From a bacterium BMS3Abin11 (GTDB taxonomy: Bacteria; Pseudomonadota; Gammaproteobacteria; BMS3Bbin11), in NCBI GenBank assembly GCA_002897635.1, contig BDTD01000018.1, positions 62,001-126,000 on the forward strand: DNA of 64,000 nt. Reading direction: 5' to 3'. The position numbers and the translations under genes are program-made. Every line of letters begins with the position of its first letter. The first letter of the stretch is position 1. Of the stretch, positions 1 to 64,000 are shown in pieces. The notes beneath the pieces were generated by a model. The model had not been told where the DNA came from and did no database searches. It worked only from the letters and a program-made list of their open reading frames with translations.

Positions 1-1
1 T

Positions 2-682
2 CGCAGCAATCTTTCTGCAACAGATGGGACACCTGATGAAATTCTGGCTTATATTGCCCTTCATCCAAGTGACTGGTACCTGAAGACCACAGCGAGTTGG
101 GTGCATGACTCGCGAGACAGTATTCTTTATCCAACAACGGGGTTTTATGCCCGACTTCTTGGTGAGGCATCGCTTCCGGGTAGCCAGCTTGATTACTACA
201 AAACCGGTCTGAGCTTTTCCTGGCATCTACCCACAATAAGTGAGGTGGTTCTGAAGTTTAGCGGTGATATGGGATACGGTGATGTTTACGGTGATACCCA
301 GATATTCCCGTTCTACAAGAACTATTATGCTGGCGGCAGCAGTTCTGTCAGAGGCTATAAGGCCCGATCACTGGGACCTCTGGACAGTACTGGAAATCCT
401 ATAGGCGGCAGCCGTAGAGTCGTTGGTGGAATTGATATACTGATTCCGTTCCCCGGCAGTGAAAAGAAAGATAAACGGCTGTCTTTGTTTGTCGATGGCG
501 GCATGGTATTTAGCCCAAGCGAGCAAGTCGACCTGGCTGATTTACGCTATTCCTATGGTTTTGGGTTGTACTGGTATTCACCCGTTGGCCCACTTTCCCT
601 TAGCTATGCATTACCAATCAATAATAAGCCTGCAGATCGACTGGAAAAATTCCAGTTCACAATTGGCAGGGGATTCAGATAA
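2..682 (+). CDS. bamA: BamA C-terminal part (outer-membrane protein assembly factor), 5' truncated by window edge
   Basis: The reading frame is open from base 2, so this is the 3' part of a longer gene; the GTG at 101 is internal. The translation is the C-terminal half of an Omp85 beta-barrel. It has the conserved VRGY motif of barrel loop 6 (in SSVRGYKARSLGP), alternating barrel strands, and the late strands FGLYWYSPVGPLSLSYALP and FQFTIGRGFR. BamA is the central insertase of the BAM complex in the outer membrane. It is followed by skp and the lpx genes, as in most gammaproteobacteria. One oddity is that the protein ends in Phe-Arg instead of the usual terminal aromatic residue of the beta-signal. 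Confidence 0.95.
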   Translation, partial: RSNLSATDGTPDEILAYIALHPSDWYLKTTASWVHDSRDSILYPTTGFYARLLGEASLPGSQLDYYKTGLSFSWHLPTISEVVLKFSGDMGYGDVYGDTQIFPFYKNYYAGGSSSVRGYKARSLGPLDSTGNPIGGSRRVVGGIDILIPFPGSEKKDKRLSLFVDGGMVFSPSEQVDLADLRYSYGFGLYWYSPVGPLSLSYALPINNKPADRLEKFQFTIGRGFR

Positions 683-715
683 ACTATCAACCTGACGGTA
701 CCACTACCCTGAGAA

Positions 716-1231
716 ATGAAAACCATGTCTAATAAAATTAAAGTTATTGCGATCCTGACTTTTGCAATGGTATTTTTTCCAGCAATATCTTCCGCTGAGA
801 CAAAAATTGGCTTTGTAAATCTGGTCAAATTGATTGAACAAGCACCACAGGGTGCGTCTGCTACGAAGAAGATTGAAGCCGAGTTCAGCCCGCGCGACAA
901 AGCGATACGTAAGAAACAGAAGAAGATTAAGAAACTGGAGTCGGATCTGGAAAAAAATGCACTGGTTATGAAGGCCTCTGAGTTGTCAAAGAAAGGAGCG
1001 GAAATAACCAAACTCAAACGCAGCATCAAACGGGAAGCAGATGAATTTCGCGAAGATTATAACCTGCGTAGAAACGAAGAACTAAAAGTTTTACAAAAGG
1101 TTGTACGGGAAGCCATTAATGAAGTTGGAAAGGAAAATAAGTTTGATTTAATCCTGGCAGAAGGCGTGCTTTTTGCCAGTAAAAAGGCAAATATCACTGA
1201 GCTGGTTTTAAAGAAACTGCGTAGTAAGTGA
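716..1231 (+). CDS. skp: Skp/OmpH periplasmic chaperone
   Basis: The 171-residue product has an N-terminal signal peptide (hydrophobic residues about 9-26, ending SSAET). A long charged Lys/Glu-rich helical region follows at about residues 50-125, which forms the tentacles of the Skp trimer. The start ETKIGFVNLVKLIEQAP matches the OmpH family. Skp holds unfolded outer-membrane proteins in the periplasm on their way to BamA, encoded 33 bases upstream. An alternative ATG lies three codons in (725). No strong Shine-Dalgarno is visible; translation probably follows from the bamA transcript. Confidence 0.92.
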   Translation: MKTMSNKIKVIAILTFAMVFFPAISSAETKIGFVNLVKLIEQAPQGASATKKIEAEFSPRDKAIRKKQKKIKKLESDLEKNALVMKASELSKKGAEITKLKRSIKREADEFREDYNLRRNEELKVLQKVVREAINEVGKENKFDLILAEGVLFASKKANITELVLKKLRSK

Positions 1232-1247
1232 GGTCTTCAGCGGTACA

Positions 1248-2261
1248 GTGAGTTTTCTGTTATCTGAACTGGCTACTCGATTTGATCTCAGACTGAAGGG
1301 CTTACCTGAAGCAAAAATATGGGCTGTTGCCAGTTTGCAGGACGCGGGTAAAGGTGATATCAGCTTCTGTACAGGTCATCGACATCTTTCTGAACTTGAA
1401 GGGACTAAGGCAACAGCAGTTATTCTTCACCCTGATATTTTTGAGCAATACCAGGGCAATGCTTTATTGAGTGAAAATCCGCACCTGGCTTTTGCAAGAA
1501 TTGCCCGTTTATTATACCCGGAGAGACGCAAGCCAGCAGGAATCCATCCATCTTCCATTGTCCATGCCGAGGCTTTTATCCATGAAACGGCAAGCGTAGC
1601 TGAAAATGTCATTATTGAAAAGTCAGTAAACATAGCCGCTGGATGCGAAATTGGGGCAGGGAGTTTTCTGGGCGAAGATACCGTTATTGGTGAAGATACA
1701 GTACTAAAAAATAATACTACCATCCATCATGAAACAGTGGTGGGCAGGAACTGCATCCTGCACAGTGGATGTGTTATTGGCTCCGAAGGCTTTGGGCATG
1801 CACGTGAAGGCGATCACTGGTTACCCATTCCTCAACTCGGAAAGGTGGTGATCGGTAATGATGTCAGAATTGGGGCAAATACAACCATAGATCGTGGCGC
1901 ACTGGGTGACACCTTGATAGGCAATGGCGTCAAAATAGATAACCTGGTACATATTGCCCACAATGTCTGCATTGGAGATGACACTGCCATTGCCGCCTGC
2001 ACGGGTATTGCCGGTAGTACTAACATTGGTAAACGCTGTACACTGGCAGGCCAGGTTGGTGTAGTTGATAATATTTCGATTTGTGATGATGCACATTTCA
2101 CCGGTCAAACAGCTATCCGTTCTGATATCACGGTACCAGGGATATATTCTGCCGGCATATTACTTGAAGAAACGCGTAGCTGGTTAAAAAATGCAACGCG
2201 TTTTAAACAATTAAACTCACTTTTCAAACAGGTCAGGGATCTGTCAAAAAAACAGGACTGA
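1248..2261 (+). CDS. lpxD: UDP-3-O-(3-hydroxyacyl)glucosamine N-acyltransferase LpxD
   Basis: This acyltransferase adds the second 3-hydroxyacyl chain, in the third step of lipid A synthesis. The 337 residues comprise a short N-terminal uridine-binding domain (about 1-95) and a left-handed beta-helix of hexapeptide repeats (about 100-300). The catalytic His sits in LVHIAHN at about residue 238. The start is GTG 1248, with GAGGT about 14 bases upstream. The length agrees with the family. It lies between skp and fabZ in the conserved lipid A cluster and is probably cotranscribed. Confidence 0.95.
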   Translation: MSFLLSELATRFDLRLKGLPEAKIWAVASLQDAGKGDISFCTGHRHLSELEGTKATAVILHPDIFEQYQGNALLSENPHLAFARIARLLYPERRKPAGIHPSSIVHAEAFIHETASVAENVIIEKSVNIAAGCEIGAGSFLGEDTVIGEDTVLKNNTTIHHETVVGRNCILHSGCVIGSEGFGHAREGDHWLPIPQLGKVVIGNDVRIGANTTIDRGALGDTLIGNGVKIDNLVHIAHNVCIGDDTAIAACTGIAGSTNIGKRCTLAGQVGVVDNISICDDAHFTGQTAIRSDITVPGIYSAGILLEETRSWLKNATRFKQLNSLFKQVRDLSKKQD

Positions 2262-2291
2262 TGAAACAGGGTCAGACCAGCAACCAGGTGA

Positions 2292-2741
2292 ATGATGAAC
2301 ACTATAGATATTCATGAAATTCTTCAGTATCTGCCCCACAGGTATCCATTCCTCCTCATCGACCGGATCACAGACTTTGAAAAAGACACATCATTAACAG
2401 CGATCAAAAATGTCACCTATAACGAGCCATTCTTCCCGGGGCACTATCCCAGCAGGCCAGTAATGCCGGGTGTACTTTTAATCGAAGTGATGGCCCAGGC
2501 TGCTGCATTGCTTGCTGCGATAAGTTCTGATGTGAAAGGTGGTGACAGCAATCTGGTTTATTATTTTGTTGGCGTAGATAAGGTGCGTTTCAAAAGACCG
2601 GTCGAACCCGGTGATCAGTTGAAAGTTGAAGTAAAACTAACCAGAAAAGCAAGGAGAATGTGGTTCTGTTCGGTCGTGATTACTGTTGATGGCGACCGCT
2701 GTACCTCATCCGAATTGATATTTACCGCACGGGAGGTATGA
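2292..2741 (+). CDS. fabZ: (3R)-hydroxymyristoyl-[ACP] dehydratase FabZ
   Basis: This hot-dog-fold dehydratase converts 3-hydroxyacyl-ACP to trans-2-enoyl-ACP in fatty acid elongation and competes with lipid A synthesis for 3-hydroxymyristoyl-ACP. The 149 residues include the active-site segment FFPGHYPSRPVMPG with His51 and then Glu65 in LLIEVMAQ, the FabZ catalytic pair. Tandem ATG codons at 2292 and 2295 follow CAGGTG. The stop codon abuts the GTG start of lpxA directly (TGA-GTG at 2739-2744), which indicates translational coupling. Confidence 0.96.
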   Translation: MMNTIDIHEILQYLPHRYPFLLIDRITDFEKDTSLTAIKNVTYNEPFFPGHYPSRPVMPGVLLIEVMAQAAALLAAISSDVKGGDSNLVYYFVGVDKVRFKRPVEPGDQLKVEVKLTRKARRMWFCSVVITVDGDRCTSSELIFTAREV

Positions 2742-3512
2742 GTGATCTCCCCTCATGCCATTATTGAGGAAGGCGCAATTATAGGAAAGGATGTCTCAAT
2801 CGGGCATTTTTCCATTGTAGGAAAAGATGTAAAGATAGGAGACGGGACCAGGATAGGCCCACATGTCACGCTCACCGGCCATACCAGTATAGGAAAAAAT
2901 AACCATATTTTTCAGTACGCTTCTGTTGGTGAAGTCCCGCAGAGTACCATGTATAAAAACGAGCCGACCGAGTTGCTTATCGGTGATAATAATATTGTGC
3001 GTGAGTTTTGCACTCTTCATACAGGTACACAGGAAGGCGGCGGAATCACGCGTATCGGTAATGACAATTTTCTAATGGCTTATGTCCATATTGCACATGA
3101 CTGCATATTGGGTAACAAAATAATTTTTGCAAATGGCTCCAGTCTGGCAGGTCATGTTGTAATCGGTGATCATGTTATTTTTGGTGGATTTACCCTGATT
3201 CATCAGTTCTGCAAAATTGGTGCTCATGTTATGACAGGCATCGGCGCGGTTTCTTTCAAGGATATTCCACCCTATCTCAAGGTGGCTGGTAATACAGCAC
3301 GCCCATATGGGATCAATGTGAAGGGCTTACAGCGCCGTGGGTTTGGTGAGGACGATATTTCTGCATTGAAAAATGTATACCGTACGCTCTATCGTTCACA
3401 GCTTAGCTTTCAGGATGCTATAGACGATATAAAAAAATTGTCTGCTGAAGATGCGAATGTAAAAATATTTGCTGATTTTCTGGCCAATAGCGAACGGGGT
3501 GTCGTTCGCTGA
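2742..3512 (+). CDS. lpxA: Acyl-ACP-UDP-N-acetylglucosamine O-acyltransferase LpxA
   Basis: LpxA performs the first committed step of lipid A synthesis, 3-O-acylation of UDP-GlcNAc. The 256 residues begin with hexapeptide repeats of a left-handed beta-helix (about 1-185). The signature AYVHIAHDCILGN carries the catalytic His at about 119. A helical C-terminal domain (about 190-256) contains the typical NVKGLQRRGF segment. The GTG start at 2742 follows the fabZ stop with no gap, and GGGAGG lies 8-13 bases upstream. Length and order are typical. Confidence 0.96.
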   Translation: MISPHAIIEEGAIIGKDVSIGHFSIVGKDVKIGDGTRIGPHVTLTGHTSIGKNNHIFQYASVGEVPQSTMYKNEPTELLIGDNNIVREFCTLHTGTQEGGGITRIGNDNFLMAYVHIAHDCILGNKIIFANGSSLAGHVVIGDHVIFGGFTLIHQFCKIGAHVMTGIGAVSFKDIPPYLKVAGNTARPYGINVKGLQRRGFGEDDISALKNVYRTLYRSQLSFQDAIDDIKKLSAEDANVKIFADFLANSERGVVR

Positions 3513-3521
3513 AACGATGCC

Positions 3522-4706
3522 ATGCAGGGAAGGCAAACATTTAAGATAGGCATCGTAGCTGGTGAAGTCTCAGGTGATCTCCTTGCTGCTGGACTAATTC
3601 GAGAACTGAGACAATACCCTTATACATTCGAATTTACAGGTATTGCTGGTCCGAAGATGCTGGAGCAGGCCTGTGAAAGCCTGTACCCAATGAAAAAACT
3701 GACACTTATGGGGCTGGATGGCCTTTTTGGGAGATTGTCGGAAATTCTACAAATTCGCCGCAGCCTGGTGCATTATTTTGAGGCTAAGCCGCCTGATTTA
3801 TTCATCGGAATTGATGCCCCTGACTTTAATCTGGGCCTTGAAAAAAAATTACGCAAGGCAGGAATTCCTGTGTTGCACTATGTCAGTCCTACCGTCTGGG
3901 CCTGGCGAAAATATCGCCTCAGGTCTATGCGTCACTCTATAGATAGAATTCTTGTTTTGTTTCCCTTTGAGCTAGATTTCTACCGCCAGCATAAACTGAA
4001 TGCGAAGCTGGTCGGTCACCCCATGGTCAGGGATATAAATAGTGATCCGGATATTGAATCATTGAGGAAAAGTTTTGGGCTTTCTTTGCAAAAAAAAGTA
4101 ATCGCCCTGTTGCCCGGAAGCCGGCGTGGAGAAATTCAGCGCATGGCAGGAGACTTTTTACAGGCAGCGGCTGAACTTTCAGGGAAACACCCGAATCTGC
4201 AGTTTGTCACAGCCATGCCAGATTCCGCACTGATGGATGTGTTTGAAGCAGAAGTACAAAAAACAGGTTTAAAAAATATTGATCTGGTTCGTGTAGTTGG
4301 ACATTCCAGAGATATTATGGCGTGTGCAGATATTCTCATGCTTGCCTCAGGTACGGCTGCTCTTGAAGCTGCAATTGTCGGTCGACCAGTCGTTGTTGCT
4401 TACAAGGTGTCCTGGTTTACAAAAACCCTGGTGCAATTGCTTGCTAGAGTGAAATATTTTTCCATGCCTAATAATCTGGTTGGCTATAGGCTGGTTCCGG
4501 AACTGATGCAGGATGATTGTACACCAGAAAATCTTGAGCATGAGGTGAGTCGATACCTCAGTGATGAAGCAGAGGTCAAAAAGGTTACAAAAGTATTTAG
4601 GCAGATACGAGAAAGTCTGGATATTGATTCCGATCGCCTGGCAGCAGAAACAGTGCTGGAGATGCTGGGCCTGTGTAATGAAACAGAGCCGGGGCTGGGA
4701 CAGTAA
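3522..4706 (+). CDS. lpxB: Lipid-A-disaccharide synthase LpxB
   Basis: This GT19 glycosyltransferase condenses UDP-2,3-diacylglucosamine with lipid X to form the lipid A disaccharide, acting at the inner face of the inner membrane. The 394 residues include [16 protein letters not shown] near the N-terminus, the [11 protein letters not shown] segment (about 126-136), [10 protein letters not shown] (about 197) and the C-terminal nucleotide-sugar region [11 protein letters not shown]. It starts 9 bases after lpxA and ends 2 bases before rnhB. It is slightly longer than the E. coli enzyme, which is not unusual. Confidence 0.95.
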
Positions 4707-4708
4707 AG

Positions 4709-5290
4709 GTGTCCTGTTTATTAATCGCAGGGGTTGATGAGGTAGGCCGCGGCCCGCTGGCAGGGCCTGTTGTGACTGCGGCAGTTATACTAGATAGCAG
4801 TCACATTATAGATGGCCTGGCAGATTCGAAGTGCCTGACTGAAAAAAAACGTGGGCAACTGGACCAGCTTATCAGGGAGCATGCCCTTAGTTTCTCGATA
4901 GGACAGGCGGATGTCCACGAGATTGATCGGATGAATATTTTGCAGGCAACCATGCTGGCGATGCAACGAGCGGTTGCAGGGTTAACAATAAGACCTGACA
5001 AGGTGCTGGTGGACGGAAACCGTCTGCCTGTATTATCCTGCGAGGCAGAAGCAATTGTAGGAGGTGATGGTCTGGTTGCCGAGATTTCAGCTGCCTCAAT
5101 CATTGCCAAGGTATATCGTGACCGTATGATGAATGACTTACATCATCGGTATCCGCAATATGGTTTTGATAGCAATAAGGGCTATCCTACCCGTATGCAT
5201 CGTGATGCATTACAAAAGTATGGCGTGACGCCATTTCACCGTCGCAGTTTTGCACCGGTAAAACGGGCTATTGAATGCCATGCTAAATAA
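4709..5290 (+). CDS. rnhB: Ribonuclease HII
   Basis: RNase HII cleaves RNA in RNA-DNA hybrids and single ribonucleotides embedded in DNA. The 193 residues show the N-terminal metal-binding motif [13 protein letters not shown] (Asp10, Glu11), the KVLVDGN strand, and [15 protein letters not shown] with the later catalytic Asp. The start is GTG 4709, three bases after the lpxB stop. The 3' end overlaps the likely dnaE start by 11 bases, so lpxB-rnhB-dnaE are tightly packed and probably one transcript. Confidence 0.95.
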
Positions 5291-8200
5291 CCCATTCATC
5301 CATCTTCATCTGCACTCGGAATATTCCCTGGTAGACAGTACTCTGCGCATCAACAACATTATAGATGCATCTGCAGAGCAGCATATGCCGGCTGTAGCAG
5401 TGACCGATTTATCCAATGTTTTCTCTGTTGTAAAATTCTATAAAGCCGCTATGGCTGCTGGAATCAAGCCAATTCTTGGTTCTGATGTATGGATTGAACG
5501 CGTAGAACAACCGGGAAAACCCTTTCGCCTGGTTCTTCTGTGCAAAGATGAAAAAGGCTATCGTAACCTGACTCATATGCTGTCAGAGGCCTTTCGTCAT
5601 GGCCAGCACCTGGGTGGCCATGCCTGTATTTCAAAACAGGAGCTTACTACTCATAGTGATGGTCTGATAGCCCTGTCTGCTGCTACTCAGGGAGAGATAG
5701 GAAATGCCCTGCTGCATGGTTCTATCGGTCAGGTCGATCAACTGGTGGATGAATATTTGCAGATATTCGGTGACTGCTTTTATCTTGAATTACAGCGTAC
5801 CGGAAGGATCGGCGATGAAGAGCATATCGCCAGGGCCATGGATCTGGCAATGCATCGTTCTCTACCTGTGGTAGCGACAAACGATGTCCGATTCAGAACG
5901 GAGAATGACTTTGAAATTCATGATATACGTGTCTGTATACAGGACAGTCGGGTATTGAATGATCCGCGTCGACCAAAACTCTACAGTAGCCAGCAGTATT
6001 TTCGTTCATCAGAGGAAATGGCGGAACTGTTTGCTGATATACCCGAAGCGATAGAAAACACTTGCCATATTGCCATGCGTTGTAATTGCCGGCTGACGTT
6101 GGGTAAAAACTTTATGCCGGAGTTTCCTGTTGCCAGGGGGCAAGACGTCAATCAGGTACTCATTGATGACTCGAATGACGGCTTGAAAAAAATACTGAAA
6201 AAAGTTCCGCAAGATGTAGACCGGAGGGCCTATCAGGAACGTCTCGATATGGAGCTGGGTGTAATCACCGGGATGGGTTTTCCGGGCTATTTCCTGATCG
6301 TTGCCGACTTTATCCGCTGGGCCAAGAATCATGATATACCCGTCGGACCGGGTCGTGGTTCGGGTGCCGGATCACTGGTGGCCTATTGTCTGGGTATTAC
6401 CGAACTCGATCCAATTGAACATGGCCTGTTATTTGAGCGCTTCCTGAATCCGGAACGGGTCTCGATGCCAGATTTCGATATCGATTTCTGTATGGATAAA
6501 CGTGATCGGGTGATTGAGTACGTTACTCAGCACTATGGTTCCGACAAGGTCTCACAAATTATTACCTACGGCACCATGGCCGCACGCGCGGTAGTACGGG
6601 ATGTAGGTCGAGTAATGGATGTTGGTTTTGGCTTTGTTGACCAGCTGGCCAAGCTGATTCCCGGAGAACCGGGAATGACCCTGGCGAAAGCGATTGATTC
6701 AGAAAAAGAACTGCGCGAAAAGATTGAACAGGATGATGATGTACGTGAACTGATCTCCCGCGCACAATCTCTGGAAGGCATGGCCAGAAATGCCGGTAAG
6801 CATGCCGGTGGTGTGGTAATTGCACCCACGGCACTGACAGACTTTACTGCCCTGTATTGTGAGCAGGGTGTCACCCAGATGGTGACCCACCTGGATATGA
6901 AAGATGTAGAAGCTGTTGGCCTGGTGAAGTTTGATTTTCTGGGTTTGCGAACCCTGACCATCATCGACAACACATTGAAAACGGTAAACCGCTTCCGTGA
7001 AAAGAACGCTCAGCCTCCGATGACACTGGATGATATTGATCTCAGTGATAAAAAAACATTTAAGTTGATTCAGGCCTGCAGGACAACGGCTGTTTTCCAG
7101 TTAGAATCCAGTGGCATGAAAGATGTCATTAAGAAGCTACAGCCAGATAACTTTAACGATATGGTTGCGGTGGTCGCCTTATATCGCCCTGGGCCATTGG
7201 GCTCGGGCATGGTTGACACCTTCATTGAACGTAAGCACGGGCGTGAAAAAATTATCTATCCACATCCGCTACTGGAGGAAATACTGAAACCTACCTACGG
7301 CGTGGTTGTTTACCAGGAACAGGTAATGCAGATCGCTCAGGTACTTGCCTCGTTTACCTTAGGTGCGGCGGATATGCTGCGCCGTGCGATGGGTAAGAAG
7401 ATCGCAGAAGAAATGGCAAAACAGCGCGAGAACTTCAGGGCCGGTGCTGAAAAAAATGGTATCGATGCCAGACAGGCAGACAGTATCTTCGATTTGATGG
7501 AGGAATTCGCCAAGTACGGTTTCAATAAATCACATTCCGCCGCCTACGCGCTAGTTTCATTCCAGACCGCATGGTTCAAGGCACATTCCCCGGCGATGTT
7601 TCTTGCTTCAACACTGTCAGCGGATATGGAAAAGACCGATAAAGTAGTTACATTAATAGCCGAATGCCGGGATATGGAGTTAACGGTACAGCCACCGGAT
7701 GTTAATAGCTCTGGTTTTTCCTTCGAGGCAAGTTCTGAAGATACTATCGTATATGGTCTCGGTGCAATCAAGGGTATTGGACAGGCGGCGATAGAAGAAA
7801 TTACCCGTGCGCGGGAAGAAAAAGGGCATTTCAGTGACCTGTTTGATTTTTGCCGTGCACTGGACTTGAAAAAAGTGAACCAGCGTACTTTAGAGACGCT
7901 GATTTGTGCGGGTGCGTTAGATAAAATGGGTGTGCACCGTGCTGGGTTGATGGCAAACTTGTCTAACGCTATGTCCCTGTCAGGACAGGAGCTTAGAAAT
8001 CGTGCCGCGGGACAGGATGACTTATTTGGCAGCAGCGATGAACTGGATCTCGATATCGACTGGATAGAGGTTGCAGAGTATTCAGAGGATGAGCGTCTTA
8101 AAAGGGAAAAAAAGCATCTTGGACTTTACCTGACAGGGCATCCAATGAATCAGTATCACCGAGAGTTGGGTAATTTTATCAGTTGCAGCTTGAGTGATGT

Positions 8201-8738
8201 TGAGTCGGCGAAGGGAAAACAGGTCACTATAGCGGGTCTGATTATTGCTATGCGTACACGCAATACACGTCGAGGTCGAATGGCAATTTTGACTCTGGAT
8301 GATCAGTCTGCCTGGTTGGAAATCCCCATATATTCAGAGCTCTATGAAAGCAATAAGCAATTACTGCAGGAAGACCGGCTTGTCATCATCAGCGGCAAGG
8401 CCGGCTATGATGATTTTACCGGTGGCACCCGGGTCACCGCCGAGCGTATTCATGACATGGACTCAGCTCGTGAGACCTTTTCTACCGACCTGCGTATTAC
8501 CTTGAAAAAGAAAGTAGAAGACGCCGTTGAAGGCCTGCAGGCTGCTCTGCAGCCGGTAAAAGGCGGTTCCACACCTGTGATTATTGATTACATGAATGAA
8601 GAGGCCAGAGCAAGCATCCATCTGCCACGTGAATGGTGTGTACACCCCTCAGCCAGGTTACTGGATGAGCTAAACAAACTCCCTGTCGTCAGTAAGGCTG
8701 TATGTGAATACGATGCTGCCGGGGCAAGTATGAATTGA
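5280..8738 (+). CDS. dnaE: DNA polymerase III subunit alpha
   Basis: This is the replicative polymerase of the holoenzyme. From ATG 5280 the protein is about 1152 residues, close to the usual 1160. It starts [18 protein letters not shown], the PHP-domain signature. The polymerase core contains [19 protein letters not shown] and the catalytic aspartates of [13 protein letters not shown] (about 397-407). A tandem helix-hairpin-helix region and a C-terminal OB fold ([12 protein letters not shown]-like segment near 8200-8400) follow. An in-frame TTG lies at 5271, but ATG 5280 fits homologues better. Either start overlaps rnhB. Confidence 0.97.
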
Positions 8739-8814
8739 TTATGCTGCCCTTTATCCTTAGATCGGTATGGCGTTATACTTTCACTTGACTAGATCATTAC
8801 CGCTGGAACTATAG

Positions 8815-9777
8815 ATGAACCTCAACTTTCTTGATTTTGAGAAACCTATCGCTGAACTTGAAGCCAAGATCGATGAATTGCGCCATGTTGGTATTACCAG
8901 CGATGTCAGTCTGACCGACGAAGTAGCACGTTTGCACAGTAAAAGCATCAAGCTGACAGAATCGATATTTTCCTCATTGACTTCGTGGCAGGTGTCGCAG
9001 CTTGCCCGCCACCCCCAGCGTCCCTACACGCTTGAATATATTGACAGGATATTTACAGATTTTCAGGAATTACATGGTGATCGCATGTTTGCTGATGATC
9101 CTGCGATTGTCGGTGGTCTGGCACGGCTGGAGGGTCGACCGGTGATGCTGATTGGGCATCAGAAAGGGCGTGACACAAAGGAAAAGGTGTACCGTAACTT
9201 TGGTATGCCACGACCAGAGGGATATCGCAAAGCCATGAGATTGATGGAGATGGCAGAGCGTTTCCAACTGCCCCTGCTGACTTTTATAGACACACCCGGT
9301 GCCTACCCGGGCGTTGATGCAGAAAAACGGGGTCAGAGCGAAGCCATTGCGCGTAATTTGTTTGTTATGTCTGATTTGAAAATTCCCATCATTTCGACGG
9401 TTATTGGTGAAGGGGGGTCGGGCGGTGCCCTGGCAATCGGTGTTTGTGACCGGCTTTTGATGTTTCAATATTCGACCTACTCGGTAATTTCACCGGAAGG
9501 CTGCTCAACTATCCTGTGGAAGAGTGCCGATCATGCTGCGGATGCCGCTGAGGTGATGGGATTGACAGCACAACGCCTGAAGGAACTGGGTTTGATAGAT
9601 TGTATCATCGAGGAACCATTGGGTGGTGCGCACCGCGATGTTGACCTGGCCACAGAAAATTTACGCAAGGCGCTACTGAAAAATCTAGATGACCTGGATG
9701 CGATGACGATACCCGAACTACAGGAGAAACGTTATCATCGCTTACGCCAGTACGGTGTCGATAATTTTCAGGAATAG
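8815..9777 (+). CDS. accA: Acetyl-CoA carboxylase carboxyltransferase subunit alpha
   Basis: AccA forms the alpha half of the carboxyltransferase that moves CO2 from biotin to acetyl-CoA, giving malonyl-CoA for fatty acid synthesis. The 320 residues start [18 protein letters not shown] and contain [31 protein letters not shown] and [13 protein letters not shown], the crotonase-fold binding regions. The length is normal for gammaproteobacteria. A 76-base gap separates it from dnaE. No convincing sigma-70 promoter is seen there, so readthrough from dnaE is possible. Confidence 0.97.
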
Positions 9778-9801
9778 AGTAATAGCGCCACCATACAATA
9801 A

Positions 9802-11163
9802 ATGTTTACACCTGCTAATTTCTCTACCGCCAGCCTCTGGCAGGTTCTGCATAATCAGCTTTCTGTAGAAAAGAACAGTGCAGTCTATGTAGCCTTTAGC
9901 GGCGGTCTGGACTCGCATGTACTATTGCACGCGCTTTCCTGTCTGGCATCTGATTACCCATTCTCGCTTTGTGCGATCCATATTGATCATTCTCTGCAGC
10001 GGCAATCACTCACCTGGGCAGGCCACTGTCAGCAGGTGTGTGATGACTTGTCTGTGCCGCTTATTATCAGGACGCTTAGCATAGAACAGAAAAAGGGTGA
10101 AAGCCTTGAGGCTGTTGCAAGGGATGCACGCTATGCGGCTTTGGCTGAATATCTACCTGAAGGTGGCTTATGTATAACTGCACAGCACAGGAATGATCAG
10201 AGTGAAACGCTATTGCTGCAACTATTACGCGGTGCTGGGGCGCATGGGCTGGCGGCAATGCCTGCCAGTAAAGATTTCTCTACAGGTAGATTGCTGAGGC
10301 CGCTGTTGGCTTTTACTCGTGAGGACCTGCTGGAATATGCAAACAAACACAAGCTGGTCTGGGTAGAAGACCCGAGCAATCAGGACAATAGATTCGATAG
10401 AAACTTTCTGCGCAATGAAGTAATACCTGTTTTGCGCCAGCGCTGGCCGGGGATGGATAAAAGTCTGTCGCGCAGCGCGCGTCATGCAGCCTCGGCGGCA
10501 ACTTTGCTGGATGAAATGGCCAGGTCAGATCTACTCCATTGCAAGGCCGTCAACAACCAGTTTTTTCCACCAGGCATTGCCTGTCTGAATGCTAACTTAC
10601 TGGCCGGGTTATCATCTTCGCACTATGCAAATGCCCTGCGCTACTGGGTACGGATGAATGGCTTATCGGTGCTCGGCGATGAACGGATGCAAAGCCTGAT
10701 TCATTTGCTTGAAGAATCATCGGGCAAGGGCAGTGTGGACTGGCCTGGAGGCGTGCTCAGACTGGAGAACAATATACTGTGGCTGTGTAAAAAGACCGAT
10801 GAAGTTCAAACTGCTGATGAGTTTCTGGACTGGATTCTTCCGGTTCCACTACAATTTCAGAATTTTGAACTGCAGGCTACAAAGGTGAGGGGAGAGGGGC
10901 TGGCCCAATCGTTGCTCGATGATTTTACCTTACGTGTTGGTTTTCGACAGGGAGGGGAACAGTGCCGTATGCCGGGTGATTACGGAAGTAAACCACTAAA
11001 GACCCTGTTCCAGGATCTTTCCATACCCTCATGGATGCGTGATAGCGTACCGCTAGTCTTTCTTGATGATGAACTGGTTGCCGTATCATCACTCTGGAGC
11101 AACCCCCATTACTTACCCGGCCCTGATGAAGAGGGTTACGTATTCTCGATTCATCATAAATAA
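9802..11163 (+). CDS. tilS: tRNA(Ile)-lysidine synthetase
   Basis: TilS attaches lysine to C34 of the CAU-anticodon tRNA-Ile, changing it to read AUA. The 453 residues include the N-type ATP pyrophosphatase PP-loop SGGLDS at about 33-38, the downstream IDHSLQ and HRNDQSETLLLQLLRGAG segments, and the C-terminal substrate-binding domain (from about 370) ending in the KTLFQDLSIPSWMRD pattern. The gene lies 24 bases after accA, as in Pseudomonas-like gene orders. Confidence 0.95.
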   Translation: MFTPANFSTASLWQVLHNQLSVEKNSAVYVAFSGGLDSHVLLHALSCLASDYPFSLCAIHIDHSLQRQSLTWAGHCQQVCDDLSVPLIIRTLSIEQKKGESLEAVARDARYAALAEYLPEGGLCITAQHRNDQSETLLLQLLRGAGAHGLAAMPASKDFSTGRLLRPLLAFTREDLLEYANKHKLVWVEDPSNQDNRFDRNFLRNEVIPVLRQRWPGMDKSLSRSARHAASAATLLDEMARSDLLHCKAVNNQFFPPGIACLNANLLAGLSSSHYANALRYWVRMNGLSVLGDERMQSLIHLLEESSGKGSVDWPGGVLRLENNILWLCKKTDEVQTADEFLDWILPVPLQFQNFELQATKVRGEGLAQSLLDDFTLRVGFRQGGEQCRMPGDYGSKPLKTLFQDLSIPSWMRDSVPLVFLDDELVAVSSLWSNPHYLPGPDEEGYVFSIHHK

Positions 11164-11183
11164 CCCTAATATCAAAAGCTCTC

Positions 11184-11306
11184 ACTACAGAGGTCGTGGA
11201 GGAAAAGGGATTATCTGTATAAAGGGACATAATTTTATAAATCCTGAGTCAATTCCAATATTTAATCAGAAATTTATCAACACAAAAACCTCCGTGTCCT
11301 CTGTGG
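11184..11306. repeat. Inverted pair of degenerate CCACAGAGGACACGGAGG repeats between tilS and pyrG
   Basis: The 275-base gap between tilS and pyrG holds no gene. Its left arm (11184-11202, CTACAGAGGTCGTGGAGG) faces a right arm (11289-11306) that reads CCACAGAGGACACGGAGG on the minus strand. By eye 14 of 18 positions match. A second, similarly arranged pair occupies the kdsA-eno gap. The arms could fold into a snapback hairpin. Short repeats of this kind are scattered in many environmental proteobacteria; function is unknown. Confidence 0.6.
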
Positions 11307-11327
11307 CGAAAGCCCTTGATCCTGGGT

Positions 11328-11347
11328 CTTGAACTTGAAACTTGAAA
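11328..11347. repeat. Short degenerate 7-bp tandem repeat (CTTGAAA-like units)
   Basis: The segment CTTGAACTTGAAACTTGAAA contains about three imperfect 7-base units, similar in period and composition to the longer CCAAGTT array at 15794-15881. It may be a degraded relative of that array. It lies about 90 bases upstream of pyrG. Confidence 0.45.
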
Positions 11348-11423
11348 TCAATGTTCTGATTGTGAAGTCTGGGCGGCTTTGGTATGCTTTCCTCCCGTTC
11401 GGGGAACAGTCCCCGCACACTGA

Positions 11424-13090
<1,667 letters not shown>

Positions 13091-13091
<1 letters not shown>

Positions 13092-13924
13092 TGCAACTGC
13101 TTAATTTTCAGGTCGGTCTGCAACATCCTTTTTTTCTTATTGCCGGGCCCTGTGTTGTTGAATCTGAACAGTTAGCCATCGATACAGCTGGAACACTGGC
13201 TGAGATCACCTCTGAGCTGGATATTCCCTTTATTTTTAAGTCATCCTATGACAAGGCAAACCGCACATCGGGCCAGTCCTATCGTGGCATGGGGATCGAC
13301 GAGGGACTTAAAATCCTCGATAACGTTCGTCAGCAAACCGGGGTGCCGGTACTCACGGATGTGCACAGCACAACAGAGGTAAAGACTGTTGCAGAAGTCG
13401 TCGATGTCCTGCAGACCCCGGCATTTCTCTGTCGTCAGACTGATTTAATAGAAGCCGTCGGCGCCTGCGGCAAGCCGGTTAACATCAAAAAAGGGCAGTT
13501 CCTGTCACCGCAGGAAATGACTCAGGTGGCCAGCAAAGCGATTGTAGCCGGTGGAAAAGGACGGGTCATGGTCTGTGAGCGTGGTGTCAGCTTTGGCTAT
13601 AATAACCTGGTTGTGGATATGCGCTCACTGGCGATCATGCGACATACCGGCTGCCCGGTCGTCTTTGACGTCACGCACTCAGTGCAGCAACCTGGTGGTC
13701 AGGGCACGCATTCAGGCGGCAACCGTGAATATATACCCGTGCTGGCCAGAGCCGCCGTTGCCGTAGGTGTGGCGGGCCTGTTCATGGAGACACACCCCGA
13801 CCCAGATAAAGCCCTTAGCGATGGCCCTAACTCCTGGCCACTGGCCCGCATGAAAGAATTGCTGCAACACCTGAAAGATATCGATCAGGCTACCAGGGCC
13901 AGGAAATTCGAAGAGCAGTTGTAG
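13091..13924 (+). CDS. kdsA: 2-dehydro-3-deoxyphosphooctonate aldolase (KDO-8-phosphate synthase)
   Basis: KdsA condenses phosphoenolpyruvate with arabinose 5-phosphate to make KDO-8-phosphate for the LPS inner core. From ATG 13091 the protein has 277 residues. Family motifs include [41 protein letters not shown] and [21 protein letters not shown] six bases upstream is in frame, but the ATG overlapping the pyrG stop is the better start. It supplies the LPS pathway begun by the lpx genes upstream. Confidence 0.96.
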
Positions 13925-13931
13925 GTTTTCA

Positions 13932-14078
13932 CCACAGAGGACACGGAAGGCACAGAGGTTTTTTTTTGGGTTATTCGTTGCTTTCCTGTAGTTTTGTCTT
14001 ATCACAGAAATTTATCCATATCATCAACAACAGATATAAATATTTTTGTTTTCTCCGCATCCTCCGCGCCCTCTGTAG
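13932..14078. repeat. Inverted pair of CCACAGAGG-type repeats in the kdsA-eno gap
   Basis: The 282-base gap between kdsA and eno contains no gene. Its left arm (13932-13950) reads CCACAGAGGACACGGAAGG. The right arm (14061-14078) reads CTACAGAGGGCGCGGAGG on the minus strand, matching 14 of 18 positions by eye. AT-rich sequence lies between. The arrangement repeats that of the tilS-pyrG gap, which suggests a defined inverted-repeat element and not random similarity. Confidence 0.6.
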
Positions 14079-14113
14079 TAAATAATCTTTTAAGCTTTCA
14101 GGCATTGCTGTAA

Positions 14114-15490
<1,377 letters not shown>

Positions 15491-15521
15491 GCAAATCAAA
15501 TACTACAGGAGACTGGAGAGA

Positions 15522-15791
15522 TTGAAGCTTTTGCTGACATCTGGAATTGTACTGGCTGTTTTACTTGCCTATACGCTTGCCCTCGGCAAAGGTGGTCTGC
15601 TGGACATCTGGAATATGAAGCGTGATATCGTTGTTCAGCAGGAGCAAAATGAACGCCTGCAGCAGCGCAATCGTGAACTGGCAGGGGAAATTGTCAACCT
15701 GCAGAAGGGGACGGAAGCGATAGAAGAACGGGCGCGTAGTGATTTGGGATTGATACGGTCTGATGAGTTTTTTGTGCAGATTATTGAATAG
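15522..15791 (+). CDS. ftsB: Cell division protein FtsB
   Basis: FtsB is a bitopic inner-membrane protein that links FtsL and FtsQ in the divisome. From TTG 15522, preceded by AGGAGA at 15507-15512, the product has 89 residues. It has one N-terminal membrane segment (about 3-20), then a coiled coil (about 28-62) rich in Gln, Glu, Arg and Leu, then the conserved tail ERARSDLGLIRSDEFFVQII. A longer frame back to 15447 overlaps eno and is less likely. ispD, the usual next gene in many relatives, is absent; a 7-bp tandem array follows instead. Confidence 0.88.
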   Translation: MKLLLTSGIVLAVLLAYTLALGKGGLLDIWNMKRDIVVQQEQNERLQQRNRELAGEIVNLQKGTEAIEERARSDLGLIRSDEFFVQIIE

Positions 15792-15793
15792 CT

Positions 15794-15881
15794 CCAAGTT
15801 CCAAGTTCCAAGTTCCAAGTTCCAAGTTCCAAGTTCCAAGTTCCAAGTTCCAAGTTCCAAGTTCCAAGTTCCAAGTTCCAA
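15794..15881. repeat. Heptanucleotide tandem repeat (CCAAGTT), 12 full copies plus CCAA
   Basis: Twelve perfect head-to-tail copies of CCAAGTT run from 15794 to 15877, followed by a partial CCAA. The array begins three bases after the ftsB stop codon and ends 37 bases before the next start. Because the unit is 7 bases and has no stop in any frame, every forward frame encodes a cyclic SKFQVPS peptide and every reverse frame ELGTWNL. The perfection of the copies implies recent expansion or slippage. Confidence 0.98.
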
Positions 15882-15918
15882 AAACTTTGTGTTGAATTCT
15901 ATTGTTCGGGGATTAAAA

Positions 15919-16476
15919 ATGAGCGATGAAATTGTAAAAAATTTGGGTCCGTTAGCTGTTCTGGCGGGTACATGGGAAGGTAATCAGGGGGTTGATATTT
16001 CCAGAATTCATAGTGAAGAAAAAGAAACAAAATATCGAGAGAGAATTGTCTTCGAACCACTTGGACCGGTTAAAAATGGGCCGCAGGAACTGTACGGTTT
16101 GCGTTATTCGATGACAGCCTGGCGTTTGGGTGAAGAGGATGGGTTTCACGAAGAACTGGGCTACTGGCTGTGGGATGGTGGTAATGAACAGGTCTTGCGT
16201 TGCTTTGTGGTGCCTCGCGGAGTGCTGATCAATGCTGGTGGTGATGCGAAAGGTAGCAGTAAAAGTTTTCATTTATCTGCCGAAGTCGGTTCCGAAACAT
16301 ACGGTATCCTGTCCAATAAGTATCTGGATGAATCGTACAAAACGATGAAGTATGTGCTGGATGTTACTATTCATGATGATGAAAGCTTTAGCTATAAGGA
16401 AGATACGCAATTGTGGATTCCGGTAAATGAGGCGATTTTTCATCATACTGATGAGAATACATTGGAAAAAATGTAA
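15919..16476 (+). CDS. Heme-binding beta-barrel protein (nitrobindin / THAP4-like, FABP fold)
   Basis: The 185-residue product has the N-terminal motif LAVLAGTWEGNQG, which resembles the GTWxGxG signature of nitrobindin-like ten-stranded barrels, and the C-terminal segment FHHTDENTLEKM, common in bacterial members. Such proteins bind ferric heme and may sense or detoxify NO or peroxynitrite; that role is inferred from the family. The start is ATG 15919 with GGGGA 6 bases upstream. In-frame coding capacity continues upstream through the CCAAGTT array to ATG 15763 inside ftsB, but this extension is probably not native. No signal peptide, so cytoplasmic. Confidence 0.72.
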   Translation: MSDEIVKNLGPLAVLAGTWEGNQGVDISRIHSEEKETKYRERIVFEPLGPVKNGPQELYGLRYSMTAWRLGEEDGFHEELGYWLWDGGNEQVLRCFVVPRGVLINAGGDAKGSSKSFHLSAEVGSETYGILSNKYLDESYKTMKYVLDVTIHDDESFSYKEDTQLWIPVNEAIFHHTDENTLEKM

Positions 16477-16515
16477 TTTTTTATACTGGCACACGGGTGA
16501 GTTTGTTTCTTTTTT

Positions 16516-16725
16516 CTATCTTTTGTCCCCCCACCGGCGGCCATAATTTGCTTTACCAAGGCTATCCAGCACGATTATTGCACCTTCTTCAGGCGTTAGA
16601 GTTCCAAACTGGATGTCTTTTACCACGCCCTGGAATACAGATGATTCCATTTTAATTATTTCCATTGGTGCGTTCATATCATCGAGCGCGTTATGCAGGT
16701 TCCAGCTTGCAGTAAATTTTAGCAT
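16516..16725 (-). CDS. Small hypothetical protein, 69 aa
   Basis: From ATG at 16725 this minus-strand frame encodes 69 residues, beginning MLKFTASWNLHNALDDMNAP and ending LGKANYGRRWGDKR. The composition looks protein-like, with a plausible helical C-terminal half (FGTLTPEEGAIIVLDSL). No family is recognised. No clear Shine-Dalgarno is seen. It is convergent with the heme-binding protein gene. The frame remains open upstream to 16848, but that part lacks coding character. Confidence 0.4.
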   Translation of the reverse strand: MLKFTASWNLHNALDDMNAPMEIIKMESSVFQGVVKDIQFGTLTPEEGAIIVLDSLGKANYGRRWGDKR

Positions 16726-17019
16726 TTTAGTATTCCGTTTAGTTTTCTTTCGGTTTCTAAATAATAGTCTGGCCAACATTGTATTGCTTGACAAAACACG
16801 CCAATAAGTTGACGGTGCGTAAAAAAAGCCCGAAGTGACAAATCTCAACGGGTTGTCTTACGGCCCCCAAAAATGAAATGGAAAAAATGAAATGGGGTCA
16901 ATCCGCGCGCCGTTAATATACAAAAGGATTATTTCAGTTTTCTTACTTCCTTTTTCCACACACCCCATTCGCTATTTCCTGTCTGATCTTGTTGGTGGTA
17001 TCTTAGCCTTCACAGCCAT
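16726..17019. other. Intergenic gap without a recognised gene
   Basis: This 294-base gap between the small unknown and ygfZ has no frame with coding character. It contains the pieces AAATGAAATGG and AAATGAAATGGGGTCAA near 16871-16901. These resemble the AAATGGGGTCAG-type scars seen near repeats in many proteobacteria. Nothing else is recognisable. Confidence 0.5.
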
Positions 17020-17961
17020 TCAATTTTCTTCTTCATCGCCCGAAACCGACAGGACCGAATAGGGCTGAGTACCCATAGTCAGTTTTTCTCCATCCGGAGA
17101 GCCCAGTCGGAGATCCAGGTTTTCATCAATGACTTTAGTCTGTAACACTACCTGCAAACACTGATTTGAATCGGAAATGGCTGCCTGAACAACTGTTCCT
17201 GCTGCCTTGTCTGGCTGGCCTGCAATATAAATCTTGTCATTGGGCTGTGCCAGTTCTTTGCGGCTAGTTTCTGCTACGAACATTCGCTGCTTGATTTTCC
17301 CCAGGTAATGCACTCTTGCGACGATTTCCTGTCCCGGATAGCAGCCTTTTTTGAAGTTTACTGCTCCAATCAGATCCAGGTTGACCATTTGTGGCACGAA
17401 GGTTTCCTGAGTGGCCAGGACTATGGCAGGAATGCCTGCCTGAATATCCAGTAGTGTCCAGTTGCTTCTATCTGTTGAAGTGTTTGTATCAAATTTTATT
17501 GACTTGCCGATGTACAGGAAGCGTCCTGACTCATAGTCGATGGTCAGCAGGTTATTGTTGCCATCTCTACTGAGTTTTCCGTTCTCTTTTTTCTGTGTGA
17601 GACCAATACCGGACAGATTGTCAGCAGCACCCAGAATACCGGTAATGGATGTGTTCACATCCTGCGGTGTAATCGTCACATCGTCCCGCATTACAAACAT
17701 GCGTAAGCGAGATAAAATTTTGTCGCTGATCTCTGCAGGGAGAATTAGCAGGAACTCATTTTTATCCAGCCTGGCGATGGTCATGAATACCAGTAGGCGT
17801 CCTTTTGGCGTGCAGTAGCCACTGTACTGCCAGCTATTTACCGCTAGATTAGCCAGGTCATTGGTGAACTGGGCATGCAGAAACTTGCTCGCATCGCTGC
17901 CTGTAACACGCAGGGATGTTAAATCATCCAGCCTGATAGTCTTTGCTTGAGTCTCATTCAT
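17020..17961 (-). CDS. ygfZ: YgfZ/GcvT-type folate-binding protein
   Basis: YgfZ is a tetrahydrofolate-binding protein needed for activity of some Fe-S enzymes such as MiaB. The 313-residue product from ATG 17961 has the diagnostic motif KKGCYPGQEIVAR, whose Cys is essential in E. coli YgfZ. The start NETQAKTIRLDDLTSLRVTG and FLHAQFTNDL also fit. Translation could extend to 18060, but the added sequence lacks family similarity. It is divergently transcribed from sdhC, separated by about 154 bases. An Fe-S repair role fits the neighbouring succinate dehydrogenase. Confidence 0.9.
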   Translation of the reverse strand: MNETQAKTIRLDDLTSLRVTGSDASKFLHAQFTNDLANLAVNSWQYSGYCTPKGRLLVFMTIARLDKNEFLLILPAEISDKILSRLRMFVMRDDVTITPQDVNTSITGILGAADNLSGIGLTQKKENGKLSRDGNNNLLTIDYESGRFLYIGKSIKFDTNTSTDRSNWTLLDIQAGIPAIVLATQETFVPQMVNLDLIGAVNFKKGCYPGQEIVARVHYLGKIKQRMFVAETSRKELAQPNDKIYIAGQPDKAAGTVVQAAISDSNQCLQVVLQTKVIDENLDLRLGSPDGEKLTMGTQPYSVLSVSGDEEEN

Positions 17962-18115
17962 TATGTTTAATGTCCATGTGTCTTGGTGTATCTGGTAGCT
18001 TGGTGATAGGATTGTCTTTGTATTACAACTCAGGATTGTAAAGGAAACAAATACAGACAAACACTGTCCAATGTTGTGAATTCATATAAGGAAGGGCGAT
18101 GTACCACGAAAAAAG

Positions 18116-18508
18116 ATGGCATATATGAAGAATGCAGGACAACGTCCCGTATTTTTAAATCTGCTGCAGATACGTTTGCCTCGCGGTGGATTACTGTCTT
18201 TCGCCCATCGCGTTTCAGGTGTATTACTGGTGTTGGCAATCCCCCTTTTCATCTATTTATTACAGTTACTAAATGGTGGGGTAGAGGGATTTTCTCAAGC
18301 CTTGTCCATATTGTATAGCACTCCCGGAAAGATTATTGTCAGTCTCACGGTCTGGATACTGATACAGCATTCTCTCAGTGGTATCAGGCATTTAATGATG
18401 GATCTGGGCTATAGCTACGACAAAGATATTGCTCGCTTAACAGCCAATATTGCCTTTGGACTTAGTTTCCTGCTGATCGTGTTAACTGGAGTGTGGATAT
18501 GGCTTTAG
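18116..18508 (+). CDS. sdhC: Succinate dehydrogenase cytochrome b556 subunit SdhC
   Basis: SdhC is a membrane anchor of complex II that binds heme b and ubiquinone. The 130 residues begin near QRPVFLNLLQIRLPRGGLLSFAHRVSGV, a family signature, and have three membrane helices (about 33-53, 73-93, 108-129). The heme-ligand region QHSLSGIRHLMMD holds the likely axial His. A second in-frame ATG at 18125 is also possible. It overlaps sdhD and begins the sdhCDAB operon. Confidence 0.93.
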   Translation: MAYMKNAGQRPVFLNLLQIRLPRGGLLSFAHRVSGVLLVLAIPLFIYLLQLLNGGVEGFSQALSILYSTPGKIIVSLTVWILIQHSLSGIRHLMMDLGYSYDKDIARLTANIAFGLSFLLIVLTGVWIWL

Positions 18509-18849
18509 GCATGAGTGAGCGGGGTAGCCTTCATTCCGGTCTCGGAGAATGGGTGGTCCAGCGTTTGACGGCTGTTTACATGTTGTTCTTTATCGTCATG
18601 GCACTAATACGCCTTTCAGTATCACCGGTTTCCAGCCAGTCAGACTGGCTCCTGTTATCATCAGGTCTGCTGTTTCAAATTTTTCTGTTATTGTTCATGT
18701 TCAGCTTGCTGGCACATGCATGGTTAGGATTGAAGAGCGTTTTCCTTGATTATGTTCATCCCTGGCGACTACGGTTTTTACTACTGATGGTAGTAGCCGT
18801 ATCGTTGCTTGCAGCAGGGGTGTGGGCGTTACTGGTGGTGGTAAAGTAA
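18499..18849 (+). CDS. sdhD: Succinate dehydrogenase hydrophobic membrane anchor SdhD
   Basis: This second membrane anchor of complex II has 116 residues from ATG 18499, with GGAG seven bases upstream. Three hydrophobic helices are visible. Family features include LGEWVVQRLTAVYML at the N-terminus and HAWLGLKSVFLDYVHPWRLR, with the His and Tyr typical of SdhD near heme and quinone. It overlaps the end of sdhC by 10 bases. Its TAA stop overlaps the sdhA ATG (TAATG at 18847-18851), so sdhC-D-A are translationally coupled. Confidence 0.9.
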   Translation: MALGMSERGSLHSGLGEWVVQRLTAVYMLFFIVMALIRLSVSPVSSQSDWLLLSSGLLFQIFLLLFMFSLLAHAWLGLKSVFLDYVHPWRLRFLLLMVVAVSLLAAGVWALLVVVK

Positions 18850-20621
18850 TGAATAACGGCATAGAAAAAAGACGCTTCGATTGTCTCGTTATTGGTGCTG
18901 GTGGTGCGGGACTGCGCGCTGCATTGCAGTTGGCACAGGCTGATTTGCATGTGGCTGTTGTATCAAAAGTTTTTCCTACCCGTTCTCATACTGTAGCTGC
19001 GCAGGGTGGTATGAATGCTGCACTGGGAAATGTGACGCCGGATAACTGGCACTGGCACATGTATGACACGGTGAAAGGTGCTGATTTTCTGGGTGATCAG
19101 GATGCCATTGAATACATGTGTCGTGCCGCATCTCGTCTGGTGATTGAACTCGAGCATTTCGGCGTTCCTTTTACACGACTTGAAAATGGACGCATCTACC
19201 AGCGGCCATTTGGCGGCCAAAGCCAGGACTACGGTGGTGACCAGGCCGCACGCACCTGTGCTGCAGCAGATCGTACAGGTCACGCCATTCTACAATCCCT
19301 TTATCAACAGAATTTGCGTTCACAAACCCACTTCTTCGATGAATATTTTGCAACAGACTTGCTGATGTCTGAGGAAGGGGTGACACAGGGCGCGATGGTG
19401 ATTGATATAGAGACTGGTGAGCCAATGATCATTGAAGCCAAAACTACATTGTTAGCTACCGGTGGTTCGGCACGAATTTTCCGCACCAGCACCAATGCCA
19501 TGATCAATACTGGAGACGGTATGGCGATGGCACTGCGGGCAGGTTTACCGTTGCAGGACATGGAGTTTGTACAATTTCACCCTACCGGCATAGCGGGTAT
19601 GGGTATGTTGATTTCTGAAGCAACACGGGGTGAGGGTGGTTATTTAATAAATAAGGATGGTGAGCGCTTCATGGAACGATATGCCCCGCATGTACTTGAC
19701 CTGGCTTCCCGCGATGTTGTTTCTCGGGCCATTGCGATTGAAATTCGCGAAGGCAGGGGGTGTGGGGAAAATGCCGATCACGTGCTGCTGAAAATAAACC
19801 ATCTTGATCCGAATATTGTGAAAAGCAGGTTGCCGGGTATCCGGGATATGTCTATCCGCTTTACCGGTGTCGACCCGGTTGATGCCCCAATGCCGGTGGC
19901 TCCGACAGCACACTATACTATGGGTGGTATACCAACCAATAGAATGGGGCAGGTTGTTGCGCCACAGCACCATGCGCCGGAAGAGCCGCAGCAGGGGATT
20001 TATGCAATTGGTGAATGTTCCTGTGTATCAGTGCATGGTGCAAACCGCCTGGGTGGTAATTCCCTGCTTGATATAGTCGTGTTCGGGCGGGCGGCAGGGA
20101 ATCACATCATTGAATTTCTAACAGATAACCGCTTCCATACACCGCTCAGTGATGCATCGATAGAGCAGGCAATGAGTCATGTTCAACGGTGGGATAAAAA
20201 AGGAGAGGGTGAATCGGTCGCCGACATAACAAAACAGATGCGTGCACTGATGGAACAGTATTGTGGTGTTTTTCGTACTCAGGAAGTGCTTGATGAAGGT
20301 GTTGAAGAGATACGTGCACTGGTTGCCCGTCTGGCAGATGTTCGCGTGGGGGATCATAGCAAGGTTTTCAATACCGCAAGAATTGAAGCTTTTGAGCTTG
20401 AGAATCAACTCGAAGTTGCGATGGCAACCATGCAGTCTGCTGCAGCGCGTACAGAAAGTCGGGGCGCGCATTCACGTCTGGATTTTCCCGACCGTGATGA
20501 TCGAGAGTGGATGAAACATACACTCTATTTCAAGCGTGATGGCGGTGTGCTGGACTACAAGCCAGTACGCACGCAACCCTTAAGTGTCGATTCCTTCCCG
20601 CCGGTAGAAAGGGTCTATTAA
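18849..20621 (+). CDS. sdhA: Succinate dehydrogenase flavoprotein subunit SdhA
   Basis: SdhA oxidises succinate to fumarate with covalent FAD. From ATG 18849 it has 590 residues. Visible motifs are the Rossmann loop VIGAGGAGLRAALQL, the flavinylation segment RSHTVAAQGGMNAALGN with the His that binds FAD, TEATRGEGG-like LISEATRGEGGYLIN with the catalytic Arg region, and HGANRLGGNSLLDIVVFG. The reading frame ends with TAA at 20619-20621. The element that follows overlaps this point, so sdhB starts 165 bases later and not within a few bases. Confidence 0.97.
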   Translation: MNNGIEKRRFDCLVIGAGGAGLRAALQLAQADLHVAVVSKVFPTRSHTVAAQGGMNAALGNVTPDNWHWHMYDTVKGADFLGDQDAIEYMCRAASRLVIELEHFGVPFTRLENGRIYQRPFGGQSQDYGGDQAARTCAAADRTGHAILQSLYQQNLRSQTHFFDEYFATDLLMSEEGVTQGAMVIDIETGEPMIIEAKTTLLATGGSARIFRTSTNAMINTGDGMAMALRAGLPLQDMEFVQFHPTGIAGMGMLISEATRGEGGYLINKDGERFMERYAPHVLDLASRDVVSRAIAIEIREGRGCGENADHVLLKINHLDPNIVKSRLPGIRDMSIRFTGVDPVDAPMPVAPTAHYTMGGIPTNRMGQVVAPQHHAPEEPQQGIYAIGECSCVSVHGANRLGGNSLLDIVVFGRAAGNHIIEFLTDNRFHTPLSDASIEQAMSHVQRWDKKGEGESVADITKQMRALMEQYCGVFRTQEVLDEGVEEIRALVARLADVRVGDHSKVFNTARIEAFELENQLEVAMATMQSAAARTESRGAHSRLDFPDRDDREWMKHTLYFKRDGGVLDYKPVRTQPLSVDSFPPVERVY

Positions 20622-20622
20622 G

Positions 20623-20780
20623 GGCACCTTTATTAATCCATGAATATTCATCTTGCATCCCAAATCGTCCATCTCTGCGTTAAGCATCTTCGCAATAGCC
20701 ATGCTATTGCGTGCGATCCTTGTCTTGATATGAACAATTGTGGAATACAATCTGAGCTATCCAGAATTGATAGAGGTGCC
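20623..20780 (+). mobile_element. MITE-like repeat, copy 1 (158 bp), between sdhA and sdhB
   Basis: The element runs from GGCACC to GGTGCC. The left end AGGGCACCTTTATTAATCC and the minus-strand right end AGGGCACCTCTATCAATTC are imperfect terminal inverted repeats. A perfect 9-base hairpin sits at the centre (CGCAATAGC at 20691-20699, GCTATTGCG at 20703-20711). It resembles the copy at 32239-32396 almost throughout, and its right half resembles 22454-22526. No coding capacity is seen. TTAA precedes GGGCACC and contains the sdhA stop codon. Confidence 0.85.
20773..20777 (+). promoter_or_regulatory. sdhB ribosome-binding site supplied by the repeat
   Basis: GAGGT lies inside the right terminal repeat of the element, with a 9-base spacer to ATG 20787. 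No other purine-rich stretch precedes sdhB, so the element appears to provide the Shine-Dalgarno. Confidence 0.6.
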
Positions 20781-20786
20781 CTTTAA

Positions 20787-21491
20787 ATGATTCGCTTCTC
20801 CATCTACCGCTTCAATCCAGATAAGGACAGCAAGCCGTATATGCAGGACTACCAACTGGATGAGTCGAGGCTTGAAGGTCGACAAATGCTGCTGGATGCT
20901 ATCCTGCTATTGAAAGAACAGGACGAAAGTTTGTCATTTCGTCGTTCCTGTCGCGAAGGTGTGTGTGGCTCGGATGCAATGAATATTAATGGCAGTAATG
21001 GACTGGCCTGTATTACACCGTTGAGTTCGCTAAAGCAGCCTATCAGGTTAAACCCGCTACCAGGCATGCCGGTGATTCGTGATCTGATTGTTGATATGGA
21101 ACCATTTTACCGCCAGTACCGTACTATAAAACCCTGGTTAATGAACGATGAACCGGAACCGGAAATCGAGCGTTTGCAGTCGGATGAAGAGAGAAAAAAG
21201 CTGGATGGGCTTTACGAATGTATCCTCTGCGGCTGCTGTTCAACTGCCTGTCCGTCATTCTGGTGGAATCCGGACAAGTATCTGGGGCCTGCAGCGTTGC
21301 TGCAATCCTACCGGTTTCTCGTTGATTCCCGTGACAAGGCGACCAATGAACGTCTTGATGAACTGGAAGACCCTTTTCGTCTGTTTCGCTGTCACAGCAT
21401 CATGAATTGTGCTGAGGCCTGTCCCCGAGAGTTAAATCCTGCACTGGCCATTCACAACATACGCAAAATGCTGCTGAACCGGGCAACCTAG
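20787..21491 (+). CDS. sdhB: Succinate dehydrogenase iron-sulfur subunit SdhB
   Basis: SdhB carries electrons from FAD to quinone through 2Fe-2S, 4Fe-4S and 3Fe-4S clusters. The 234 residues contain all cluster Cys motifs: SCREGVCGSDAMNING with the following LAC (2Fe-2S), ECILCGCCSTACPSFWW (4Fe-4S), and CHSIMNCAEACPREL (3Fe-4S). ATG 20787 begins 7 bases after the upstream element. The normal operon neighbour sdhA lies across that element. Confidence 0.97.
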   Translation: MIRFSIYRFNPDKDSKPYMQDYQLDESRLEGRQMLLDAILLLKEQDESLSFRRSCREGVCGSDAMNINGSNGLACITPLSSLKQPIRLNPLPGMPVIRDLIVDMEPFYRQYRTIKPWLMNDEPEPEIERLQSDEERKKLDGLYECILCGCCSTACPSFWWNPDKYLGPAALLQSYRFLVDSRDKATNERLDELEDPFRLFRCHSIMNCAEACPRELNPALAIHNIRKMLLNRAT

Positions 21492-21533
21492 TGTGGTGTA
21501 TTTCGCCAAACAACGGAATACACTACACCCGTG

Positions 21534-21785
21534 ATGGCCCAGGTTCCGGGCAAACTACGCTGGCAGTGCAGGCGCGGTATGCTAGAGCTGGATGTCATCC
21601 TGAATCGTTTTGTTGATCAACATTGGCAGAGTCTGGATAATCGGCTTAAAGCCGAATTGGAGAAGCTACTGAGCTGTTCGGATCAGCAATTACAGAAATG
21701 GCTATGTGAAGGCAGGGAGGCTGACAATGAAGTCTATAATATCGTCACCAGAATGCGGCAAGCGGATAATCATCCACCCAGCTAG
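21534..21785 (+). CDS. sdhE: FAD assembly factor SdhE (YgfY/CptB family)
   Basis: SdhE promotes covalent flavinylation of SdhA. The 83-residue product carries the RGMxELD signature as RRGMLELDVIL, and a helical body ending in the family pattern. Starts at GTG 21531 and ATG 21534 are both possible. The position directly after sdhB and before ygfX is typical. A short inverted repeat, GTGTATT at 21496-21502 and AATACAC at 21517-21523, lies in the sdhB-sdhE gap and could form an mRNA hairpin. Confidence 0.9.
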   Translation: MAQVPGKLRWQCRRGMLELDVILNRFVDQHWQSLDNRLKAELEKLLSCSDQQLQKWLCEGREADNEVYNIVTRMRQADNHPPS

Positions 21786-22167
21786 ATCACAGTTCCTTTT
21801 ACTGCTGATCTCCAGTCTACATGCAGCGGCACTGCTGCTACTGTTTTTTATCGATCTCAATTTCCTGTTGTTACTGATTTTTGCAGTATTGATTGTTTTC
21901 AGCCTGCGCCAGCTTATTATTTCAGAAAAATCGACCACTCATGGGCTTAGCCTGCAGCAGGGTAAATCGCTGCTGTTTCAAAATGATGAAACATCAGACT
22001 GGCAGGAAGCGGATGTGCTCGAAAGTTTTGTTAGCCGCTGGCTAATTGTTTTAAGGATCAGAACACTGCTTGATTCGAAGCAACATTCATTGGTGTACGC
22101 AACGGACTCAATAAACGGTCTGTCTTATCGGCGTCTGGTAGTTTATTTGAATCAGCATGGCCTGTGA
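21727..22167 (+). CDS. ygfX: YgfX/CptA-like inner membrane protein
   Basis: The 146-residue product from ATG 21727 has two adjacent hydrophobic segments (about 18-58) followed by a soluble tail, as in the YgfX family encoded with SdhE. E. coli YgfX was described as a toxin acting on the cytoskeleton, a role that remains debated. GGGAGG at 21715-21720 gives a strong ribosome-binding site with 6-base spacing. The gene overlaps the end of sdhE by 59 bases. Sequence similarity is weak, so the assignment rests mainly on topology and context. Confidence 0.65.
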   Translation: MKSIISSPECGKRIIIHPARSQFLLLLISSLHAAALLLLFFIDLNFLLLLIFAVLIVFSLRQLIISEKSTTHGLSLQQGKSLLFQNDETSDWQEADVLESFVSRWLIVLRIRTLLDSKQHSLVYATDSINGLSYRRLVVYLNQHGL

Positions 22168-22205
22168 GGATTTGTAGCCAGGGCCGGTCTTACAATTTCT
22201 GTTAG

Positions 22206-22364
22206 GGAACCTCTGATTAATTCTGGACGAAGTAGATTGCGATCTAAAATATTCAGGTTTGAGGCGTAAATCGCACGTAATAGCTAGCTATTGCGAAGGT
22301 TTGCAACGAAAAAACTGGATATTTTAGGCGTAAGATACGAGTTCATGAATTGATCAGAGGTTCC
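22206..22364 (-). mobile_element. MITE-like repeat, copy 2 (159 bp) with TTAG target duplication
   Basis: The element runs GGAACCTCTGATTAATTC to the inverted GGAACCTCTGATCAATTC. It is flanked by TTAG on both sides (22202-22205 and 22365-22368), a perfect 4-base duplication. The centre has the palindrome AATAGCTAGCTATT. Read on the minus strand it aligns with copy 53770-53930, and with the central hairpin layout of copies 20623-20780 and 32239-32396. Together with the next fragment it fills the 332-base ygfX-nadB gap. Confidence 0.85.
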
Positions 22365-22453
22365 TTAGTTCATATTTATTTGAACAATAACCGGTTTCGC
22401 TTAAGCCTTTACTGTCCGAATGAATTCGTACCTACATGAAGATGGCTAGCTCA

Positions 22454-22526
22454 GGTGCGATCTTTGCCTTGATATAAACGATCTGGAATACAATCTGATC
22501 TATCCAGAATTAATAGAGGCGCCCTT
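22454..22526 (+). mobile_element. Truncated MITE-like repeat (right half), overlapping the nadB 3' end
   Basis: From GGTGCGATC to GGCGCCCTT this segment matches the right half of copy 20623-20780, including GGAATACAATCTGA and CTATCCAGAATT. The left half is missing. The nadB stop codon and its last seven codons lie within it, so the end of that protein is repeat-derived. Confidence 0.8.
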
Positions 22527-24128
22527 AAAATTGACAGGGGTCAGTATAGTATTTACCTGATCTAATTCATGATTGGACTCCGGATAATCACGCGTAAAAT
22601 GCAGGCCGCGACTTTCTTTGCGCGATTGTGCGCTACATATTGTCAGTTCGGCAATAACAACCAGGTTGCGTAATTCAAGCAGGTTGTTATCTACCTTGAA
22701 GCAGCTATAGAATTCCTCAATTTCATCTTTCAGTAGTTCAATACGATTCTGTGCGCGCTGCATGCGTTTGTTGGTTCTGACAATGCCGACATAGTCCCAC
22801 ATAAAACGGCGCAGCTCATCCCAGTTATGGGACACCACTACCTGTTCGTCCGGATCGGTGACCTGGCTTTCATCCCATTGAGGTAGCTCGGGAATGGGGG
22901 CCGGGGGTTGCTCAAGACTCTCTAATATTGAACGGCTGGCAGACTGAGAGAAGACCAGACATTCAAGCAATGAGTTGCTTGCCAGGCGGTTTGCACCGTG
23001 CAGGCCGGTGCAGGTGCATTCGCCGATGGCATAGAGGTCCTCGACATCTGTTTTACCATTGAGATCAGTGATCACACCACCGCAGGTATAGTGTGCCGCC
23101 GGTACTACCGGGATAGGACTTGTGGTGATGTCCATGCCGAACTTCAGGCAGCGTGCATAGATGGTTGGGAAATGTTCGATAATGAAATCGTGGTTGCGAT
23201 GACTGATATCAAGATAGACGGAGTTCAGCCCGCCTTTCTTCATTTCATAGTCAATTGCGCGGGCAACGATATCACGGGGAGCCATTTCAGCTCTTTTGTC
23301 GTGGTGTTCCATGAAGCGCGTCCCATCCGGCAGTAATAAATGGGCGCCTTCTCCGCGCAGGGCTTCTGATATCAAAAATGACTTTGCCTCCGGGTGATAG
23401 AGACAGGTCGGATGAAACTGCACAAACTCCATATTTGCAACACGGCAGCCGGCGCGCCAGGCCATGGCGATACCATCACCGGTCGACGTGTCAGGGTTGC
23501 TGGTGTAAAGATATACTTTAGATGCACCACCTGTTGCCAGTACTGTGTTGGCGGCGCTGACAGACATGATTTTGCCATTTTGCTGGTTTTGAATATAGAC
23601 ACCGAGGCAGCGGTTCTTCGATCCGTCCAGTTTGAAACTGGTAATTAAATCGATGGCTATAGCATACTCAAACAGGTGTATGTTTGGGTGATCGCGTGTT
23701 TTCTGCTCCAGTGTGGTTTCTATGGCCTTGCCTGTGGCATCTGCTGCATGGATGACGCGTCGATGACTGTGTCCTCCCTCGCGTGTCAAATGGTAATGCT
23801 TGCCATCAATATCGAGACTGAAGCCCACTCCCTGATCTATAAGCCATTGAATATTTTCAGGGCCGTGTTTGATGACGTAATCAACGCAAACCGGGTCGCA
23901 AAGTCCTGCCCCGGCATCCAGCGTGTCCTGTTTATGGGACTGTATGGAATCGTTGTTACCCAGCACAGCGGCGACACCACCCTGGGCGTAATAACTCGAT
24001 CCTTCGTGGAACTGACCTTTTGAGACAACTGCGACAGAAGCCGTGTCAGCAAGCCGCAAAGCCAGGCCGAGGCCGGCCAGGCCACTGCCAATTATCAGAA
24101 CATCAAAATGCTTGTTTGCCATCACCAT
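22500..24128 (-). CDS. nadB: L-aspartate oxidase NadB
   Basis: NadB oxidises L-aspartate to iminoaspartate, the first step of NAD synthesis, using FAD. The 542 residues show the dinucleotide-binding loop [42 protein letters not shown], and [20 protein letters not shown], all typical of the succinate dehydrogenase-like flavoprotein family. It lacks the SdhA flavinylation motif. Starts at 24128 and 24122 are equally plausible. The last residues (GASINSG) and the stop codon are encoded by a truncated repeat, so the native C-terminus appears to have been replaced. It is divergent from rpoE. Confidence 0.95.
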
Positions 24129-24152
24129 TATGTTTTTGAATGTGATTCGTTA

Positions 24153-24232
24153 AGGGCGCTTCTATCAATGCCGTCATTGAGGAGCTTGTGACGAAGCAAT
24201 CTCTAAGCAATCGACTTAATCAGAGGCCCCCT
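24153..24232. mobile_element. Short MITE-like repeat (80 bp) upstream of nadB
   Basis: The ends AGGGCGCTTCTATCAAT and the minus-strand AGGGGGCCTCTGATTAAG resemble those of the 158-161 bp elements. The interior instead carries CGTCATTGAGGAGC and GTGACGAAGCAATCTC. That interior is a form of the TCATTGCGAGGAGCGAAGCGACGAAGCAATC-type palindromic repeat seen in many bacteria. TTAA abuts the left end. A related copy lies at 52601-52685. The rest of the nadB-rpoE gap is AT-rich and holds the rpoE promoter region. Confidence 0.7.
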
Positions 24233-24391
24233 AAATACGCCAGTGAATTATAACCTGTTCTTTTCTTGCTTTATGGAATTTTATGGCATTACTGATGCAA
24301 CCGTGCATGTTATAGTCTATGAGGTTTATCAAAAGGAATATAATTATGATGATCTGGCCAGTCTTACAATCCGGTTTTTTGTCTGAATAGA

Positions 24392-24418
24392 GAACTTTTA
24401 TAGAATAATAATGTCACA
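24392..24418 (+). promoter_or_regulatory. Candidate sigma-E promoter of rpoE
   Basis: GAACTT at 24392-24397 is followed after 16 bases by TCACA at 24414-24418. The sigma-E consensus is GGAACTT, 15-17 bases, then TCTGA. The -35 match is good and the -10 match partial. Autoregulation of rpoE is usual in gammaproteobacteria. Confidence 0.5.
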
Positions 24419-24474
24419 AAAGACAGTGCAAATGGTTAGTATTTACTGGCAAAACGACAGGCACAGGTTTATAT

Positions 24475-25050
24475 ATGTCTGAGGAAACTCCGGACATAGT
24501 GCTGGTTAGAAGAACGCAGCAGGGTGATCAGGCGGCTTTTGGATTGCTGGTAGAAAAATATCAGCATCGTCTGGCCAAGTTGGTTAGTCGATATATATAT
24601 GATAGTGCTGAGGTGGAAGATGTATGCCAGGAGGCACTGATCAAGGCTTATCGTGCTATTGGTAGTTTTCGTGGTGAAAGCGCATTCTATACCTGGCTTT
24701 ACCGCATTGCAGTTAACACAGCAAAAAATTATTTGATTTCACAGGGGCGTAGACCACCGAAAACAGATATTGATGCTGAAGATGCGGTACAAATCGAAGC
24801 CGGCGCAGCAATGCGGGAAACGGGAACTCCGGAAGCCAATGCATTAACAAGGGAGCTGGCAGAGACGGTGACGCGTGCGGTAGAACAATTGCCCGAGGAC
24901 TTGAAAATAGCAATTACCTTACGCGAAATCGAAGGATTGTCCTATGACGAGATCGCTGAAGTCATGGACTGTCCGATAGGAACAGTTCGGTCGCGAATAT
25001 TCAGGGCACGTGATGCCATAGACCGAGAATTGAAACCCTTGCTCGAGTGA
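24475..25050 (+). CDS. rpoE: RNA polymerase sigma-E factor (RpoE/AlgU)
   Basis: This ECF sigma factor directs the envelope stress response. The 191 residues have region 2 (about 20-90; VEDVCQEALIKAYRAIGSFRGE, then FYTWLYRIAVNTAKNYL) and region 4 (about 125-185; LPEDLKIAITLREIEGLSYDEIA followed by CPIGTVRSRIFRARDAID). It is followed immediately by its anti-sigma factor genes. The start ATG 24475 is preceded only by a weak CAGG. Confidence 0.97.
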   Translation: MSEETPDIVLVRRTQQGDQAAFGLLVEKYQHRLAKLVSRYIYDSAEVEDVCQEALIKAYRAIGSFRGESAFYTWLYRIAVNTAKNYLISQGRRPPKTDIDAEDAVQIEAGAAMRETGTPEANALTRELAETVTRAVEQLPEDLKIAITLREIEGLSYDEIAEVMDCPIGTVRSRIFRARDAIDRELKPLLE

Positions 25051-25059
25051 GTGGTAAAA

Positions 25060-25635
25060 ATGAGAGAGAAAATATCGTGTTTTATAGATGGTGAACTGGA
25101 TCGGACGGAATCCGAACAGTTGATCAGGCAGCTGGATGAGGACAATGATCTTCGTGGGCTGTGGCGACGGTATAACACCTATGGGTCGGCTATACGGGAT
25201 GAGTTATCACCTGCGCTGTCTGCTGATTTTAGTAACCGGGTCTTACAGGCCCTGGCAAAAGAACCTGTGCAGTTTTCACCTGCGGCTTTGCCCAGACGTA
25301 AACATGTCTGGGGACCGGTAGCTGGTCTTGCTGTGGCTGCATCCCTGGTCGGCATAGCTATACTGATACAGAAACCCGCAATACAGGAAGATCCTGATAC
25401 CCAGACATCTAACATTGCTGCGCTTTCTGCACCGGCAACTGTCTCTGTACCAGCAGAGACTGGTGCGGCTCAGAACGATGATCTGATTGTTGCTAATAGC
25501 AAAAATGAGAATATACGTGAAAGAATCAGCCGGTTACTGGTTGAACACAATGAATATAATCCTGCTAGTGATATGACAGGCATATGGTCCTATTCGCATT
25601 TTGTTGCATATAATCCCCGCACCGATTCACATTAA
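25060..25635 (+). CDS. rseA: Sigma-E anti-sigma factor RseA/MucA
   Basis: RseA is a single-pass inner-membrane protein that holds sigma-E inactive until cleaved by DegS and RseP. The 191-residue product has the cytoplasmic anti-sigma domain (MREKISCFIDGELDRTE through about 75), a membrane segment (about 87-107, VAGLAVAASLVGIAILI) and a periplasmic tail ending in the family pattern SHFVAYNPR. A GTG at 25051 directly abuts the rpoE stop; ATG 25060 is preferred. The TAA overlaps the rseB ATG (TAATG). Confidence 0.92.
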   Translation: MREKISCFIDGELDRTESEQLIRQLDEDNDLRGLWRRYNTYGSAIRDELSPALSADFSNRVLQALAKEPVQFSPAALPRRKHVWGPVAGLAVAASLVGIAILIQKPAIQEDPDTQTSNIAALSAPATVSVPAETGAAQNDDLIVANSKNENIRERISRLLVEHNEYNPASDMTGIWSYSHFVAYNPRTDSH

Positions 25636-26597
25636 TGAAATCAACGCTGCATTTCCTGCTGCTGGTTTACCTGGCCCTGATACCTTATGCCTGGGCGGGA
25701 GATCAGGGTATAGACTTGCTAAAGAAAATGAATCATGCAGTGAACAGCGTTAACTATGACGGTATTTTTTTACATATTGATGGTAAGCATATACACACTC
25801 TGCGTGTAATTCATAAAATAAAGAATGGCACCGTTCGTGAGCGTCTGTATTCCTTAAACGGTGTTCCACGTGAAGTTATCAGAGATCCTGAAAAGGTGTG
25901 GTGTATCCTGCCTGAAAAGAAAATGGGGCATGCAGGACTGCGTCCCGATAAGAAAACCGGGTTCCCAGGCTTCATGGTAAAAAACCTCGCAGAGCTGGCT
26001 AATAATTATATTATTTCTACAGAGGGTGTTGATAGAATTGCAGACAGAGCCGTTAATCGCATGCAGATACTTCCACGCGATGGCCTTCGATATGGCTATG
26101 AGTTATGGGCTGATCAGGATACCGGGCTGTTGTTGAAATCTGCATTGATAGACAATGCCGGGGATGTGATTGAGCAGTATATGTTTACCTTGATAAAAAT
26201 CGGTGGCGATATCCCTGATTCAGCATTATTGCCAAGGATGAATAAGAATACACTTGAATGGCATAACAGCAAAAAGCCACCTGTCAACATGCCAGTGAAA
26301 GATTCGAAATGGCAGTTTTCTGTTTTGCCGAAAGGTTACAGGCTGGTCAATATTATTCAGCAATCCATACCAATGGAGTCTAAACAGATAGAACATATGA
26401 TTTTAAGTGATGGTCTGGCGGGAGTATCGGTATTTATAGAAAAAACAAGCAATCCAACACCTGAAATCGGTTTCGTTCAAATGGGAGCGGTTCACTCCTA
26501 TACACGGGTTATCGATGATTACCTGATTACCACTATTGGTGAAGTGCCTGCAGTTGCTGTAAAAGTAATTGGTGATGCGTTAATACGCAAACATTAA
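25635..26597 (+). CDS. rseB: Sigma-E regulatory protein RseB/MucB
   Basis: RseB is periplasmic, binds RseA, and releases it on sensing mislocalised lipoprotein or LPS. The 320 residues have a signal peptide (about 1-21, ending YAWAG). A LolA-like N-terminal domain follows (about 25-210; NYDGIFLHIDGKHIHTLRV), then a smaller C-terminal domain (about 225-315; VLPKGYRLVN, HMILSDGLAGVSVFIE). The TAA stop coincides with the TTAA that abuts a repeat terminus (GGAGCCTCTG), after which rseC is decayed. Confidence 0.95.
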   Translation: MKSTLHFLLLVYLALIPYAWAGDQGIDLLKKMNHAVNSVNYDGIFLHIDGKHIHTLRVIHKIKNGTVRERLYSLNGVPREVIRDPEKVWCILPEKKMGHAGLRPDKKTGFPGFMVKNLAELANNYIISTEGVDRIADRAVNRMQILPRDGLRYGYELWADQDTGLLLKSALIDNAGDVIEQYMFTLIKIGGDIPDSALLPRMNKNTLEWHNSKKPPVNMPVKDSKWQFSVLPKGYRLVNIIQQSIPMESKQIEHMILSDGLAGVSVFIEKTSNPTPEIGFVQMGAVHSYTRVIDDYLITTIGEVPAVAVKVIGDALIRKH

Positions 26598-26606
26598 GGA
26601 GCCTCT
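26595..26606. repeat. Solo terminus of the MITE-like family at the rseB stop
   Basis: TAAGGAGCCTCTG matches the end of the family (for example 40143-40152 on the minus strand). TTAA abuts GGAGCC and contains the rseB TAA. The remainder of an element is missing. It marks the place where the 5' part of rseC was lost. Confidence 0.5.
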
Positions 26607-26610
26607 GTTT

Positions 26611-26929
26611 TTGCAACAAGCAGCGGTTGATTTTTGTAAAAATTCTATAAATGCGAGGCCTGGAGACCACGTAACTATTGGTCTGAACAGAATGGCTTTG
26701 GTACCTTCTTCGCTAATGACCTATCTGCTTCCATTGTTGATGCTAATTCCTGATGTAATTACAGGCGAGATAAATGCATGATAGAGCTGGCATTGAAAAT
26801 GCTGAATTTGTCACTATATTATCTGAACTGGGAAGTATTTTGGCAACATTTATGGTTATCAGCCGAATTGTAAGATCCAGCTATTTTTCAAAATTATTCC
26901 AGCCGCCGGTTGTGCTTGATCGAAATTAA
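26611..26929 (+). pseudogene. rseC: Decayed rseC (SoxR-reducing / sigma-E regulator RseC family)
   Basis: Two frames together recall RseC. Frame one (26611-26781) encodes NARPGDHVTIGLNRMALVPS and a membrane helix SLMTYLLPLLMLI, then stops at TGA 26779-26781. Frame two (from 26774) encodes EFVTILSELGSILATFMVIS, followed by a basic segment and LFQPPVVLDRN, then stops at 26927-26929. These match the two-helix C-terminal part of RseC. The N-terminal Cys-rich part is absent, the two frames differ by a frameshift, and a repeat terminus abuts the 5' side. The position after rseB is the native rseC location. Confidence 0.75.
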
Positions 26930-27001
26930 GCTTTCGCGCTTTGTTATATTTATATTTCGCGCACATTTTTTATTCCGTTTTGTAGTTCCGAGGGTCAACT
27001 C

Positions 27002-28426
27002 ATGAAAAAATCATTAATACTGCCAGTTCTATTCCTGTTTACTTCATTTATGACAGTTATAGCGAACGCAAATTCATTACCAGATTTTGTGGGTCTGGTT
27101 GAAAAACAGGGTAAGGCTGTGGTTAATATAAGTACCATGCAAAAACCAAAGTCTTTACAACCGGGGCTGGGAAATTTACAGATACCAGATCTGCCGGAAG
27201 ACAGTCCTTACCATGATTTCTTTGAGAAATTCTTTGGTCAGTTGCAACGGTCTCCACAGGGAACAAATCCGCAGCCCATGGTCAGATCTCTGGGTTCAGG
27301 ATTTATTATTTCTGCAGATGGCTATGTGCTGACTTCCGCGCATGTGGTCAATAATGCCGATGAAATTGTTGTCCGCATGACGGACAGACGGGAGATGCTG
27401 GCAAAAGTAATCGGCAGTGATATACGCAGTGATGTGGCATTGTTGAAAATTGAAGCAAAAAATTTGCCATATTTGAAACCGGGTAAACCTGATGAACTGA
27501 AAGTTGGAGAATGGGTGCTGGCAATCGGTTCACCCTTTGGTTTTGAAAACACTGCGACTGCCGGTATCGTGTCGGCCAAGGGTCGAAGTTTGCCAAACGA
27601 AAATTACATTCCTTTCATCCAAACAGATGTGGCAATTAACCCGGGCAACTCGGGTGGTCCATTATTCAATATGAAAGGCGAGGTTGTGGGTATCAACGCC
27701 CAGATATACAGCCGTTCAGGTGGCTACATGGGGCTGGCGTTTTCTGTTCCTATCGATTTGGCCATGCAGGTTGCCGATCAGCTGCGTGCTGGTGGAAAAG
27801 TTAAACGCGGCTGGCTCGGCGTGACTATCCAGGATGTAAATCGTGAGCTGGCTGAAGCACTTGATATGGATAAGCCTTTTGGTGCGTTGGTTTCATCTGT
27901 TCTTCCAGAGAGCCCGGCATCAAAATCAGATTTGCAGGTGGAGGATGTGATAGTTGAATATAATGGTAAACCTGTCAGATTTTCTTCAGATCTGCCATTT
28001 TTTGTAGGACGCAGTAAAGTCGGGACAACCGCAGATTTAACAGTTTTGCGCAGTGGAAAATTACTAAATGTGAAAGTAAAAATTGGCCATCTCCCAGAAT
28101 CTGGCACAGCTGCTTTGGACAAGAAAAACCATTCTTCGAAAAAAGATACGACAGGCCTGCTCGGTATGTATGTACGGGATTTGTCCAAAGAGGAGAAAAA
28201 GCAACTGGATCTGGATTATGGTGTTCTCGTTGTGCAGCTAAAAGCAAACTCTACTGCGGTGAATGCAGGGATTAGAAAGGGTGATGTACTTCTTATGCTA
28301 AACAAGAAAAAGATCGATAATGTCAAGACGTACAATGCTATTGCAGGATCACTTAAGAAAGGCCGGCCTGTTGCAATATTGGTAAGACGAGGCAATGGAT
28401 CTCAGTTTCTTGTGCTAAAGCCATGA
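27002..28426 (+). CDS. mucD: Periplasmic serine protease MucD/DegQ (Do family)
   Basis: This HtrA-type protease/chaperone degrades misfolded envelope proteins. The 474 residues have a signal peptide (about 1-23), a trypsin-like domain with the triad His in LTSAHVV, Asp in IRSDVALLKI and Ser in NPGNSGGPLF, and two PDZ domains (about 270-355 and 385-470). A RSLGSGFIIS segment precedes the His. It follows the sigma-E operon, as mucD does in Pseudomonas. The TGA stop is directly followed by GGGCACC, a small inverted-repeat structure. Confidence 0.95.
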   Translation: MKKSLILPVLFLFTSFMTVIANANSLPDFVGLVEKQGKAVVNISTMQKPKSLQPGLGNLQIPDLPEDSPYHDFFEKFFGQLQRSPQGTNPQPMVRSLGSGFIISADGYVLTSAHVVNNADEIVVRMTDRREMLAKVIGSDIRSDVALLKIEAKNLPYLKPGKPDELKVGEWVLAIGSPFGFENTATAGIVSAKGRSLPNENYIPFIQTDVAINPGNSGGPLFNMKGEVVGINAQIYSRSGGYMGLAFSVPIDLAMQVADQLRAGGKVKRGWLGVTIQDVNRELAEALDMDKPFGALVSSVLPESPASKSDLQVEDVIVEYNGKPVRFSSDLPFFVGRSKVGTTADLTVLRSGKLLNVKVKIGHLPESGTAALDKKNHSSKKDTTGLLGMYVRDLSKEEKKQLDLDYGVLVVQLKANSTAVNAGIRKGDVLLMLNKKKIDNVKTYNAIAGSLKKGRPVAILVRRGNGSQFLVLKP

Positions 28427-28427
28427 G

Positions 28428-28476
28428 GGCACCCCAATCAATTCCTCCCGAGAGGAATCACTTTCCTCTCGGTGCC
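28428..28476. terminator. Hairpin after mucD, bounded by GGCACC and GGTGCC
   Basis: A perfect 10-bp stem (CCGAGAGGAA at 28448-28457, TTCCTCTCGG at 28463-28472) has a 5-base loop. It is bordered by GGCACC and GGTGCC, the same terminal hexamers as the MITE-like family. No T-tract follows, so factor-independent termination is doubtful. It may be a strongly shortened family member that acts as a hairpin. Confidence 0.5.
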
Positions 28477-28521
28477 TTCAATAGCGTATAATTTCCATTT
28501 TTATTTATGGGGACCTGCCGC

Positions 28522-30330
28522 GTGCATGAGTCTGCGACAGACCACATCAGAAATTTCTCGATTATCGCTCATATCGACCATGGTAAATCCACCATGGCTG
28601 ATCGTTTCATACAGATATGTGGTGGGCTGACAGAACGTGAGATGAATGATCAGGTGCTGGATTCGATGGATATCGAGCGCGAGCGAGGTATTACTATCAA
28701 GGCACAAAGTGTTCGACTCGATTACCAGGCTGATGATGGTCAGACATACCAGTTAAATCTTATTGACACGCCCGGACACGTTGATTTTTCTTATGAAGTC
28801 TCACGATCCCTGACGGCGTGTGAAGGCGCCTTGCTGATTGTTGATGCGGCACAGGGGGTTGAAGCACAGACAGTTGCAAACTGTTATACCGCCATTGATA
28901 TCGGTCTTGAAGTAGTTCCTGTGATTAACAAGGTTGATTTGCCAGCTGCTGAGCCTGACCGTGTACGAGCTGAAATTGAAGACGTAATCGGTATCGATGC
29001 ATCGGAGGCAGTCGAAACCAGCGCTAAGAGCGGTTTAGGTATCAAAGAAGTGTTGGAAGCCATCATTCGCGATCTTCCATCGCCAACCGGAGATCCGGAT
29101 GCTCCATTAAAGGCCCTTATCATCGATTCCTGGTTTGATAATTATCTCGGCACTGTCTCTCTGATCCGTATAGTTGATGGTGAACTAAAGAAAAAGGATC
29201 GGATTCGACTGATGGCTACTGGCAGTGAGTACATCGTTGATAATGTCGGTGTCTTTACACCAAAACGCACCGAGACAGGTATCTTGCGCTGTGGTGAAGT
29301 TGGCTTTATGGTTGCCGGCATTAAGGACATCCGCAGTGCGCGTGTCGGCGATACAGTGACACTGCGTGATCGCCCAATAGATGAAGCTCTGGCAGGGTTT
29401 AAAGAATCTCAGCCACGCGTATTTTCGGGTTTATATCCTGTCACTTCAGGTGATTATCATGGTTTTCGCGATGCACTGGAAAAACTAAGCCTGAATGATG
29501 CCTCGCTCTATTTTGAGCCCGAAAACTCCGATGCCCTGGGGCATGGTTTCCGCTGTGGGTTTCTTGGGATGTTACACATGGAAATTATTCAGGAGCGTCT
29601 GGAAAGAGAGTATGATCTTGACCTGATTACGACTGCTCCGACTGTCATTTACGAAGTCCTGACAAAAAAATCAGAGATAGTCCGTGTAGATAACCCTGCA
29701 CGTCTGCCAGATTTTTCATTGATTGATGAAATCAGAGAACCTGTTATCGTCGCACATTTGCTGATGCCGCAGGAATATGTCGGCAGTGTGATGCAGCTTT
29801 GTAATGATAAACGTGGTGTGCAGAAAGATATGCAGTATCTCGGTCGACAGGTTATGTTGATCTATGAATTACCAATGAGTGAAGTGGTGCTGGATTTTTT
29901 TGATCGACTGAAGTCAGTAAGCCGTGGTTATGCCTCGATGGATTATGAATTTCTGGAATTCAGAGCAGCTGATGTAGTTAGAGTTGACGTATTAATCAAT
30001 GGTGAACGCGTAGGTCCACTTTCTGTCATCGTACACAAAAATAATGCCCCCTATCGAGGGCGTGATCTAATTAAGGCGATGCGTGAGATTATTCCCAGAC
30101 AGATGTTTGATATCGCCATACAGGCGGCAATTGGCGGTAGGATTATTGCGAGAGAAACAGTCAAGGCACTACGAAAGAATGTTACAGCAAAATGCTATGG
30201 TGGTGACATCACCCGTAAACGCAAGTTGTTGGAAAAACAGAAAGCAGGTAAAAAACGCATGAAGCAGATAGGTTCTGTGGAAATTCCACAGGAAGCCTTT
30301 CTTGCTGTGTTAAGGATCTCGGAGGACTAA
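28522..30330 (+). CDS. lepA: Elongation factor 4 (LepA)
   Basis: LepA is a ribosome-associated translational GTPase that can back-translocate or remodel stalled ribosomes. The chosen GTG 28522 has GGGGA eight bases upstream and gives 602 residues beginning [20 protein letters not shown], close to the family start. ATG 28507 is an in-frame alternative. Motifs include the P-loop [36 protein letters not shown], and the LepA-specific C-terminal domain ending RISED. It is followed two bases later by lepB. Confidence 0.96.
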
Positions 30331-30332
30331 AT

Positions 30333-31139
30333 ATGGATTTTTCATTAATACTTTTTATCGCACTACTAGTCACTGGTGTCATCTGGCTACTTGATGCGAT
30401 TTTCTTTTCCAGCAAAAGGGCAGGCAAGGCTGAAGAGGCTGGAGAACTAGCTAAAGATCCTTTGCTTATTGAATACTCCAAAGCCTTTTTTCCTGTTATT
30501 CTGATCGTGTTTGTTTTGCGTTCATTCATAGCAGAGCCATTCAGAATTCCTTCTGGTTCTATGCTGCCCACGCTAAATATCGGTGACTTTATTCTGGTGA
30601 ATAAATTTAGCTATGGTTTCAGACTTCCTATCATTAACGAAAAAGTGATCTCCGTATCAGATCCAGAACGAGGGGATATTATGGTTTTTCGTTTTCCTCA
30701 TGATCCAACAACTCATTTTGTTAAAAGGGTGGTCGGTCTGCCCGGGGACAAAATTGTATACAAAGCAAAAAAACTCTATATAAATGGTAAGCTGATGCCG
30801 CAACAGGCTGATGGAAAATACGTATTCAGGAATGGTGCCAATCGAAAACTTTCGCTGAATAAATCAACGGAAGATCTGGATAATGTGAGGCATGATATAT
30901 TGATTGATCCACGACGAAGTAGTTTACAAATAATGAGGTTTGATGTTCCGAAAGGTCAGTATTTTGTCATGGGTGATAACCGGGATTACAGCAACGACAG
31001 TCGCTACTGGGGTTTCGTGCCGGATAAATATGTGGTTGGTAAGGCATTTCTTATCTGGTTCTCATGGGACTGGTCCAATGGCGGTGGCGTTAACTGGAGT
31101 AGAATTGGTACCATGCTTAATGCTGATACCACTGGGTAG
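30333..31139 (+). CDS. lepB: Signal peptidase I
   Basis: LepB removes signal peptides from exported proteins at the periplasmic face of the inner membrane. The 268 residues have two N-terminal membrane segments (about 3-25 and 50-67). The catalytic Ser76 lies in RIPSGSMLPTL, the catalytic Lys131 in FVKRVVGLPGD, and box E reads GDNRDYSNDSRYWGFV. The length is normal. The lepA-lepB order is conserved. It starts two bases after the lepA stop. Confidence 0.96.
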   Translation: MDFSLILFIALLVTGVIWLLDAIFFSSKRAGKAEEAGELAKDPLLIEYSKAFFPVILIVFVLRSFIAEPFRIPSGSMLPTLNIGDFILVNKFSYGFRLPIINEKVISVSDPERGDIMVFRFPHDPTTHFVKRVVGLPGDKIVYKAKKLYINGKLMPQQADGKYVFRNGANRKLSLNKSTEDLDNVRHDILIDPRRSSLQIMRFDVPKGQYFVMGDNRDYSNDSRYWGFVPDKYVVGKAFLIWFSWDWSNGGGVNWSRIGTMLNADTTG

Positions 31140-31163
31140 AGATTATTGAGACAGGAGGCTTTA

Positions 31164-31553
31164 ATGGATAATTTAAGCAATATGAGTAAGCAAAAAGGCG
31201 CATCAATGTGGATGCTGATTCTTGGTAGCGCACTGATCGTGTTGTTTGCTCTTGTAACGATGAAACTGGTGCCCGCATATTTAGATAATAATAAGGTTGC
31301 ACATGCACTTGACTCATTGAAAAAGCAACCGGGCGTGGGCAACTGGAGTCGTCGCCAGATTTTAGAAAGAGTGGATAACACACTCTATATTGATTTGGCG
31401 AGTAATTTACTGAATCTCAACGAAGCTCTGGTTATAACTAAAACAAAAACAAAGAAAGTGATTTCCATCGATTATGAAAGAGTGGTGCCTATGGCGTATA
31501 ACATCAGTGCACTGCTGGATTTCGAAAATAGTATCGAAGTTCCGATTGAATAA
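31164..31553 (+). CDS. DUF4845 family membrane protein
   Basis: The 129-residue product from ATG 31164 has AGGAGG at 31153-31158, a strong ribosome-binding site. One membrane helix is visible (about 13-32, MWMLILGSALIVLFALVTM), followed by KLVPAYLDNNKVAHALDSL and a soluble domain. Proteins of this family lie between lepB and rnc in many gammaproteobacteria; the function is unknown. Its 3' end overlaps the likely rnc start by 8 bases. Confidence 0.85.
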   Translation: MDNLSNMSKQKGASMWMLILGSALIVLFALVTMKLVPAYLDNNKVAHALDSLKKQPGVGNWSRRQILERVDNTLYIDLASNLLNLNEALVITKTKTKKVISIDYERVVPMAYNISALLDFENSIEVPIE

Positions 31554-32226
31554 AGAACACTTACAACGACTTCAGAAATCACTGGGCTATTATTTCAATT
31601 CCAGGCCAGAGTTTTTAATCCGTGCATTAACCCATAGGAGCCACGGCCCCGATAACTATGAAAGGCTGGAATTTCTTGGTGACAGTCTGTTGGGTTTTAT
31701 CATTGCAGATATTATTTGTGAAAGGTTTCCTAATGCAGATGAAGGACAATTGACTCGATTGCGCGCGAGTCTTGTCAGGCAGGTAACACTGGCAGAACTT
31801 GGTAGAGAGTTGGATCTGGGCAGGTATCTAATTCTCGGTCCAGGAGTACTGAAAAGCGGTGATCAGGCGCGAGACTCCATTCTTTCTGATGTCATAGAGG
31901 CAATTATTGGTGTCATCTATCTTGATGGAGGAATTAACCCCTGTCGGCAATTCATCACCCGGATATTTGCCAGCAGACTTGCTTTATGTGAACCGGATAA
32001 TATTTTTAAAGACCCAAAAACTCGCTTGCAGGAGCTTTTACAACAAAGATCACAGAAACTCCCGGAATACACTATTCTTGATGTAAGCGGTCCACCACAC
32101 AAGCAGTCATTCAAAGTGCAATGCCTGATTGCTGATGGCAAGCAAGTGTTCCGTGGGCAAGGTGCTAGCCGTCGTAAGGCTGAGCAGGATTCTGCTGAAA
32201 AGGCTTTACAGGCCATTTCTGGATAA
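31546..32226 (+). CDS. rnc: Ribonuclease III
   Basis: RNase III cleaves double-stranded RNA, including the rRNA precursor. TTG 31546 overlaps the preceding gene and gives 226 residues, the same length as the E. coli enzyme. The nuclease signature ERLEFLGDS is at 39-47, with a second metal-binding Asp-Glu pair in SDVIEAIIGVIYLDGG. The double-stranded RNA-binding domain lies at the C-terminus (about 155-222; DPKTRLQELLQQR and GQGASRRKAEQDSAEKAL). An upstream in-frame extension to 31474 is unlikely to be translated. Confidence 0.95.
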   Translation: MNKEHLQRLQKSLGYYFNSRPEFLIRALTHRSHGPDNYERLEFLGDSLLGFIIADIICERFPNADEGQLTRLRASLVRQVTLAELGRELDLGRYLILGPGVLKSGDQARDSILSDVIEAIIGVIYLDGGINPCRQFITRIFASRLALCEPDNIFKDPKTRLQELLQQRSQKLPEYTILDVSGPPHKQSFKVQCLIADGKQVFRGQGASRRKAEQDSAEKALQAISG

Positions 32227-32238
32227 TCAGGGCTTATG

Positions 32239-32396
32239 GGCACCCTCTGTTAATCCATGAATATTCAACTTCCATCCCAAATCGTCCCTCTCTGCGTTAA
32301 GAATCTTCGCAATAGCTCTGCTATTACGTGCGATTCTTGTCTTGATATGTCCAATTTGGAATGCAATCTGACCTATCCAGAATTAATAGAAGTGCC
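32239..32396 (+). mobile_element. MITE-like repeat, copy 3 (158 bp), between rnc and era
   Basis: The element runs from GGCACC to AGTGCC and is nearly identical in layout and sequence to copy 20623-20780. Shared stretches include TTAATCCATGAATATTCA, CATCCCAAATCGTCC, CTCTGCGTTAAG, CTTCGCAATAGC, and TATCCAGAATT. The central hairpin is preserved with one change. It separates rnc from era, which in many relatives are adjacent or overlapping. The right end lies 3 bases before the era ATG. Confidence 0.87.
32388..32393 (+). promoter_or_regulatory. era ribosome-binding region supplied by the repeat
   Basis: AGAAGT lies inside the right terminal repeat with a 6-base spacer to ATG 32400. The corresponding bases of the sdhB-proximal copy read AGAGGT. 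The whole translation initiation region upstream of era is therefore repeat-derived. Confidence 0.55.
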
Positions 32397-32399
32397 CAT

Positions 32400-33293
32400 A
32401 TGACAAAAGCTTTCCGCGCAGGTTTTATTGCTATACTGGGTCGGCCAAATGTAGGCAAGTCGACGCTATTGAATCGCATCATCGGCAAGAAAATCAGCAT
32501 TACATCATCTAAGCCCCAGACCACCCGGCACCGTTTACTGGGCATCAATACAACAGAAGAATACCAGATGATTTTTGTTGACACACCAGGGGTACACCCT
32601 GGAAGTAAACGCTATATAAACCAGATCATGAATAAGACTGCCGCGAATGCCCTGATAGACGCTGATGTCACGCTATTAATGATTACATCTGAAGGGTGGA
32701 AGGAAGAGGATCGCCATGCCTTGAAGCTGGCACAGCAGGAAAAAACGAATCTGATATTGTTGATTAACAAAATTGATAAATTGAAAAACAAAAATCAGCT
32801 CCTGCCATTAATAGAATACTCCTCACAATTGCATAATTTCAAAGCGATTATCCCCCTCTCTGCAAGCGATGGAAATAATGTTCAGTCATTAGTGGATGTT
32901 TTACCTGAGTATCTTCCAGAAAGTCCCCTACTGTTTCCTGAAGGGCAGACGACAGATAAAGGTGCCCAATTTATCATTTCAGAAACGATAAGAGAGAAAC
33001 TTTTTCGCCAACTACACAATGAAATTCCCTATGCACTTGCAGTAGAAATCCAGCAGTTAGAGATGACAGAATCACTGATACGGGCAGATGCTATTGTCTG
33101 GGTGGAGAAAAATAGTCAGAAAGGGATAATAATTGGTAAGAAAGGTGAAAAATTACGCACTGTCGGTACTCATGCCAGGGAGGAACTGGAGTCCTATTTT
33201 GAACGAAAAGTATTTCTGCAGCTTTGGGTGAAGGTGAGAGAAAACTGGTCTGATGATGCAGTAATGTTACGCTCGATTGGGTATATAGAGTAA
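32400..33293 (+). CDS. era: GTPase Era
   Basis: Era binds the 3' end of 16S rRNA and assists 30S maturation. From ATG 32400 it has 297 residues. The G motifs are GRPNVGKS (14-21), DTPGVHPGSK and NKID. The C-terminal KH domain includes GIIIGKKGEKLRTVGTHARE. The length agrees with E. coli Era (301). An in-frame ATG-like start at 32361 lies within the repeat and is not native. recO follows two bases after the stop. Confidence 0.96.
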   Translation: MTKAFRAGFIAILGRPNVGKSTLLNRIIGKKISITSSKPQTTRHRLLGINTTEEYQMIFVDTPGVHPGSKRYINQIMNKTAANALIDADVTLLMITSEGWKEEDRHALKLAQQEKTNLILLINKIDKLKNKNQLLPLIEYSSQLHNFKAIIPLSASDGNNVQSLVDVLPEYLPESPLLFPEGQTTDKGAQFIISETIREKLFRQLHNEIPYALAVEIQQLEMTESLIRADAIVWVEKNSQKGIIIGKKGEKLRTVGTHAREELESYFERKVFLQLWVKVRENWSDDAVMLRSIGYIE

Positions 33294-33295
33294 GA

Positions 33296-34033
33296 ATGAG
33301 AGTACAGTCCCAGCCGGCCTTTTTGTTGCACGCAAGACCATTTCGTGAAACCAGTCTGATTATCGAAGTCTTTAGCCGGCAATACGGTCGAGTCGGTTTA
33401 CTTGCCCGTGGCGTTAGAAACCCGAAGTCCCGTAAACGTGCGTTGGTTATGCCATTCCAATCACTTTTACTGGGCTGGAGTGGTAAAGGGGAACTGCCTC
33501 TGCTTACCAGTATTGAGGCCACCGGTAGTGCAAGAGAACTGGCAGCTGAGCAAAGATATGCTGCTTTTTACCTGAATGAATTATTGCTGAAATTGTTACA
33601 TCGGTATGATGCACATGAGAGCCTGTTTGATTTTTACAGTAAGATTCTTGATGAAATCTATCAGGGTGTTCCGATACAGCATATTCTAAGGCGATTTGAA
33701 AAAGAACTTCTCAGCCAGAGTGGTTATGGTTTGATCCTGCACCACGAAGCAGGATCATCCCGTCCTGTTGTAGCAGAGGGTCTATATCAGTATATTCCTG
33801 AGCAAGGACCAAGGCCTGTCTCGCAAACAGCGCAGGAAAATCATCCTGAAGAACAGGGGATCTACATCAAGGGTAAAAGTTTACTGGATTATTACCATGA
33901 TGTATTTTATGACAAAGAGAGTTTGAAAGAGTGCCGTAGACTGGTTCGCCACCTGCTGGACAGGCAGTTGGGGGGCAAACCGTTACATAGCCGACGGGTA
34001 TTTCATCAGGTATTATCGGGACTTCAGTCGTAG
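33296..34033 (+). CDS. recO: DNA repair protein RecO
   Basis: RecO helps load RecA onto SSB-coated single-stranded DNA in the RecFOR pathway. The 245 residues have an N-terminal OB fold (about 1-80; FLLHARPFRETSLIIEVFS, then GRVGLLARGVRNPKS) and a helical C-terminal domain ending SRRVFHQVLSGL. The zinc-finger cysteines of some RecO proteins are not evident, as is common in gammaproteobacteria. The era-recO-pdxJ order is conserved. Confidence 0.93.
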   Translation: MRVQSQPAFLLHARPFRETSLIIEVFSRQYGRVGLLARGVRNPKSRKRALVMPFQSLLLGWSGKGELPLLTSIEATGSARELAAEQRYAAFYLNELLLKLLHRYDAHESLFDFYSKILDEIYQGVPIQHILRRFEKELLSQSGYGLILHHEAGSSRPVVAEGLYQYIPEQGPRPVSQTAQENHPEEQGIYIKGKSLLDYYHDVFYDKESLKECRRLVRHLLDRQLGGKPLHSRRVFHQVLSGLQS

Positions 34034-34035
34034 GC

Positions 34036-34125
34036 CGAAGATCTTAGGTCGTAAGCCGTAAATCAAAATCGTATTGACTTAAAACTCAAGACTTACAACC
34101 TATGACCAAAGACCTAAAACAGAAA
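34036..34125. repeat. Inverted arrays of 7-bp-type units between recO and pdxJ
   Basis: The 103-base gap contains a left part rich in units such as TTAGGTCGTAAGCCGTAAATC-like pieces, and a right part with their approximate complements (GACTTA, AGACTTACAACCTATGACC, AGACCTAAAAC). The spacing is close to 7 bases. It is another intergenic repeat of heptamer type, here inverted. No gene or clear terminator is seen. Confidence 0.5.
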
Positions 34126-34136
34126 ACTGAATTTAA

Positions 34137-34874
34137 ATGACTAGATTAAAACTCGGCGTCAACATCGATCACATAGCCTCTATTCGCCAGGCAAGAGGGA
34201 CTATCTACCCTGATCCTGTGCAGGCCGCTTTCATTGCTGAACAGGCGGGTGCAGATATCATTACTTTACATCTTCGTGAAGATCGCAGGCATATTCAGGA
34301 CAGGGATTTGGCCATCATGCGGCAGACTATTCAGACACGTATGAACCTGGAGATGGCAATTACCGATGAGATGATTGAGATCGCCATCAGAACTCTACCG
34401 GAAGAGGTTTGTCTGGTACCAGAAAAACGTGAGGAGCTTACTACTGAAGGCGGACTGGATGTGGTAGGGAATCTGCCCAGAATAAGAACAGGAGTTAAAC
34501 GTCTGCATAATGCAGGTGTCCTTGTTTCATTATTTATTGATCCTGACCCTGCGCAGCTTGATGCCTCCATTAACGCTGGGGCAAAGGTGGTTGAATTACA
34601 TACCGGGCATTTTGCAGATGCCGAGACTGATGAAGTGACTAACAGAGAGTTTCAATCGATAGTAGAAGCCGTCGACTATGGGAAAAGCAGGGGGCTAAAA
34701 GTCAATGCAGGCCATGGCCTGCATTATCACAATGTAGAACGGATAGCGATAATTAAGGGACTATCAGATCTAAATATAGGCCATGCTATCATTGCCCGGG
34801 CAGTTTTCACGGGTTTGGCAGAAGCTGTGCGTGAGATGAGAACCCTGATGGACAGGGCTAACAGGGTTCTATAA
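34137..34874 (+). CDS. pdxJ: Pyridoxine 5'-phosphate synthase PdxJ
   Basis: PdxJ condenses 1-deoxyxylulose 5-phosphate with 3-amino-2-oxopropyl phosphate to form pyridoxine 5'-phosphate. The 245 residues fold as a TIM barrel, with [16 protein letters not shown] at the N-terminus, [40 protein letters not shown] and [14 protein letters not shown]. The next gene in many relatives, acpS, is absent here; instead yggX is convergent with only 10 bases between stops. Confidence 0.96.
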
Positions 34875-34884
34875 ATGGACTGGA

Positions 34885-35169
34885 TTATTTCTTTGCCGGT
34901 GGAGGCTGAAAGCCTGCTGGCATCTGTCCCTCTTCACCTTCACCAAACAGAAAGCCTGTCATATGCTGCTCAATGATTTCCAGAGCCCGAGGGTCAGCAG
35001 TACTGAGTTGCATTTCATTCATAATAATTGTCAGGCGATCCATCCATTGACGCCAGCCTTCAGCTGAAATATTTTCATAAATTCGAATACCGAGCTCGCC
35101 TGGATGGGGAACCTCTTCAAGCCCGGGTGCTTCTTTCTTCAGTAACTGACAATTAACCATTCTACTCAT
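34885..35169 (-). CDS. yggX: YggX family Fe(2+)-trafficking / oxidative damage protection protein
   Basis: The 94-residue product begins SRMVNCQLLKKEAPGLE and continues PHPGELGIRIYENISAEGW, WMDRLTIIMNEMQLS and EQHMTGFLFGEGE, all typical of YggX. These small cytosolic proteins protect labile Fe-S clusters and are proposed to handle ferrous iron. The conserved N-terminal Cys is present at position 7. It is convergent with pdxJ. The C-terminus is Pro-rich (GFQPPPAKK). Confidence 0.93.
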   Translation of the reverse strand: MSRMVNCQLLKKEAPGLEEVPHPGELGIRIYENISAEGWRQWMDRLTIIMNEMQLSTADPRALEIIEQHMTGFLFGEGEEGQMPAGFQPPPAKK

Positions 35170-35519
35170 GTTGTCTAACCTGTTGTAATGCCGTGTGATT
35201 GATATACCAATTGTACCGTAAATGTAACAATTTTGTCCTAAACCCGCTAGAGATTAACCCGGATATTTCACAGGAATACAGGATTTTGGGGGAATCAGCT
35301 ATTTTCTACCTGATGGCCGGGTATATTTTTAATGCCTGTCTTGTCGATTTGTTCAGGATTCATGTATTCATAAGTATTTCTAAGATCTTTAGTATCAAAC
35401 TGAGATTACATCGATCCTTGCTGATGTAGAGGGTGGATTTATGCTTTATCGACCCCATATCTCTGGTAATATTACACTGGTAATATTACACTTTAAACGA
35501 TTTGCAAAGGAGTATAACT
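35170..35519. other. Intergenic region between yggX and the Fe-S carrier gene
   Basis: This 350-base AT-rich region separates divergent genes. A 76-codon frame at 35199-35429 lacks a ribosome-binding site and family similarity and is not called. The 3' part carries two perfect palindromic 14-base direct repeats (35463-35490) followed by AAAGGAG at 35506-35512. No promoter hexamers could be assigned with confidence. Confidence 0.6.
35463..35490. promoter_or_regulatory. Tandem 14-bp palindromic repeat, possible operator
   Basis: CTGGTAATATTACA occurs twice in direct succession (35463-35476 and 35477-35490), followed by CT. Each copy contains the perfect palindrome GTAATATTAC. The pair lies 29 bases upstream of the A-type carrier start, a suitable place for a repressor or activator site. 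The cognate regulator is unknown. Confidence 0.5.
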
Positions 35520-35918
35520 ATGGGCGAAGCAGCTTTTCAGACTGAAATTACTGGTGACGTGATGTCTATTACAGATATTGCACTTGAAAAGATGGGCGAA
35601 CTGCTTGAACAGGTGGAAGAAGATGTTGCGGGCATTCGGGTGTTTATCCACGGAGGTGGTTGTAGCGGTCTTTCCTATGGCATGACCTATGCTGAAGAAA
35701 AACTTGAATCTGATAGCCAGCTTGGCAACGATGACTGCAATATACTTGTTGATCCGATTGCACTTGGTTATCTTAAAGGCTGTGAAATTGATTTCCGTGA
35801 GGGCCCAACAGGCGCCAGTTTTATTTTTAATAATGTGTTCGAGTCAGTGGGCGGCTCTGGTGCCTGTGGCGGCGGCGGTGGTGGTTGTGGTGCCAATGGT
35901 TGTGGCGGCTACGGCTAA
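35520..35918 (+). CDS. A-type iron-sulfur carrier (HesB/IscA/ErpA family) with altered Gly/Cys-rich C-terminus
   Basis: The 132-residue product starts at ATG 35520 behind AAAGGAG. It has the HesB fold with the first conserved Cys in FIHGGGCSGLSYGM. The family's second motif, normally CGCGxSF, is replaced by GGSGACGGGGGGCGANGCGG, which has three Cys spread over a Gly-rich tail. Family members deliver Fe-S clusters to apoproteins. The changed spacing could alter cluster binding. The neighbouring ATP-grasp gene overlaps its 3' end. Confidence 0.8.
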   Translation: MGEAAFQTEITGDVMSITDIALEKMGELLEQVEEDVAGIRVFIHGGGCSGLSYGMTYAEEKLESDSQLGNDDCNILVDPIALGYLKGCEIDFREGPTGASFIFNNVFESVGGSGACGGGGGGCGANGCGGYG

Positions 35919-37207
35919 TTCAAGTTAACAAACGACCACTTAACGCGGCGAAACGCCGCGTATTACTTGTATCCCCGCCTGAAAGCTATCGTATTCAGCC
36001 CTACGTCCGGGCGGCTATTTCACTTGGTATTGATGTTAATCTTGCTTCCCAGGGCGAGTGGGCTATCTCTTCGCCACATTCTGCTGGTATCGATGTTCCT
36101 CTTCAAGACCACAGGACGGCACTCACTACACTGGTAGAGTTATTCAAACAGCGGCAGTACGATGCGGTTATTGGAACCGATGACAGTACACTTGAACTTG
36201 CTGCTAAGCTCGCTAAAAAGATCGGCCTACAGCAGAATCCTCCCACAGCTGTTCGATTGGCCAGGCGCAAGGATTTGTCACGACAATGTCTGCATCAGGC
36301 AGGTATACAGGTGCCTGCTTTTTCGGTCGTGGAGGTAAGCGAGCATCAACTGCCTGATAAGCCGCATTTCGGTTTTCCCTGTGTCATTAAACCGTTGGCA
36401 TTATCGGGCAGCAGGGGAGTAATACGCGCCAATTCATACGAGGGCCTGAATCAGGGAATACAGCGAAGTCTTAAAATTATTTCGGAGCAGACTGATTTAT
36501 ATGAGAAAACTCATCTTCTCCTGGAACAGTTTATTCCTGGAAGAGAGTTTGCCATCGAGGGGATCTTGTCTGATGGACAACTCGATGTGCTCGCCGTTTT
36601 TGATAAACCTGATCCCATGGAAGGCCCATATTTTGAAGAGACTTATTACATTTCACCCGCAAGAGTAACACTGAATGAAAAGCAGATTTTAGTAGAAACA
36701 GCACAAAATGCCTGTAGGGCGTTTGGCCTGGTTACCGGGCCAGTCCATGCTGAATGCCGCCTTAATAAACAGGGGGCATGGTTGATAGAACTTGCAGCAA
36801 GGACGATTGGCGGTCTTTGTAGCCGTTTGCTGAGTTTTGGTACCGGCTATTCGCTTGAACAGCTGGTACTTGCGAATGCTATTGGTCTGGAATTACCACT
36901 GGAGCTTAATGACGGTGCAGCAGGTGTCCTTATGCTGCCGACAGAAGAAGCAGGTATCCTGCGCCGTGTTGAGGGAGTTATGAAGGCTGAAAAGGTGCCA
37001 TACATTGACGATATCGAGATTAGCTTGCGCGAAGGATACCACGTATTTCCATTACCTGAAGGGATGAGTTATCTGGGCTTCATTTTTTCTACAGCGCCAG
37101 ACTCAGACAAAGTCGAACAGGCATTGAGGGATGCCCATGCTCTATTGAACCCTGTGATTGCACCATTTTGGCCGGTTTCTGTAGGCAAAAAAGGGGCCAG
37201 CGCCTAA
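35885..37207 (+). CDS. ATP-grasp domain protein (carboxylate-amine ligase type)
   Basis: The 440-residue frame has no ATG near its 5' end. GTG 35885 and TTG 35900 both lie inside the preceding gene, implying coupled translation. Similarity begins around RRVLLVSPPESYRIQPYV. The ATP-grasp fold is visible in FGFPCVIKPLALSGSRGV, LLLEQFIPGREFAIEG and GPVHAECRLNKQGAWLIELA, which carry nucleotide- and Mg-binding residues. A C-terminal region, GGLCSRLLSFGTGYSLEQLV, recalls L-amino-acid ligases. The substrate is unknown; the fixed link to an A-type carrier is notable. Confidence 0.8.
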   Translation: MWCQWLWRLRLIQVNKRPLNAAKRRVLLVSPPESYRIQPYVRAAISLGIDVNLASQGEWAISSPHSAGIDVPLQDHRTALTTLVELFKQRQYDAVIGTDDSTLELAAKLAKKIGLQQNPPTAVRLARRKDLSRQCLHQAGIQVPAFSVVEVSEHQLPDKPHFGFPCVIKPLALSGSRGVIRANSYEGLNQGIQRSLKIISEQTDLYEKTHLLLEQFIPGREFAIEGILSDGQLDVLAVFDKPDPMEGPYFEETYYISPARVTLNEKQILVETAQNACRAFGLVTGPVHAECRLNKQGAWLIELAARTIGGLCSRLLSFGTGYSLEQLVLANAIGLELPLELNDGAAGVLMLPTEEAGILRRVEGVMKAEKVPYIDDIEISLREGYHVFPLPEGMSYLGFIFSTAPDSDKVEQALRDAHALLNPVIAPFWPVSVGKKGASA

Positions 37208-37242
37208 GCAGCAGCTGACCGAGAAAAATATTTTTTTAGATA

Positions 37243-38007
37243 TTAAGGTAATTTTACGATTGCGTTAATGCCCAGATTGTAGAGTTGTGATTTGCCCTGA
37301 TTGCCTTCATATTCAAATTCCAGGTCAAAATTCCTGGTTATATGTACGCCAAGGCCCAGGCCGTAACCGATCTGCGTTTTATTTTCCTGAACAATTTGTT
37401 CTTGCCCAACGCCTGGGCCTACCGGTTTTTGTCCTACTAGTTTCTTTGTTGTTATAGGTTGTCCAGTCACGGGATCAAATGTAGGCTCACCGGTTGTATC
37501 ATCTAGTACCGGGATTTCACGAATTATATCTTCATATTTTTGTTCTACTGAAACGGTAGTAATTTTGAATCGTGAAGCAACAATTCCGACTTTTCCCTTG
37601 GCATATATGCGACCCGCGGTGCGATATGCGATATAACCGCTGTATAAGGGGTTTTCCCATTTACCGCCGGCCGGATAAATGCTCGGATTGCTGGATGGAA
37701 TACCGTTGACATCGCCAGAGCTGCTGCTCGGCAGGTACTCAAACTCAAATGCGGCTTTGCCCTTCCAGACTGGTCGGGCGAATTCATAGCCGAGTATCAG
37801 CCCTGTGTTTGTCGCTTCTTGTTCACCAATGCCGTCGTCACTGTTGTACATCGACGCGTATTTAGCACCGATCAACCATTGACCGTTCGCTGATTCACCA
37901 AAGAATGGCCCGTCACCGGGTTGATCATATTCTGTTGCTGAAGCAGATAGAGCGACCAGCATTGCGGGCAATACTAGTAATTGAGCAAAGGTTTTTTTAG
38001 TTGTCAT
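37243..38007 (-). CDS. Outer-membrane beta-barrel protein, unknown function
   Basis: The 254-residue product has a signal peptide (about 1-24, ending ASATEYD) and repeated amphipathic strands. These include QWLIGAKYASMYN, TGLILGYEFARP, KAAFEFEYLP and the terminal strands IGYGLGLGVHITRNFDLEFE and LYNLGINAIVKLP. This is the pattern of a small OmpA-like or OmpW-like barrel of about eight strands. A loop of about 50 residues (VEQKYEDIIREIPVLDD onwards) is Pro- and Thr-rich. A monocistronic minus-strand gene; the 180 bases upstream are AT-rich. Confidence 0.75.
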   Translation of the reverse strand: MTTKKTFAQLLVLPAMLVALSASATEYDQPGDGPFFGESANGQWLIGAKYASMYNSDDGIGEQEATNTGLILGYEFARPVWKGKAAFEFEYLPSSSSGDVNGIPSSNPSIYPAGGKWENPLYSGYIAYRTAGRIYAKGKVGIVASRFKITTVSVEQKYEDIIREIPVLDDTTGEPTFDPVTGQPITTKKLVGQKPVGPGVGQEQIVQENKTQIGYGLGLGVHITRNFDLEFEYEGNQGKSQLYNLGINAIVKLP

Positions 38008-38188
38008 GGTCGACCTCTTGCGTGGTATCTGGTTAACGTAAATAACATGTTTAGGACAAATCTAGCAGGAAAATCTATATTTCTCAACACCCTGCGCATG
38101 ATTTAGAGAAAAATAATTCAGAATAGTTAATAACTTATTGTTATATATTGATATATAAATGCGATTATTTCATAAATTTAAGTAAATA

Positions 38189-38617
38189 TTAGTTCCAAAG
38201 CCTGTTCCACCACCGTTTTCTGTTCCCTGGCAAGATAACATCTGTACCCAGCGGCACAGGTTTGTCTCTACTCATTACCCAGCCCGGTTGTGCAGGTGCG
38301 TTGCTCGAACCGCAGGATGACCCAAGGTTATTCGGGTCAAAGATCTTTACCAGTGCCGGATTAGAAAAATCATCGGCATAAACGATCCCGCAGTAATCTT
38401 CACCATGCTCTTTGCGTAATAATGTATCCATGCGTAAAATGAATTGATCGAGTTCTTCTCTGTCGGCCAGCTTTTCAGGTAAATCGTGTCCAGGCGCATA
38501 AATATACCAGCCTTCATACTTTTGATTTCGAATAGCTGACCAGAGATCATCAAGCTTTTCCCACTGCATTACTCCGCGCAGGATGCCATTATACTTTTCC
38601 AGAAATTCTTCTGACAT
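38189..38617 (-). CDS. Conserved-looking hypothetical protein, 142 aa
   Basis: From ATG 38617, with AGGAAA six bases upstream, the frame encodes 142 residues starting SEEFLEKYNGILRGVMQWEK. It is rich in Trp and Tyr (KYEGWYIYAPGHDLPEKL) and contains CGIVYADDFSNPALVKIFDP, followed by LGSSCGSSNAPAQPGW. No signal peptide or membrane segment is seen. The family is not recognised. It is divergent from the next gene with 117 bases between starts. Confidence 0.65.
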   Translation of the reverse strand: MSEEFLEKYNGILRGVMQWEKLDDLWSAIRNQKYEGWYIYAPGHDLPEKLADREELDQFILRMDTLLRKEHGEDYCGIVYADDFSNPALVKIFDPNNLGSSCGSSNAPAQPGWVMSRDKPVPLGTDVILPGNRKRWWNRLWN

Positions 38618-38734
38618 GACATTTCCTGAATCTATTGTGAATGTGTTAGCCAGAAGTTTACAGTATGATTTGTCCCGACGTAATGTTTTTCCCGATGAAC
38701 TACCTGTCGAAGGCAAAAAATAGCGGATCAACAA

Positions 38735-39679
38735 ATGTTGACTCGAATACCCCTGCTTATATTATTGCTGACTATCATTATTGGTGCTGGTTCCCTGATG
38801 ATGGAAAGGATCGATACCCCCGTATTGCTATCGGATGATCCGTTGCAGCTAGCCATGGAGTTGATGAATGAAGGAAGGATGCAAGAGGTCATTTATCTTG
38901 CACGTTTCAGCCGTCAGTATTTACCACCCGATCCGCAATATTCCGCTTTGCAGTTTGAACGTGAGGCTAACACATCTCTTGATTCCAACATCTACCTGCT
39001 GGAACGCTTCCTGGCAGGAGCACTGACAGGCGAAGCCACGAATACCCCTGAACTTGCAGGAACGATGACGCTGGACATGCTGGTGATTGGTGATATTCGG
39101 GATCTGCTGGTACAGGGCTACAAAGAGTTCGATAACGGGCAGGGCGATGAAGTCATCATGGGGCTATCTGCAGCAGGATTATTACTTACCCTGGTTCCGG
39201 AGTTATCGTGGGCACCAGCCCTGTTCAAGACTTTCTGGCGTGGCAGGCATTTTTCCATACCATTTCAGAAACTAATTCGGAAGACTCTTTCAGATGCCCG
39301 TAAGACGGGTGACTACCGAAGCCTGAGGAAAATGATGAGCCATTTCAGGGAGATCGTCGATAACCTGGGAACCGGTCCGGCCATGACGGTCATCAAGCGT
39401 GTCGATAGTGCTGAAGATCTGGCACTACTGGCTAGCAGAGTAAAAATAGCACCAGTAGAAGCCTACACCCTTACCAGTATCAATGGCGCCAAATCTCTGA
39501 AAAATATTACAACAACAGGTGCTAAAAAGGGAAAACTGATTAAGCGAGTGAAGCTGGCTACTCGCCAGCAAAAATTATTTGGTAAGGCAGTGGGATTGAT
39601 CCCAGTGAGCTGGCTGGCAGGTGTTTTTGGACTATCGCTACTGCTGGCGTTTTATGTAATAACCAAAGGTAGAAAATAG
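38735..39679 (+). CDS. Hypothetical membrane protein with N- and C-terminal helices
   Basis: The 314-residue product has an N-terminal membrane segment (about 4-24, IPLLILLLTIIIGAGSLMM), a central hydrophobic hairpin-like region (about 140-165, VIMGLSAAGLLLTLVPEL) and a C-terminal helix (about 288-308). Basic residues (RQQKLFGK) precede the last helix. The intervening soluble part is helical. No family is recognised. It could be an envelope assembly or storage protein, but nothing in the sequence decides this. Confidence 0.65.
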   Translation: MLTRIPLLILLLTIIIGAGSLMMERIDTPVLLSDDPLQLAMELMNEGRMQEVIYLARFSRQYLPPDPQYSALQFEREANTSLDSNIYLLERFLAGALTGEATNTPELAGTMTLDMLVIGDIRDLLVQGYKEFDNGQGDEVIMGLSAAGLLLTLVPELSWAPALFKTFWRGRHFSIPFQKLIRKTLSDARKTGDYRSLRKMMSHFREIVDNLGTGPAMTVIKRVDSAEDLALLASRVKIAPVEAYTLTSINGAKSLKNITTTGAKKGKLIKRVKLATRQQKLFGKAVGLIPVSWLAGVFGLSLLLAFYVITKGRK

Positions 39680-39883
39680 ATCGTATGAAAGATAAAAGAG
39701 TACTGCTCCCTTTTCTTACTTTCCAGAATTAGTCGTATCATAAAGGCAGAAAGCAAGACCCCTGTCTTTTCGAAAAATATACCTCCTGGTTAGCTCGTTA
39801 GAGAGAAAAATATGAAGTACAGATTTCTACTCTCAGTAAATTTATAGGCTGTACTCGCGCCGGTTGCGGAGAACTGTTACTGT
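39680..39883. other. Intergenic, no recognised feature
   Basis: These 204 bases between the membrane protein gene and the 261-bp element show no coding frame, no clear terminator hairpin and no promoter that could be supported. Confidence 0.5.
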
Positions 39884-39887
39884 CTAA

Positions 39888-40148
39888 GGAACCTCTGATT
39901 AATTATGGCATGTCTCTGCGAGACCTGAAGTGTGCAGCTACAAAGCGTGCTTCGCAGTGAATGGCCCGGTCCTTTACAAGAACACAATGCCGTAGATGTG
40001 CACTTCAGGCCTCGCCCTACGGGGCTTACAGGCTGATCCACGCTCTGCGTTGACACTTTTCACCAGGCCCAGGCATGCTTTCAAAGTATCGCCTTGATTG
40101 TGGATCAGCCTGTAAGCCAGAGATATGCCATAATTAATCAGAGGCTCC
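39888..40148. mobile_element. Large MITE-like element (261 bp) with nested inverted repeats and CTAA duplication
   Basis: The terminal inverted repeats begin GGAACCTCTGATTAATTATG and, on the minus strand, GGAGCCTCTGATTAATTATG, and extend to about 30 bases. CTAA flanks both ends (39884-39887 and 40149-40152). Inside, an 18-base perfect inverted repeat (GCTTACAGGCTGATCCAC at 40024-40041 and its complement at 40100-40117) encloses 58 bases. A weaker pair, CCTGAAGTG near 39928 and CACTTCAGG near 40000, is also present. There is no transposase frame. Confidence 0.85.
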
Positions 40149-40168
40149 CTAAGGGTGATATATCTAAA

Positions 40169-41401
40169 ATGACCATAAACAGACAAGAGATAGATCAGAG
40201 TTCCAGGGTTTTGGAGCAGGAATTGCTCGGATTAATCGATACGGCCCGCTTAATCCATTCTTCCATCCATTCTCTTGACAAACTTATGACCTTGATTGTC
40301 CAAAAAACTACCGAAATACTTAATGTCGAGGCATGCAGCGCCGTGATGCGTGACAGTGAGAAAAACCGCCTCATCTTTTATGCCCTCACGGGCGAAAAAG
40401 CATCTGTACTGTCGACTTTTGAGCTTGCTGAGGATGAGGGTGTCGTGGGTTGGTGCATTACAAAAAAATCCACCATAGTTACAAATAAAGTTGGTGATGA
40501 TCCACAATTCTCACACCGGGCAGATGAGATGACCGGCTTCGTTACCCGCTCCATTTTATGTGTGCCATTATTGGTGGATGATGATTGCGTCGGTGCACTG
40601 GAAATACTAAACAAAAAAAATAAAGGCGGTTTCAATAAACGCGATGTTCTCCTTGCGGAGGGCATAGCCGACCAGGTTGCCGTTGCAATCCAGAATGTGC
40701 AGCTTACGCAAGCAGCCCTGAAAGCAGAAAGGCGGGCCGCAATTGGAGAAGCCGTTTCGGGAGTCGCACATTGCTTAAAGAATATGCTGAACGGTTTGCA
40801 GGGCGGTTTGTACGTACTGAAAAGTGATGTCACGAAAGCGACAGGCGATGTTCCTGATCGTGGCTTCGAAATGCTTGACCGCAACATGAAACGCTTGATT
40901 GACCTGGCTCAGGACATGTTATCATGCTCTAAGGATCGCAAGCCGGAATACGAGTTAACGGACATAAATGAAATATCAGGTTCTGTGGTTGAGTTAATGC
41001 AACAAAGAGCCCAGGAGCAGGGATCGGAGTTACGTTTTATTCCGGATGAAAGCCTGGATGAAATAATGGTTGATCCCAAAGGCATTTACAGATGTATTTT
41101 GAATCTTATATCAAATGCGCTGGACGCCTGTAAAGAAAAGAATGGCGCGGTTGTAAATGTCAGCACCGGTACTGTTAATACTAACGAGGTTGTTATTCGC
41201 ATATCTGATTAAGGTTGTGGTATGGCTGAAGCTACTCTCCACTCTATTTTCGAACCGTTTTTCAGTAACAAGGGGTCGGATGGCACAGGCCTGGGGCTTT
41301 CTGTTACCCGAAAAATAGTGGAAGAACATAATGCAAGAATCGAAGTTGATTCTGTGGTAAATGAAGGAACCACCTTCAGCATTTATTTACCGGGACAATA
41401 G
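40169..41401 (+). pseudogene. GAF-domain sensor histidine kinase interrupted by an in-frame TAA
   Basis: From ATG 40169 the frame encodes 347 residues to TAA 41210-41212, then resumes in the same frame to TAG 41399-41401 (410 codons in all). It contains a GAF domain (about 40-185), a dimerisation/H-box with likely phospho-His201 in SGVAHCLKNMLNGLQGG, and the N-box NLISNALDAC. The stop falls in the G1 box, reading ISD-stop-GCGM, and the G2 part GTGLGLSVTRKIVEEH follows intact. All else looks functional, so the lesion is a single codon. A response regulator gene follows. Confidence 0.85.
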
Positions 41402-41414
41402 AAGAAAACGTTTG

Positions 41415-41446
41415 TACTTATCCCATAAAGTACTTATCCCATAAAG
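41415..41446. repeat. Two perfect 16-bp direct repeats upstream of the response regulator
   Basis: TACTTATCCCATAAAG occurs at 41415-41430 and again at 41431-41446. The second copy ends just before the ribosome-binding site TTAGGAG. It may be a recent tandem duplication or a pair of regulatory sites. Confidence 0.7.
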
Positions 41447-41459
41447 TTAGGAGATTATA

Positions 41460-41909
41460 ATGCCAGATGCTCAGAAAATTTTAGTAGTTGACGATAGTGA
41501 GGATCATATTATGTTTACTTCTCAGATTCTTGAAGATAATGGTTTCCAATATACAGTCGCACGTAACGGCAGTGAGGCGCTTGATGCATTGCAGAAAGAA
41601 CGCCCTGCATTTGTGCTGCTGGATATTTTGATGCCCAGGAAGAGTGGACTGAACGTTCTTAAGAAAATGAGAGAAGATCCTGATCTAAACTCCATCCCGA
41701 TTATAGTGGTTTCCGGTTCTGGCGAGGTTACCGGTGTTGATATGGCGACTGGCCAGGAAGAGGCGGCGGAAACCTATGGTGATGACGTGGCCAGGACGTA
41801 CGGCGAGTTCATACACGATAAACTGGAAGATTTTAAACCAGATGCGCTTATTAGCAAACCTGTAGACCCGGCAAACCTGATCACAAAAATCAATGAACTA
41901 CTACCTTGA
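41460..41909 (+). CDS. Single-domain response regulator (CheY-like) with an insertion
   Basis: The 149-residue product has the receiver fold with acidic pocket Asp11-Asp12 (LVVDDSED), phospho-acceptor Asp55 (VLLDILMP), a switch Ser at about 85 (VVSGSGE) and Lys133 (ISKPVDP). About 25 extra, largely acidic residues lie between the switch residue and the Lys (MATGQEEAAETYGDDVAR). No output domain. AGGAG precedes ATG 41460. It is probably the partner of the upstream histidine kinase. Confidence 0.88.
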   Translation: MPDAQKILVVDDSEDHIMFTSQILEDNGFQYTVARNGSEALDALQKERPAFVLLDILMPRKSGLNVLKKMREDPDLNSIPIIVVSGSGEVTGVDMATGQEEAAETYGDDVARTYGEFIHDKLEDFKPDALISKPVDPANLITKINELLP

Positions 41910-42013
41910 AAGGAATGCGTGAATGAGAAGCTACATTTCATACCCATGGCACAGCCTGTTGGCAAAGCAAGATGATCTATGTCTCTCAGTAAAATAAATA
42001 AAAATAGATAGAT

Positions 42014-42049
42014 AAAAAAATAAAAAAGGATCTCAGCTATACGCTGAGA
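42014..42049 (-). terminator. Rho-independent terminator of tRNA-Asn
   Basis: On the minus strand a 7-bp stem (TCTCAGC/GCTGAGA, 42031-42049) with a 5-base loop is followed by a T-rich tract over 42014-42028. It lies 13 bases beyond the tRNA 3' end. Confidence 0.85.
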
Positions 42050-42062
42050 CCCTTTAGTAATC

Positions 42063-42138
<76 letters not shown>

Positions 42139-42152
42139 ATTGTGGAGCGCGA

Positions 42153-42181
42153 ATATTACTGATACGGGCTTTAGTGGTCAA
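42153..42181 (-). promoter_or_regulatory. Sigma-70 promoter of tRNA-Asn
   Basis: On the minus strand, TTGACC (42176-42181) and TAATAT (42153-42158) are separated by exactly 17 bases. The sequence after the -10 is GC-rich (CGCGCTCC), as in stringently controlled stable-RNA promoters. The tRNA begins 15 bases past the -10. Confidence 0.85.
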
Positions 42182-42214
42182 GTGATTGATGCAGATTGGC
42201 GGGCTTAATTGTTT

Positions 42215-43399
42215 CTAGCCAAGTGCTTCTGCAATTCGCGTAAGTGCCTGATCCAGCATTTCCATGCTGGTAGCATAGGATATGCGCATATAGCCTTCCG
42301 CACCGAAGGCCGAGCCGGGTACCAGGGCAACCTTGGCCTCACCCAGCAGATAATCAGCCAGCTCGACATCGTTGTTGATTCTGTTGTTATTTGCGATGAC
42401 TTTCCGGAAATCGGCAAAGGCGTAAAATGTGCCATCAGATTCGAGGCAGTCCACTCCATTCATGGCATTTAGCCGTTCGACAACAAAGTCATGACGCTCT
42501 TTGAAGGCTTTTAACATCGGGGTGATACATTCCTGATCGCCGTTCAGGGCAGCTTCTGCCGCCACCTGGGAAATAGAGCAGGGGTTGGAGGTGCTCTGTG
42601 ACTGAGTTTTTTTCATCGCTGCTACCAGGTCTGCCGGACCACCGCAGTAGCCGATACGCCAACCCGTCATAGAGTAGGCTTTGGAGACACCGTTCATAAC
42701 GAGTGTACGGTCATACAGTTCAGGACAGGCATTGACTATGTTGACGAACGGGGCATCTGTCCACAGGATATGTTCGTACATATCATCCGTTGCTATAAGT
42801 ATATCTGGAAAGTCCATAAGTACTTTACCCAGAGCGGCCAGTTCCTCATGGCTATAGACTGCACCGGTGGGATTGGACGGGCTGTTGATAAATATTAGTT
42901 TAGTGCGGTTTGTTATAGCCGCCTGCAATTGACTGGGTGTTATCCTGTAGCCCTGCTCAATGCCTGCTGGGACGATGACCGGAACACCTTCAGCCAGTAG
43001 TGTCATGTCCGGGTAGGAAACCCAGTAGGGTGCGGGGATAATGACCTCGTCGCCGGGGTTGATCAGTGCCTGCAGCAGGTTGAAGCTGGTTTGTTTGCCG
43101 CCGGCGGAGACCAGAATTTGGTTCATCTCATAATGCAGCTTATTGTCGCGTTTGAACTTGTCTATGACGGCCTGTTTCAGGCTCGGCGTGCCGTCTACCG
43201 CTGTATATTTTGTGAAGCCATCACGAATCGCCTGTATTGCCGCTTCCTTAATGTGATCAGGCGTATCGAAGTCGGGTTCACCGGCTCCCAGACCGATAAT
43301 GTCCTGCCCCTGTTCCCTCAGTTCCCTGGCACGTGCGGTTATGGCAAGGGTCTGTGAAGGTTTGATGTTCTTAACGCGGTTTGAGAGGCTGATGCTCAA
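42215..43399 (-). CDS. PLP-dependent aspartate aminotransferase (class I, AAT Ib type)
   Basis: This enzyme transfers the amino group between aspartate and 2-oxoglutarate; other amino or aromatic acceptors are possible. The 394 residues have LGAGEPDFDTPDHIKEAA, SAGGKQTSFNLLQAL, NSPSNPTGAVY and the PLP-Lys motif NGVSKAYSMTGWRIGY, with the terminal Arg in GYMRISYA. The start is TTG 43399, supported by AAAGGAG at 43408-43414 eight bases upstream. It is divergent from uvrB and downstream-oriented towards tRNA-Asn. Confidence 0.9.
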   Translation of the reverse strand: MSISLSNRVKNIKPSQTLAITARARELREQGQDIIGLGAGEPDFDTPDHIKEAAIQAIRDGFTKYTAVDGTPSLKQAVIDKFKRDNKLHYEMNQILVSAGGKQTSFNLLQALINPGDEVIIPAPYWVSYPDMTLLAEGVPVIVPAGIEQGYRITPSQLQAAITNRTKLIFINSPSNPTGAVYSHEELAALGKVLMDFPDILIATDDMYEHILWTDAPFVNIVNACPELYDRTLVMNGVSKAYSMTGWRIGYCGGPADLVAAMKKTQSQSTSNPCSISQVAAEAALNGDQECITPMLKAFKERHDFVVERLNAMNGVDCLESDGTFYAFADFRKVIANNNRINNDVELADYLLGEAKVALVPGSAFGAEGYMRISYATSMEMLDQALTRIAEALG

Positions 43400-43407
43400 G
43401 ATGTCTG

Positions 43408-43414
43408 CTCCTTT
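43408..43414 (-). promoter_or_regulatory. Shine-Dalgarno that decides the TTG start of the aminotransferase
   Basis: On the minus strand AAAGGAG lies 8 bases before TTG 43397-43399. No ATG is placed as well, so the TTG start is supported. Confidence 0.7.
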
Positions 43415-43524
43415 AATTCTGTCGCTGTTATAATGCTAACCCGAATGTTGTTCAGGCCAAAATTAATCGCATAATACGATAATTATCACTGATCATCCAG
43501 GGCATAAATAATAGAATATTTGTA

Positions 43525-45549
43525 ATGGGTACTTTCAATCTACATGCTGATTTTGAGCCTGCGGGTGACCAGGTTTCGGCCATCGATGCACTGGTAGAGG
43601 GGCTTGAAAATGGCGAAGCCTGGCAGACTTTGCTGGGCGTGACCGGTTCTGGCAAGACGTTCACTATGGCGAAAATCATCGAGCGAACCGGCAGGCCTGC
43701 CATTGTGATGGCGCATAATAAGACACTTGCTGCGCAGCTATATTCTGAGTTTCGTGATTTTTTTCCGGAGAACTCGGTGGAGTATTTCGTCTCCTACTAC
43801 GATTACTACCAGCCTGAAGCCTATGTCCCCTCTTCGGATACATTTATCGAGAAGGACGCAGCCATCAATGACCAGATAGAGCAGATGCGTCTGTCCGCTA
43901 CCAAGGCCCTGCTGGAGCAGGACGATGTCATCATCGTTGCCACCGTTTCGGCCATCTATGGTCTGGGTGATCCTGCCGCCTATCACGATATGATTCTGCA
44001 CCTGAAGCAGGGAGATGTGATGGATCAGCGTGCGATACTGAAGCGGCTGGCTGAGATGCAGTACAACCGTAATGACCAGGTGCTGGAGCGAGGTAACTTC
44101 CGTGTCAGAGGTGATGTCATCGATATTTTCCCGGCTGAAGAAGAGCATAGGGCGACGCGTATCGAGCTGTTTGGTGATGAGATCGAACGGCTTAGTGAGT
44201 TCGACCCGCTGACCGGTGAGACCCTGGTAGAAAAAGTGCGGACTACCGTTTATCCTAAGTCCCACTACGTCACACCGCGAGAGCGCGTGCTGGATGCTGT
44301 GGAAATGATAAAGGACGAGCTTCGACAGAGGCTGGCTGAATTACGCTCACAGAATAAACTGCTGGAGGCACAAAGGCTGGAGCAACGTGCCCTGTTTGAT
44401 ATCGAAATGATGCAGGAGCTGGGCTATACCAACGGCATCGAAAACTATTCGCGCTATCTGTCGGGACGCGCACCGGGTCAGCCGCCACCGACATTGATCG
44501 ATTATTTACCGGCCAATGCTCTGATGTTTATCGATGAATCTCACGCCACTATCCCGCAGATAGGTGGGATGTACCGTGGTGACCGCTCACGCAAGCAGAC
44601 CCTGGTTGAATATGGCTTCCGTTTACCGTCAGCGCTGGATAATCGACCTCTGCGTTTTGATGAGTTCGAGGCATTGATGCCACAGACGGTTTTCGTCTCG
44701 GCCACCCCGGCCCAGTATGAGGCTGATCATAGCCATGTCGTTGTAGAACAGATAGTGAGGCCTACAGGCTTGCTGGACCCGGTGGTAGAGATACGCCCGG
44801 TTGCCTCACAGGTTGATGATGTGCTGTCAGAGATCAACAGACTTGCCGCATTGGGTGAGCGCATTCTTGTTACCACACTGACCAAACGTATGGCAGAAGA
44901 CCTGACGGATTATTTACTGGAGCATGGCGCACGGGTCCGTTATTTGCATTCTGATATTGATACAGTTGAGCGAGTGGAAATTATCCATGATTTACGGGCA
45001 GGTGAATTTGATTGTCTGGTTGGGATAAATCTGTTACGGGAAGGGCTAGACATACCGGAGGTCTCCATGGTTGCTATCCTCGATGCCGATAAAGAAGGCT
45101 TCCTGCGCTCGGCGCGTTCGCTGATTCAAACCATCGGACGTGCCGCCCGTCATATCAATGGCAAGGCAATTCTTTATGCCGATAAGGAAACGGATTCAAT
45201 GAAAGCAGCCATCTCTGAGAGCGTACGTCGTCGGCAGAAGCAGCAACAATATAATATTGACAAGGGCATCTCGCCACAAAGCGTAAAGAAGAAGGTTAAG
45301 GATATGATCGAAGGTATAGGCAACAAACGAAGCCGTGGGCCCTATTCAAATGGATCATCGAAGGCGTATCGCGCTGCAGAGGAAATGGCCACCTATAGAA
45401 GACTCTCCCCTAAAGAACTGGCAAAAAAGATCTGCCAGATGGAGAAAGAGATGCTGGACTACGCACAAAATCTGGAATTTGAAAAGGCCGTTGTCCTGCG
45501 TGACAGTGTGGCAGTACTAAAGGCTGAATTGTTGGAACTACCCACCTGA
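43525..45549 (+). CDS. uvrB: UvrABC excision nuclease subunit B
   Basis: UvrB is the damage-verifying helicase-like subunit of nucleotide excision repair. The 674 residues contain the Walker A loop GVTGSGKT (38-45), the beta-hairpin region [19 protein letters not shown], helicase motifs including [13 protein letters not shown] and QTIGRAARH, and a C-terminal UVR domain (about 630-665; [17 protein letters not shown]). The length is normal. No LexA-type operator was recognised in the 125 bases upstream. Confidence 0.97.
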
Positions 45550-45646
45550 CAGAAACGAGACTCGATGTTTTCCCGCTAAAAGAATAAAATCACACTTCTT
45601 TTTTTTACTCACCCTAATCAACTTTATTTACTCAGCGGCCAACCGT

Positions 45647-46282
45647 ATGCTTGAAGTTACTAATCTGGAATGTATACGTGGCGATCGTACTCTGTTCTCC
45701 GGTCTGGAGTTTAGTCTGGAAAGCGGCGAGCTTCTGCACCTGCAGGGTCATAACGGCAGCGGTAAAACAAGCCTGCTGCGTATACTTTGTGGTTTGATTG
45801 CGCCAAGCCAGGGTTTGGTTCACTGGAAAGGAAACAATATCCGCTGGCGAAGGGATGAATTTGCGGCGGATATGTTATTTCTTGGTCATTTAAACGGAAT
45901 TAAAGCGGATCTGACCGCGGTTGAGAATCTGCGCATACTCTGCCAGCTCAGTGGACTGGACATCAGTGATGAGAATTTATGGCAGGTATTAGAGAAGATG
46001 GGGCTTTATGGGTACGAAGATTTGCCCGTGCGTGTCCTGTCTCAGGGCCAAAAACGACGTGTGACACTGGCCCGGCTGCTGCTCAGTAAAGTACCATTAT
46101 GGTTGCTGGATGAGCCCTTTACCTCACTGGATAAAGCAGCTGTCGATTTCCTGCAAACGGTGATAGCCGAGCATCTTAAAGATGGCGGGATGGTTATGTT
46201 GACGACGCATCAGGAGGTTGCACTGACCACTGGTGAGGTCAGGCAATTGCGACTTGGCTGGAAAAGGGACAGCGATGTTTAA
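45647..46282 (+). CDS. ccmA: Heme exporter ATP-binding protein CcmA
   Basis: CcmA is the ATPase of the CcmABCD complex, which releases holo-CcmE in System I cytochrome c maturation. The 211 residues include the Walker A loop GHNGSGKT (34-41), the signature LSQGQKRRVTLARLLL and Walker B LWLLDEPFTSLD. The start is ATG 45647. Its 3' end overlaps ccmB by 8 bases. It heads the nine-gene ccm operon. A T-run lies between uvrB and ccmA without an obvious stem. Confidence 0.95.
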   Translation: MLEVTNLECIRGDRTLFSGLEFSLESGELLHLQGHNGSGKTSLLRILCGLIAPSQGLVHWKGNNIRWRRDEFAADMLFLGHLNGIKADLTAVENLRILCQLSGLDISDENLWQVLEKMGLYGYEDLPVRVLSQGQKRRVTLARLLLSKVPLWLLDEPFTSLDKAAVDFLQTVIAEHLKDGGMVMLTTHQEVALTTGEVRQLRLGWKRDSDV

Positions 46283-46943
46283 GGCATTTTATACCGTTGT
46301 TATGCGTGATCTGCTGCTGGCGATGCGCAACCGCTCAGATATTCTAACGACCCTGTTCTTCTTTGTTATCGCAATAAGTCTGTTCCCGCTGGGCATCGGG
46401 CCGGAACTGAATACCTTGCGCGAAATTGCCCCCGGTGTATTCTGGGTTGCCGCATTACTGGCTTCAATGCTGGCCCTGGAACGTTTGTTTGCCATCGACT
46501 TTGCTGATGGCACATTGGAGCAATTATTGTTGACACCGCAGCCGACAACACTTCTGGTGCTGGCAAAAGTACTGGCCCATTGGCTGATAACTGGTGTGCC
46601 ATTAGTATTACTGTCACCTCTGCTTGGGTTACAATACGACCTCTCATCGGAAGCGATACAGGCGTTGATGCTGACATTATTGCTCGGGACACCATCATTG
46701 AGCCTTATCGGGGCCATCGGTGCAGCATTGACACTTGGTTTGCGTGGTGGTGGTGTGCTGGTTTCCTTACTGGTACTACCGTTGTATATTCCTGTCCTCA
46801 TTTTCGGCGCTGGCGCCGTGGAAGCCACTGTTTCAGGGCTAGGCGGGGCAGGGCACATTTCTATGCTGGGTGCGATTTTTTTGTTGAGTCTCGTTATGGC
46901 ACCACTGGCTACAGTTGCAGCGCTTCGTGTATCAGCTGAATAG
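46275..46943 (+). CDS. ccmB: Heme exporter membrane protein CcmB
   Basis: CcmB is the membrane subunit of the ABC-type CcmAB. From ATG 46275 it has 222 residues with about six membrane helices. It contains TLREIAPGVFWVAALLASML, the cytoplasmic DGTLEQLLLTPQPTTLLVLA segment and TLGLRGGGVLVSLLVLPLYIP. It overlaps ccmA. An in-frame extension back to 46233 is not supported. Confidence 0.94.
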   Translation: MFKAFYTVVMRDLLLAMRNRSDILTTLFFFVIAISLFPLGIGPELNTLREIAPGVFWVAALLASMLALERLFAIDFADGTLEQLLLTPQPTTLLVLAKVLAHWLITGVPLVLLSPLLGLQYDLSSEAIQALMLTLLLGTPSLSLIGAIGAALTLGLRGGGVLVSLLVLPLYIPVLIFGAGAVEATVSGLGGAGHISMLGAIFLLSLVMAPLATVAALRVSAE

Positions 46944-46966
46944 TCAATATTTTAGTATAAAATTAT

Positions 46967-47716
46967 ATGAGTTCAAAAACATTCAACTGGTTTAAATATT
47001 CCTCACCGGTTAATTTTTACCCGCTGGCGGGGAAACTTGTGCCGTGGTTTTCAATCATTTCTGTTATACTTATTTTCATTGGTTTGTATATGGGCTTTTT
47101 CGTTGCACCCGCGGATTACAAGCAGGGCGAGGGCTATCGGATTATTTTTGTCCATGTGCCGGCATCCTGGATGTCGATGTTTATTTACCTGGTGATGGCC
47201 TTCTGGGCCATTCTGGGTGTGGTTTTTAATACGCGTGTTTCTGGCATGATGGTACAGGCACTGGCACCTACCGGTGCTATGTTTACGTTTCTTGCGCTGT
47301 GGACGGGTGCTTTCTGGGGCAAACCCATGTGGGGGGCCTGGTGGGTTTGGGATGCGCGACTGACCTCGGAACTGATCCTGTTTTTCCTTTATATTGGCTA
47401 TATTGCATTGCATTCTTCGATTGATGATAACCGGCGGGCAGATCGTGCAAGTGCTATTCTGGTACTGGTTGGGGTCATTAATATTCCCATAATCTATTAT
47501 TCGGTAAAATGGTGGAATACCCTGCATCAGGGGGCCTCAATCAGCTTGAAATCCGGTTCTAGCATGGCATCTACTATGCTGATCGCAATGTTGATTATGG
47601 CGCTGGGTTTCTGGGCTTATAGTATTGCCATAGCCCTGGCAAGAGTACGTTCGATTATTCTCGAACGTGAGCGGGACACCCGCTGGGTAAGTGAATTACC
47701 TGAGATAAATCAATGA
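46967..47716 (+). CDS. ccmC: Heme exporter protein CcmC
   Basis: CcmC loads heme onto CcmE through its periplasmic Trp-rich WWD domain. The 249 residues have six membrane helices and the signature WGKPMWGAWWVWDARLTSEL, with conserved His residues in FVHVPASWMSM and LHQGASI. It overlaps ccmD by four bases (ATGA). Length and position are typical. Confidence 0.96.
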   Translation: MSSKTFNWFKYSSPVNFYPLAGKLVPWFSIISVILIFIGLYMGFFVAPADYKQGEGYRIIFVHVPASWMSMFIYLVMAFWAILGVVFNTRVSGMMVQALAPTGAMFTFLALWTGAFWGKPMWGAWWVWDARLTSELILFFLYIGYIALHSSIDDNRRADRASAILVLVGVINIPIIYYSVKWWNTLHQGASISLKSGSSMASTMLIAMLIMALGFWAYSIAIALARVRSIILERERDTRWVSELPEINQ

Positions 47717-47901
47717 AAGAATTCCTAAACATGGGTGGTTATGCCCTGTATGTATGGGGCTCATTTGGTATGACAGCCCTGCTGATGCTTGTTGAGCCTC
47801 TACTTGTTCACAGTAGACGCAAAACGACATTACGACGTGTGTCACGACTTGTTCGTAGTAAATCGGCGCAGTCATTAAAAAATCCATCGGCAAATATATA
47901 A
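47713..47901 (+). CDS. ccmD: Heme exporter small membrane protein CcmD
   Basis: This 62-residue protein has one N-terminal membrane helix (about 7-27, GGYALYVWGSFGMTALLMLV) followed by a basic tail (RRKTTLRRVSRLVRSK). CcmD stabilises CcmE binding to CcmABC. It begins within the last codons of ccmC. Small size and position identify it more than sequence. Confidence 0.9.
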   Translation: MKEFLNMGGYALYVWGSFGMTALLMLVEPLLVHSRRKTTLRRVSRLVRSKSAQSLKNPSANI

Positions 47902-47912
47902 GGCGAACTCAA

Positions 47913-48377
47913 ATGAAAGCCAGGAAAAAAAGATTTATAGTTATACTTGTAGGTTTAGGGGCATTAGGACTCGCTTCCTGGCTGGTTTTTAACGCCCTGG
48001 GAAATAATATGTCGTATTTCTATTCCCCCACTGAGGTGGTGCAGAAAAAAGCGCCCGAAAATCATCTGTTCAGACTGGGAGGTATGGTCGTAAAAGGCAG
48101 TATACAGCGTGGTCAGGAGCTTACAGTGCGCTTTGCCGTCACCGATACTGCGAATGTTGTCAATGTCGAGTACACAGGAATTCTGCCGGATCTGTTTGAT
48201 GAAGAACAGGGTGTCATCGCGCAGGGGAAACTCAATAGCATGGGTGTTTTTATTGCCTCTGAGGTGCTTGCCAAGCATGACGAGAAATATATGCCGCCTG
48301 AAGTCGCGGATGCACTGGAAAAGGCCGGCAATATGAAGACTGACGTGCCAGCTGCGGAGTTGCAAAATGATTCCTGA
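47913..48377 (+). CDS. ccmE: Periplasmic heme chaperone CcmE
   Basis: CcmE carries heme by a covalent bond to a His and passes it to CcmF. The 154 residues have an N-terminal membrane anchor (about 7-28), an OB-fold domain (LGGMVVKGSIQRG), and the heme-binding motif AKHDEKYMPPEV with His122. The end overlaps the ccmF start by 11 bases. Confidence 0.96.
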   Translation: MKARKKRFIVILVGLGALGLASWLVFNALGNNMSYFYSPTEVVQKKAPENHLFRLGGMVVKGSIQRGQELTVRFAVTDTANVVNVEYTGILPDLFDEEQGVIAQGKLNSMGVFIASEVLAKHDEKYMPPEVADALEKAGNMKTDVPAAELQNDS

Positions 48378-50331
48378 AATTGGGCAGTTTGCACTTATCC
48401 TGGGGATGGTGTTTGCACTGGTACAGACGGTTGTTCCACTCGCCGGAGCGCATTTCGGTATTGCCAGTTGGGTGGCTGTGGCAAAACCGGCAGCACGGGT
48501 GCAGTTGTTGTTTGTCGCCATTTCTTTTATCGCGCTGAGCTGGAGTTTTCTGACCCATGACTTTTCGGTCAAATACGTTGCAGTGAATTCCAATACAGCC
48601 TTGCCCACCTTCTATCTGCTTTCGGCCGTATGGGGTGCCCATGAGGGTTCATTAGTGCTCTGGGCACTGGTGCTTTCCCTTTGGACAACCAGTGTTACTG
48701 TGTTCAGCCGCAGCATTCCACCAGTGGTGCTGGCTCGGGTGCTGGGGGTAATGGGCTTTGTCAGTGTCGGTTTTATCCTTTTCATTCTGGTGACCTCCAA
48801 TCCTTTTGAAAGGCTAATACCGGCTGCTATGGAAGGTCGTGATCTGAATCCTCTGCTGCAGGATATCGGTCTGATCTTTCACCCGCCTCTGTTGTACATG
48901 GGCTATGTCGGTTTTGTTGTCCCGTTTTCATTTGCCATTGCCGCCATGTTAGGGGGGCATCTTGATGCCGCATGGGCGCGCTGGTCACGTCCCTGGACCC
49001 ATGTTGCCTGGGTTTTCCTTACCCTCGGTATCCTGCTGGGTTCATGGTGGGCCTATTATGAGCTGGGCTGGGGTGGCTGGTGGTTCTGGGATCCTGTCGA
49101 AAACTCCTCCTTTATACCGTGGCTGGTGGGTACGGCACTGATGCACTCACTTGCAGTGACGGAAAAGCGCGGGACCTTTAAGGCATGGACGGTGTTGCTG
49201 GCAATCTTTACCTTTTCGCTTAGCCTGCTTGGCACCTTTCTGGTTCGATCCGGTGTCCTGACATCGGTGCATGCCTTTGCATCTGATCCCACACGTGGCA
49301 CATTTATTCTCGTCTTTCTCGCTGTGGTCGTTGGCGGTTCGCTTTTAATCTATTCATGGCGTGCCTCGCAAATACGAAGCCATGTCCATTTTGATCTTGT
49401 ATCGCGTGAGACAGGACTTCTGCTGAACAACGTTTTTCTGGTAGTGGCGGCAATCAGCATACTACTTGGTACCCTCTATCCATTAATAGTGGATGCCCTG
49501 GGTATAGGCAAGATTTCAGTTGGCCCACCCTATTTCAATAGTGTATTTCTTCCCCTGATGGTTCCTATGGCAATCTTGCTCGGTATTGGTCCGTTATTGC
49601 GCTGGAAGCGCGATTCATTCAGTCGTATATGGCCAAAGATCTGGCTGATCGCAGTTATTAGCCTGGTTGTTGGGCCACTGATTCCATTGCTGGCAATGGG
49701 TCCCTATGAAATCCGGGCAACTTTCGGCATGATGCTGGCGATATGGGTGCTGGGCGCTACTCTGAAATCACTTTTTGAACAGACCAGGGGACGTGGTTTT
49801 GCTACAGTTTCACGTTCATTCTGGGGCATGATACTAGGACATATTGGTGTTGCAGTATTCATTGTGGGTATTACTCTTACTTCAGTCTATAGCACTGAAA
49901 AAGATCTTCGCCTTGATCCGGGTGATAGTTACGAACTGGCCGGTTTCAAGTTTCGATTCGATGGTACAACGAAGATTATCGGGAAAAATTATAGCGGAAC
50001 AAAGGCCAAGCTGACCGTAACAAAAAACGGTAAGTACATTGCAACTATGGAACCGGAAAAGCGTAATTATCGGGTTCAGAAGCAGCCATTGACCGAAGCG
50101 GCGATTGATGCTGGTCTATTTCGAGACCTGTTTGTTGCCCTTGGTGAACCATTGGGTAGCAAGGGTGCCTGGAGCGTACGTATCTACCACAAACCCTTTC
50201 TTCGCTGGATCTGGCTGGGTGCGCTGATCATGGCTCTGGGGGGGTTATTTGCTGCCAGTGACAGGCGTTACAGAAAACTGGCAGGTCGGGCAAAAAAACA
50301 GCGTGCAGTAACAATTGAGGCGGTATCGTGA
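48367..50331 (+). CDS. ccmF: Cytochrome c heme lyase subunit CcmF
   Basis: CcmF attaches heme to apocytochrome c together with CcmH and CcmI. The 654 residues are mostly membrane helices with a WWD domain, GWGGWWFWDPVENSSFIPWL, preceded by HPPLLYMGYVGF. A C-terminal periplasmic domain (about 500-620) comes before the last helix. It overlaps ccmE at the start and ccmG at the end (GTGA). Confidence 0.96.
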   Translation: MIPEIGQFALILGMVFALVQTVVPLAGAHFGIASWVAVAKPAARVQLLFVAISFIALSWSFLTHDFSVKYVAVNSNTALPTFYLLSAVWGAHEGSLVLWALVLSLWTTSVTVFSRSIPPVVLARVLGVMGFVSVGFILFILVTSNPFERLIPAAMEGRDLNPLLQDIGLIFHPPLLYMGYVGFVVPFSFAIAAMLGGHLDAAWARWSRPWTHVAWVFLTLGILLGSWWAYYELGWGGWWFWDPVENSSFIPWLVGTALMHSLAVTEKRGTFKAWTVLLAIFTFSLSLLGTFLVRSGVLTSVHAFASDPTRGTFILVFLAVVVGGSLLIYSWRASQIRSHVHFDLVSRETGLLLNNVFLVVAAISILLGTLYPLIVDALGIGKISVGPPYFNSVFLPLMVPMAILLGIGPLLRWKRDSFSRIWPKIWLIAVISLVVGPLIPLLAMGPYEIRATFGMMLAIWVLGATLKSLFEQTRGRGFATVSRSFWGMILGHIGVAVFIVGITLTSVYSTEKDLRLDPGDSYELAGFKFRFDGTTKIIGKNYSGTKAKLTVTKNGKYIATMEPEKRNYRVQKQPLTEAAIDAGLFRDLFVALGEPLGSKGAWSVRIYHKPFLRWIWLGALIMALGGLFAASDRRYRKLAGRAKKQRAVTIEAVS

Positions 50332-50861
50332 AACGGTATCTTATTCCCTTTGCGATTTTTGTTGTCCTGGTTGTCTTTCTGGCTATTGGCCTGAAGCTGG
50401 ATCCGACTTATATTCCCTCGCCGTTTATTGGTAAGCCAGCCCCCGAATTTAATTTGCCCGATTTGCACAATCCCGATCAACGCCTCAAGGCCTCAGACTT
50501 GAAGGGCCAGGTGTGGTTGTTGAATGTATGGGCTTCCTGGTGTACAGCCTGTCGCGCTGAGCATCCGGTGATCCAACGTCTGGCCGCAATGAATATTGCT
50601 CCAGTATATGGTTTGAACTACAAGGACAAACCAGAAGATGCCAAAAAATGGCTGCGGGAACTGGGTGATCCTTATAAAGCAAATCTGGTGGACAGGAATG
50701 GTGACGTAGGTATTGACTGGGGGGTTTACGGTGTACCGGAAACCTTCGTCATCGATAAAAAGGGGATTATTCGATACAAGTATATAGGGCCGATAAACAA
50801 TAGGGTTGTCGATGATGAAATTGTGCCCCTGTTGCGGAAATTAAACGCGGAGGCGGGTTAG
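50328..50861 (+). CDS. ccmG: Thiol:disulfide interchange protein CcmG/DsbE
   Basis: CcmG reduces the CXXCH cysteines of apocytochrome c before heme attachment. The 177 residues have an N-terminal membrane anchor (about 4-22) and a thioredoxin fold with the active site WASWCTACRAEH (Cys72, Cys75), followed by VYGVPETFVIDKKG with the cis-Pro. The GTG start overlaps the ccmF stop by four bases. Confidence 0.95.
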   Translation: MKRYLIPFAIFVVLVVFLAIGLKLDPTYIPSPFIGKPAPEFNLPDLHNPDQRLKASDLKGQVWLLNVWASWCTACRAEHPVIQRLAAMNIAPVYGLNYKDKPEDAKKWLRELGDPYKANLVDRNGDVGIDWGVYGVPETFVIDKKGIIRYKYIGPINNRVVDDEIVPLLRKLNAEAG

Positions 50862-50863
50862 AA

Positions 50864-51325
50864 ATGCGCATAAAGAGAGGGTTTGTTCCCATTGTTATGG
50901 TGTTGCTTGTAATTTCATTGCCATCACTAGCCGCTATTGATATCCACCAGTTTGATAGTCCGGAAAAGGAAGCCCTGTACAAGAAGCTGACCGGAGAATT
51001 GCGTTGTACTGTTTGTCAGAATCAGTCCATCGGTGAATCCAATGCTGATTTGGCCAAAGATCTACGGCGAAAAACTTACGAAATGGTTTCTGCGGGGAAA
51101 GACGAACAGTTTGTGCTGGACTTTATGACACAGCGCTTTGGTGATTTCATTCTACTTCGCCCACCTTTCCAGAATAATACCTTAGCGCTCTGGATCGGCC
51201 CATTTATCATATTGATTGTTGCGGTGTTTTTGCTCATCAAGTTTATACGGCGATCTACGAATGATGTTCCCTTAACAGACACAGACAGGGCCCAGGCAGA
51301 ACATTTACTGGAGCGAGACGAATAA
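50864..51325 (+). CDS. ccmH: Cytochrome c maturation protein CcmH (CcmL)
   Basis: CcmH binds apocytochrome c thiols during heme ligation. The 153 residues have a signal peptide (about 1-23), the family motif LRCTVCQNQSIGES (Cys48, Cys51), and a C-terminal membrane anchor (about 105-125). This is the short CcmH form; the TPR part is encoded separately as ccmI, and the genes overlap (TAATG). Confidence 0.95.
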   Translation: MRIKRGFVPIVMVLLVISLPSLAAIDIHQFDSPEKEALYKKLTGELRCTVCQNQSIGESNADLAKDLRRKTYEMVSAGKDEQFVLDFMTQRFGDFILLRPPFQNNTLALWIGPFIILIVAVFLLIKFIRRSTNDVPLTDTDRAQAEHLLERDE

Positions 51326-52581
51326 TGTCATTCTGGATTTTAACGATAAGCATGGTAGCTGCTGGTCTTTTGTTACTTACCCCGGCCATGCTTGGTAGAA
51401 AAACTATAAAGCTGGGTGATGATCGTGAACAAAATATCACAATTGCCAGAGAGCGGATGCAGGAACTGAAGGCCGAGCTGCAAGCCGGAACATTGACTGA
51501 GGACACTTATCAACAGACACTGGAAGAGCTTGAGAAAAGCCTGCTCATTGATGTTGCAGATGTAGAAAGTATATCGGGAAAGACCTCTACTCGATCTACT
51601 GGAATGATGTTGATTGCAGTGCTTGTCATTGTGCCGGTACTGAGTTTTGGTATGTATAACATGCTGGGTTCGCCCCAGTATCTCAATGTTGTCGGGCCGG
51701 CAAAATACCCAGCAACTCCTCCCAGTGTTGCCACTACCAGGGCAGGAGAATTACCTTCAATGGAGGAAATGATCAGCAGTCTGAAAAAGAAAATAGCTGA
51801 GAATCCGAAAGATCCTGATGGCTGGTATTTGCTTGGACGTTTATATGTGGCTAAGGAGCAGTTTTCTGACTCGGTTAAGGCCTATGAAAAACTGGTTGAG
51901 GTCACTGACCGTCAGCCTGCTGCTCTGGTAGTACTGGCAGATTCAATTGCCATGACCCAGGGTGGCGACTTGTCAGGACGTCCTCTACAGTTAATAACAG
52001 AAGCGCTCGAAAAGGAGCCATCAAATTCCACAGCTTTGTGGATAGCAGGGCAGGCGGCAGCCAATAAGAAACAATATATTGAGGCCATTGATTACTGGCA
52101 GCGTGCTGCCCAGGGTTTAAAAGAACACAAAGAGATGTTGGATGAGTTGAGCACAATGATTAGCGAAGCAGTTATTTTAGCGAAAGAAGCTGGCATGGAT
52201 GTCCCTGAGATAACTCTACCGGAACCTCTCTTACCTGCCTCAATTTCCATTGGTGTAACTATTGATCCTTCCTTGCAGGATAAGATTCAGGAAAATGATG
52301 TTCTGTTTATATTTGCCAGAGCAGTTTCCGGCCCACCGATACCGCTGGCTGCGATTAAGCGCAAGGCCAGTGAATTACCGCTGACTATAGTGCTGGATGA
52401 TTCATCTTTACTGCGTCCGGATATCAGCCTGGTGGATTTTAAGGAATTGAAAATTGCTGCACGGATTTCGCATAGTGGACAGCCTGCCGCAGAAAGCGGT
52501 GACCTGCAGAGTCAGCCTCAGCTGGTTAACCCCACATCAAATCCCAGGATTATTCTGAAGATTGATAAGCTAGTGCCCTGA
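51325..52581 (+). CDS. ccmI: Cytochrome c maturation TPR protein CcmI (CycH)
   Basis: CcmI binds the C-terminus of apocytochromes through TPR repeats and presents them to CcmFH. The 418 residues have two N-terminal membrane helices (about 3-20 and 93-112), and a TPR region (about 150-290; NPKDPDGWYLLGRLYVAKEQ, then DYWQRAAQGLKEHKEML). A C-terminal periplasmic domain (PASISIGVTIDPSLQ onwards) follows. It closes the ccmABCDEFGHI operon. Confidence 0.92.
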   Translation: MSFWILTISMVAAGLLLLTPAMLGRKTIKLGDDREQNITIARERMQELKAELQAGTLTEDTYQQTLEELEKSLLIDVADVESISGKTSTRSTGMMLIAVLVIVPVLSFGMYNMLGSPQYLNVVGPAKYPATPPSVATTRAGELPSMEEMISSLKKKIAENPKDPDGWYLLGRLYVAKEQFSDSVKAYEKLVEVTDRQPAALVVLADSIAMTQGGDLSGRPLQLITEALEKEPSNSTALWIAGQAAANKKQYIEAIDYWQRAAQGLKEHKEMLDELSTMISEAVILAKEAGMDVPEITLPEPLLPASISIGVTIDPSLQDKIQENDVLFIFARAVSGPPIPLAAIKRKASELPLTIVLDDSSLLRPDISLVDFKELKIAARISHSGQPAAESGDLQSQPQLVNPTSNPRIILKIDKLVP

Positions 52582-52600
52582 TATTTTTCAGCTATCTTAC

Positions 52601-52685
52601 AGGGAGCCTCCAATTTATTCGTTATTGCGGGGAACGTAGTGACGAAGCAATCCCCAGGCGTTTGATTATATTAACTGAGATTCCT
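52601..52685. mobile_element. Short MITE-like repeat (85 bp) downstream of ccmI
   Basis: The left end AGGGAGCCTCCAATTTATTC and right end (minus strand) AGGAATCTCAGTTAATA are degenerate forms of the family termini. The interior, CGTTATTGCGGGGAACG followed by GTGACGAAGCAATCCCC, matches the interior of 24153-24232. The rest of the 306-base gap to the next gene has no frame; a GC-rich imperfect hairpin near 52703-52725 and an AT-rich promoter-like stretch at 52810-52880 are the only other features seen. Confidence 0.6.
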
Positions 52686-52887
52686 ACGCTTCGGTACTCA
52701 TGACCGCAGGGAGGGCGCAGCCATCCTGCAGGAAATGCCCCCAGGCTCCAGGCCATGAATGAATCGGATCTTCCCCAGCCTTAGACTTGCCAATCATCGC
52801 TGCAAAAGTTAAAGTGAATAGGTAACTATAAATATTAACTTACTGTTATTGCTATTATAATTCGATATTAACTTGATACTCTAGGCA

Positions 52888-53769
52888 ATGAGCGACAACA
52901 ATAAACTTTACCGGTTGGTCTTTACAGGCAATGTACTGCCGGGAAATTCCAAAAAGAAAGTTATCTCTCGTTTGCAGCAGATGCTGCACCTGGACAAGGA
53001 GAAGGCTTCACGTCTTGTTGCAGGAAAGCACAAACAGATCAATAAGAAGTTGACCCTGGACAGGGCAGAGAAACTCAGGCTACTCATTTTGAAACAGGGA
53101 GCTGAATGTGTATTACTGCCTATTGAAGAATCATTTGTATCTACTCAGCAGTTACCCATGTTTATCCGCAATGGGGATAACAGTATTAAGCAGCATAACA
53201 ATCCTCATGAAGGTCAAAGTGCAGGAAAGACAGCTGTTCTCCAGCCATTAGCAAGACAAGCTGACCCACAGGAATCAATTAGTCGAATTAGAAAACGTTC
53301 GATACCGCTTAGTAAAAGTACAAAATTAAAATATTTTTTTTATACTGTTTTTCTTATGATTGTTGAAGCTATTGTGATCTGGAATGTTAAACCTGCGCCA
53401 CAAATATGTGATTGTTCTAAACTTCAGGAAAATATATCATCTGTCACGGATAAAGTTTCCACAGTGGTGCCGCAGAAGGATAGTGTGAAACAGCTATCAC
53501 CTGCTGCGACTAAAACAATGGAGAAACTGAGAAATATATCTGTCCGGACAAGTCTATGGTTTGCTGACCAGAGTAGTGAAATCAATCCTGCTGATGTTAG
53601 CTGGATATGGATACAGGGTGATATTGGAATAAGAGTGCGCGATATGAACGATAGTTGGGGAAATGCAATCAGGTATTTTGGCAAAGAGGACCGCTTTGAA
53701 TTGCGCTCATCTGGACCGGATAAAATATTTTATACTGATGATGATATTTCCAGGGAATTGCTTATCTAG
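52888..53769 (+). CDS. Unknown protein: paralogous N-terminal module, one TM helix, pseudopilin GspG-like C-terminus
   Basis: The 293 residues begin with a module (about 6-80: YRLVFTGNVLPG, ASRLVAGKHKQINKKL, LRLLILKQGAECVLLPIE) shared with the next gene. A membrane helix follows (about 150-168, FFYTVFLMIVEAIVIW). The C-terminal part has DSWGNAIRYFGKEDRFELRS, then SGPDKIFYTDDDI, which matches the calcium-binding end of type II secretion pseudopilin GspG, but no prepilin leader is present. The function is unknown. The TAG stop lies in the CTAG at the edge of a repeat element. Confidence 0.75.
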   Translation: MSDNNKLYRLVFTGNVLPGNSKKKVISRLQQMLHLDKEKASRLVAGKHKQINKKLTLDRAEKLRLLILKQGAECVLLPIEESFVSTQQLPMFIRNGDNSIKQHNNPHEGQSAGKTAVLQPLARQADPQESISRIRKRSIPLSKSTKLKYFFYTVFLMIVEAIVIWNVKPAPQICDCSKLQENISSVTDKVSTVVPQKDSVKQLSPAATKTMEKLRNISVRTSLWFADQSSEINPADVSWIWIQGDIGIRVRDMNDSWGNAIRYFGKEDRFELRSSGPDKIFYTDDDISRELLI

Positions 53770-53930
53770 GGAGCCTATGATCAATTCATGAACTTGTATC
53801 TTACGCCTGAAATACCCTGCTTTTTCGTTGCAAGCCTTCGGAACCGCCAGCTATTACGTCGTATGGCGTGCGCCTCAAACCTGAATATTTTAGATCGTAA
53901 TCTACTTCGTCCAGACACATCAGAGGTTCC
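53770..53930 (+). mobile_element. MITE-like repeat, copy 4 (161 bp), between the two paralogues
   Basis: The element runs from GGAGCC to GGTTCC. The left end continues TATGATCAATTCATGAAC. Reading along, TATCTTACGCCT, TTTTCGTTGCAA, CAGCTATTACGT, CCTCAAACCTGAATATTTTA and TAATCTACTTCGTCCAGA match the minus strand of copy 22206-22364. CTAG precedes it and supplies the stop codon of the upstream gene. The right flank no longer shows a duplicate. It has no coding capacity. Confidence 0.85.
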
Positions 53931-53985
53931 TGGTGAACTCTAAACTGAGCCTGATACGTTTAGGCGAAATCTATAAGGGACTATT

Positions 53986-54951
53986 ATGACCAGGCCCATA
54001 CTCGATGATGATCAACAATATCGACTTGTTTTTCCCGGAAATATCCTGCCCGGCACAGACTTCGATGAAGTGGTTTTTGATCTGGCACGTCTTTTGAAAA
54101 CATCACCTGACAGTGCAATAAAACTGGTTTCAGGAAAAAGAAGGCGTGTAAAACTAACTTTTACTTATGAGAAAGCAGGCCGTTTACGGGCACAGGTTCT
54201 TCAATTAGGGGTGGAATGTGAACTTGAGCCTGTTGATGGTAGCAGTAGCACTTCTAAATCTCGAAAAAGTAGGCGCAAGAAACCTTTTCCAGAGCCTGAG
54301 AGCTTTGCCATGCAGCCTGCAAGATCAGACCAGACATCCGATCTGGGAAAGTCATACAGCGAAACAATGGCTGAGTTTCAAAAGCATGCCAGTGCCCACA
54401 GGGTGCAAAAAATAAAGAAGACAGAGCTTGATGAACCGACTCTATCTTTCATTGCTGAGAAGGGCCAGGATAAGATCCAGGATGAGAAAAGTGCTCCCCT
54501 CAAAGTTATAAGGCGACGACAGGCTCTGTTTGTAGGTGAAAATATTGATGATTACCTGGCAAAATTCGAAAAATTCCAGCAGGGCGAGACCCCGCATTTT
54601 GTTTTAATATGGCATTGGCCAGCATTTTTTGTGCCTTTTTTCTGGGCCATCTACAGAAAGCTCTGGGGTTGGTCGATTGTTATGTTTATAAGCTCTATAT
54701 TCTTACCACTACTGTCAAATATACTCTGGGGAACTGTCGCTAATTACATTTACTACCGACATAGTATGCAGAAGATCAAAACAATCCGTAAGCGGTATAG
54801 CTCCGACAAGATTGATGAAAAACTGTCAGAATCCGGGGGTACCAGCAAGCTGGCTTTATCTGCGGCATTACTTTTAATTTTGTTACTAATGAATGGCGTT
54901 TACTGGACGAGTAAATTATCTTCGGTATTTTCAACACCAGGGAGCCCCTGA
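53986..54951 (+). CDS. Unknown membrane protein sharing the N-terminal module of its neighbour
   Basis: The 321 residues open with YRLVFPGNILPGTDFDEVVF, then IKLVSGKRRRVKLTF and LRAQVLQLGVECELEPVD, the same roughly 75-residue module as the preceding gene. A basic linker follows. A DUF2628-like membrane part (about 205-255; LIWHWPAFFVPFFWAIYRKL, then WSIVMFISSIFLPLL) precedes a last helix at about 287-305. AAGGGA precedes ATG 53986. The last codons (Gly-Ser-Pro-stop) lie within the left arm of a perfect hairpin of the repeat family. Confidence 0.75.
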   Translation: MTRPILDDDQQYRLVFPGNILPGTDFDEVVFDLARLLKTSPDSAIKLVSGKRRRVKLTFTYEKAGRLRAQVLQLGVECELEPVDGSSSTSKSRKSRRKKPFPEPESFAMQPARSDQTSDLGKSYSETMAEFQKHASAHRVQKIKKTELDEPTLSFIAEKGQDKIQDEKSAPLKVIRRRQALFVGENIDDYLAKFEKFQQGETPHFVLIWHWPAFFVPFFWAIYRKLWGWSIVMFISSIFLPLLSNILWGTVANYIYYRHSMQKIKTIRKRYSSDKIDEKLSESGGTSKLALSAALLLILLLMNGVYWTSKLSSVFSTPGSP

Positions 54952-54998
54952 TTACATTTCAAATCTTGTAGAGACATGAAATGTAATCAGGGGCTCCC
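54940..54998. repeat. Perfect 21-bp inverted repeat with family termini
   Basis: Arms at 54940-54960 and 54978-54998 are fully complementary and begin GGGAGCCCCTGATTACAT; the loop is 17 bases. The ends match the MITE-like family. It is either an internally deleted element or a family-derived transcription terminator. It contains the stop codon of the upstream gene. No T-tract follows. Confidence 0.8.
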
Positions 54999-55097
54999 AA
55001 GATGATAACCCAGATCAAATAGAAGAGGCAAAATCCCAACAATACAAATAGCGAGGACAATTCGCACAAAAAGGATAGATTTATTGACTAATTTAAT

Positions 55098-55116
55098 AAG
55101 AATGAGTATCATTAAG
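55098..55116. promoter_or_regulatory. Fur-box-like operator upstream of the iron permease
   Basis: AAGAATGAGTATCATTAAG matches the 19-base Fur consensus GATAATGATWATCATTATC at 13 positions by eye. It lies 32 bases upstream of the permease ATG. Iron-dependent repression by Fur would suit an FTR1-type iron importer. Confidence 0.7.
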
Positions 55117-55148
55117 CTTAATATAGGTCGCTTCCTGGCTCTCGCTTC

Positions 55149-57056
55149 ATGAAAATATATATTCTACTGCTTTGCACTTTGTTATTACCCGTAACCGCAA
55201 ACGCTTCGACTGATATTCAGCAGTTGTTGCAACTGGTTGATTACATCGGCGTGGATTACTCTGGTGCTGTTAATGATGGTGAGATTACTCATGCAGGGGA
55301 ATATGATGAAATGAGAGATTTTTCCAAAGCCATATTCGAGCAATCACAGTCATTAGCTGCATCGGCACGAAAAGCCGAAATTGTAGAATTATCGCGGCAG
55401 TTGATCATACAGGTAAATACAAAAGGTGAAGCCGCTGATATAAACAGGATATCTGCTGCTATCCGTACCATTCTGATTTCGGCTTATGATGTTGCGGTCA
55501 TTCCGGCACGAGGGCCTGATCTGCAGAGAGCGGAGCAGTTATATGCTAATCTCTGCAGTAGTTGCCATGGAGATTCTGGCATGGGAAATGGCCCTGCAGC
55601 GATCAACATGGACCCCCCGCCTGCCGTATTTACCGATTACAATCGTTATCGTGAACGAACAGTCTACGGCCTCTTTAATACGATAACTCAGGGTGTCACC
55701 GGTACACAGATGAAGGCCTACCCGCAGCTAAGTGATATCGACCGCTGGGGTCTGGCTTTTTTAACCGGTTCTATGGCCCAGACTGACGAATTAGAAAAGC
55801 GGGGTGCGGCTGTGTATGCCAGGGATGGGATAAGTAATATTCCACTGGATCTGGCTAAGCTAACCACGACTACACCAGCACAAATTGAAGCAGGTTACGG
55901 CACCAAGGGGCTGGCTTTAATGGCCTATCTGCGCAGCCGACCGGATGTATTATTTAGTCGCGGTAATGCAGCCTCGCTAGAATTTGCAAAAGAAAAAATG
56001 TCAGAGAGTCTCGATGCCTATCGGGAAAATAAAACAAAGTTGGCATACAAACTTGCCGTGCAGGCCTATCTCGAGGGTTTTGAACTAACTGAAAATGGTC
56101 TCAACGCTATTGATCCCGGACTCCGTGCGTCAATAGAAGGGTCAATGACGGCCTATCGAAACCTGATTCGTGATAGCGTGCCAGCAACTGAACTTGAGGC
56201 AGAAACACTACGCATCCAGATGTTACTGCAAACAGCAGAAGATAAGCTCAACAGGATCCATCTCAGTGGCGGTGCTGCATTCGCCAGCGCCATGGTTATT
56301 CTGTTGCGTGAAGGACTCGAGGCCCTGCTGGTTATTGCTGCACTTGCTGCATTCCTGATCAAAACTGGTCGCCGGGATGCATTAAGATGGTTGTATGGTG
56401 GTGTTTTTGTGGCACTGTCACTGGGCGCGGTTACGTGGTGGGCTTCGACTTATGTAATAGATATTTCCGGTATGCAGCGTGAAATGACAGAGGGTATTGC
56501 TGCTCTGCTAGCGGCGGCTGTACTTTTTTACGTTGGTTTCTGGTTGCACAGTAAGACCGGCGCTATACAGTGGAAGGAATTTATCGAACACAGTATTCAG
56601 AAGGCACTCAATAAGAGTACACTCTGGGGCCTGAGCGGGCTGGCATTTATTGCTGTTTATCGGGAGATACTGGAAACAGTACTATTTTACCAGGCATTGT
56701 GGATTCAGACTGAAAATTCCGGTCAGCACATGATTTTTACCGGCTTCCTTGTTGCCTCTGCCATTCTTGTTGTAGTCGCCTGGATCATCCTGCGTTATTC
56801 TACCCGTCTGCCGTTACGACAATTTTTTGCTGTTACCAGCATTTTCATGTTTCTGATGGCTATTGTATTCGCCGGTAAGGGAATAGCCGCTCTGCAGGAG
56901 GCCGGAAAACTGGCATTGGATCCTGTTAGCTTTCCGACTATAGATTTATTAGGAATCTATCCTAATATTCAGGGGCTGCTGGTACAATTAGCGTTACTGA
57001 CTATTGCAATACTTATGTGGCTTAGGCCGAATGAGAACAAAGTTCAAACAAGTTAG
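55149..57056 (+). CDS. Cytochrome c-FTR1 fusion: iron permease with N-terminal heme c domain
   Basis: The 635 residues have a signal peptide (about 1-19). A helical periplasmic part precedes a cytochrome c domain with LCSSCHGDSGMGNGPAA (CXXCH 136-140) and a candidate Met ligand in GTQMKAYPQL. From about residue 375 an FTR1 permease domain follows, with about seven helices and the two iron-transfer motifs REGLE (387-391) and REILE (505-509). FTR1 proteins import iron across the membrane coupled to Fe(II) oxidation; the heme domain is a likely electron acceptor. A Fur-like box lies upstream. Confidence 0.88.
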   Translation: MKIYILLLCTLLLPVTANASTDIQQLLQLVDYIGVDYSGAVNDGEITHAGEYDEMRDFSKAIFEQSQSLAASARKAEIVELSRQLIIQVNTKGEAADINRISAAIRTILISAYDVAVIPARGPDLQRAEQLYANLCSSCHGDSGMGNGPAAINMDPPPAVFTDYNRYRERTVYGLFNTITQGVTGTQMKAYPQLSDIDRWGLAFLTGSMAQTDELEKRGAAVYARDGISNIPLDLAKLTTTTPAQIEAGYGTKGLALMAYLRSRPDVLFSRGNAASLEFAKEKMSESLDAYRENKTKLAYKLAVQAYLEGFELTENGLNAIDPGLRASIEGSMTAYRNLIRDSVPATELEAETLRIQMLLQTAEDKLNRIHLSGGAAFASAMVILLREGLEALLVIAALAAFLIKTGRRDALRWLYGGVFVALSLGAVTWWASTYVIDISGMQREMTEGIAALLAAAVLFYVGFWLHSKTGAIQWKEFIEHSIQKALNKSTLWGLSGLAFIAVYREILETVLFYQALWIQTENSGQHMIFTGFLVASAILVVVAWIILRYSTRLPLRQFFAVTSIFMFLMAIVFAGKGIAALQEAGKLALDPVSFPTIDLLGIYPNIQGLLVQLALLTIAILMWLRPNENKVQTS

Positions 57057-57122
57057 AACCTGCCGGTACCACCAGTCCTGTGTGAGTAAGGGGCATCTCG
57101 AATAATATATAAGGAGAAATGT

Positions 57123-57512
57123 ATGTACGCTTTTTCAACCACTACCAGTAAATCCTATGACGAGGCAGTAGCAGCCGTCACAGATGCTTTACAGGAACAG
57201 GGATTCGGGGTACTGACTGAAATTAACGTCAGTGCTGTTTTAAAAAAGAAACTGGATATAGACAAGCGTCCATACATTATTCTCGGTGCCTGTAACCCGG
57301 TACTGGCTAATCAGGCTATGGAAGCTGAACCCGATATTGGACTTTTGTTACCCTGTAACGTTGTCGTCAGAGAGGAAGAAGATGGCAGCATTACCGTTGC
57401 ATTTATGGATCCATCAGCTGTACTTGCACTGGTCGATAATCCAGCTGTTCCTCCACTTGCAGCCGAGGTGCGCAGCCGTTTGAAAAAAGTTTGTGATGTT
57501 ATGGCATCCTGA
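57123..57512 (+). CDS. DUF302 family protein
   Basis: The 129-residue protein begins YAFSTTTSKSYDEAVAAVTD, and contains GFGVLTEINVSAVLKKKLD, YIILGACNPVLANQAM and LLPCNVVVREEEDG, the standard DUF302 pattern. A Cys lies in each of the last two segments. The family is widespread in sulfur- and metal-associated clusters but its function is not established. AAGGAG precedes ATG 57123. It lies between the iron permease and the cytochrome-DsbC fusion, so probable coexpression. Confidence 0.9.
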   Translation: MYAFSTTTSKSYDEAVAAVTDALQEQGFGVLTEINVSAVLKKKLDIDKRPYIILGACNPVLANQAMEAEPDIGLLLPCNVVVREEEDGSITVAFMDPSAVLALVDNPAVPPLAAEVRSRLKKVCDVMAS

Positions 57513-57551
57513 CTTAATTTCTAACATCCATCTGTAAACTGGAGTTTACAT

Positions 57552-58685
57552 ATGATCCAGAAAGCCTTTTTACTACTTACCATTGCATATTTGTTTGCTC
57601 CCAGTCTGTCATTTGCTTCAGCAAGATGGTATTCAGGCGATCAGGTAACCAGGGGAGCAGGTTTATACGCAAATTACTGTGCTGGATGCCACAAGGCAAA
57701 CGCAGAGGGAACCGAAAACTGGCGTAAAACAGTCAGCAATGGTAAATATCCACCACCGCCACTTAATGGCACAGCGCATGCCTGGCACCATTCAATAAAA
57801 GTTTTGGCTAATACTATCCGGGATGGGGGTATTAAGATTGGTGGTGTCATGCCGGCATTTAAAGACAAACTTGATGCCAGGCAGACACTGGATGTCATCG
57901 CTTTTATCCAGTCTAAATGGGAAGATAAAGTTTATTCGGCGTGGCTGGAACGGAATCCACGTCCACAACAGGAGAAAGTGTCTGCTGAAAAAAATGTAAG
58001 CGACAAAAATACGGACATTGATCCCCGCATAACCAGGCTGCAAGAATTTTTACCTGGCAGAACCATCAGTACGCCTGAAAAAACACCTGTAAACGGAATT
58101 TACCAGGTAAGGGTAGGAAGCAAGTATATCTATGTTACGGAAGATGGAGAGTATGCACTGATTGGTAATCTTCTGGATCTTAAGAATGGCATCAATCTTA
58201 CACAGCGGGCACAGGCCAGAGATAATGTTCCCCTGCTAAAATCATTTCCTGAAAAAGACTTAATTATTTTCACGGCAGAAGGTAAAGAAAAGGCAGCAAT
58301 CAGCGTTTTTTCTGATACCAGTTGTCCCTTTTGCAAGAAATTTCATAAGGAAGTCCCATCATTGCAGAAAGCCGGTGTGAGCGTGCGCTATATTCCCTTT
58401 CCTAGAGGCTTAGATAAAGGTCCAGGATATAAGGATATGCTTTCGGTCTGGTGCTCGGAAGATCGAAACAAGGCAATGAATATCGCATTGGGTGTTAGCA
58501 AGGGTAAGCTCGGAAACGGAAACTGTGGTGCTGACAAGGTTCTTCGTGCAGGTTTTGAGCTGGGTCAGAGGGTTGGTGTGCGTGGAACACCAACAATATA
58601 TTTGCCCGATGGGTCTTCGATAAGCGGGTATGTAGCAGCACAAAAAATTATTGAAAGTCTTACTCAGAAAAAAATTATACAGTAA
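57552..58685 (+). CDS. Cytochrome c-DsbC fusion protein (periplasmic)
   Basis: The 377 residues have a signal peptide (about 1-23), a cytochrome c domain (about 30-125; CAGCH at 43-47, likely Met ligand 100 in GGVMPAFKD) and a linker. A complete DsbC-like part follows: dimerisation domain (about 160-235, IYVTEDGEYALIGNLLDL) and thioredoxin domain with DTSCPFCKKFHKEVP (Cys258, Cys261), the second structural Cys pair (SVWCSEDR, NGNCGADK) and cis-Pro347 in VRGTPTIYLPDG. It is probably a heme-coupled disulfide isomerase or reductase in the periplasm. This fusion is not one I know as standard. Confidence 0.85.
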   Translation: MIQKAFLLLTIAYLFAPSLSFASARWYSGDQVTRGAGLYANYCAGCHKANAEGTENWRKTVSNGKYPPPPLNGTAHAWHHSIKVLANTIRDGGIKIGGVMPAFKDKLDARQTLDVIAFIQSKWEDKVYSAWLERNPRPQQEKVSAEKNVSDKNTDIDPRITRLQEFLPGRTISTPEKTPVNGIYQVRVGSKYIYVTEDGEYALIGNLLDLKNGINLTQRAQARDNVPLLKSFPEKDLIIFTAEGKEKAAISVFSDTSCPFCKKFHKEVPSLQKAGVSVRYIPFPRGLDKGPGYKDMLSVWCSEDRNKAMNIALGVSKGKLGNGNCGADKVLRAGFELGQRVGVRGTPTIYLPDGSSISGYVAAQKIIESLTQKKIIQ

Positions 58686-58746
58686 TAGCCAGATGTCGAT
58701 GCTGCCTTTTCTTTTTCTCTTTAAATAAGTAAGCACAAAGAAGGCT

Positions 58747-59520
58747 TTGTTAAATAACCTTAAACGCTGGTATCGGTCTACGGTGCTGCGCGATACACGT
58801 ATTCCATTTCAGCTCTGGCAACAGAGTACCAGCAACCTTTTCTGGTTTAATCGACTCAGTACGAAGCAGCTTACTCGGTTGCGTAAGCTGACCGGACTTT
58901 TTCTGCATGAAAAACAGTTTACTGCGGCAGCAGGGATGGATCTGTCCGAGAAAATGATGGTGCAGATTGCCGCCCAGGCCTGTCTGCTGATTCTAAATAG
59001 AAAAATTAGCGATTTTGATGGCTGGCATGAGGTCATTGTGTACCCCGATGCCTTTATTGTTGAATTTGAACACGTAGATGAAGCGGGTGTGATGCACAGT
59101 TCAGAACGAACCCTGGGTGGTGAAGCATGGGGGAGGGGGCCGGTTATCCTTTCATGGGCGGATGCGGATCCAGACAGGCGGGATGCGCACCACTTTGGGT
59201 CGAATGTTGTGCTGCATGAATTTGCTCATAAACTGGATATGCTCAATGGTGTTGCAAATGGAATGCCGGTGTTAAATAAAGATATGAAAAGGGAAGACTG
59301 GACCCGCATATTTAGCTGTGCATATGATCGTTTGCTCAGAGAGCTGGAACGCGGTCATCATGTTTCTATTGATCCCTATGCAGCACAAAGTCCCGCAGAG
59401 TTTTTCGCCGTGGTGTCAGAGTACTTCTTTATGGCACCCAAATTTTTACAGAAGCACTACCCGGGTGTATACGGGGAGATGTCTTTGTACTATCGCCAGA
59501 ACCCATTGAAACAGATTTAA
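58747..59520 (+). CDS. MtfA-like zinc peptidase (M90 family)
   Basis: The 257-residue product has the metalloprotease motif VVLHEFAHKLDMLNG (HExxH at 157-161), then DPYAAQSPAEFFAVVSEYFF with the downstream Glu ligand, matching MtfA. E. coli MtfA inactivates the repressor Mlc and has aminopeptidase activity. A role in sugar uptake control here is not shown. The start is TTG 58747 with AGAAGG close upstream. It follows the cytochrome-DsbC gene after 61 bases. Confidence 0.9.
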   Translation: MLNNLKRWYRSTVLRDTRIPFQLWQQSTSNLFWFNRLSTKQLTRLRKLTGLFLHEKQFTAAAGMDLSEKMMVQIAAQACLLILNRKISDFDGWHEVIVYPDAFIVEFEHVDEAGVMHSSERTLGGEAWGRGPVILSWADADPDRRDAHHFGSNVVLHEFAHKLDMLNGVANGMPVLNKDMKREDWTRIFSCAYDRLLRELERGHHVSIDPYAAQSPAEFFAVVSEYFFMAPKFLQKHYPGVYGEMSLYYRQNPLKQI

Positions 59521-59600
59521 AAAAACTCTAATTATAGTATGCTGAACTTATCATTACTTATTTCTAAAGGTGCCTCCAGAGGGTGTCTTCTACAAATTAA

Positions 59601-59622
59601 GGCACCTCTATTAATTCATGAA
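59601..59622 (+). repeat. Terminal fragment of the MITE-like family
   Basis: GGCACCTCTATTAATTCATG matches the left end of the family and is preceded by TTAA (59597-59600). GGTGCC at 59569-59574 lies upstream in opposite sense. The remainder of the element is missing. It lies about 60 bases upstream of the diguanylate cyclase gene. Confidence 0.6.
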
Positions 59623-59680
59623 GAAGCCAGAAAAAATAGAGGTAATCAGGGTTCTATTTTAACACCAGTGATTATTTAGA

Positions 59681-60463
59681 ATGATGAAATATCCAGGGAT
59701 TACAACTCAACAGGTGATGTTTCGCATAGCGGTCGTCATTGCAGTGGCAGAATTCTTTATAATGCTTGGGTTGGAAACCTATCCATACCCTTTCTCTCAT
59801 ACGACAGGAGCTGTACTCGATGTAATATTGCTGGTTTTAATATCTTCACCGGTCATTTATTTCTGGATAATAAACCCATTCAAGCGAGAACGTGATGAGG
59901 CGATTAGCGAACTTGCCGATATGGCTTATAGTGACCCGCTCACAGGCCTGCCTAACCGGAGAGTTTTCCTGAAATCCATGGAAAAAACGCTTGCAGAATG
60001 TGCCAGGCATCACATTCATGCCGCCCTGATCCTGATTGATCTTGATGAATTTAAAAATGTAAATGATACCTATGGGCATGATGCAGGCGATGCCGTACTT
60101 ATTGAAGTTGGACAACGTTTACAAAAAGGCATGAGGAAAGAGGATGTTGTTAGTAGAGTGGGTGGGGATGAATTTATTATTCTGATAAAACAACTCAATG
60201 ATGACAGTGACAAAGCGGCGAAGGAAGCCATGGCTTTTGCAGAAAAAATCAAGCTCTCGCTGGCAGCACCCATCAAATATACGCACAAAAGAATTCAACT
60301 CGATTCAAGCCTGGGTATAAATCTGCTAGGTTCTGAGACCTATAAAATTGAGGCGGAAATTCGTAAAGCAGATGTAGCAATGTATCATGCCAAACGGATG
60401 GGGAAAGGGCATGTGGTAATGTATGAGGCTTCGATGGTGGGCCGAGAAACAAGTCGAAACTAG
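59681..60463 (+). CDS. Diguanylate cyclase (GGDEF protein)
   Basis: The 260 residues have two N-terminal membrane helices (about 12-30 and 42-62) and a GGDEF domain (about 75-250), with DPLTGLPNRRVFL, DLDEFKNVNDTYGHDAGD and RVGGDEFIIL (GGDEF at 161-165). The inhibitory I-site RKED lies five residues before it. The protein should make cyclic di-GMP at the membrane and be product-inhibited. No sensory domain beyond the helices is seen. ATG 59681 and 59684 are alternative starts. Confidence 0.93.
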   Translation: MMKYPGITTQQVMFRIAVVIAVAEFFIMLGLETYPYPFSHTTGAVLDVILLVLISSPVIYFWIINPFKRERDEAISELADMAYSDPLTGLPNRRVFLKSMEKTLAECARHHIHAALILIDLDEFKNVNDTYGHDAGDAVLIEVGQRLQKGMRKEDVVSRVGGDEFIILIKQLNDDSDKAAKEAMAFAEKIKLSLAAPIKYTHKRIQLDSSLGINLLGSETYKIEAEIRKADVAMYHAKRMGKGHVVMYEASMVGRETSRN

Positions 60464-60469
60464 TAAATG

Positions 60470-62020
60470 TTATCCGTTATTTACTGCCCGCCGTGGTGAA
60501 GCCACAAGTTCAGCCAGTTCAGCAGTGATTGTTTGCCTGTTTTTCTGCAAGTTCATTTCATTATCACGATCGTAGTGGATCAATGCCAGTGACTTTATAG
60601 TCTGATCAAGTTCCGCATCAGATTGGTATTTCTTTTTCCAGCGTGCCAACCAGTCAGTCAAGCTTAGATTCACAGGCCAGCCCTCAGCTTCCCCGGCCAG
60701 TCTTAAGCCTGCTACGACCTCCTGGGTCGTGTTTGCCTGTCGAATATTCAAAATAGCCTGTTGATGCAGTTTTCTATATCGGAACCGGGAGAGCAGGTGA
60801 CGATAAAGGGCCCATACCAGAGCTAGAATAAATGCAGTTAGCAGCAGGACTGCCAAAAAGCGGCTGATAATTCCAGCTGAAAAGGGTTTTTCTGCCTGGT
60901 GAACTAGCGTCTCAAGCCTGCCTGTAGCGGGATCAAAATACTGGATCTTCAAGTTCGGGAGATCGGCAAAACCATTTTTTAAGGGCTTAAAAGGAATGGT
61001 ATGTAGCACACGACCGTTCACTCCTATCCTGTCAGGCTGCATACTGCGAACGCTTGTGGCAGGAAAAAAATGAATGCCGTCACCGGATTGTATCTGCCTG
61101 AGTATCGGTGGTAGCCAATAGGGTGTCAGTGATTTACTTTCGATAGAAATATTCCAGTAGGCGAGATCATCTGTATAAAGCAGCCCTTCTGATACTAAGC
61201 CTTCTGATGTAATCGATGAACTGATGTCAACTTTTCCAACAGGAACAGTGGGGGGTAGGTATGAGGGCAGGGGGCGGACCTTAAGTTTGATCTTTGGCAG
61301 ATAAAAGACTCGTCTGACGACGCCGTTCAGGTGGTATTCAATCGGCGGTAATTCTATTTCTGAAATGCCTGGCTGTAGCGGTAACAACGACCACCCGGCT
61401 GTGATTGTTGATCTGCCACTATTTTCATTTTCCGTCCACACGCGTTTTATGGGTAGTGCTGTAATCTCTATTCCGTCAACAGGCAGATCTCCCAGTTTGA
61501 TAGTAGCGAACTCTTCCGCTGTGCTTAGTGTCAGGGAGACAAGAATCTGTTCGCGCTGCCAGACCTTCGTTGATGAGAGACTACTGTCCAGCAGGATTTT
61601 TGTTCCCTTATTGCTTGCATCCATAATCGTAAGAATTGCTTCATTACTACTGATTTTGCCCAGGGTAAAGGCAGGTATAAGCAGCTTGCCTGTTTGGCGG
61701 GGATATATTTTCAGCCTTAGTATCTGCCGGGTGATTGCATCTGATCCTTTTTTACTATCTGGTTGTTCGTGTACTTCCTTATTTTGCTGAATTATTTCAC
61801 TCTCAAGATCCCGGGAATCGATAGCAAACTGTGCAGACAGTGCATCGAGTGGCAGTAGTGACAGATCGGCCTTTAGACCTTCTGCAATGATCTTCAGATA
61901 GATCGGTCTGCCGTATTCCCCTGTAGTATGCTTCAGCTCAATTTTAAGCGATGGCTTTGCTGTTGCTAATACGGGATAAAGTAGCAGGATAAAGAACAGA
62001 ATTTTGAGCTGACTCACCAT
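60470..62020 (-). CDS. batD: BatD-like protein (oxygen tolerance / Bat system)
   Basis: The 516 residues have a signal peptide (about 1-22), several Ig-like beta domains (ELKHTTGEYGRPIYLKI at the start), and a C-terminal membrane helix (about 393-412) with a basic cytoplasmic tail. This is the BatD layout. Bat proteins were first linked to aerotolerance in Bacteroides; here their exact role is unknown. It overlaps the VWA-TPR gene by seven bases. Confidence 0.85.
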   Translation of the reverse strand: MVSQLKILFFILLLYPVLATAKPSLKIELKHTTGEYGRPIYLKIIAEGLKADLSLLPLDALSAQFAIDSRDLESEIIQQNKEVHEQPDSKKGSDAITRQILRLKIYPRQTGKLLIPAFTLGKISSNEAILTIMDASNKGTKILLDSSLSSTKVWQREQILVSLTLSTAEEFATIKLGDLPVDGIEITALPIKRVWTENENSGRSTITAGWSLLPLQPGISEIELPPIEYHLNGVVRRVFYLPKIKLKVRPLPSYLPPTVPVGKVDISSSITSEGLVSEGLLYTDDLAYWNISIESKSLTPYWLPPILRQIQSGDGIHFFPATSVRSMQPDRIGVNGRVLHTIPFKPLKNGFADLPNLKIQYFDPATGRLETLVHQAEKPFSAGIISRFLAVLLLTAFILALVWALYRHLLSRFRYRKLHQQAILNIRQANTTQEVVAGLRLAGEAEGWPVNLSLTDWLARWKKKYQSDAELDQTIKSLALIHYDRDNEMNLQKNRQTITAELAELVASPRRAVNNG

Positions 62021-63897
62021 GGCAGGATACCGGGAACAATTTCTGCTTCTTCCAGTGGTGCAGGAAAACCTTCTTCCATTTCAAACAGACGCTTCCATAG
62101 TAATATCTGGAGATCTTCCAGCTCACGCATACGCAGTCGGGCAGCGGTAATGTCCTGGTGCCATTGGGATCGTTTATTACCAGCGATAAGGCCAGGTGAT
62201 GAACTTCCATTTTGTGCCAGACGCACATGTGCCAGGCCTTTAGCCAGTAGCTTCGATAGTTCCTGCGGTGGAATATCGGGTAGTGGGAGTTCGGTATTCT
62301 TCCTTTCTTCTTCATTATCGAATGTCATGGATCCCTGGTTATTGATGTCCAGTCCCTGTTCTGCACGAGCGCTGCGGGGACCTGTGCCCATGCGACTGGC
62401 CAGGCCCTGTTGAATCTGATCCTCGATAAGTTGCTGCAATGATAAGCTGAGGCTGAGGTTAGCTATCGATGCTTCATGTGATGGTCGATACAGCAGGGAA
62501 TCTCTATAAAGCGCTGCGGCCAGCGCATAGTCACCGGTCATAAAGGTAGCATTTGCCAAATTATAGATAGCGCTGCCGCGTTGCTGATCGTTGTTAGCAA
62601 GAATGATAGCCTGATTAAATTGTGTGATCGCCTGTGAGTACTCAGCCAGTCGGTAAAAGCTATTACCTTCACCAAACCGACCGAGGAAACCGGGTATCTG
62701 ACGATAGAAATTTGCCGCCTGATCAAATCTTTCTGCAGCATAGCTCTGGTAAGCCATGTTAGCCTGTTCAGATGAATATTCTGAGGCAGATGCTTCATTT
62801 GTCTGTAACAAAGAGGCAAGTATCAACAGGCACATCGGTACCAGCATTTTAGGGTGGCTAACAGGTTGCAAACGGTAAGGCATCAGGCAAATAAACAGCA
62901 GTATGATGGCAGGGAACAGGAACCATGGGTAGAGTTCCCGCCAGATCGTTTCATCGTTGCTGATTTCGTCACCGAGAGTGACAGATCCAGCGGCTATACC
63001 CTGCCGGTAAAGATATTGCCAGTCACTGTCGTCATTCTGGGCAATGATAAAGCGCCCCTTTCCTGCGCTTGCAAGATCGGCAAGTAAGGTCTCGTCCATG
63101 CGTGAAATAACCGGGCGGCCTTCATGTTGCAACCACCCGCTTTCATTATCGGGGGTGGCATCACCTTCCGGGCTGCCGAGGCCGAGTATATACAGGGGTA
63201 TCGATGCCTTGTTCAGGCCGCTGATAGCCGTCCGGAGTTGCTGCAATGAATCGCTGTTGCTGGAAATATCACCGTCTGTTAGCCAGAGAACGGTAGATTT
63301 GGTATCAAATGACGCCGTCTCTATTTCTTTCCTTGCCAGTGTGAGAGCATCGCTTGCCTGACTGCCATAGGTCGGTAGAGGAATCGAATCGATGAACTTT
63401 AAATAATATTTTACTGCATTGATGTCATGGGTAAATGGCAGTAGTAGATGTGCACGGGAGGTGTAAAGGATGATGCCAATACGGCTATTGGTCGCGCTTT
63501 GCAATAATTCGTTGATTTCAATTTGTGCCCGTCGTAGTCGATTCGGCTCAACATCACGCGTTCGCATGGAACGCGAAACATCGACCACGATCATGATATT
63601 CATGTCCGGGGTATCTGCCGAAGCAGGCTGTTCAAGCAATAGCCGTGGACCGGCCATTGAGATTGCCAGTAACAGCCAGCTGATAATGTATAAGGTATTG
63701 CGTGTGAATATCAAAGAATGTTGCTTTTTAACGCAGTACCAGCCAGTCCATGCCTGTAATTCAGGGTCAGCGTATCTTGATAGCTTTCTTTTATTAGACA
63801 GCCTTCGCATTGCCAGCAGAATAAAGGGCTGTAATGCGAGTAGGAACCACAGGGGTTCCCGCCAGTACACACTCTCCATCCAGGCCATGTCGATCAT
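62014..63897 (-). CDS. batB: VWA-TPR protein (BatB-BatC type)
   Basis: The 627 residues have two N-terminal membrane helices (about 14-30 and 68-84). A von Willebrand A domain follows (about 98-290), with the MIDAS motif VVDVSRSMRTRD (Asp106, Ser108, Ser110) and LWLTDGD. A helix (about 310-330) and TPR repeats (about 380-470; YAAERFDQAANFYRQI and YSQAITQFNQAI) come next. It thus merges the BatB and BatC functions. The start overlaps the stop of the upstream gene (ATGA). GGAG lies 10 bases before the start. Confidence 0.88.
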   Translation of the reverse strand: MIDMAWMESVYWREPLWFLLALQPFILLAMRRLSNKRKLSRYADPELQAWTGWYCVKKQHSLIFTRNTLYIISWLLLAISMAGPRLLLEQPASADTPDMNIMIVVDVSRSMRTRDVEPNRLRRAQIEINELLQSATNSRIGIILYTSRAHLLLPFTHDINAVKYYLKFIDSIPLPTYGSQASDALTLARKEIETASFDTKSTVLWLTDGDISSNSDSLQQLRTAISGLNKASIPLYILGLGSPEGDATPDNESGWLQHEGRPVISRMDETLLADLASAGKGRFIIAQNDDSDWQYLYRQGIAAGSVTLGDEISNDETIWRELYPWFLFPAIILLFICLMPYRLQPVSHPKMLVPMCLLILASLLQTNEASASEYSSEQANMAYQSYAAERFDQAANFYRQIPGFLGRFGEGNSFYRLAEYSQAITQFNQAIILANNDQQRGSAIYNLANATFMTGDYALAAALYRDSLLYRPSHEASIANLSLSLSLQQLIEDQIQQGLASRMGTGPRSARAEQGLDINNQGSMTFDNEEERKNTELPLPDIPPQELSKLLAKGLAHVRLAQNGSSSPGLIAGNKRSQWHQDITAARLRMRELEDLQILLWKRLFEMEEGFPAPLEEAEIVPGILPW

Positions 63898-64000
63898 CTG
63901 ATGATACTCCGACTTAATCGATAAAACTGGTAAATGGAAAGGATCAGCAGACTGAAAATTAGCGGGATCGGATAAAGTGGTATGCTGAAGTAACGGGGAG
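63894..64000 (-). CDS. 3' end of an upstream Bat gene (probably batA), truncated by window edge
   Basis: On the minus strand the 35 visible codons encode PRYFSIPLYPIPLIFSLLIL, then SIYQFYRLSRSIIR and a TGA at 63894-63896, which overlaps the next ATG by three bases. A C-terminal membrane helix with a basic tail, and the position before batB, fit BatA, a VWA-domain protein. The assignment rests on context. Confidence 0.5.
   Translation of the reverse strand, partial: PRYFSIPLYPIPLIFSLLILSIYQFYRLSRSIIR

Follow-up and report, generated by a model that had tools for sequence, protein, structure and literature searches.

The window, that is, the whole stretch of 64,000 nucleotides that was analysed, encodes a protein in which a mono-heme cytochrome c domain is joined to an entire DsbC-like disulfide isomerase. 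Its domains and conserved residues indicate that this fusion is probably an exported, dimeric DsbC-type thiol-disulfide enzyme carrying a class I cytochrome c domain, and our tentative reading, to which we give a probability of about 0.4, is that of a heme-bearing DsbC that acts under stress from copper or other metals and whose heme accepts electrons. No description of the cytochrome c-DsbC combination was found in the literature searched (open-licence papers).

Domain composition of the cytochrome c-DsbC fusion

The gene is a single uninterrupted open reading frame starting with ATG. The features of the fusion and of two genes upstream are listed below with the evidence for each.

55149..57056, + strand: FTR1-type permease with an N-terminal CxxCH cytochrome c domain (PF03239, PF13442)
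57123..57512, + strand: DUF302 gene, 39 bases upstream of the fusion (PF03625, 2.1e-26)
57552..58685, + strand: coding sequence of the fusion, 377 amino acids (open reading frame, Pfam, PDB sequence search)
57552..57623, + strand: N-terminal hydrophobic segment, probable Sec signal peptide, residues 1-24 (sequence)
57624..57956, + strand: class I mono-heme cytochrome c domain, residues 25-135 (PF13442/PF00034, PDB profile search)
57678..57692, + strand: heme c motif CAGCH, residues 43-47 (C43, C46 and H47 invariant, 35/35 fusions)
57777..57791, + strand: HAWHH motif, residues 76-80, hallmark of this cytochrome family (conservation)
57849..57851, + strand: Met100, probable distal heme ligand (invariant, 35/35)
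57957..58025, + strand: variable linker, residues 136-158 (identity comparison within the genus)
58026..58247, + strand: DsbC N-terminal dimerisation domain, residues 159-232 (PF10411)
58248..58682, + strand: DsbC catalytic thioredoxin-fold domain, residues 233-377 (PF13098, DsbC structures)
58323..58334, + strand: CPFC active site, residues 258-261 (both cysteines invariant, 35/35)
58452..58454, + strand: Cys301, first cysteine of the second disulfide (aligns with the cysteine of the DsbC 'WC'; 35/35)
58524..58526, + strand: Cys325, partner of Cys301 (invariant, 35/35)
58587..58592, + strand: Thr346-Pro347, cis-Pro loop (aligns with the DsbC GTP; invariant, 35/35)

The Pfam search placed Cytochrome_CBB3 (PF13442) at residues 31-119 (1e-10, 42.2 bits against a cut-off of 27), and this model and Cytochrom_C (PF00034) together covered residues 31-123 above their curated cut-offs; DsbC_N (PF10411) at 162-218 (1.6e-15) and Thioredoxin_2 (PF13098) at 242-367 (2e-19) likewise scored above theirs. 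In the PDB sequence search, residues 173/176-371 aligned with E. coli DsbC 1eej (8e-28) and with 4npb (1.7e-28), and residues 32-124 were matched by cytochrome c552. The 1eej alignment assigned C258/C261 to the DsbC active site, C301 and C325 to the second disulfide and P347 to the cis-Pro. The best PDB matches of the fusion were DsbC proteins, the heme-domain profile matched structures of CcoP, cytochrome c552 and cytochrome c6, and no single chain matching both halves was found in the PDB sequence and profile searches. An AlphaFold model computed from two sequences had a mean pLDDT of 34.7.

Among 35 distinct full fusions, C43, C46, His47, Met100, C258, C261, C301, C325 and Pro347 were all invariant, and the HAWHH motif, which stand-alone relatives share, was nearly so (H76 and W78 in 33/35, H79 in 34/35, H80 in 35/35). 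The linker was 57-78% identical within the genus, versus 84-89% for the cytochrome. Both modules named in the preliminary description, a mono-heme c domain with CAGCH and Met100 and an entire DsbC unit with dimerisation domain, CPFC site, second disulfide and cis-Pro, were thus recovered by the domain search that it had proposed. Export, dimerisation and heme loading are what these motifs predict.

The fusion is a conserved gene in three families

Two further genomes of the window's genus (G001 and G005) encode the same architecture at 82-83% identity end to end, and an assembly artefact, frameshift or chimera is ruled out by such end-to-end homologues in independent assemblies. Within the genus, dN/dS lay between 0.09 and 0.17 in the cytochrome, between 0.18 and 0.31 in DsbC_N and between 0.12 and 0.17 in the thioredoxin domain, and both halves of the fusion are therefore under purifying selection.

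The genome survey suggested in the preliminary description also found the architecture elsewhere. In a class sample of 369 genomes, fusions occurred in the window's family (f1), in f43 and in f154 only, with homologues of 46% identity in an f43 genome (G295) and of 44% and 39% identity in an f154 genome with two copies (G365). Across the 41 genomes of f154, which also make up its whole order, a fusion spanning both domains was detected in 28. In a phylum sample of 398 genomes the fusion was found in the window's own genome only, and none of 72,556 plasmid records covered 80% of the query; the wide genome searches scored only the best few candidates per genome, so that rare cases may be missed.

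Repeated change between fused and unfused forms

Trees of the DsbC part were computed in a careful version and in a version of 106 rows; in the larger tree, L160 appears stand-alone only because its contig ends there. The fusions of f1, f43 and f154 all fell into one clade with 100/100 support, and this clade excluded ordinary DsbC, among them the second DsbC that the window's genome encodes (L132) and that of f43 (L094). As judged from these trees, the DsbC part of the fusion is a separate DsbC lineage, distinct from the ordinary second DsbC of the same genome. Inside the clade, unfused DsbC proteins were interleaved with the fusions, and grouping all fused DsbC domains as a single clade was rejected (AU p 3e-5). 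Since the fused DsbC parts do not form one clade and unfused proteins lie among them, gain and/or loss of the heme module has taken place several times; well-supported branches force a minimum of four switches between the fused and unfused states.

The changes can be followed at individual loci. Two genomes of the window's own genus (G004 and G006) encode a stand-alone DsbC, about 61% identical to the window's DsbC part, at the same locus between DUF302 and mtfA. In these proteins the signal peptide directly precedes the equivalent of fusion residue 157, and in the alignment the cytochrome is inserted exactly between signal peptide and mature DsbC. In f154, the dsbC gene flanked by rarA/methyltransferase and sdhCDAB lacks the cytochrome in most genomes and carries it in five (G365, G379, G380, G381 and G382). 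Gain and loss of the heme module look alike in these comparisons, the changes having occurred at the same chromosomal positions, in the window's genus as well. For the cytochrome domain, the tree was based on too few columns to show where the heme domain came from. The stand-alone relatives of this domain, which are 48-59% identical and share HAWHH and GGxMP, suggest that it was recruited from a cytochrome family of copper-resistance operons.

Related domain combinations were also found. Seven f154 proteins consist of cytochrome c and DsbC_N without a thiol domain (L047:7080-7760, L108, L109, L110, L099, L102 and L113), and three have the order cytochrome-DsbC_N-DsbC_N-thioredoxin (L131:1-1233, L096:6866-8248 and L097:5270-6697), that of L131 lacking both active-site cysteines, with SVSS in place of CXXC. 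In such proteins DsbC_N may serve to dimerise a cytochrome, possibly with free DsbC. Several of the genes for cytochrome c and DsbC_N only adjoin two DUF1538 genes, a PII-like gene and CBS-domain genes and lie opposite gcvTHP. Related cytochrome c domains with an N-terminal extension are encoded near copper genes or small cytochromes at L056:8412-9290, L100:5660-6466 and L083:1144-1956, the first of which has a weak BNR/Asp-box match.

Gene neighbourhood of the fusion

The neighbours reported in the preliminary description, the DUF302 gene and the FTR1 permease with a CxxCH domain of its own, were confirmed with Pfam, and ccmF/G/H/I-type genes lie at 48367-52581, with ccmG separately at 50328-50861; mtfA follows the fusion downstream. 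Having ccm and DUF302 nearby does not set the fusion apart, as in G004 the same slot, ccm-DUF302-DsbC-MtfA, is filled by a stand-alone DsbC. The FTR1 permease stands upstream of DUF302 and the fusion in the window's own genome (G000) and in G001, and not in G005 or G004; as an obligate partner it was rejected, because G005 carries the fusion without it.

In f1 and in two f154 genomes the fusion has DUF302 as its direct neighbour; in f43 a DUF302-like match (sequence match only) lies within 5 kb of the fusion, and DUF302 was also located near the stand-alone cytochrome in three copper islands (L049, L050 and L060). The DUF302 proteins beside two divergent f154 cytochrome c-DsbC fusions (L127:1939-2433 and L124:1468-1962) have an N-terminal hydrophobic segment, unlike that of the window. 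Elsewhere in the window, two adjacent genes (52888-53769 and 53986-54951) share the N-terminal segment YRLVFxGNxLPG...KLxLxxAxxLRxxxLxxGxEC, for which no Pfam match was found. In another part of the same genome there is a dense cluster of multiheme cytochrome c genes with up to 11 CxxCH motifs (L261-L262, G000:C6:60001-100000).

Association with copper-resistance genes

A canonical copper gene, defined as multicopper oxidase, Cu-ATPase, DUF411 or CopB, was present within 5 kb at 10 of 26 fusion loci versus none of 32 stand-alone DsbC loci (Fisher p 1e-4, which is optimistic since the fusion loci have a common origin). With the copies of the window's genus and of the sdh locus set aside, such a gene was found at 10 of 19 fusion loci, and a small second cytochrome c gene at 15 of the same 19, directly adjoining the fusion in most maps. 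The neighbours, checked with Pfam and NCBIfam, comprised copper ATPase, CopA-like oxidase, DUF411 and CopB. Copper-resistance genes thus surround the fusion in f43 and at about half of the non-sdh loci of f154; they do not at the window's own locus, and in the window's genus the fusion gene, between DUF302 and mtfA, is not beside copper genes. The five fusions at the housekeeping dsbC locus beside sdhCDAB also have no copper genes.

The stand-alone relatives of the heme domain showed a similar association, lying near copper genes at 13 of 26 loci in many families. The window's genome has a copper island elsewhere (L222, G000:C36) with CopB, CopA oxidase, DUF411, Cu-ATPase and MerR, which also encodes a small cytochrome c resembling the one beside f154 fusions. 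Within the genus, G000 and G001 were the only genomes in which a multicopper oxidase was found; in f154 genomes this gene occurs irrespective of the fusion (in about 19 of 28 that have the fusion and in 8 of 13 that do not).

Possible function and alternative explanations

Copper generates non-native disulfides, against which isomerases such as DsbC defend (PMC5403849, citing Hiniker 2005), and ScsC, a thioredoxin-fold isomerase with a part in copper resistance, has subpicomolar affinity for Cu(I) (PMC8900818). In the reading preferred here, the fusion would shield the cell envelope against stress from copper or other redox metals. Its DsbC half would be recharged by DsbD and would repair metal-induced wrong disulfides and/or hold Cu(I) on its CXXC, and the heme half would take single electrons from Cu(I) or the dithiol and pass them to the respiratory chain. 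A full-length DsbD is encoded in the window's genome (L225:7552-9918), so the normal reductant of DsbC exists there; the genome also has a cbb3-like oxidase, recognised by motif only.

DsbC-type thiols lie near -0.13 V and His/Met cytochromes c usually at +0.2 to +0.35 V. Because of this difference, electrons would run from the dithiol or Cu(I) to the heme and hardly in reverse. Heme-driven reduction of the thiol site, one of the two directions offered in the preliminary description, is accordingly unlikely on thermodynamic grounds if the cytochrome c is of the His/Met class I type, and DsbD is available as the DsbC reductant. The electron exchange with the respiratory chain suggested in that description is plausible; exchange between thiols and heme, its direction and, in the window's own genus, a copper role are our inferences. 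A more specific version, in which the dithiol or bound Cu(I) gives electrons singly to the heme of the same chain, coupling thiol redox, copper oxidation and electron transport, with the heme as a plug-in repeatedly added and removed, is possible but doubtful. Against the preferred reading stand the dispensability of the heme half at several loci, the positions away from copper genes in the window's own genus and beside sdhCDAB, and the occurrence of multicopper oxidase in f154 irrespective of the fusion.

The leading alternative is a mere tether with no electron flow between the domains. In it, the heme domain would be a separate electron carrier, for example as a partner of Cu(I) or of an oxidase, and DsbC would provide a dimerisation module and an isomerase for neighbouring envelope proteins. 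We regard this as a tenable minority view: it agrees with the seven cytochrome c-DsbC_N proteins that have no thiol domain, with the SVSS protein of L131, with a linker variable in both length and sequence and with the forced changes between fused and unfused forms, but in ordinary fusions the active-site cysteines and heme ligands are kept in 35/35, and the fusion recurs in the same order. The fusion might instead replace DsbB as a thiol oxidase, the heme oxidising the DsbC thiols, which would re-oxidise DsbA, and electrons passing to cytochrome oxidase. The window's genome, 99.9% complete, encodes a DsbA-like CPHC protein (L263:16583-17248) besides DsbD, and DsbB (PF02600) and VKOR (PF07884) were not found in it; the other two fusion genomes of the genus are also without DsbB, which G006, with the stand-alone form, possesses; and HP0231 of H. 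pylori is a DsbC/DsbG-like dimer acting as an oxidase (PMC4597128, PMC5403849). As a general role this is nevertheless not supported by co-occurrence, since the majority of f154 genomes carry DsbB alongside the fusion. Moreover, G002, G007 and two f43 genomes have neither DsbB nor the fusion, and G380 (96% complete), whose single detected DsbC is the fused copy, has both DsbB and DsbD; we consider replacement of DsbB improbable.

Comparably improbable is a role in the handling of sulfur compounds, shared with DUF302 and the Sox system. In sulfur oxidisers a DUF302 gene is located between soxA and soxB, with a speculated role in trithionate oxidation (PMC5037610), DUF302 adjoins the fusions of f1 and f154 named above, and the window's genome encodes a SoxY with a GGCGG end; however, no sulfur genes were noticed beside the fusion loci examined, and DUF302 also occurs in the copper islands with the stand-alone cytochrome. 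Self-assisted cytochrome maturation, in which the DsbC domain would keep the CXXCH cysteines of its own or a neighbouring apocytochrome reduced for heme attachment, appears very unlikely. The window's locus is 5 kb from ccmFGHI and beside another c-type protein, and system I needs CcmG/DsbE-type reductants (PMC4460558), but a ccmG is already at the locus, the fusions of other families were not seen near ccm, and closely related stand-alone cytochromes have no such domain.

Comparison with known systems and significance

Like E. coli DsbC (1eej, NF008129), the fusion has DsbC_N and a thioredoxin-fold domain with CXXC, second disulfide and cis-Pro GTP; it differs in its N-terminal heme c domain, in usually having CP(Y/F)C instead of CGYC and in belonging to a separate sequence lineage. 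Against the DsbC equivalog model NF008129 (cut-off 215) it scored 120.3 bits, and the ordinary DsbC of its own genome, at 176.1, was also below. ScsC (PMC8900818, PMC5524982), which binds Cu(I), is similar as a thioredoxin-fold disulfide isomerase type linked to copper resistance but has an alpha-helical trimerisation domain and neither DsbC_N nor heme; an assignment of the fusion as ScsC was rejected, its N-terminal half being cytochrome c plus DsbC_N and its best PDB matches DsbC. HP0231/DsbK of H. pylori (PMC4597128) resembles it as a dimeric DsbC/G-like enzyme type in an atypical Dsb pathway, whereas it has no heme and acts as an oxidase with a membrane partner. DsbE/CcmG and ResA are also thioredoxin-fold thiol enzymes, ones that work on c-type cytochromes, but they are separate proteins of a different subfamily. 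The small stand-alone class I cytochromes c of copper operons share the CXXCH, HAWHH and GGxMP motifs at the identities given above, and unlike the fusion they carry no thiol domain.

What is new here is that, outside the window's own genus, many fusions are part of copper-resistance islands and often have a second small cytochrome c as neighbour; the heme domain is also closest to the stand-alone cytochromes of copper operons, and DUF302 is a recurrent neighbour. Neither this copper context nor the repeated gain or loss of the heme domain is visible in the window alone.

To our knowledge, the DsbC proteins described so far cycle through thiol exchange with DsbD alone. The heme has been kept with all its ligands across most of one bacterial order and also occurs in two further families, and closely related natural proteins that differ in having or lacking the heme, encoded at one and the same chromosomal position, are a ready-made control. 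If the proposed reading is true, the fusion would connect disulfide repair directly to electron transport through cytochromes, and would be an added player in copper defence.
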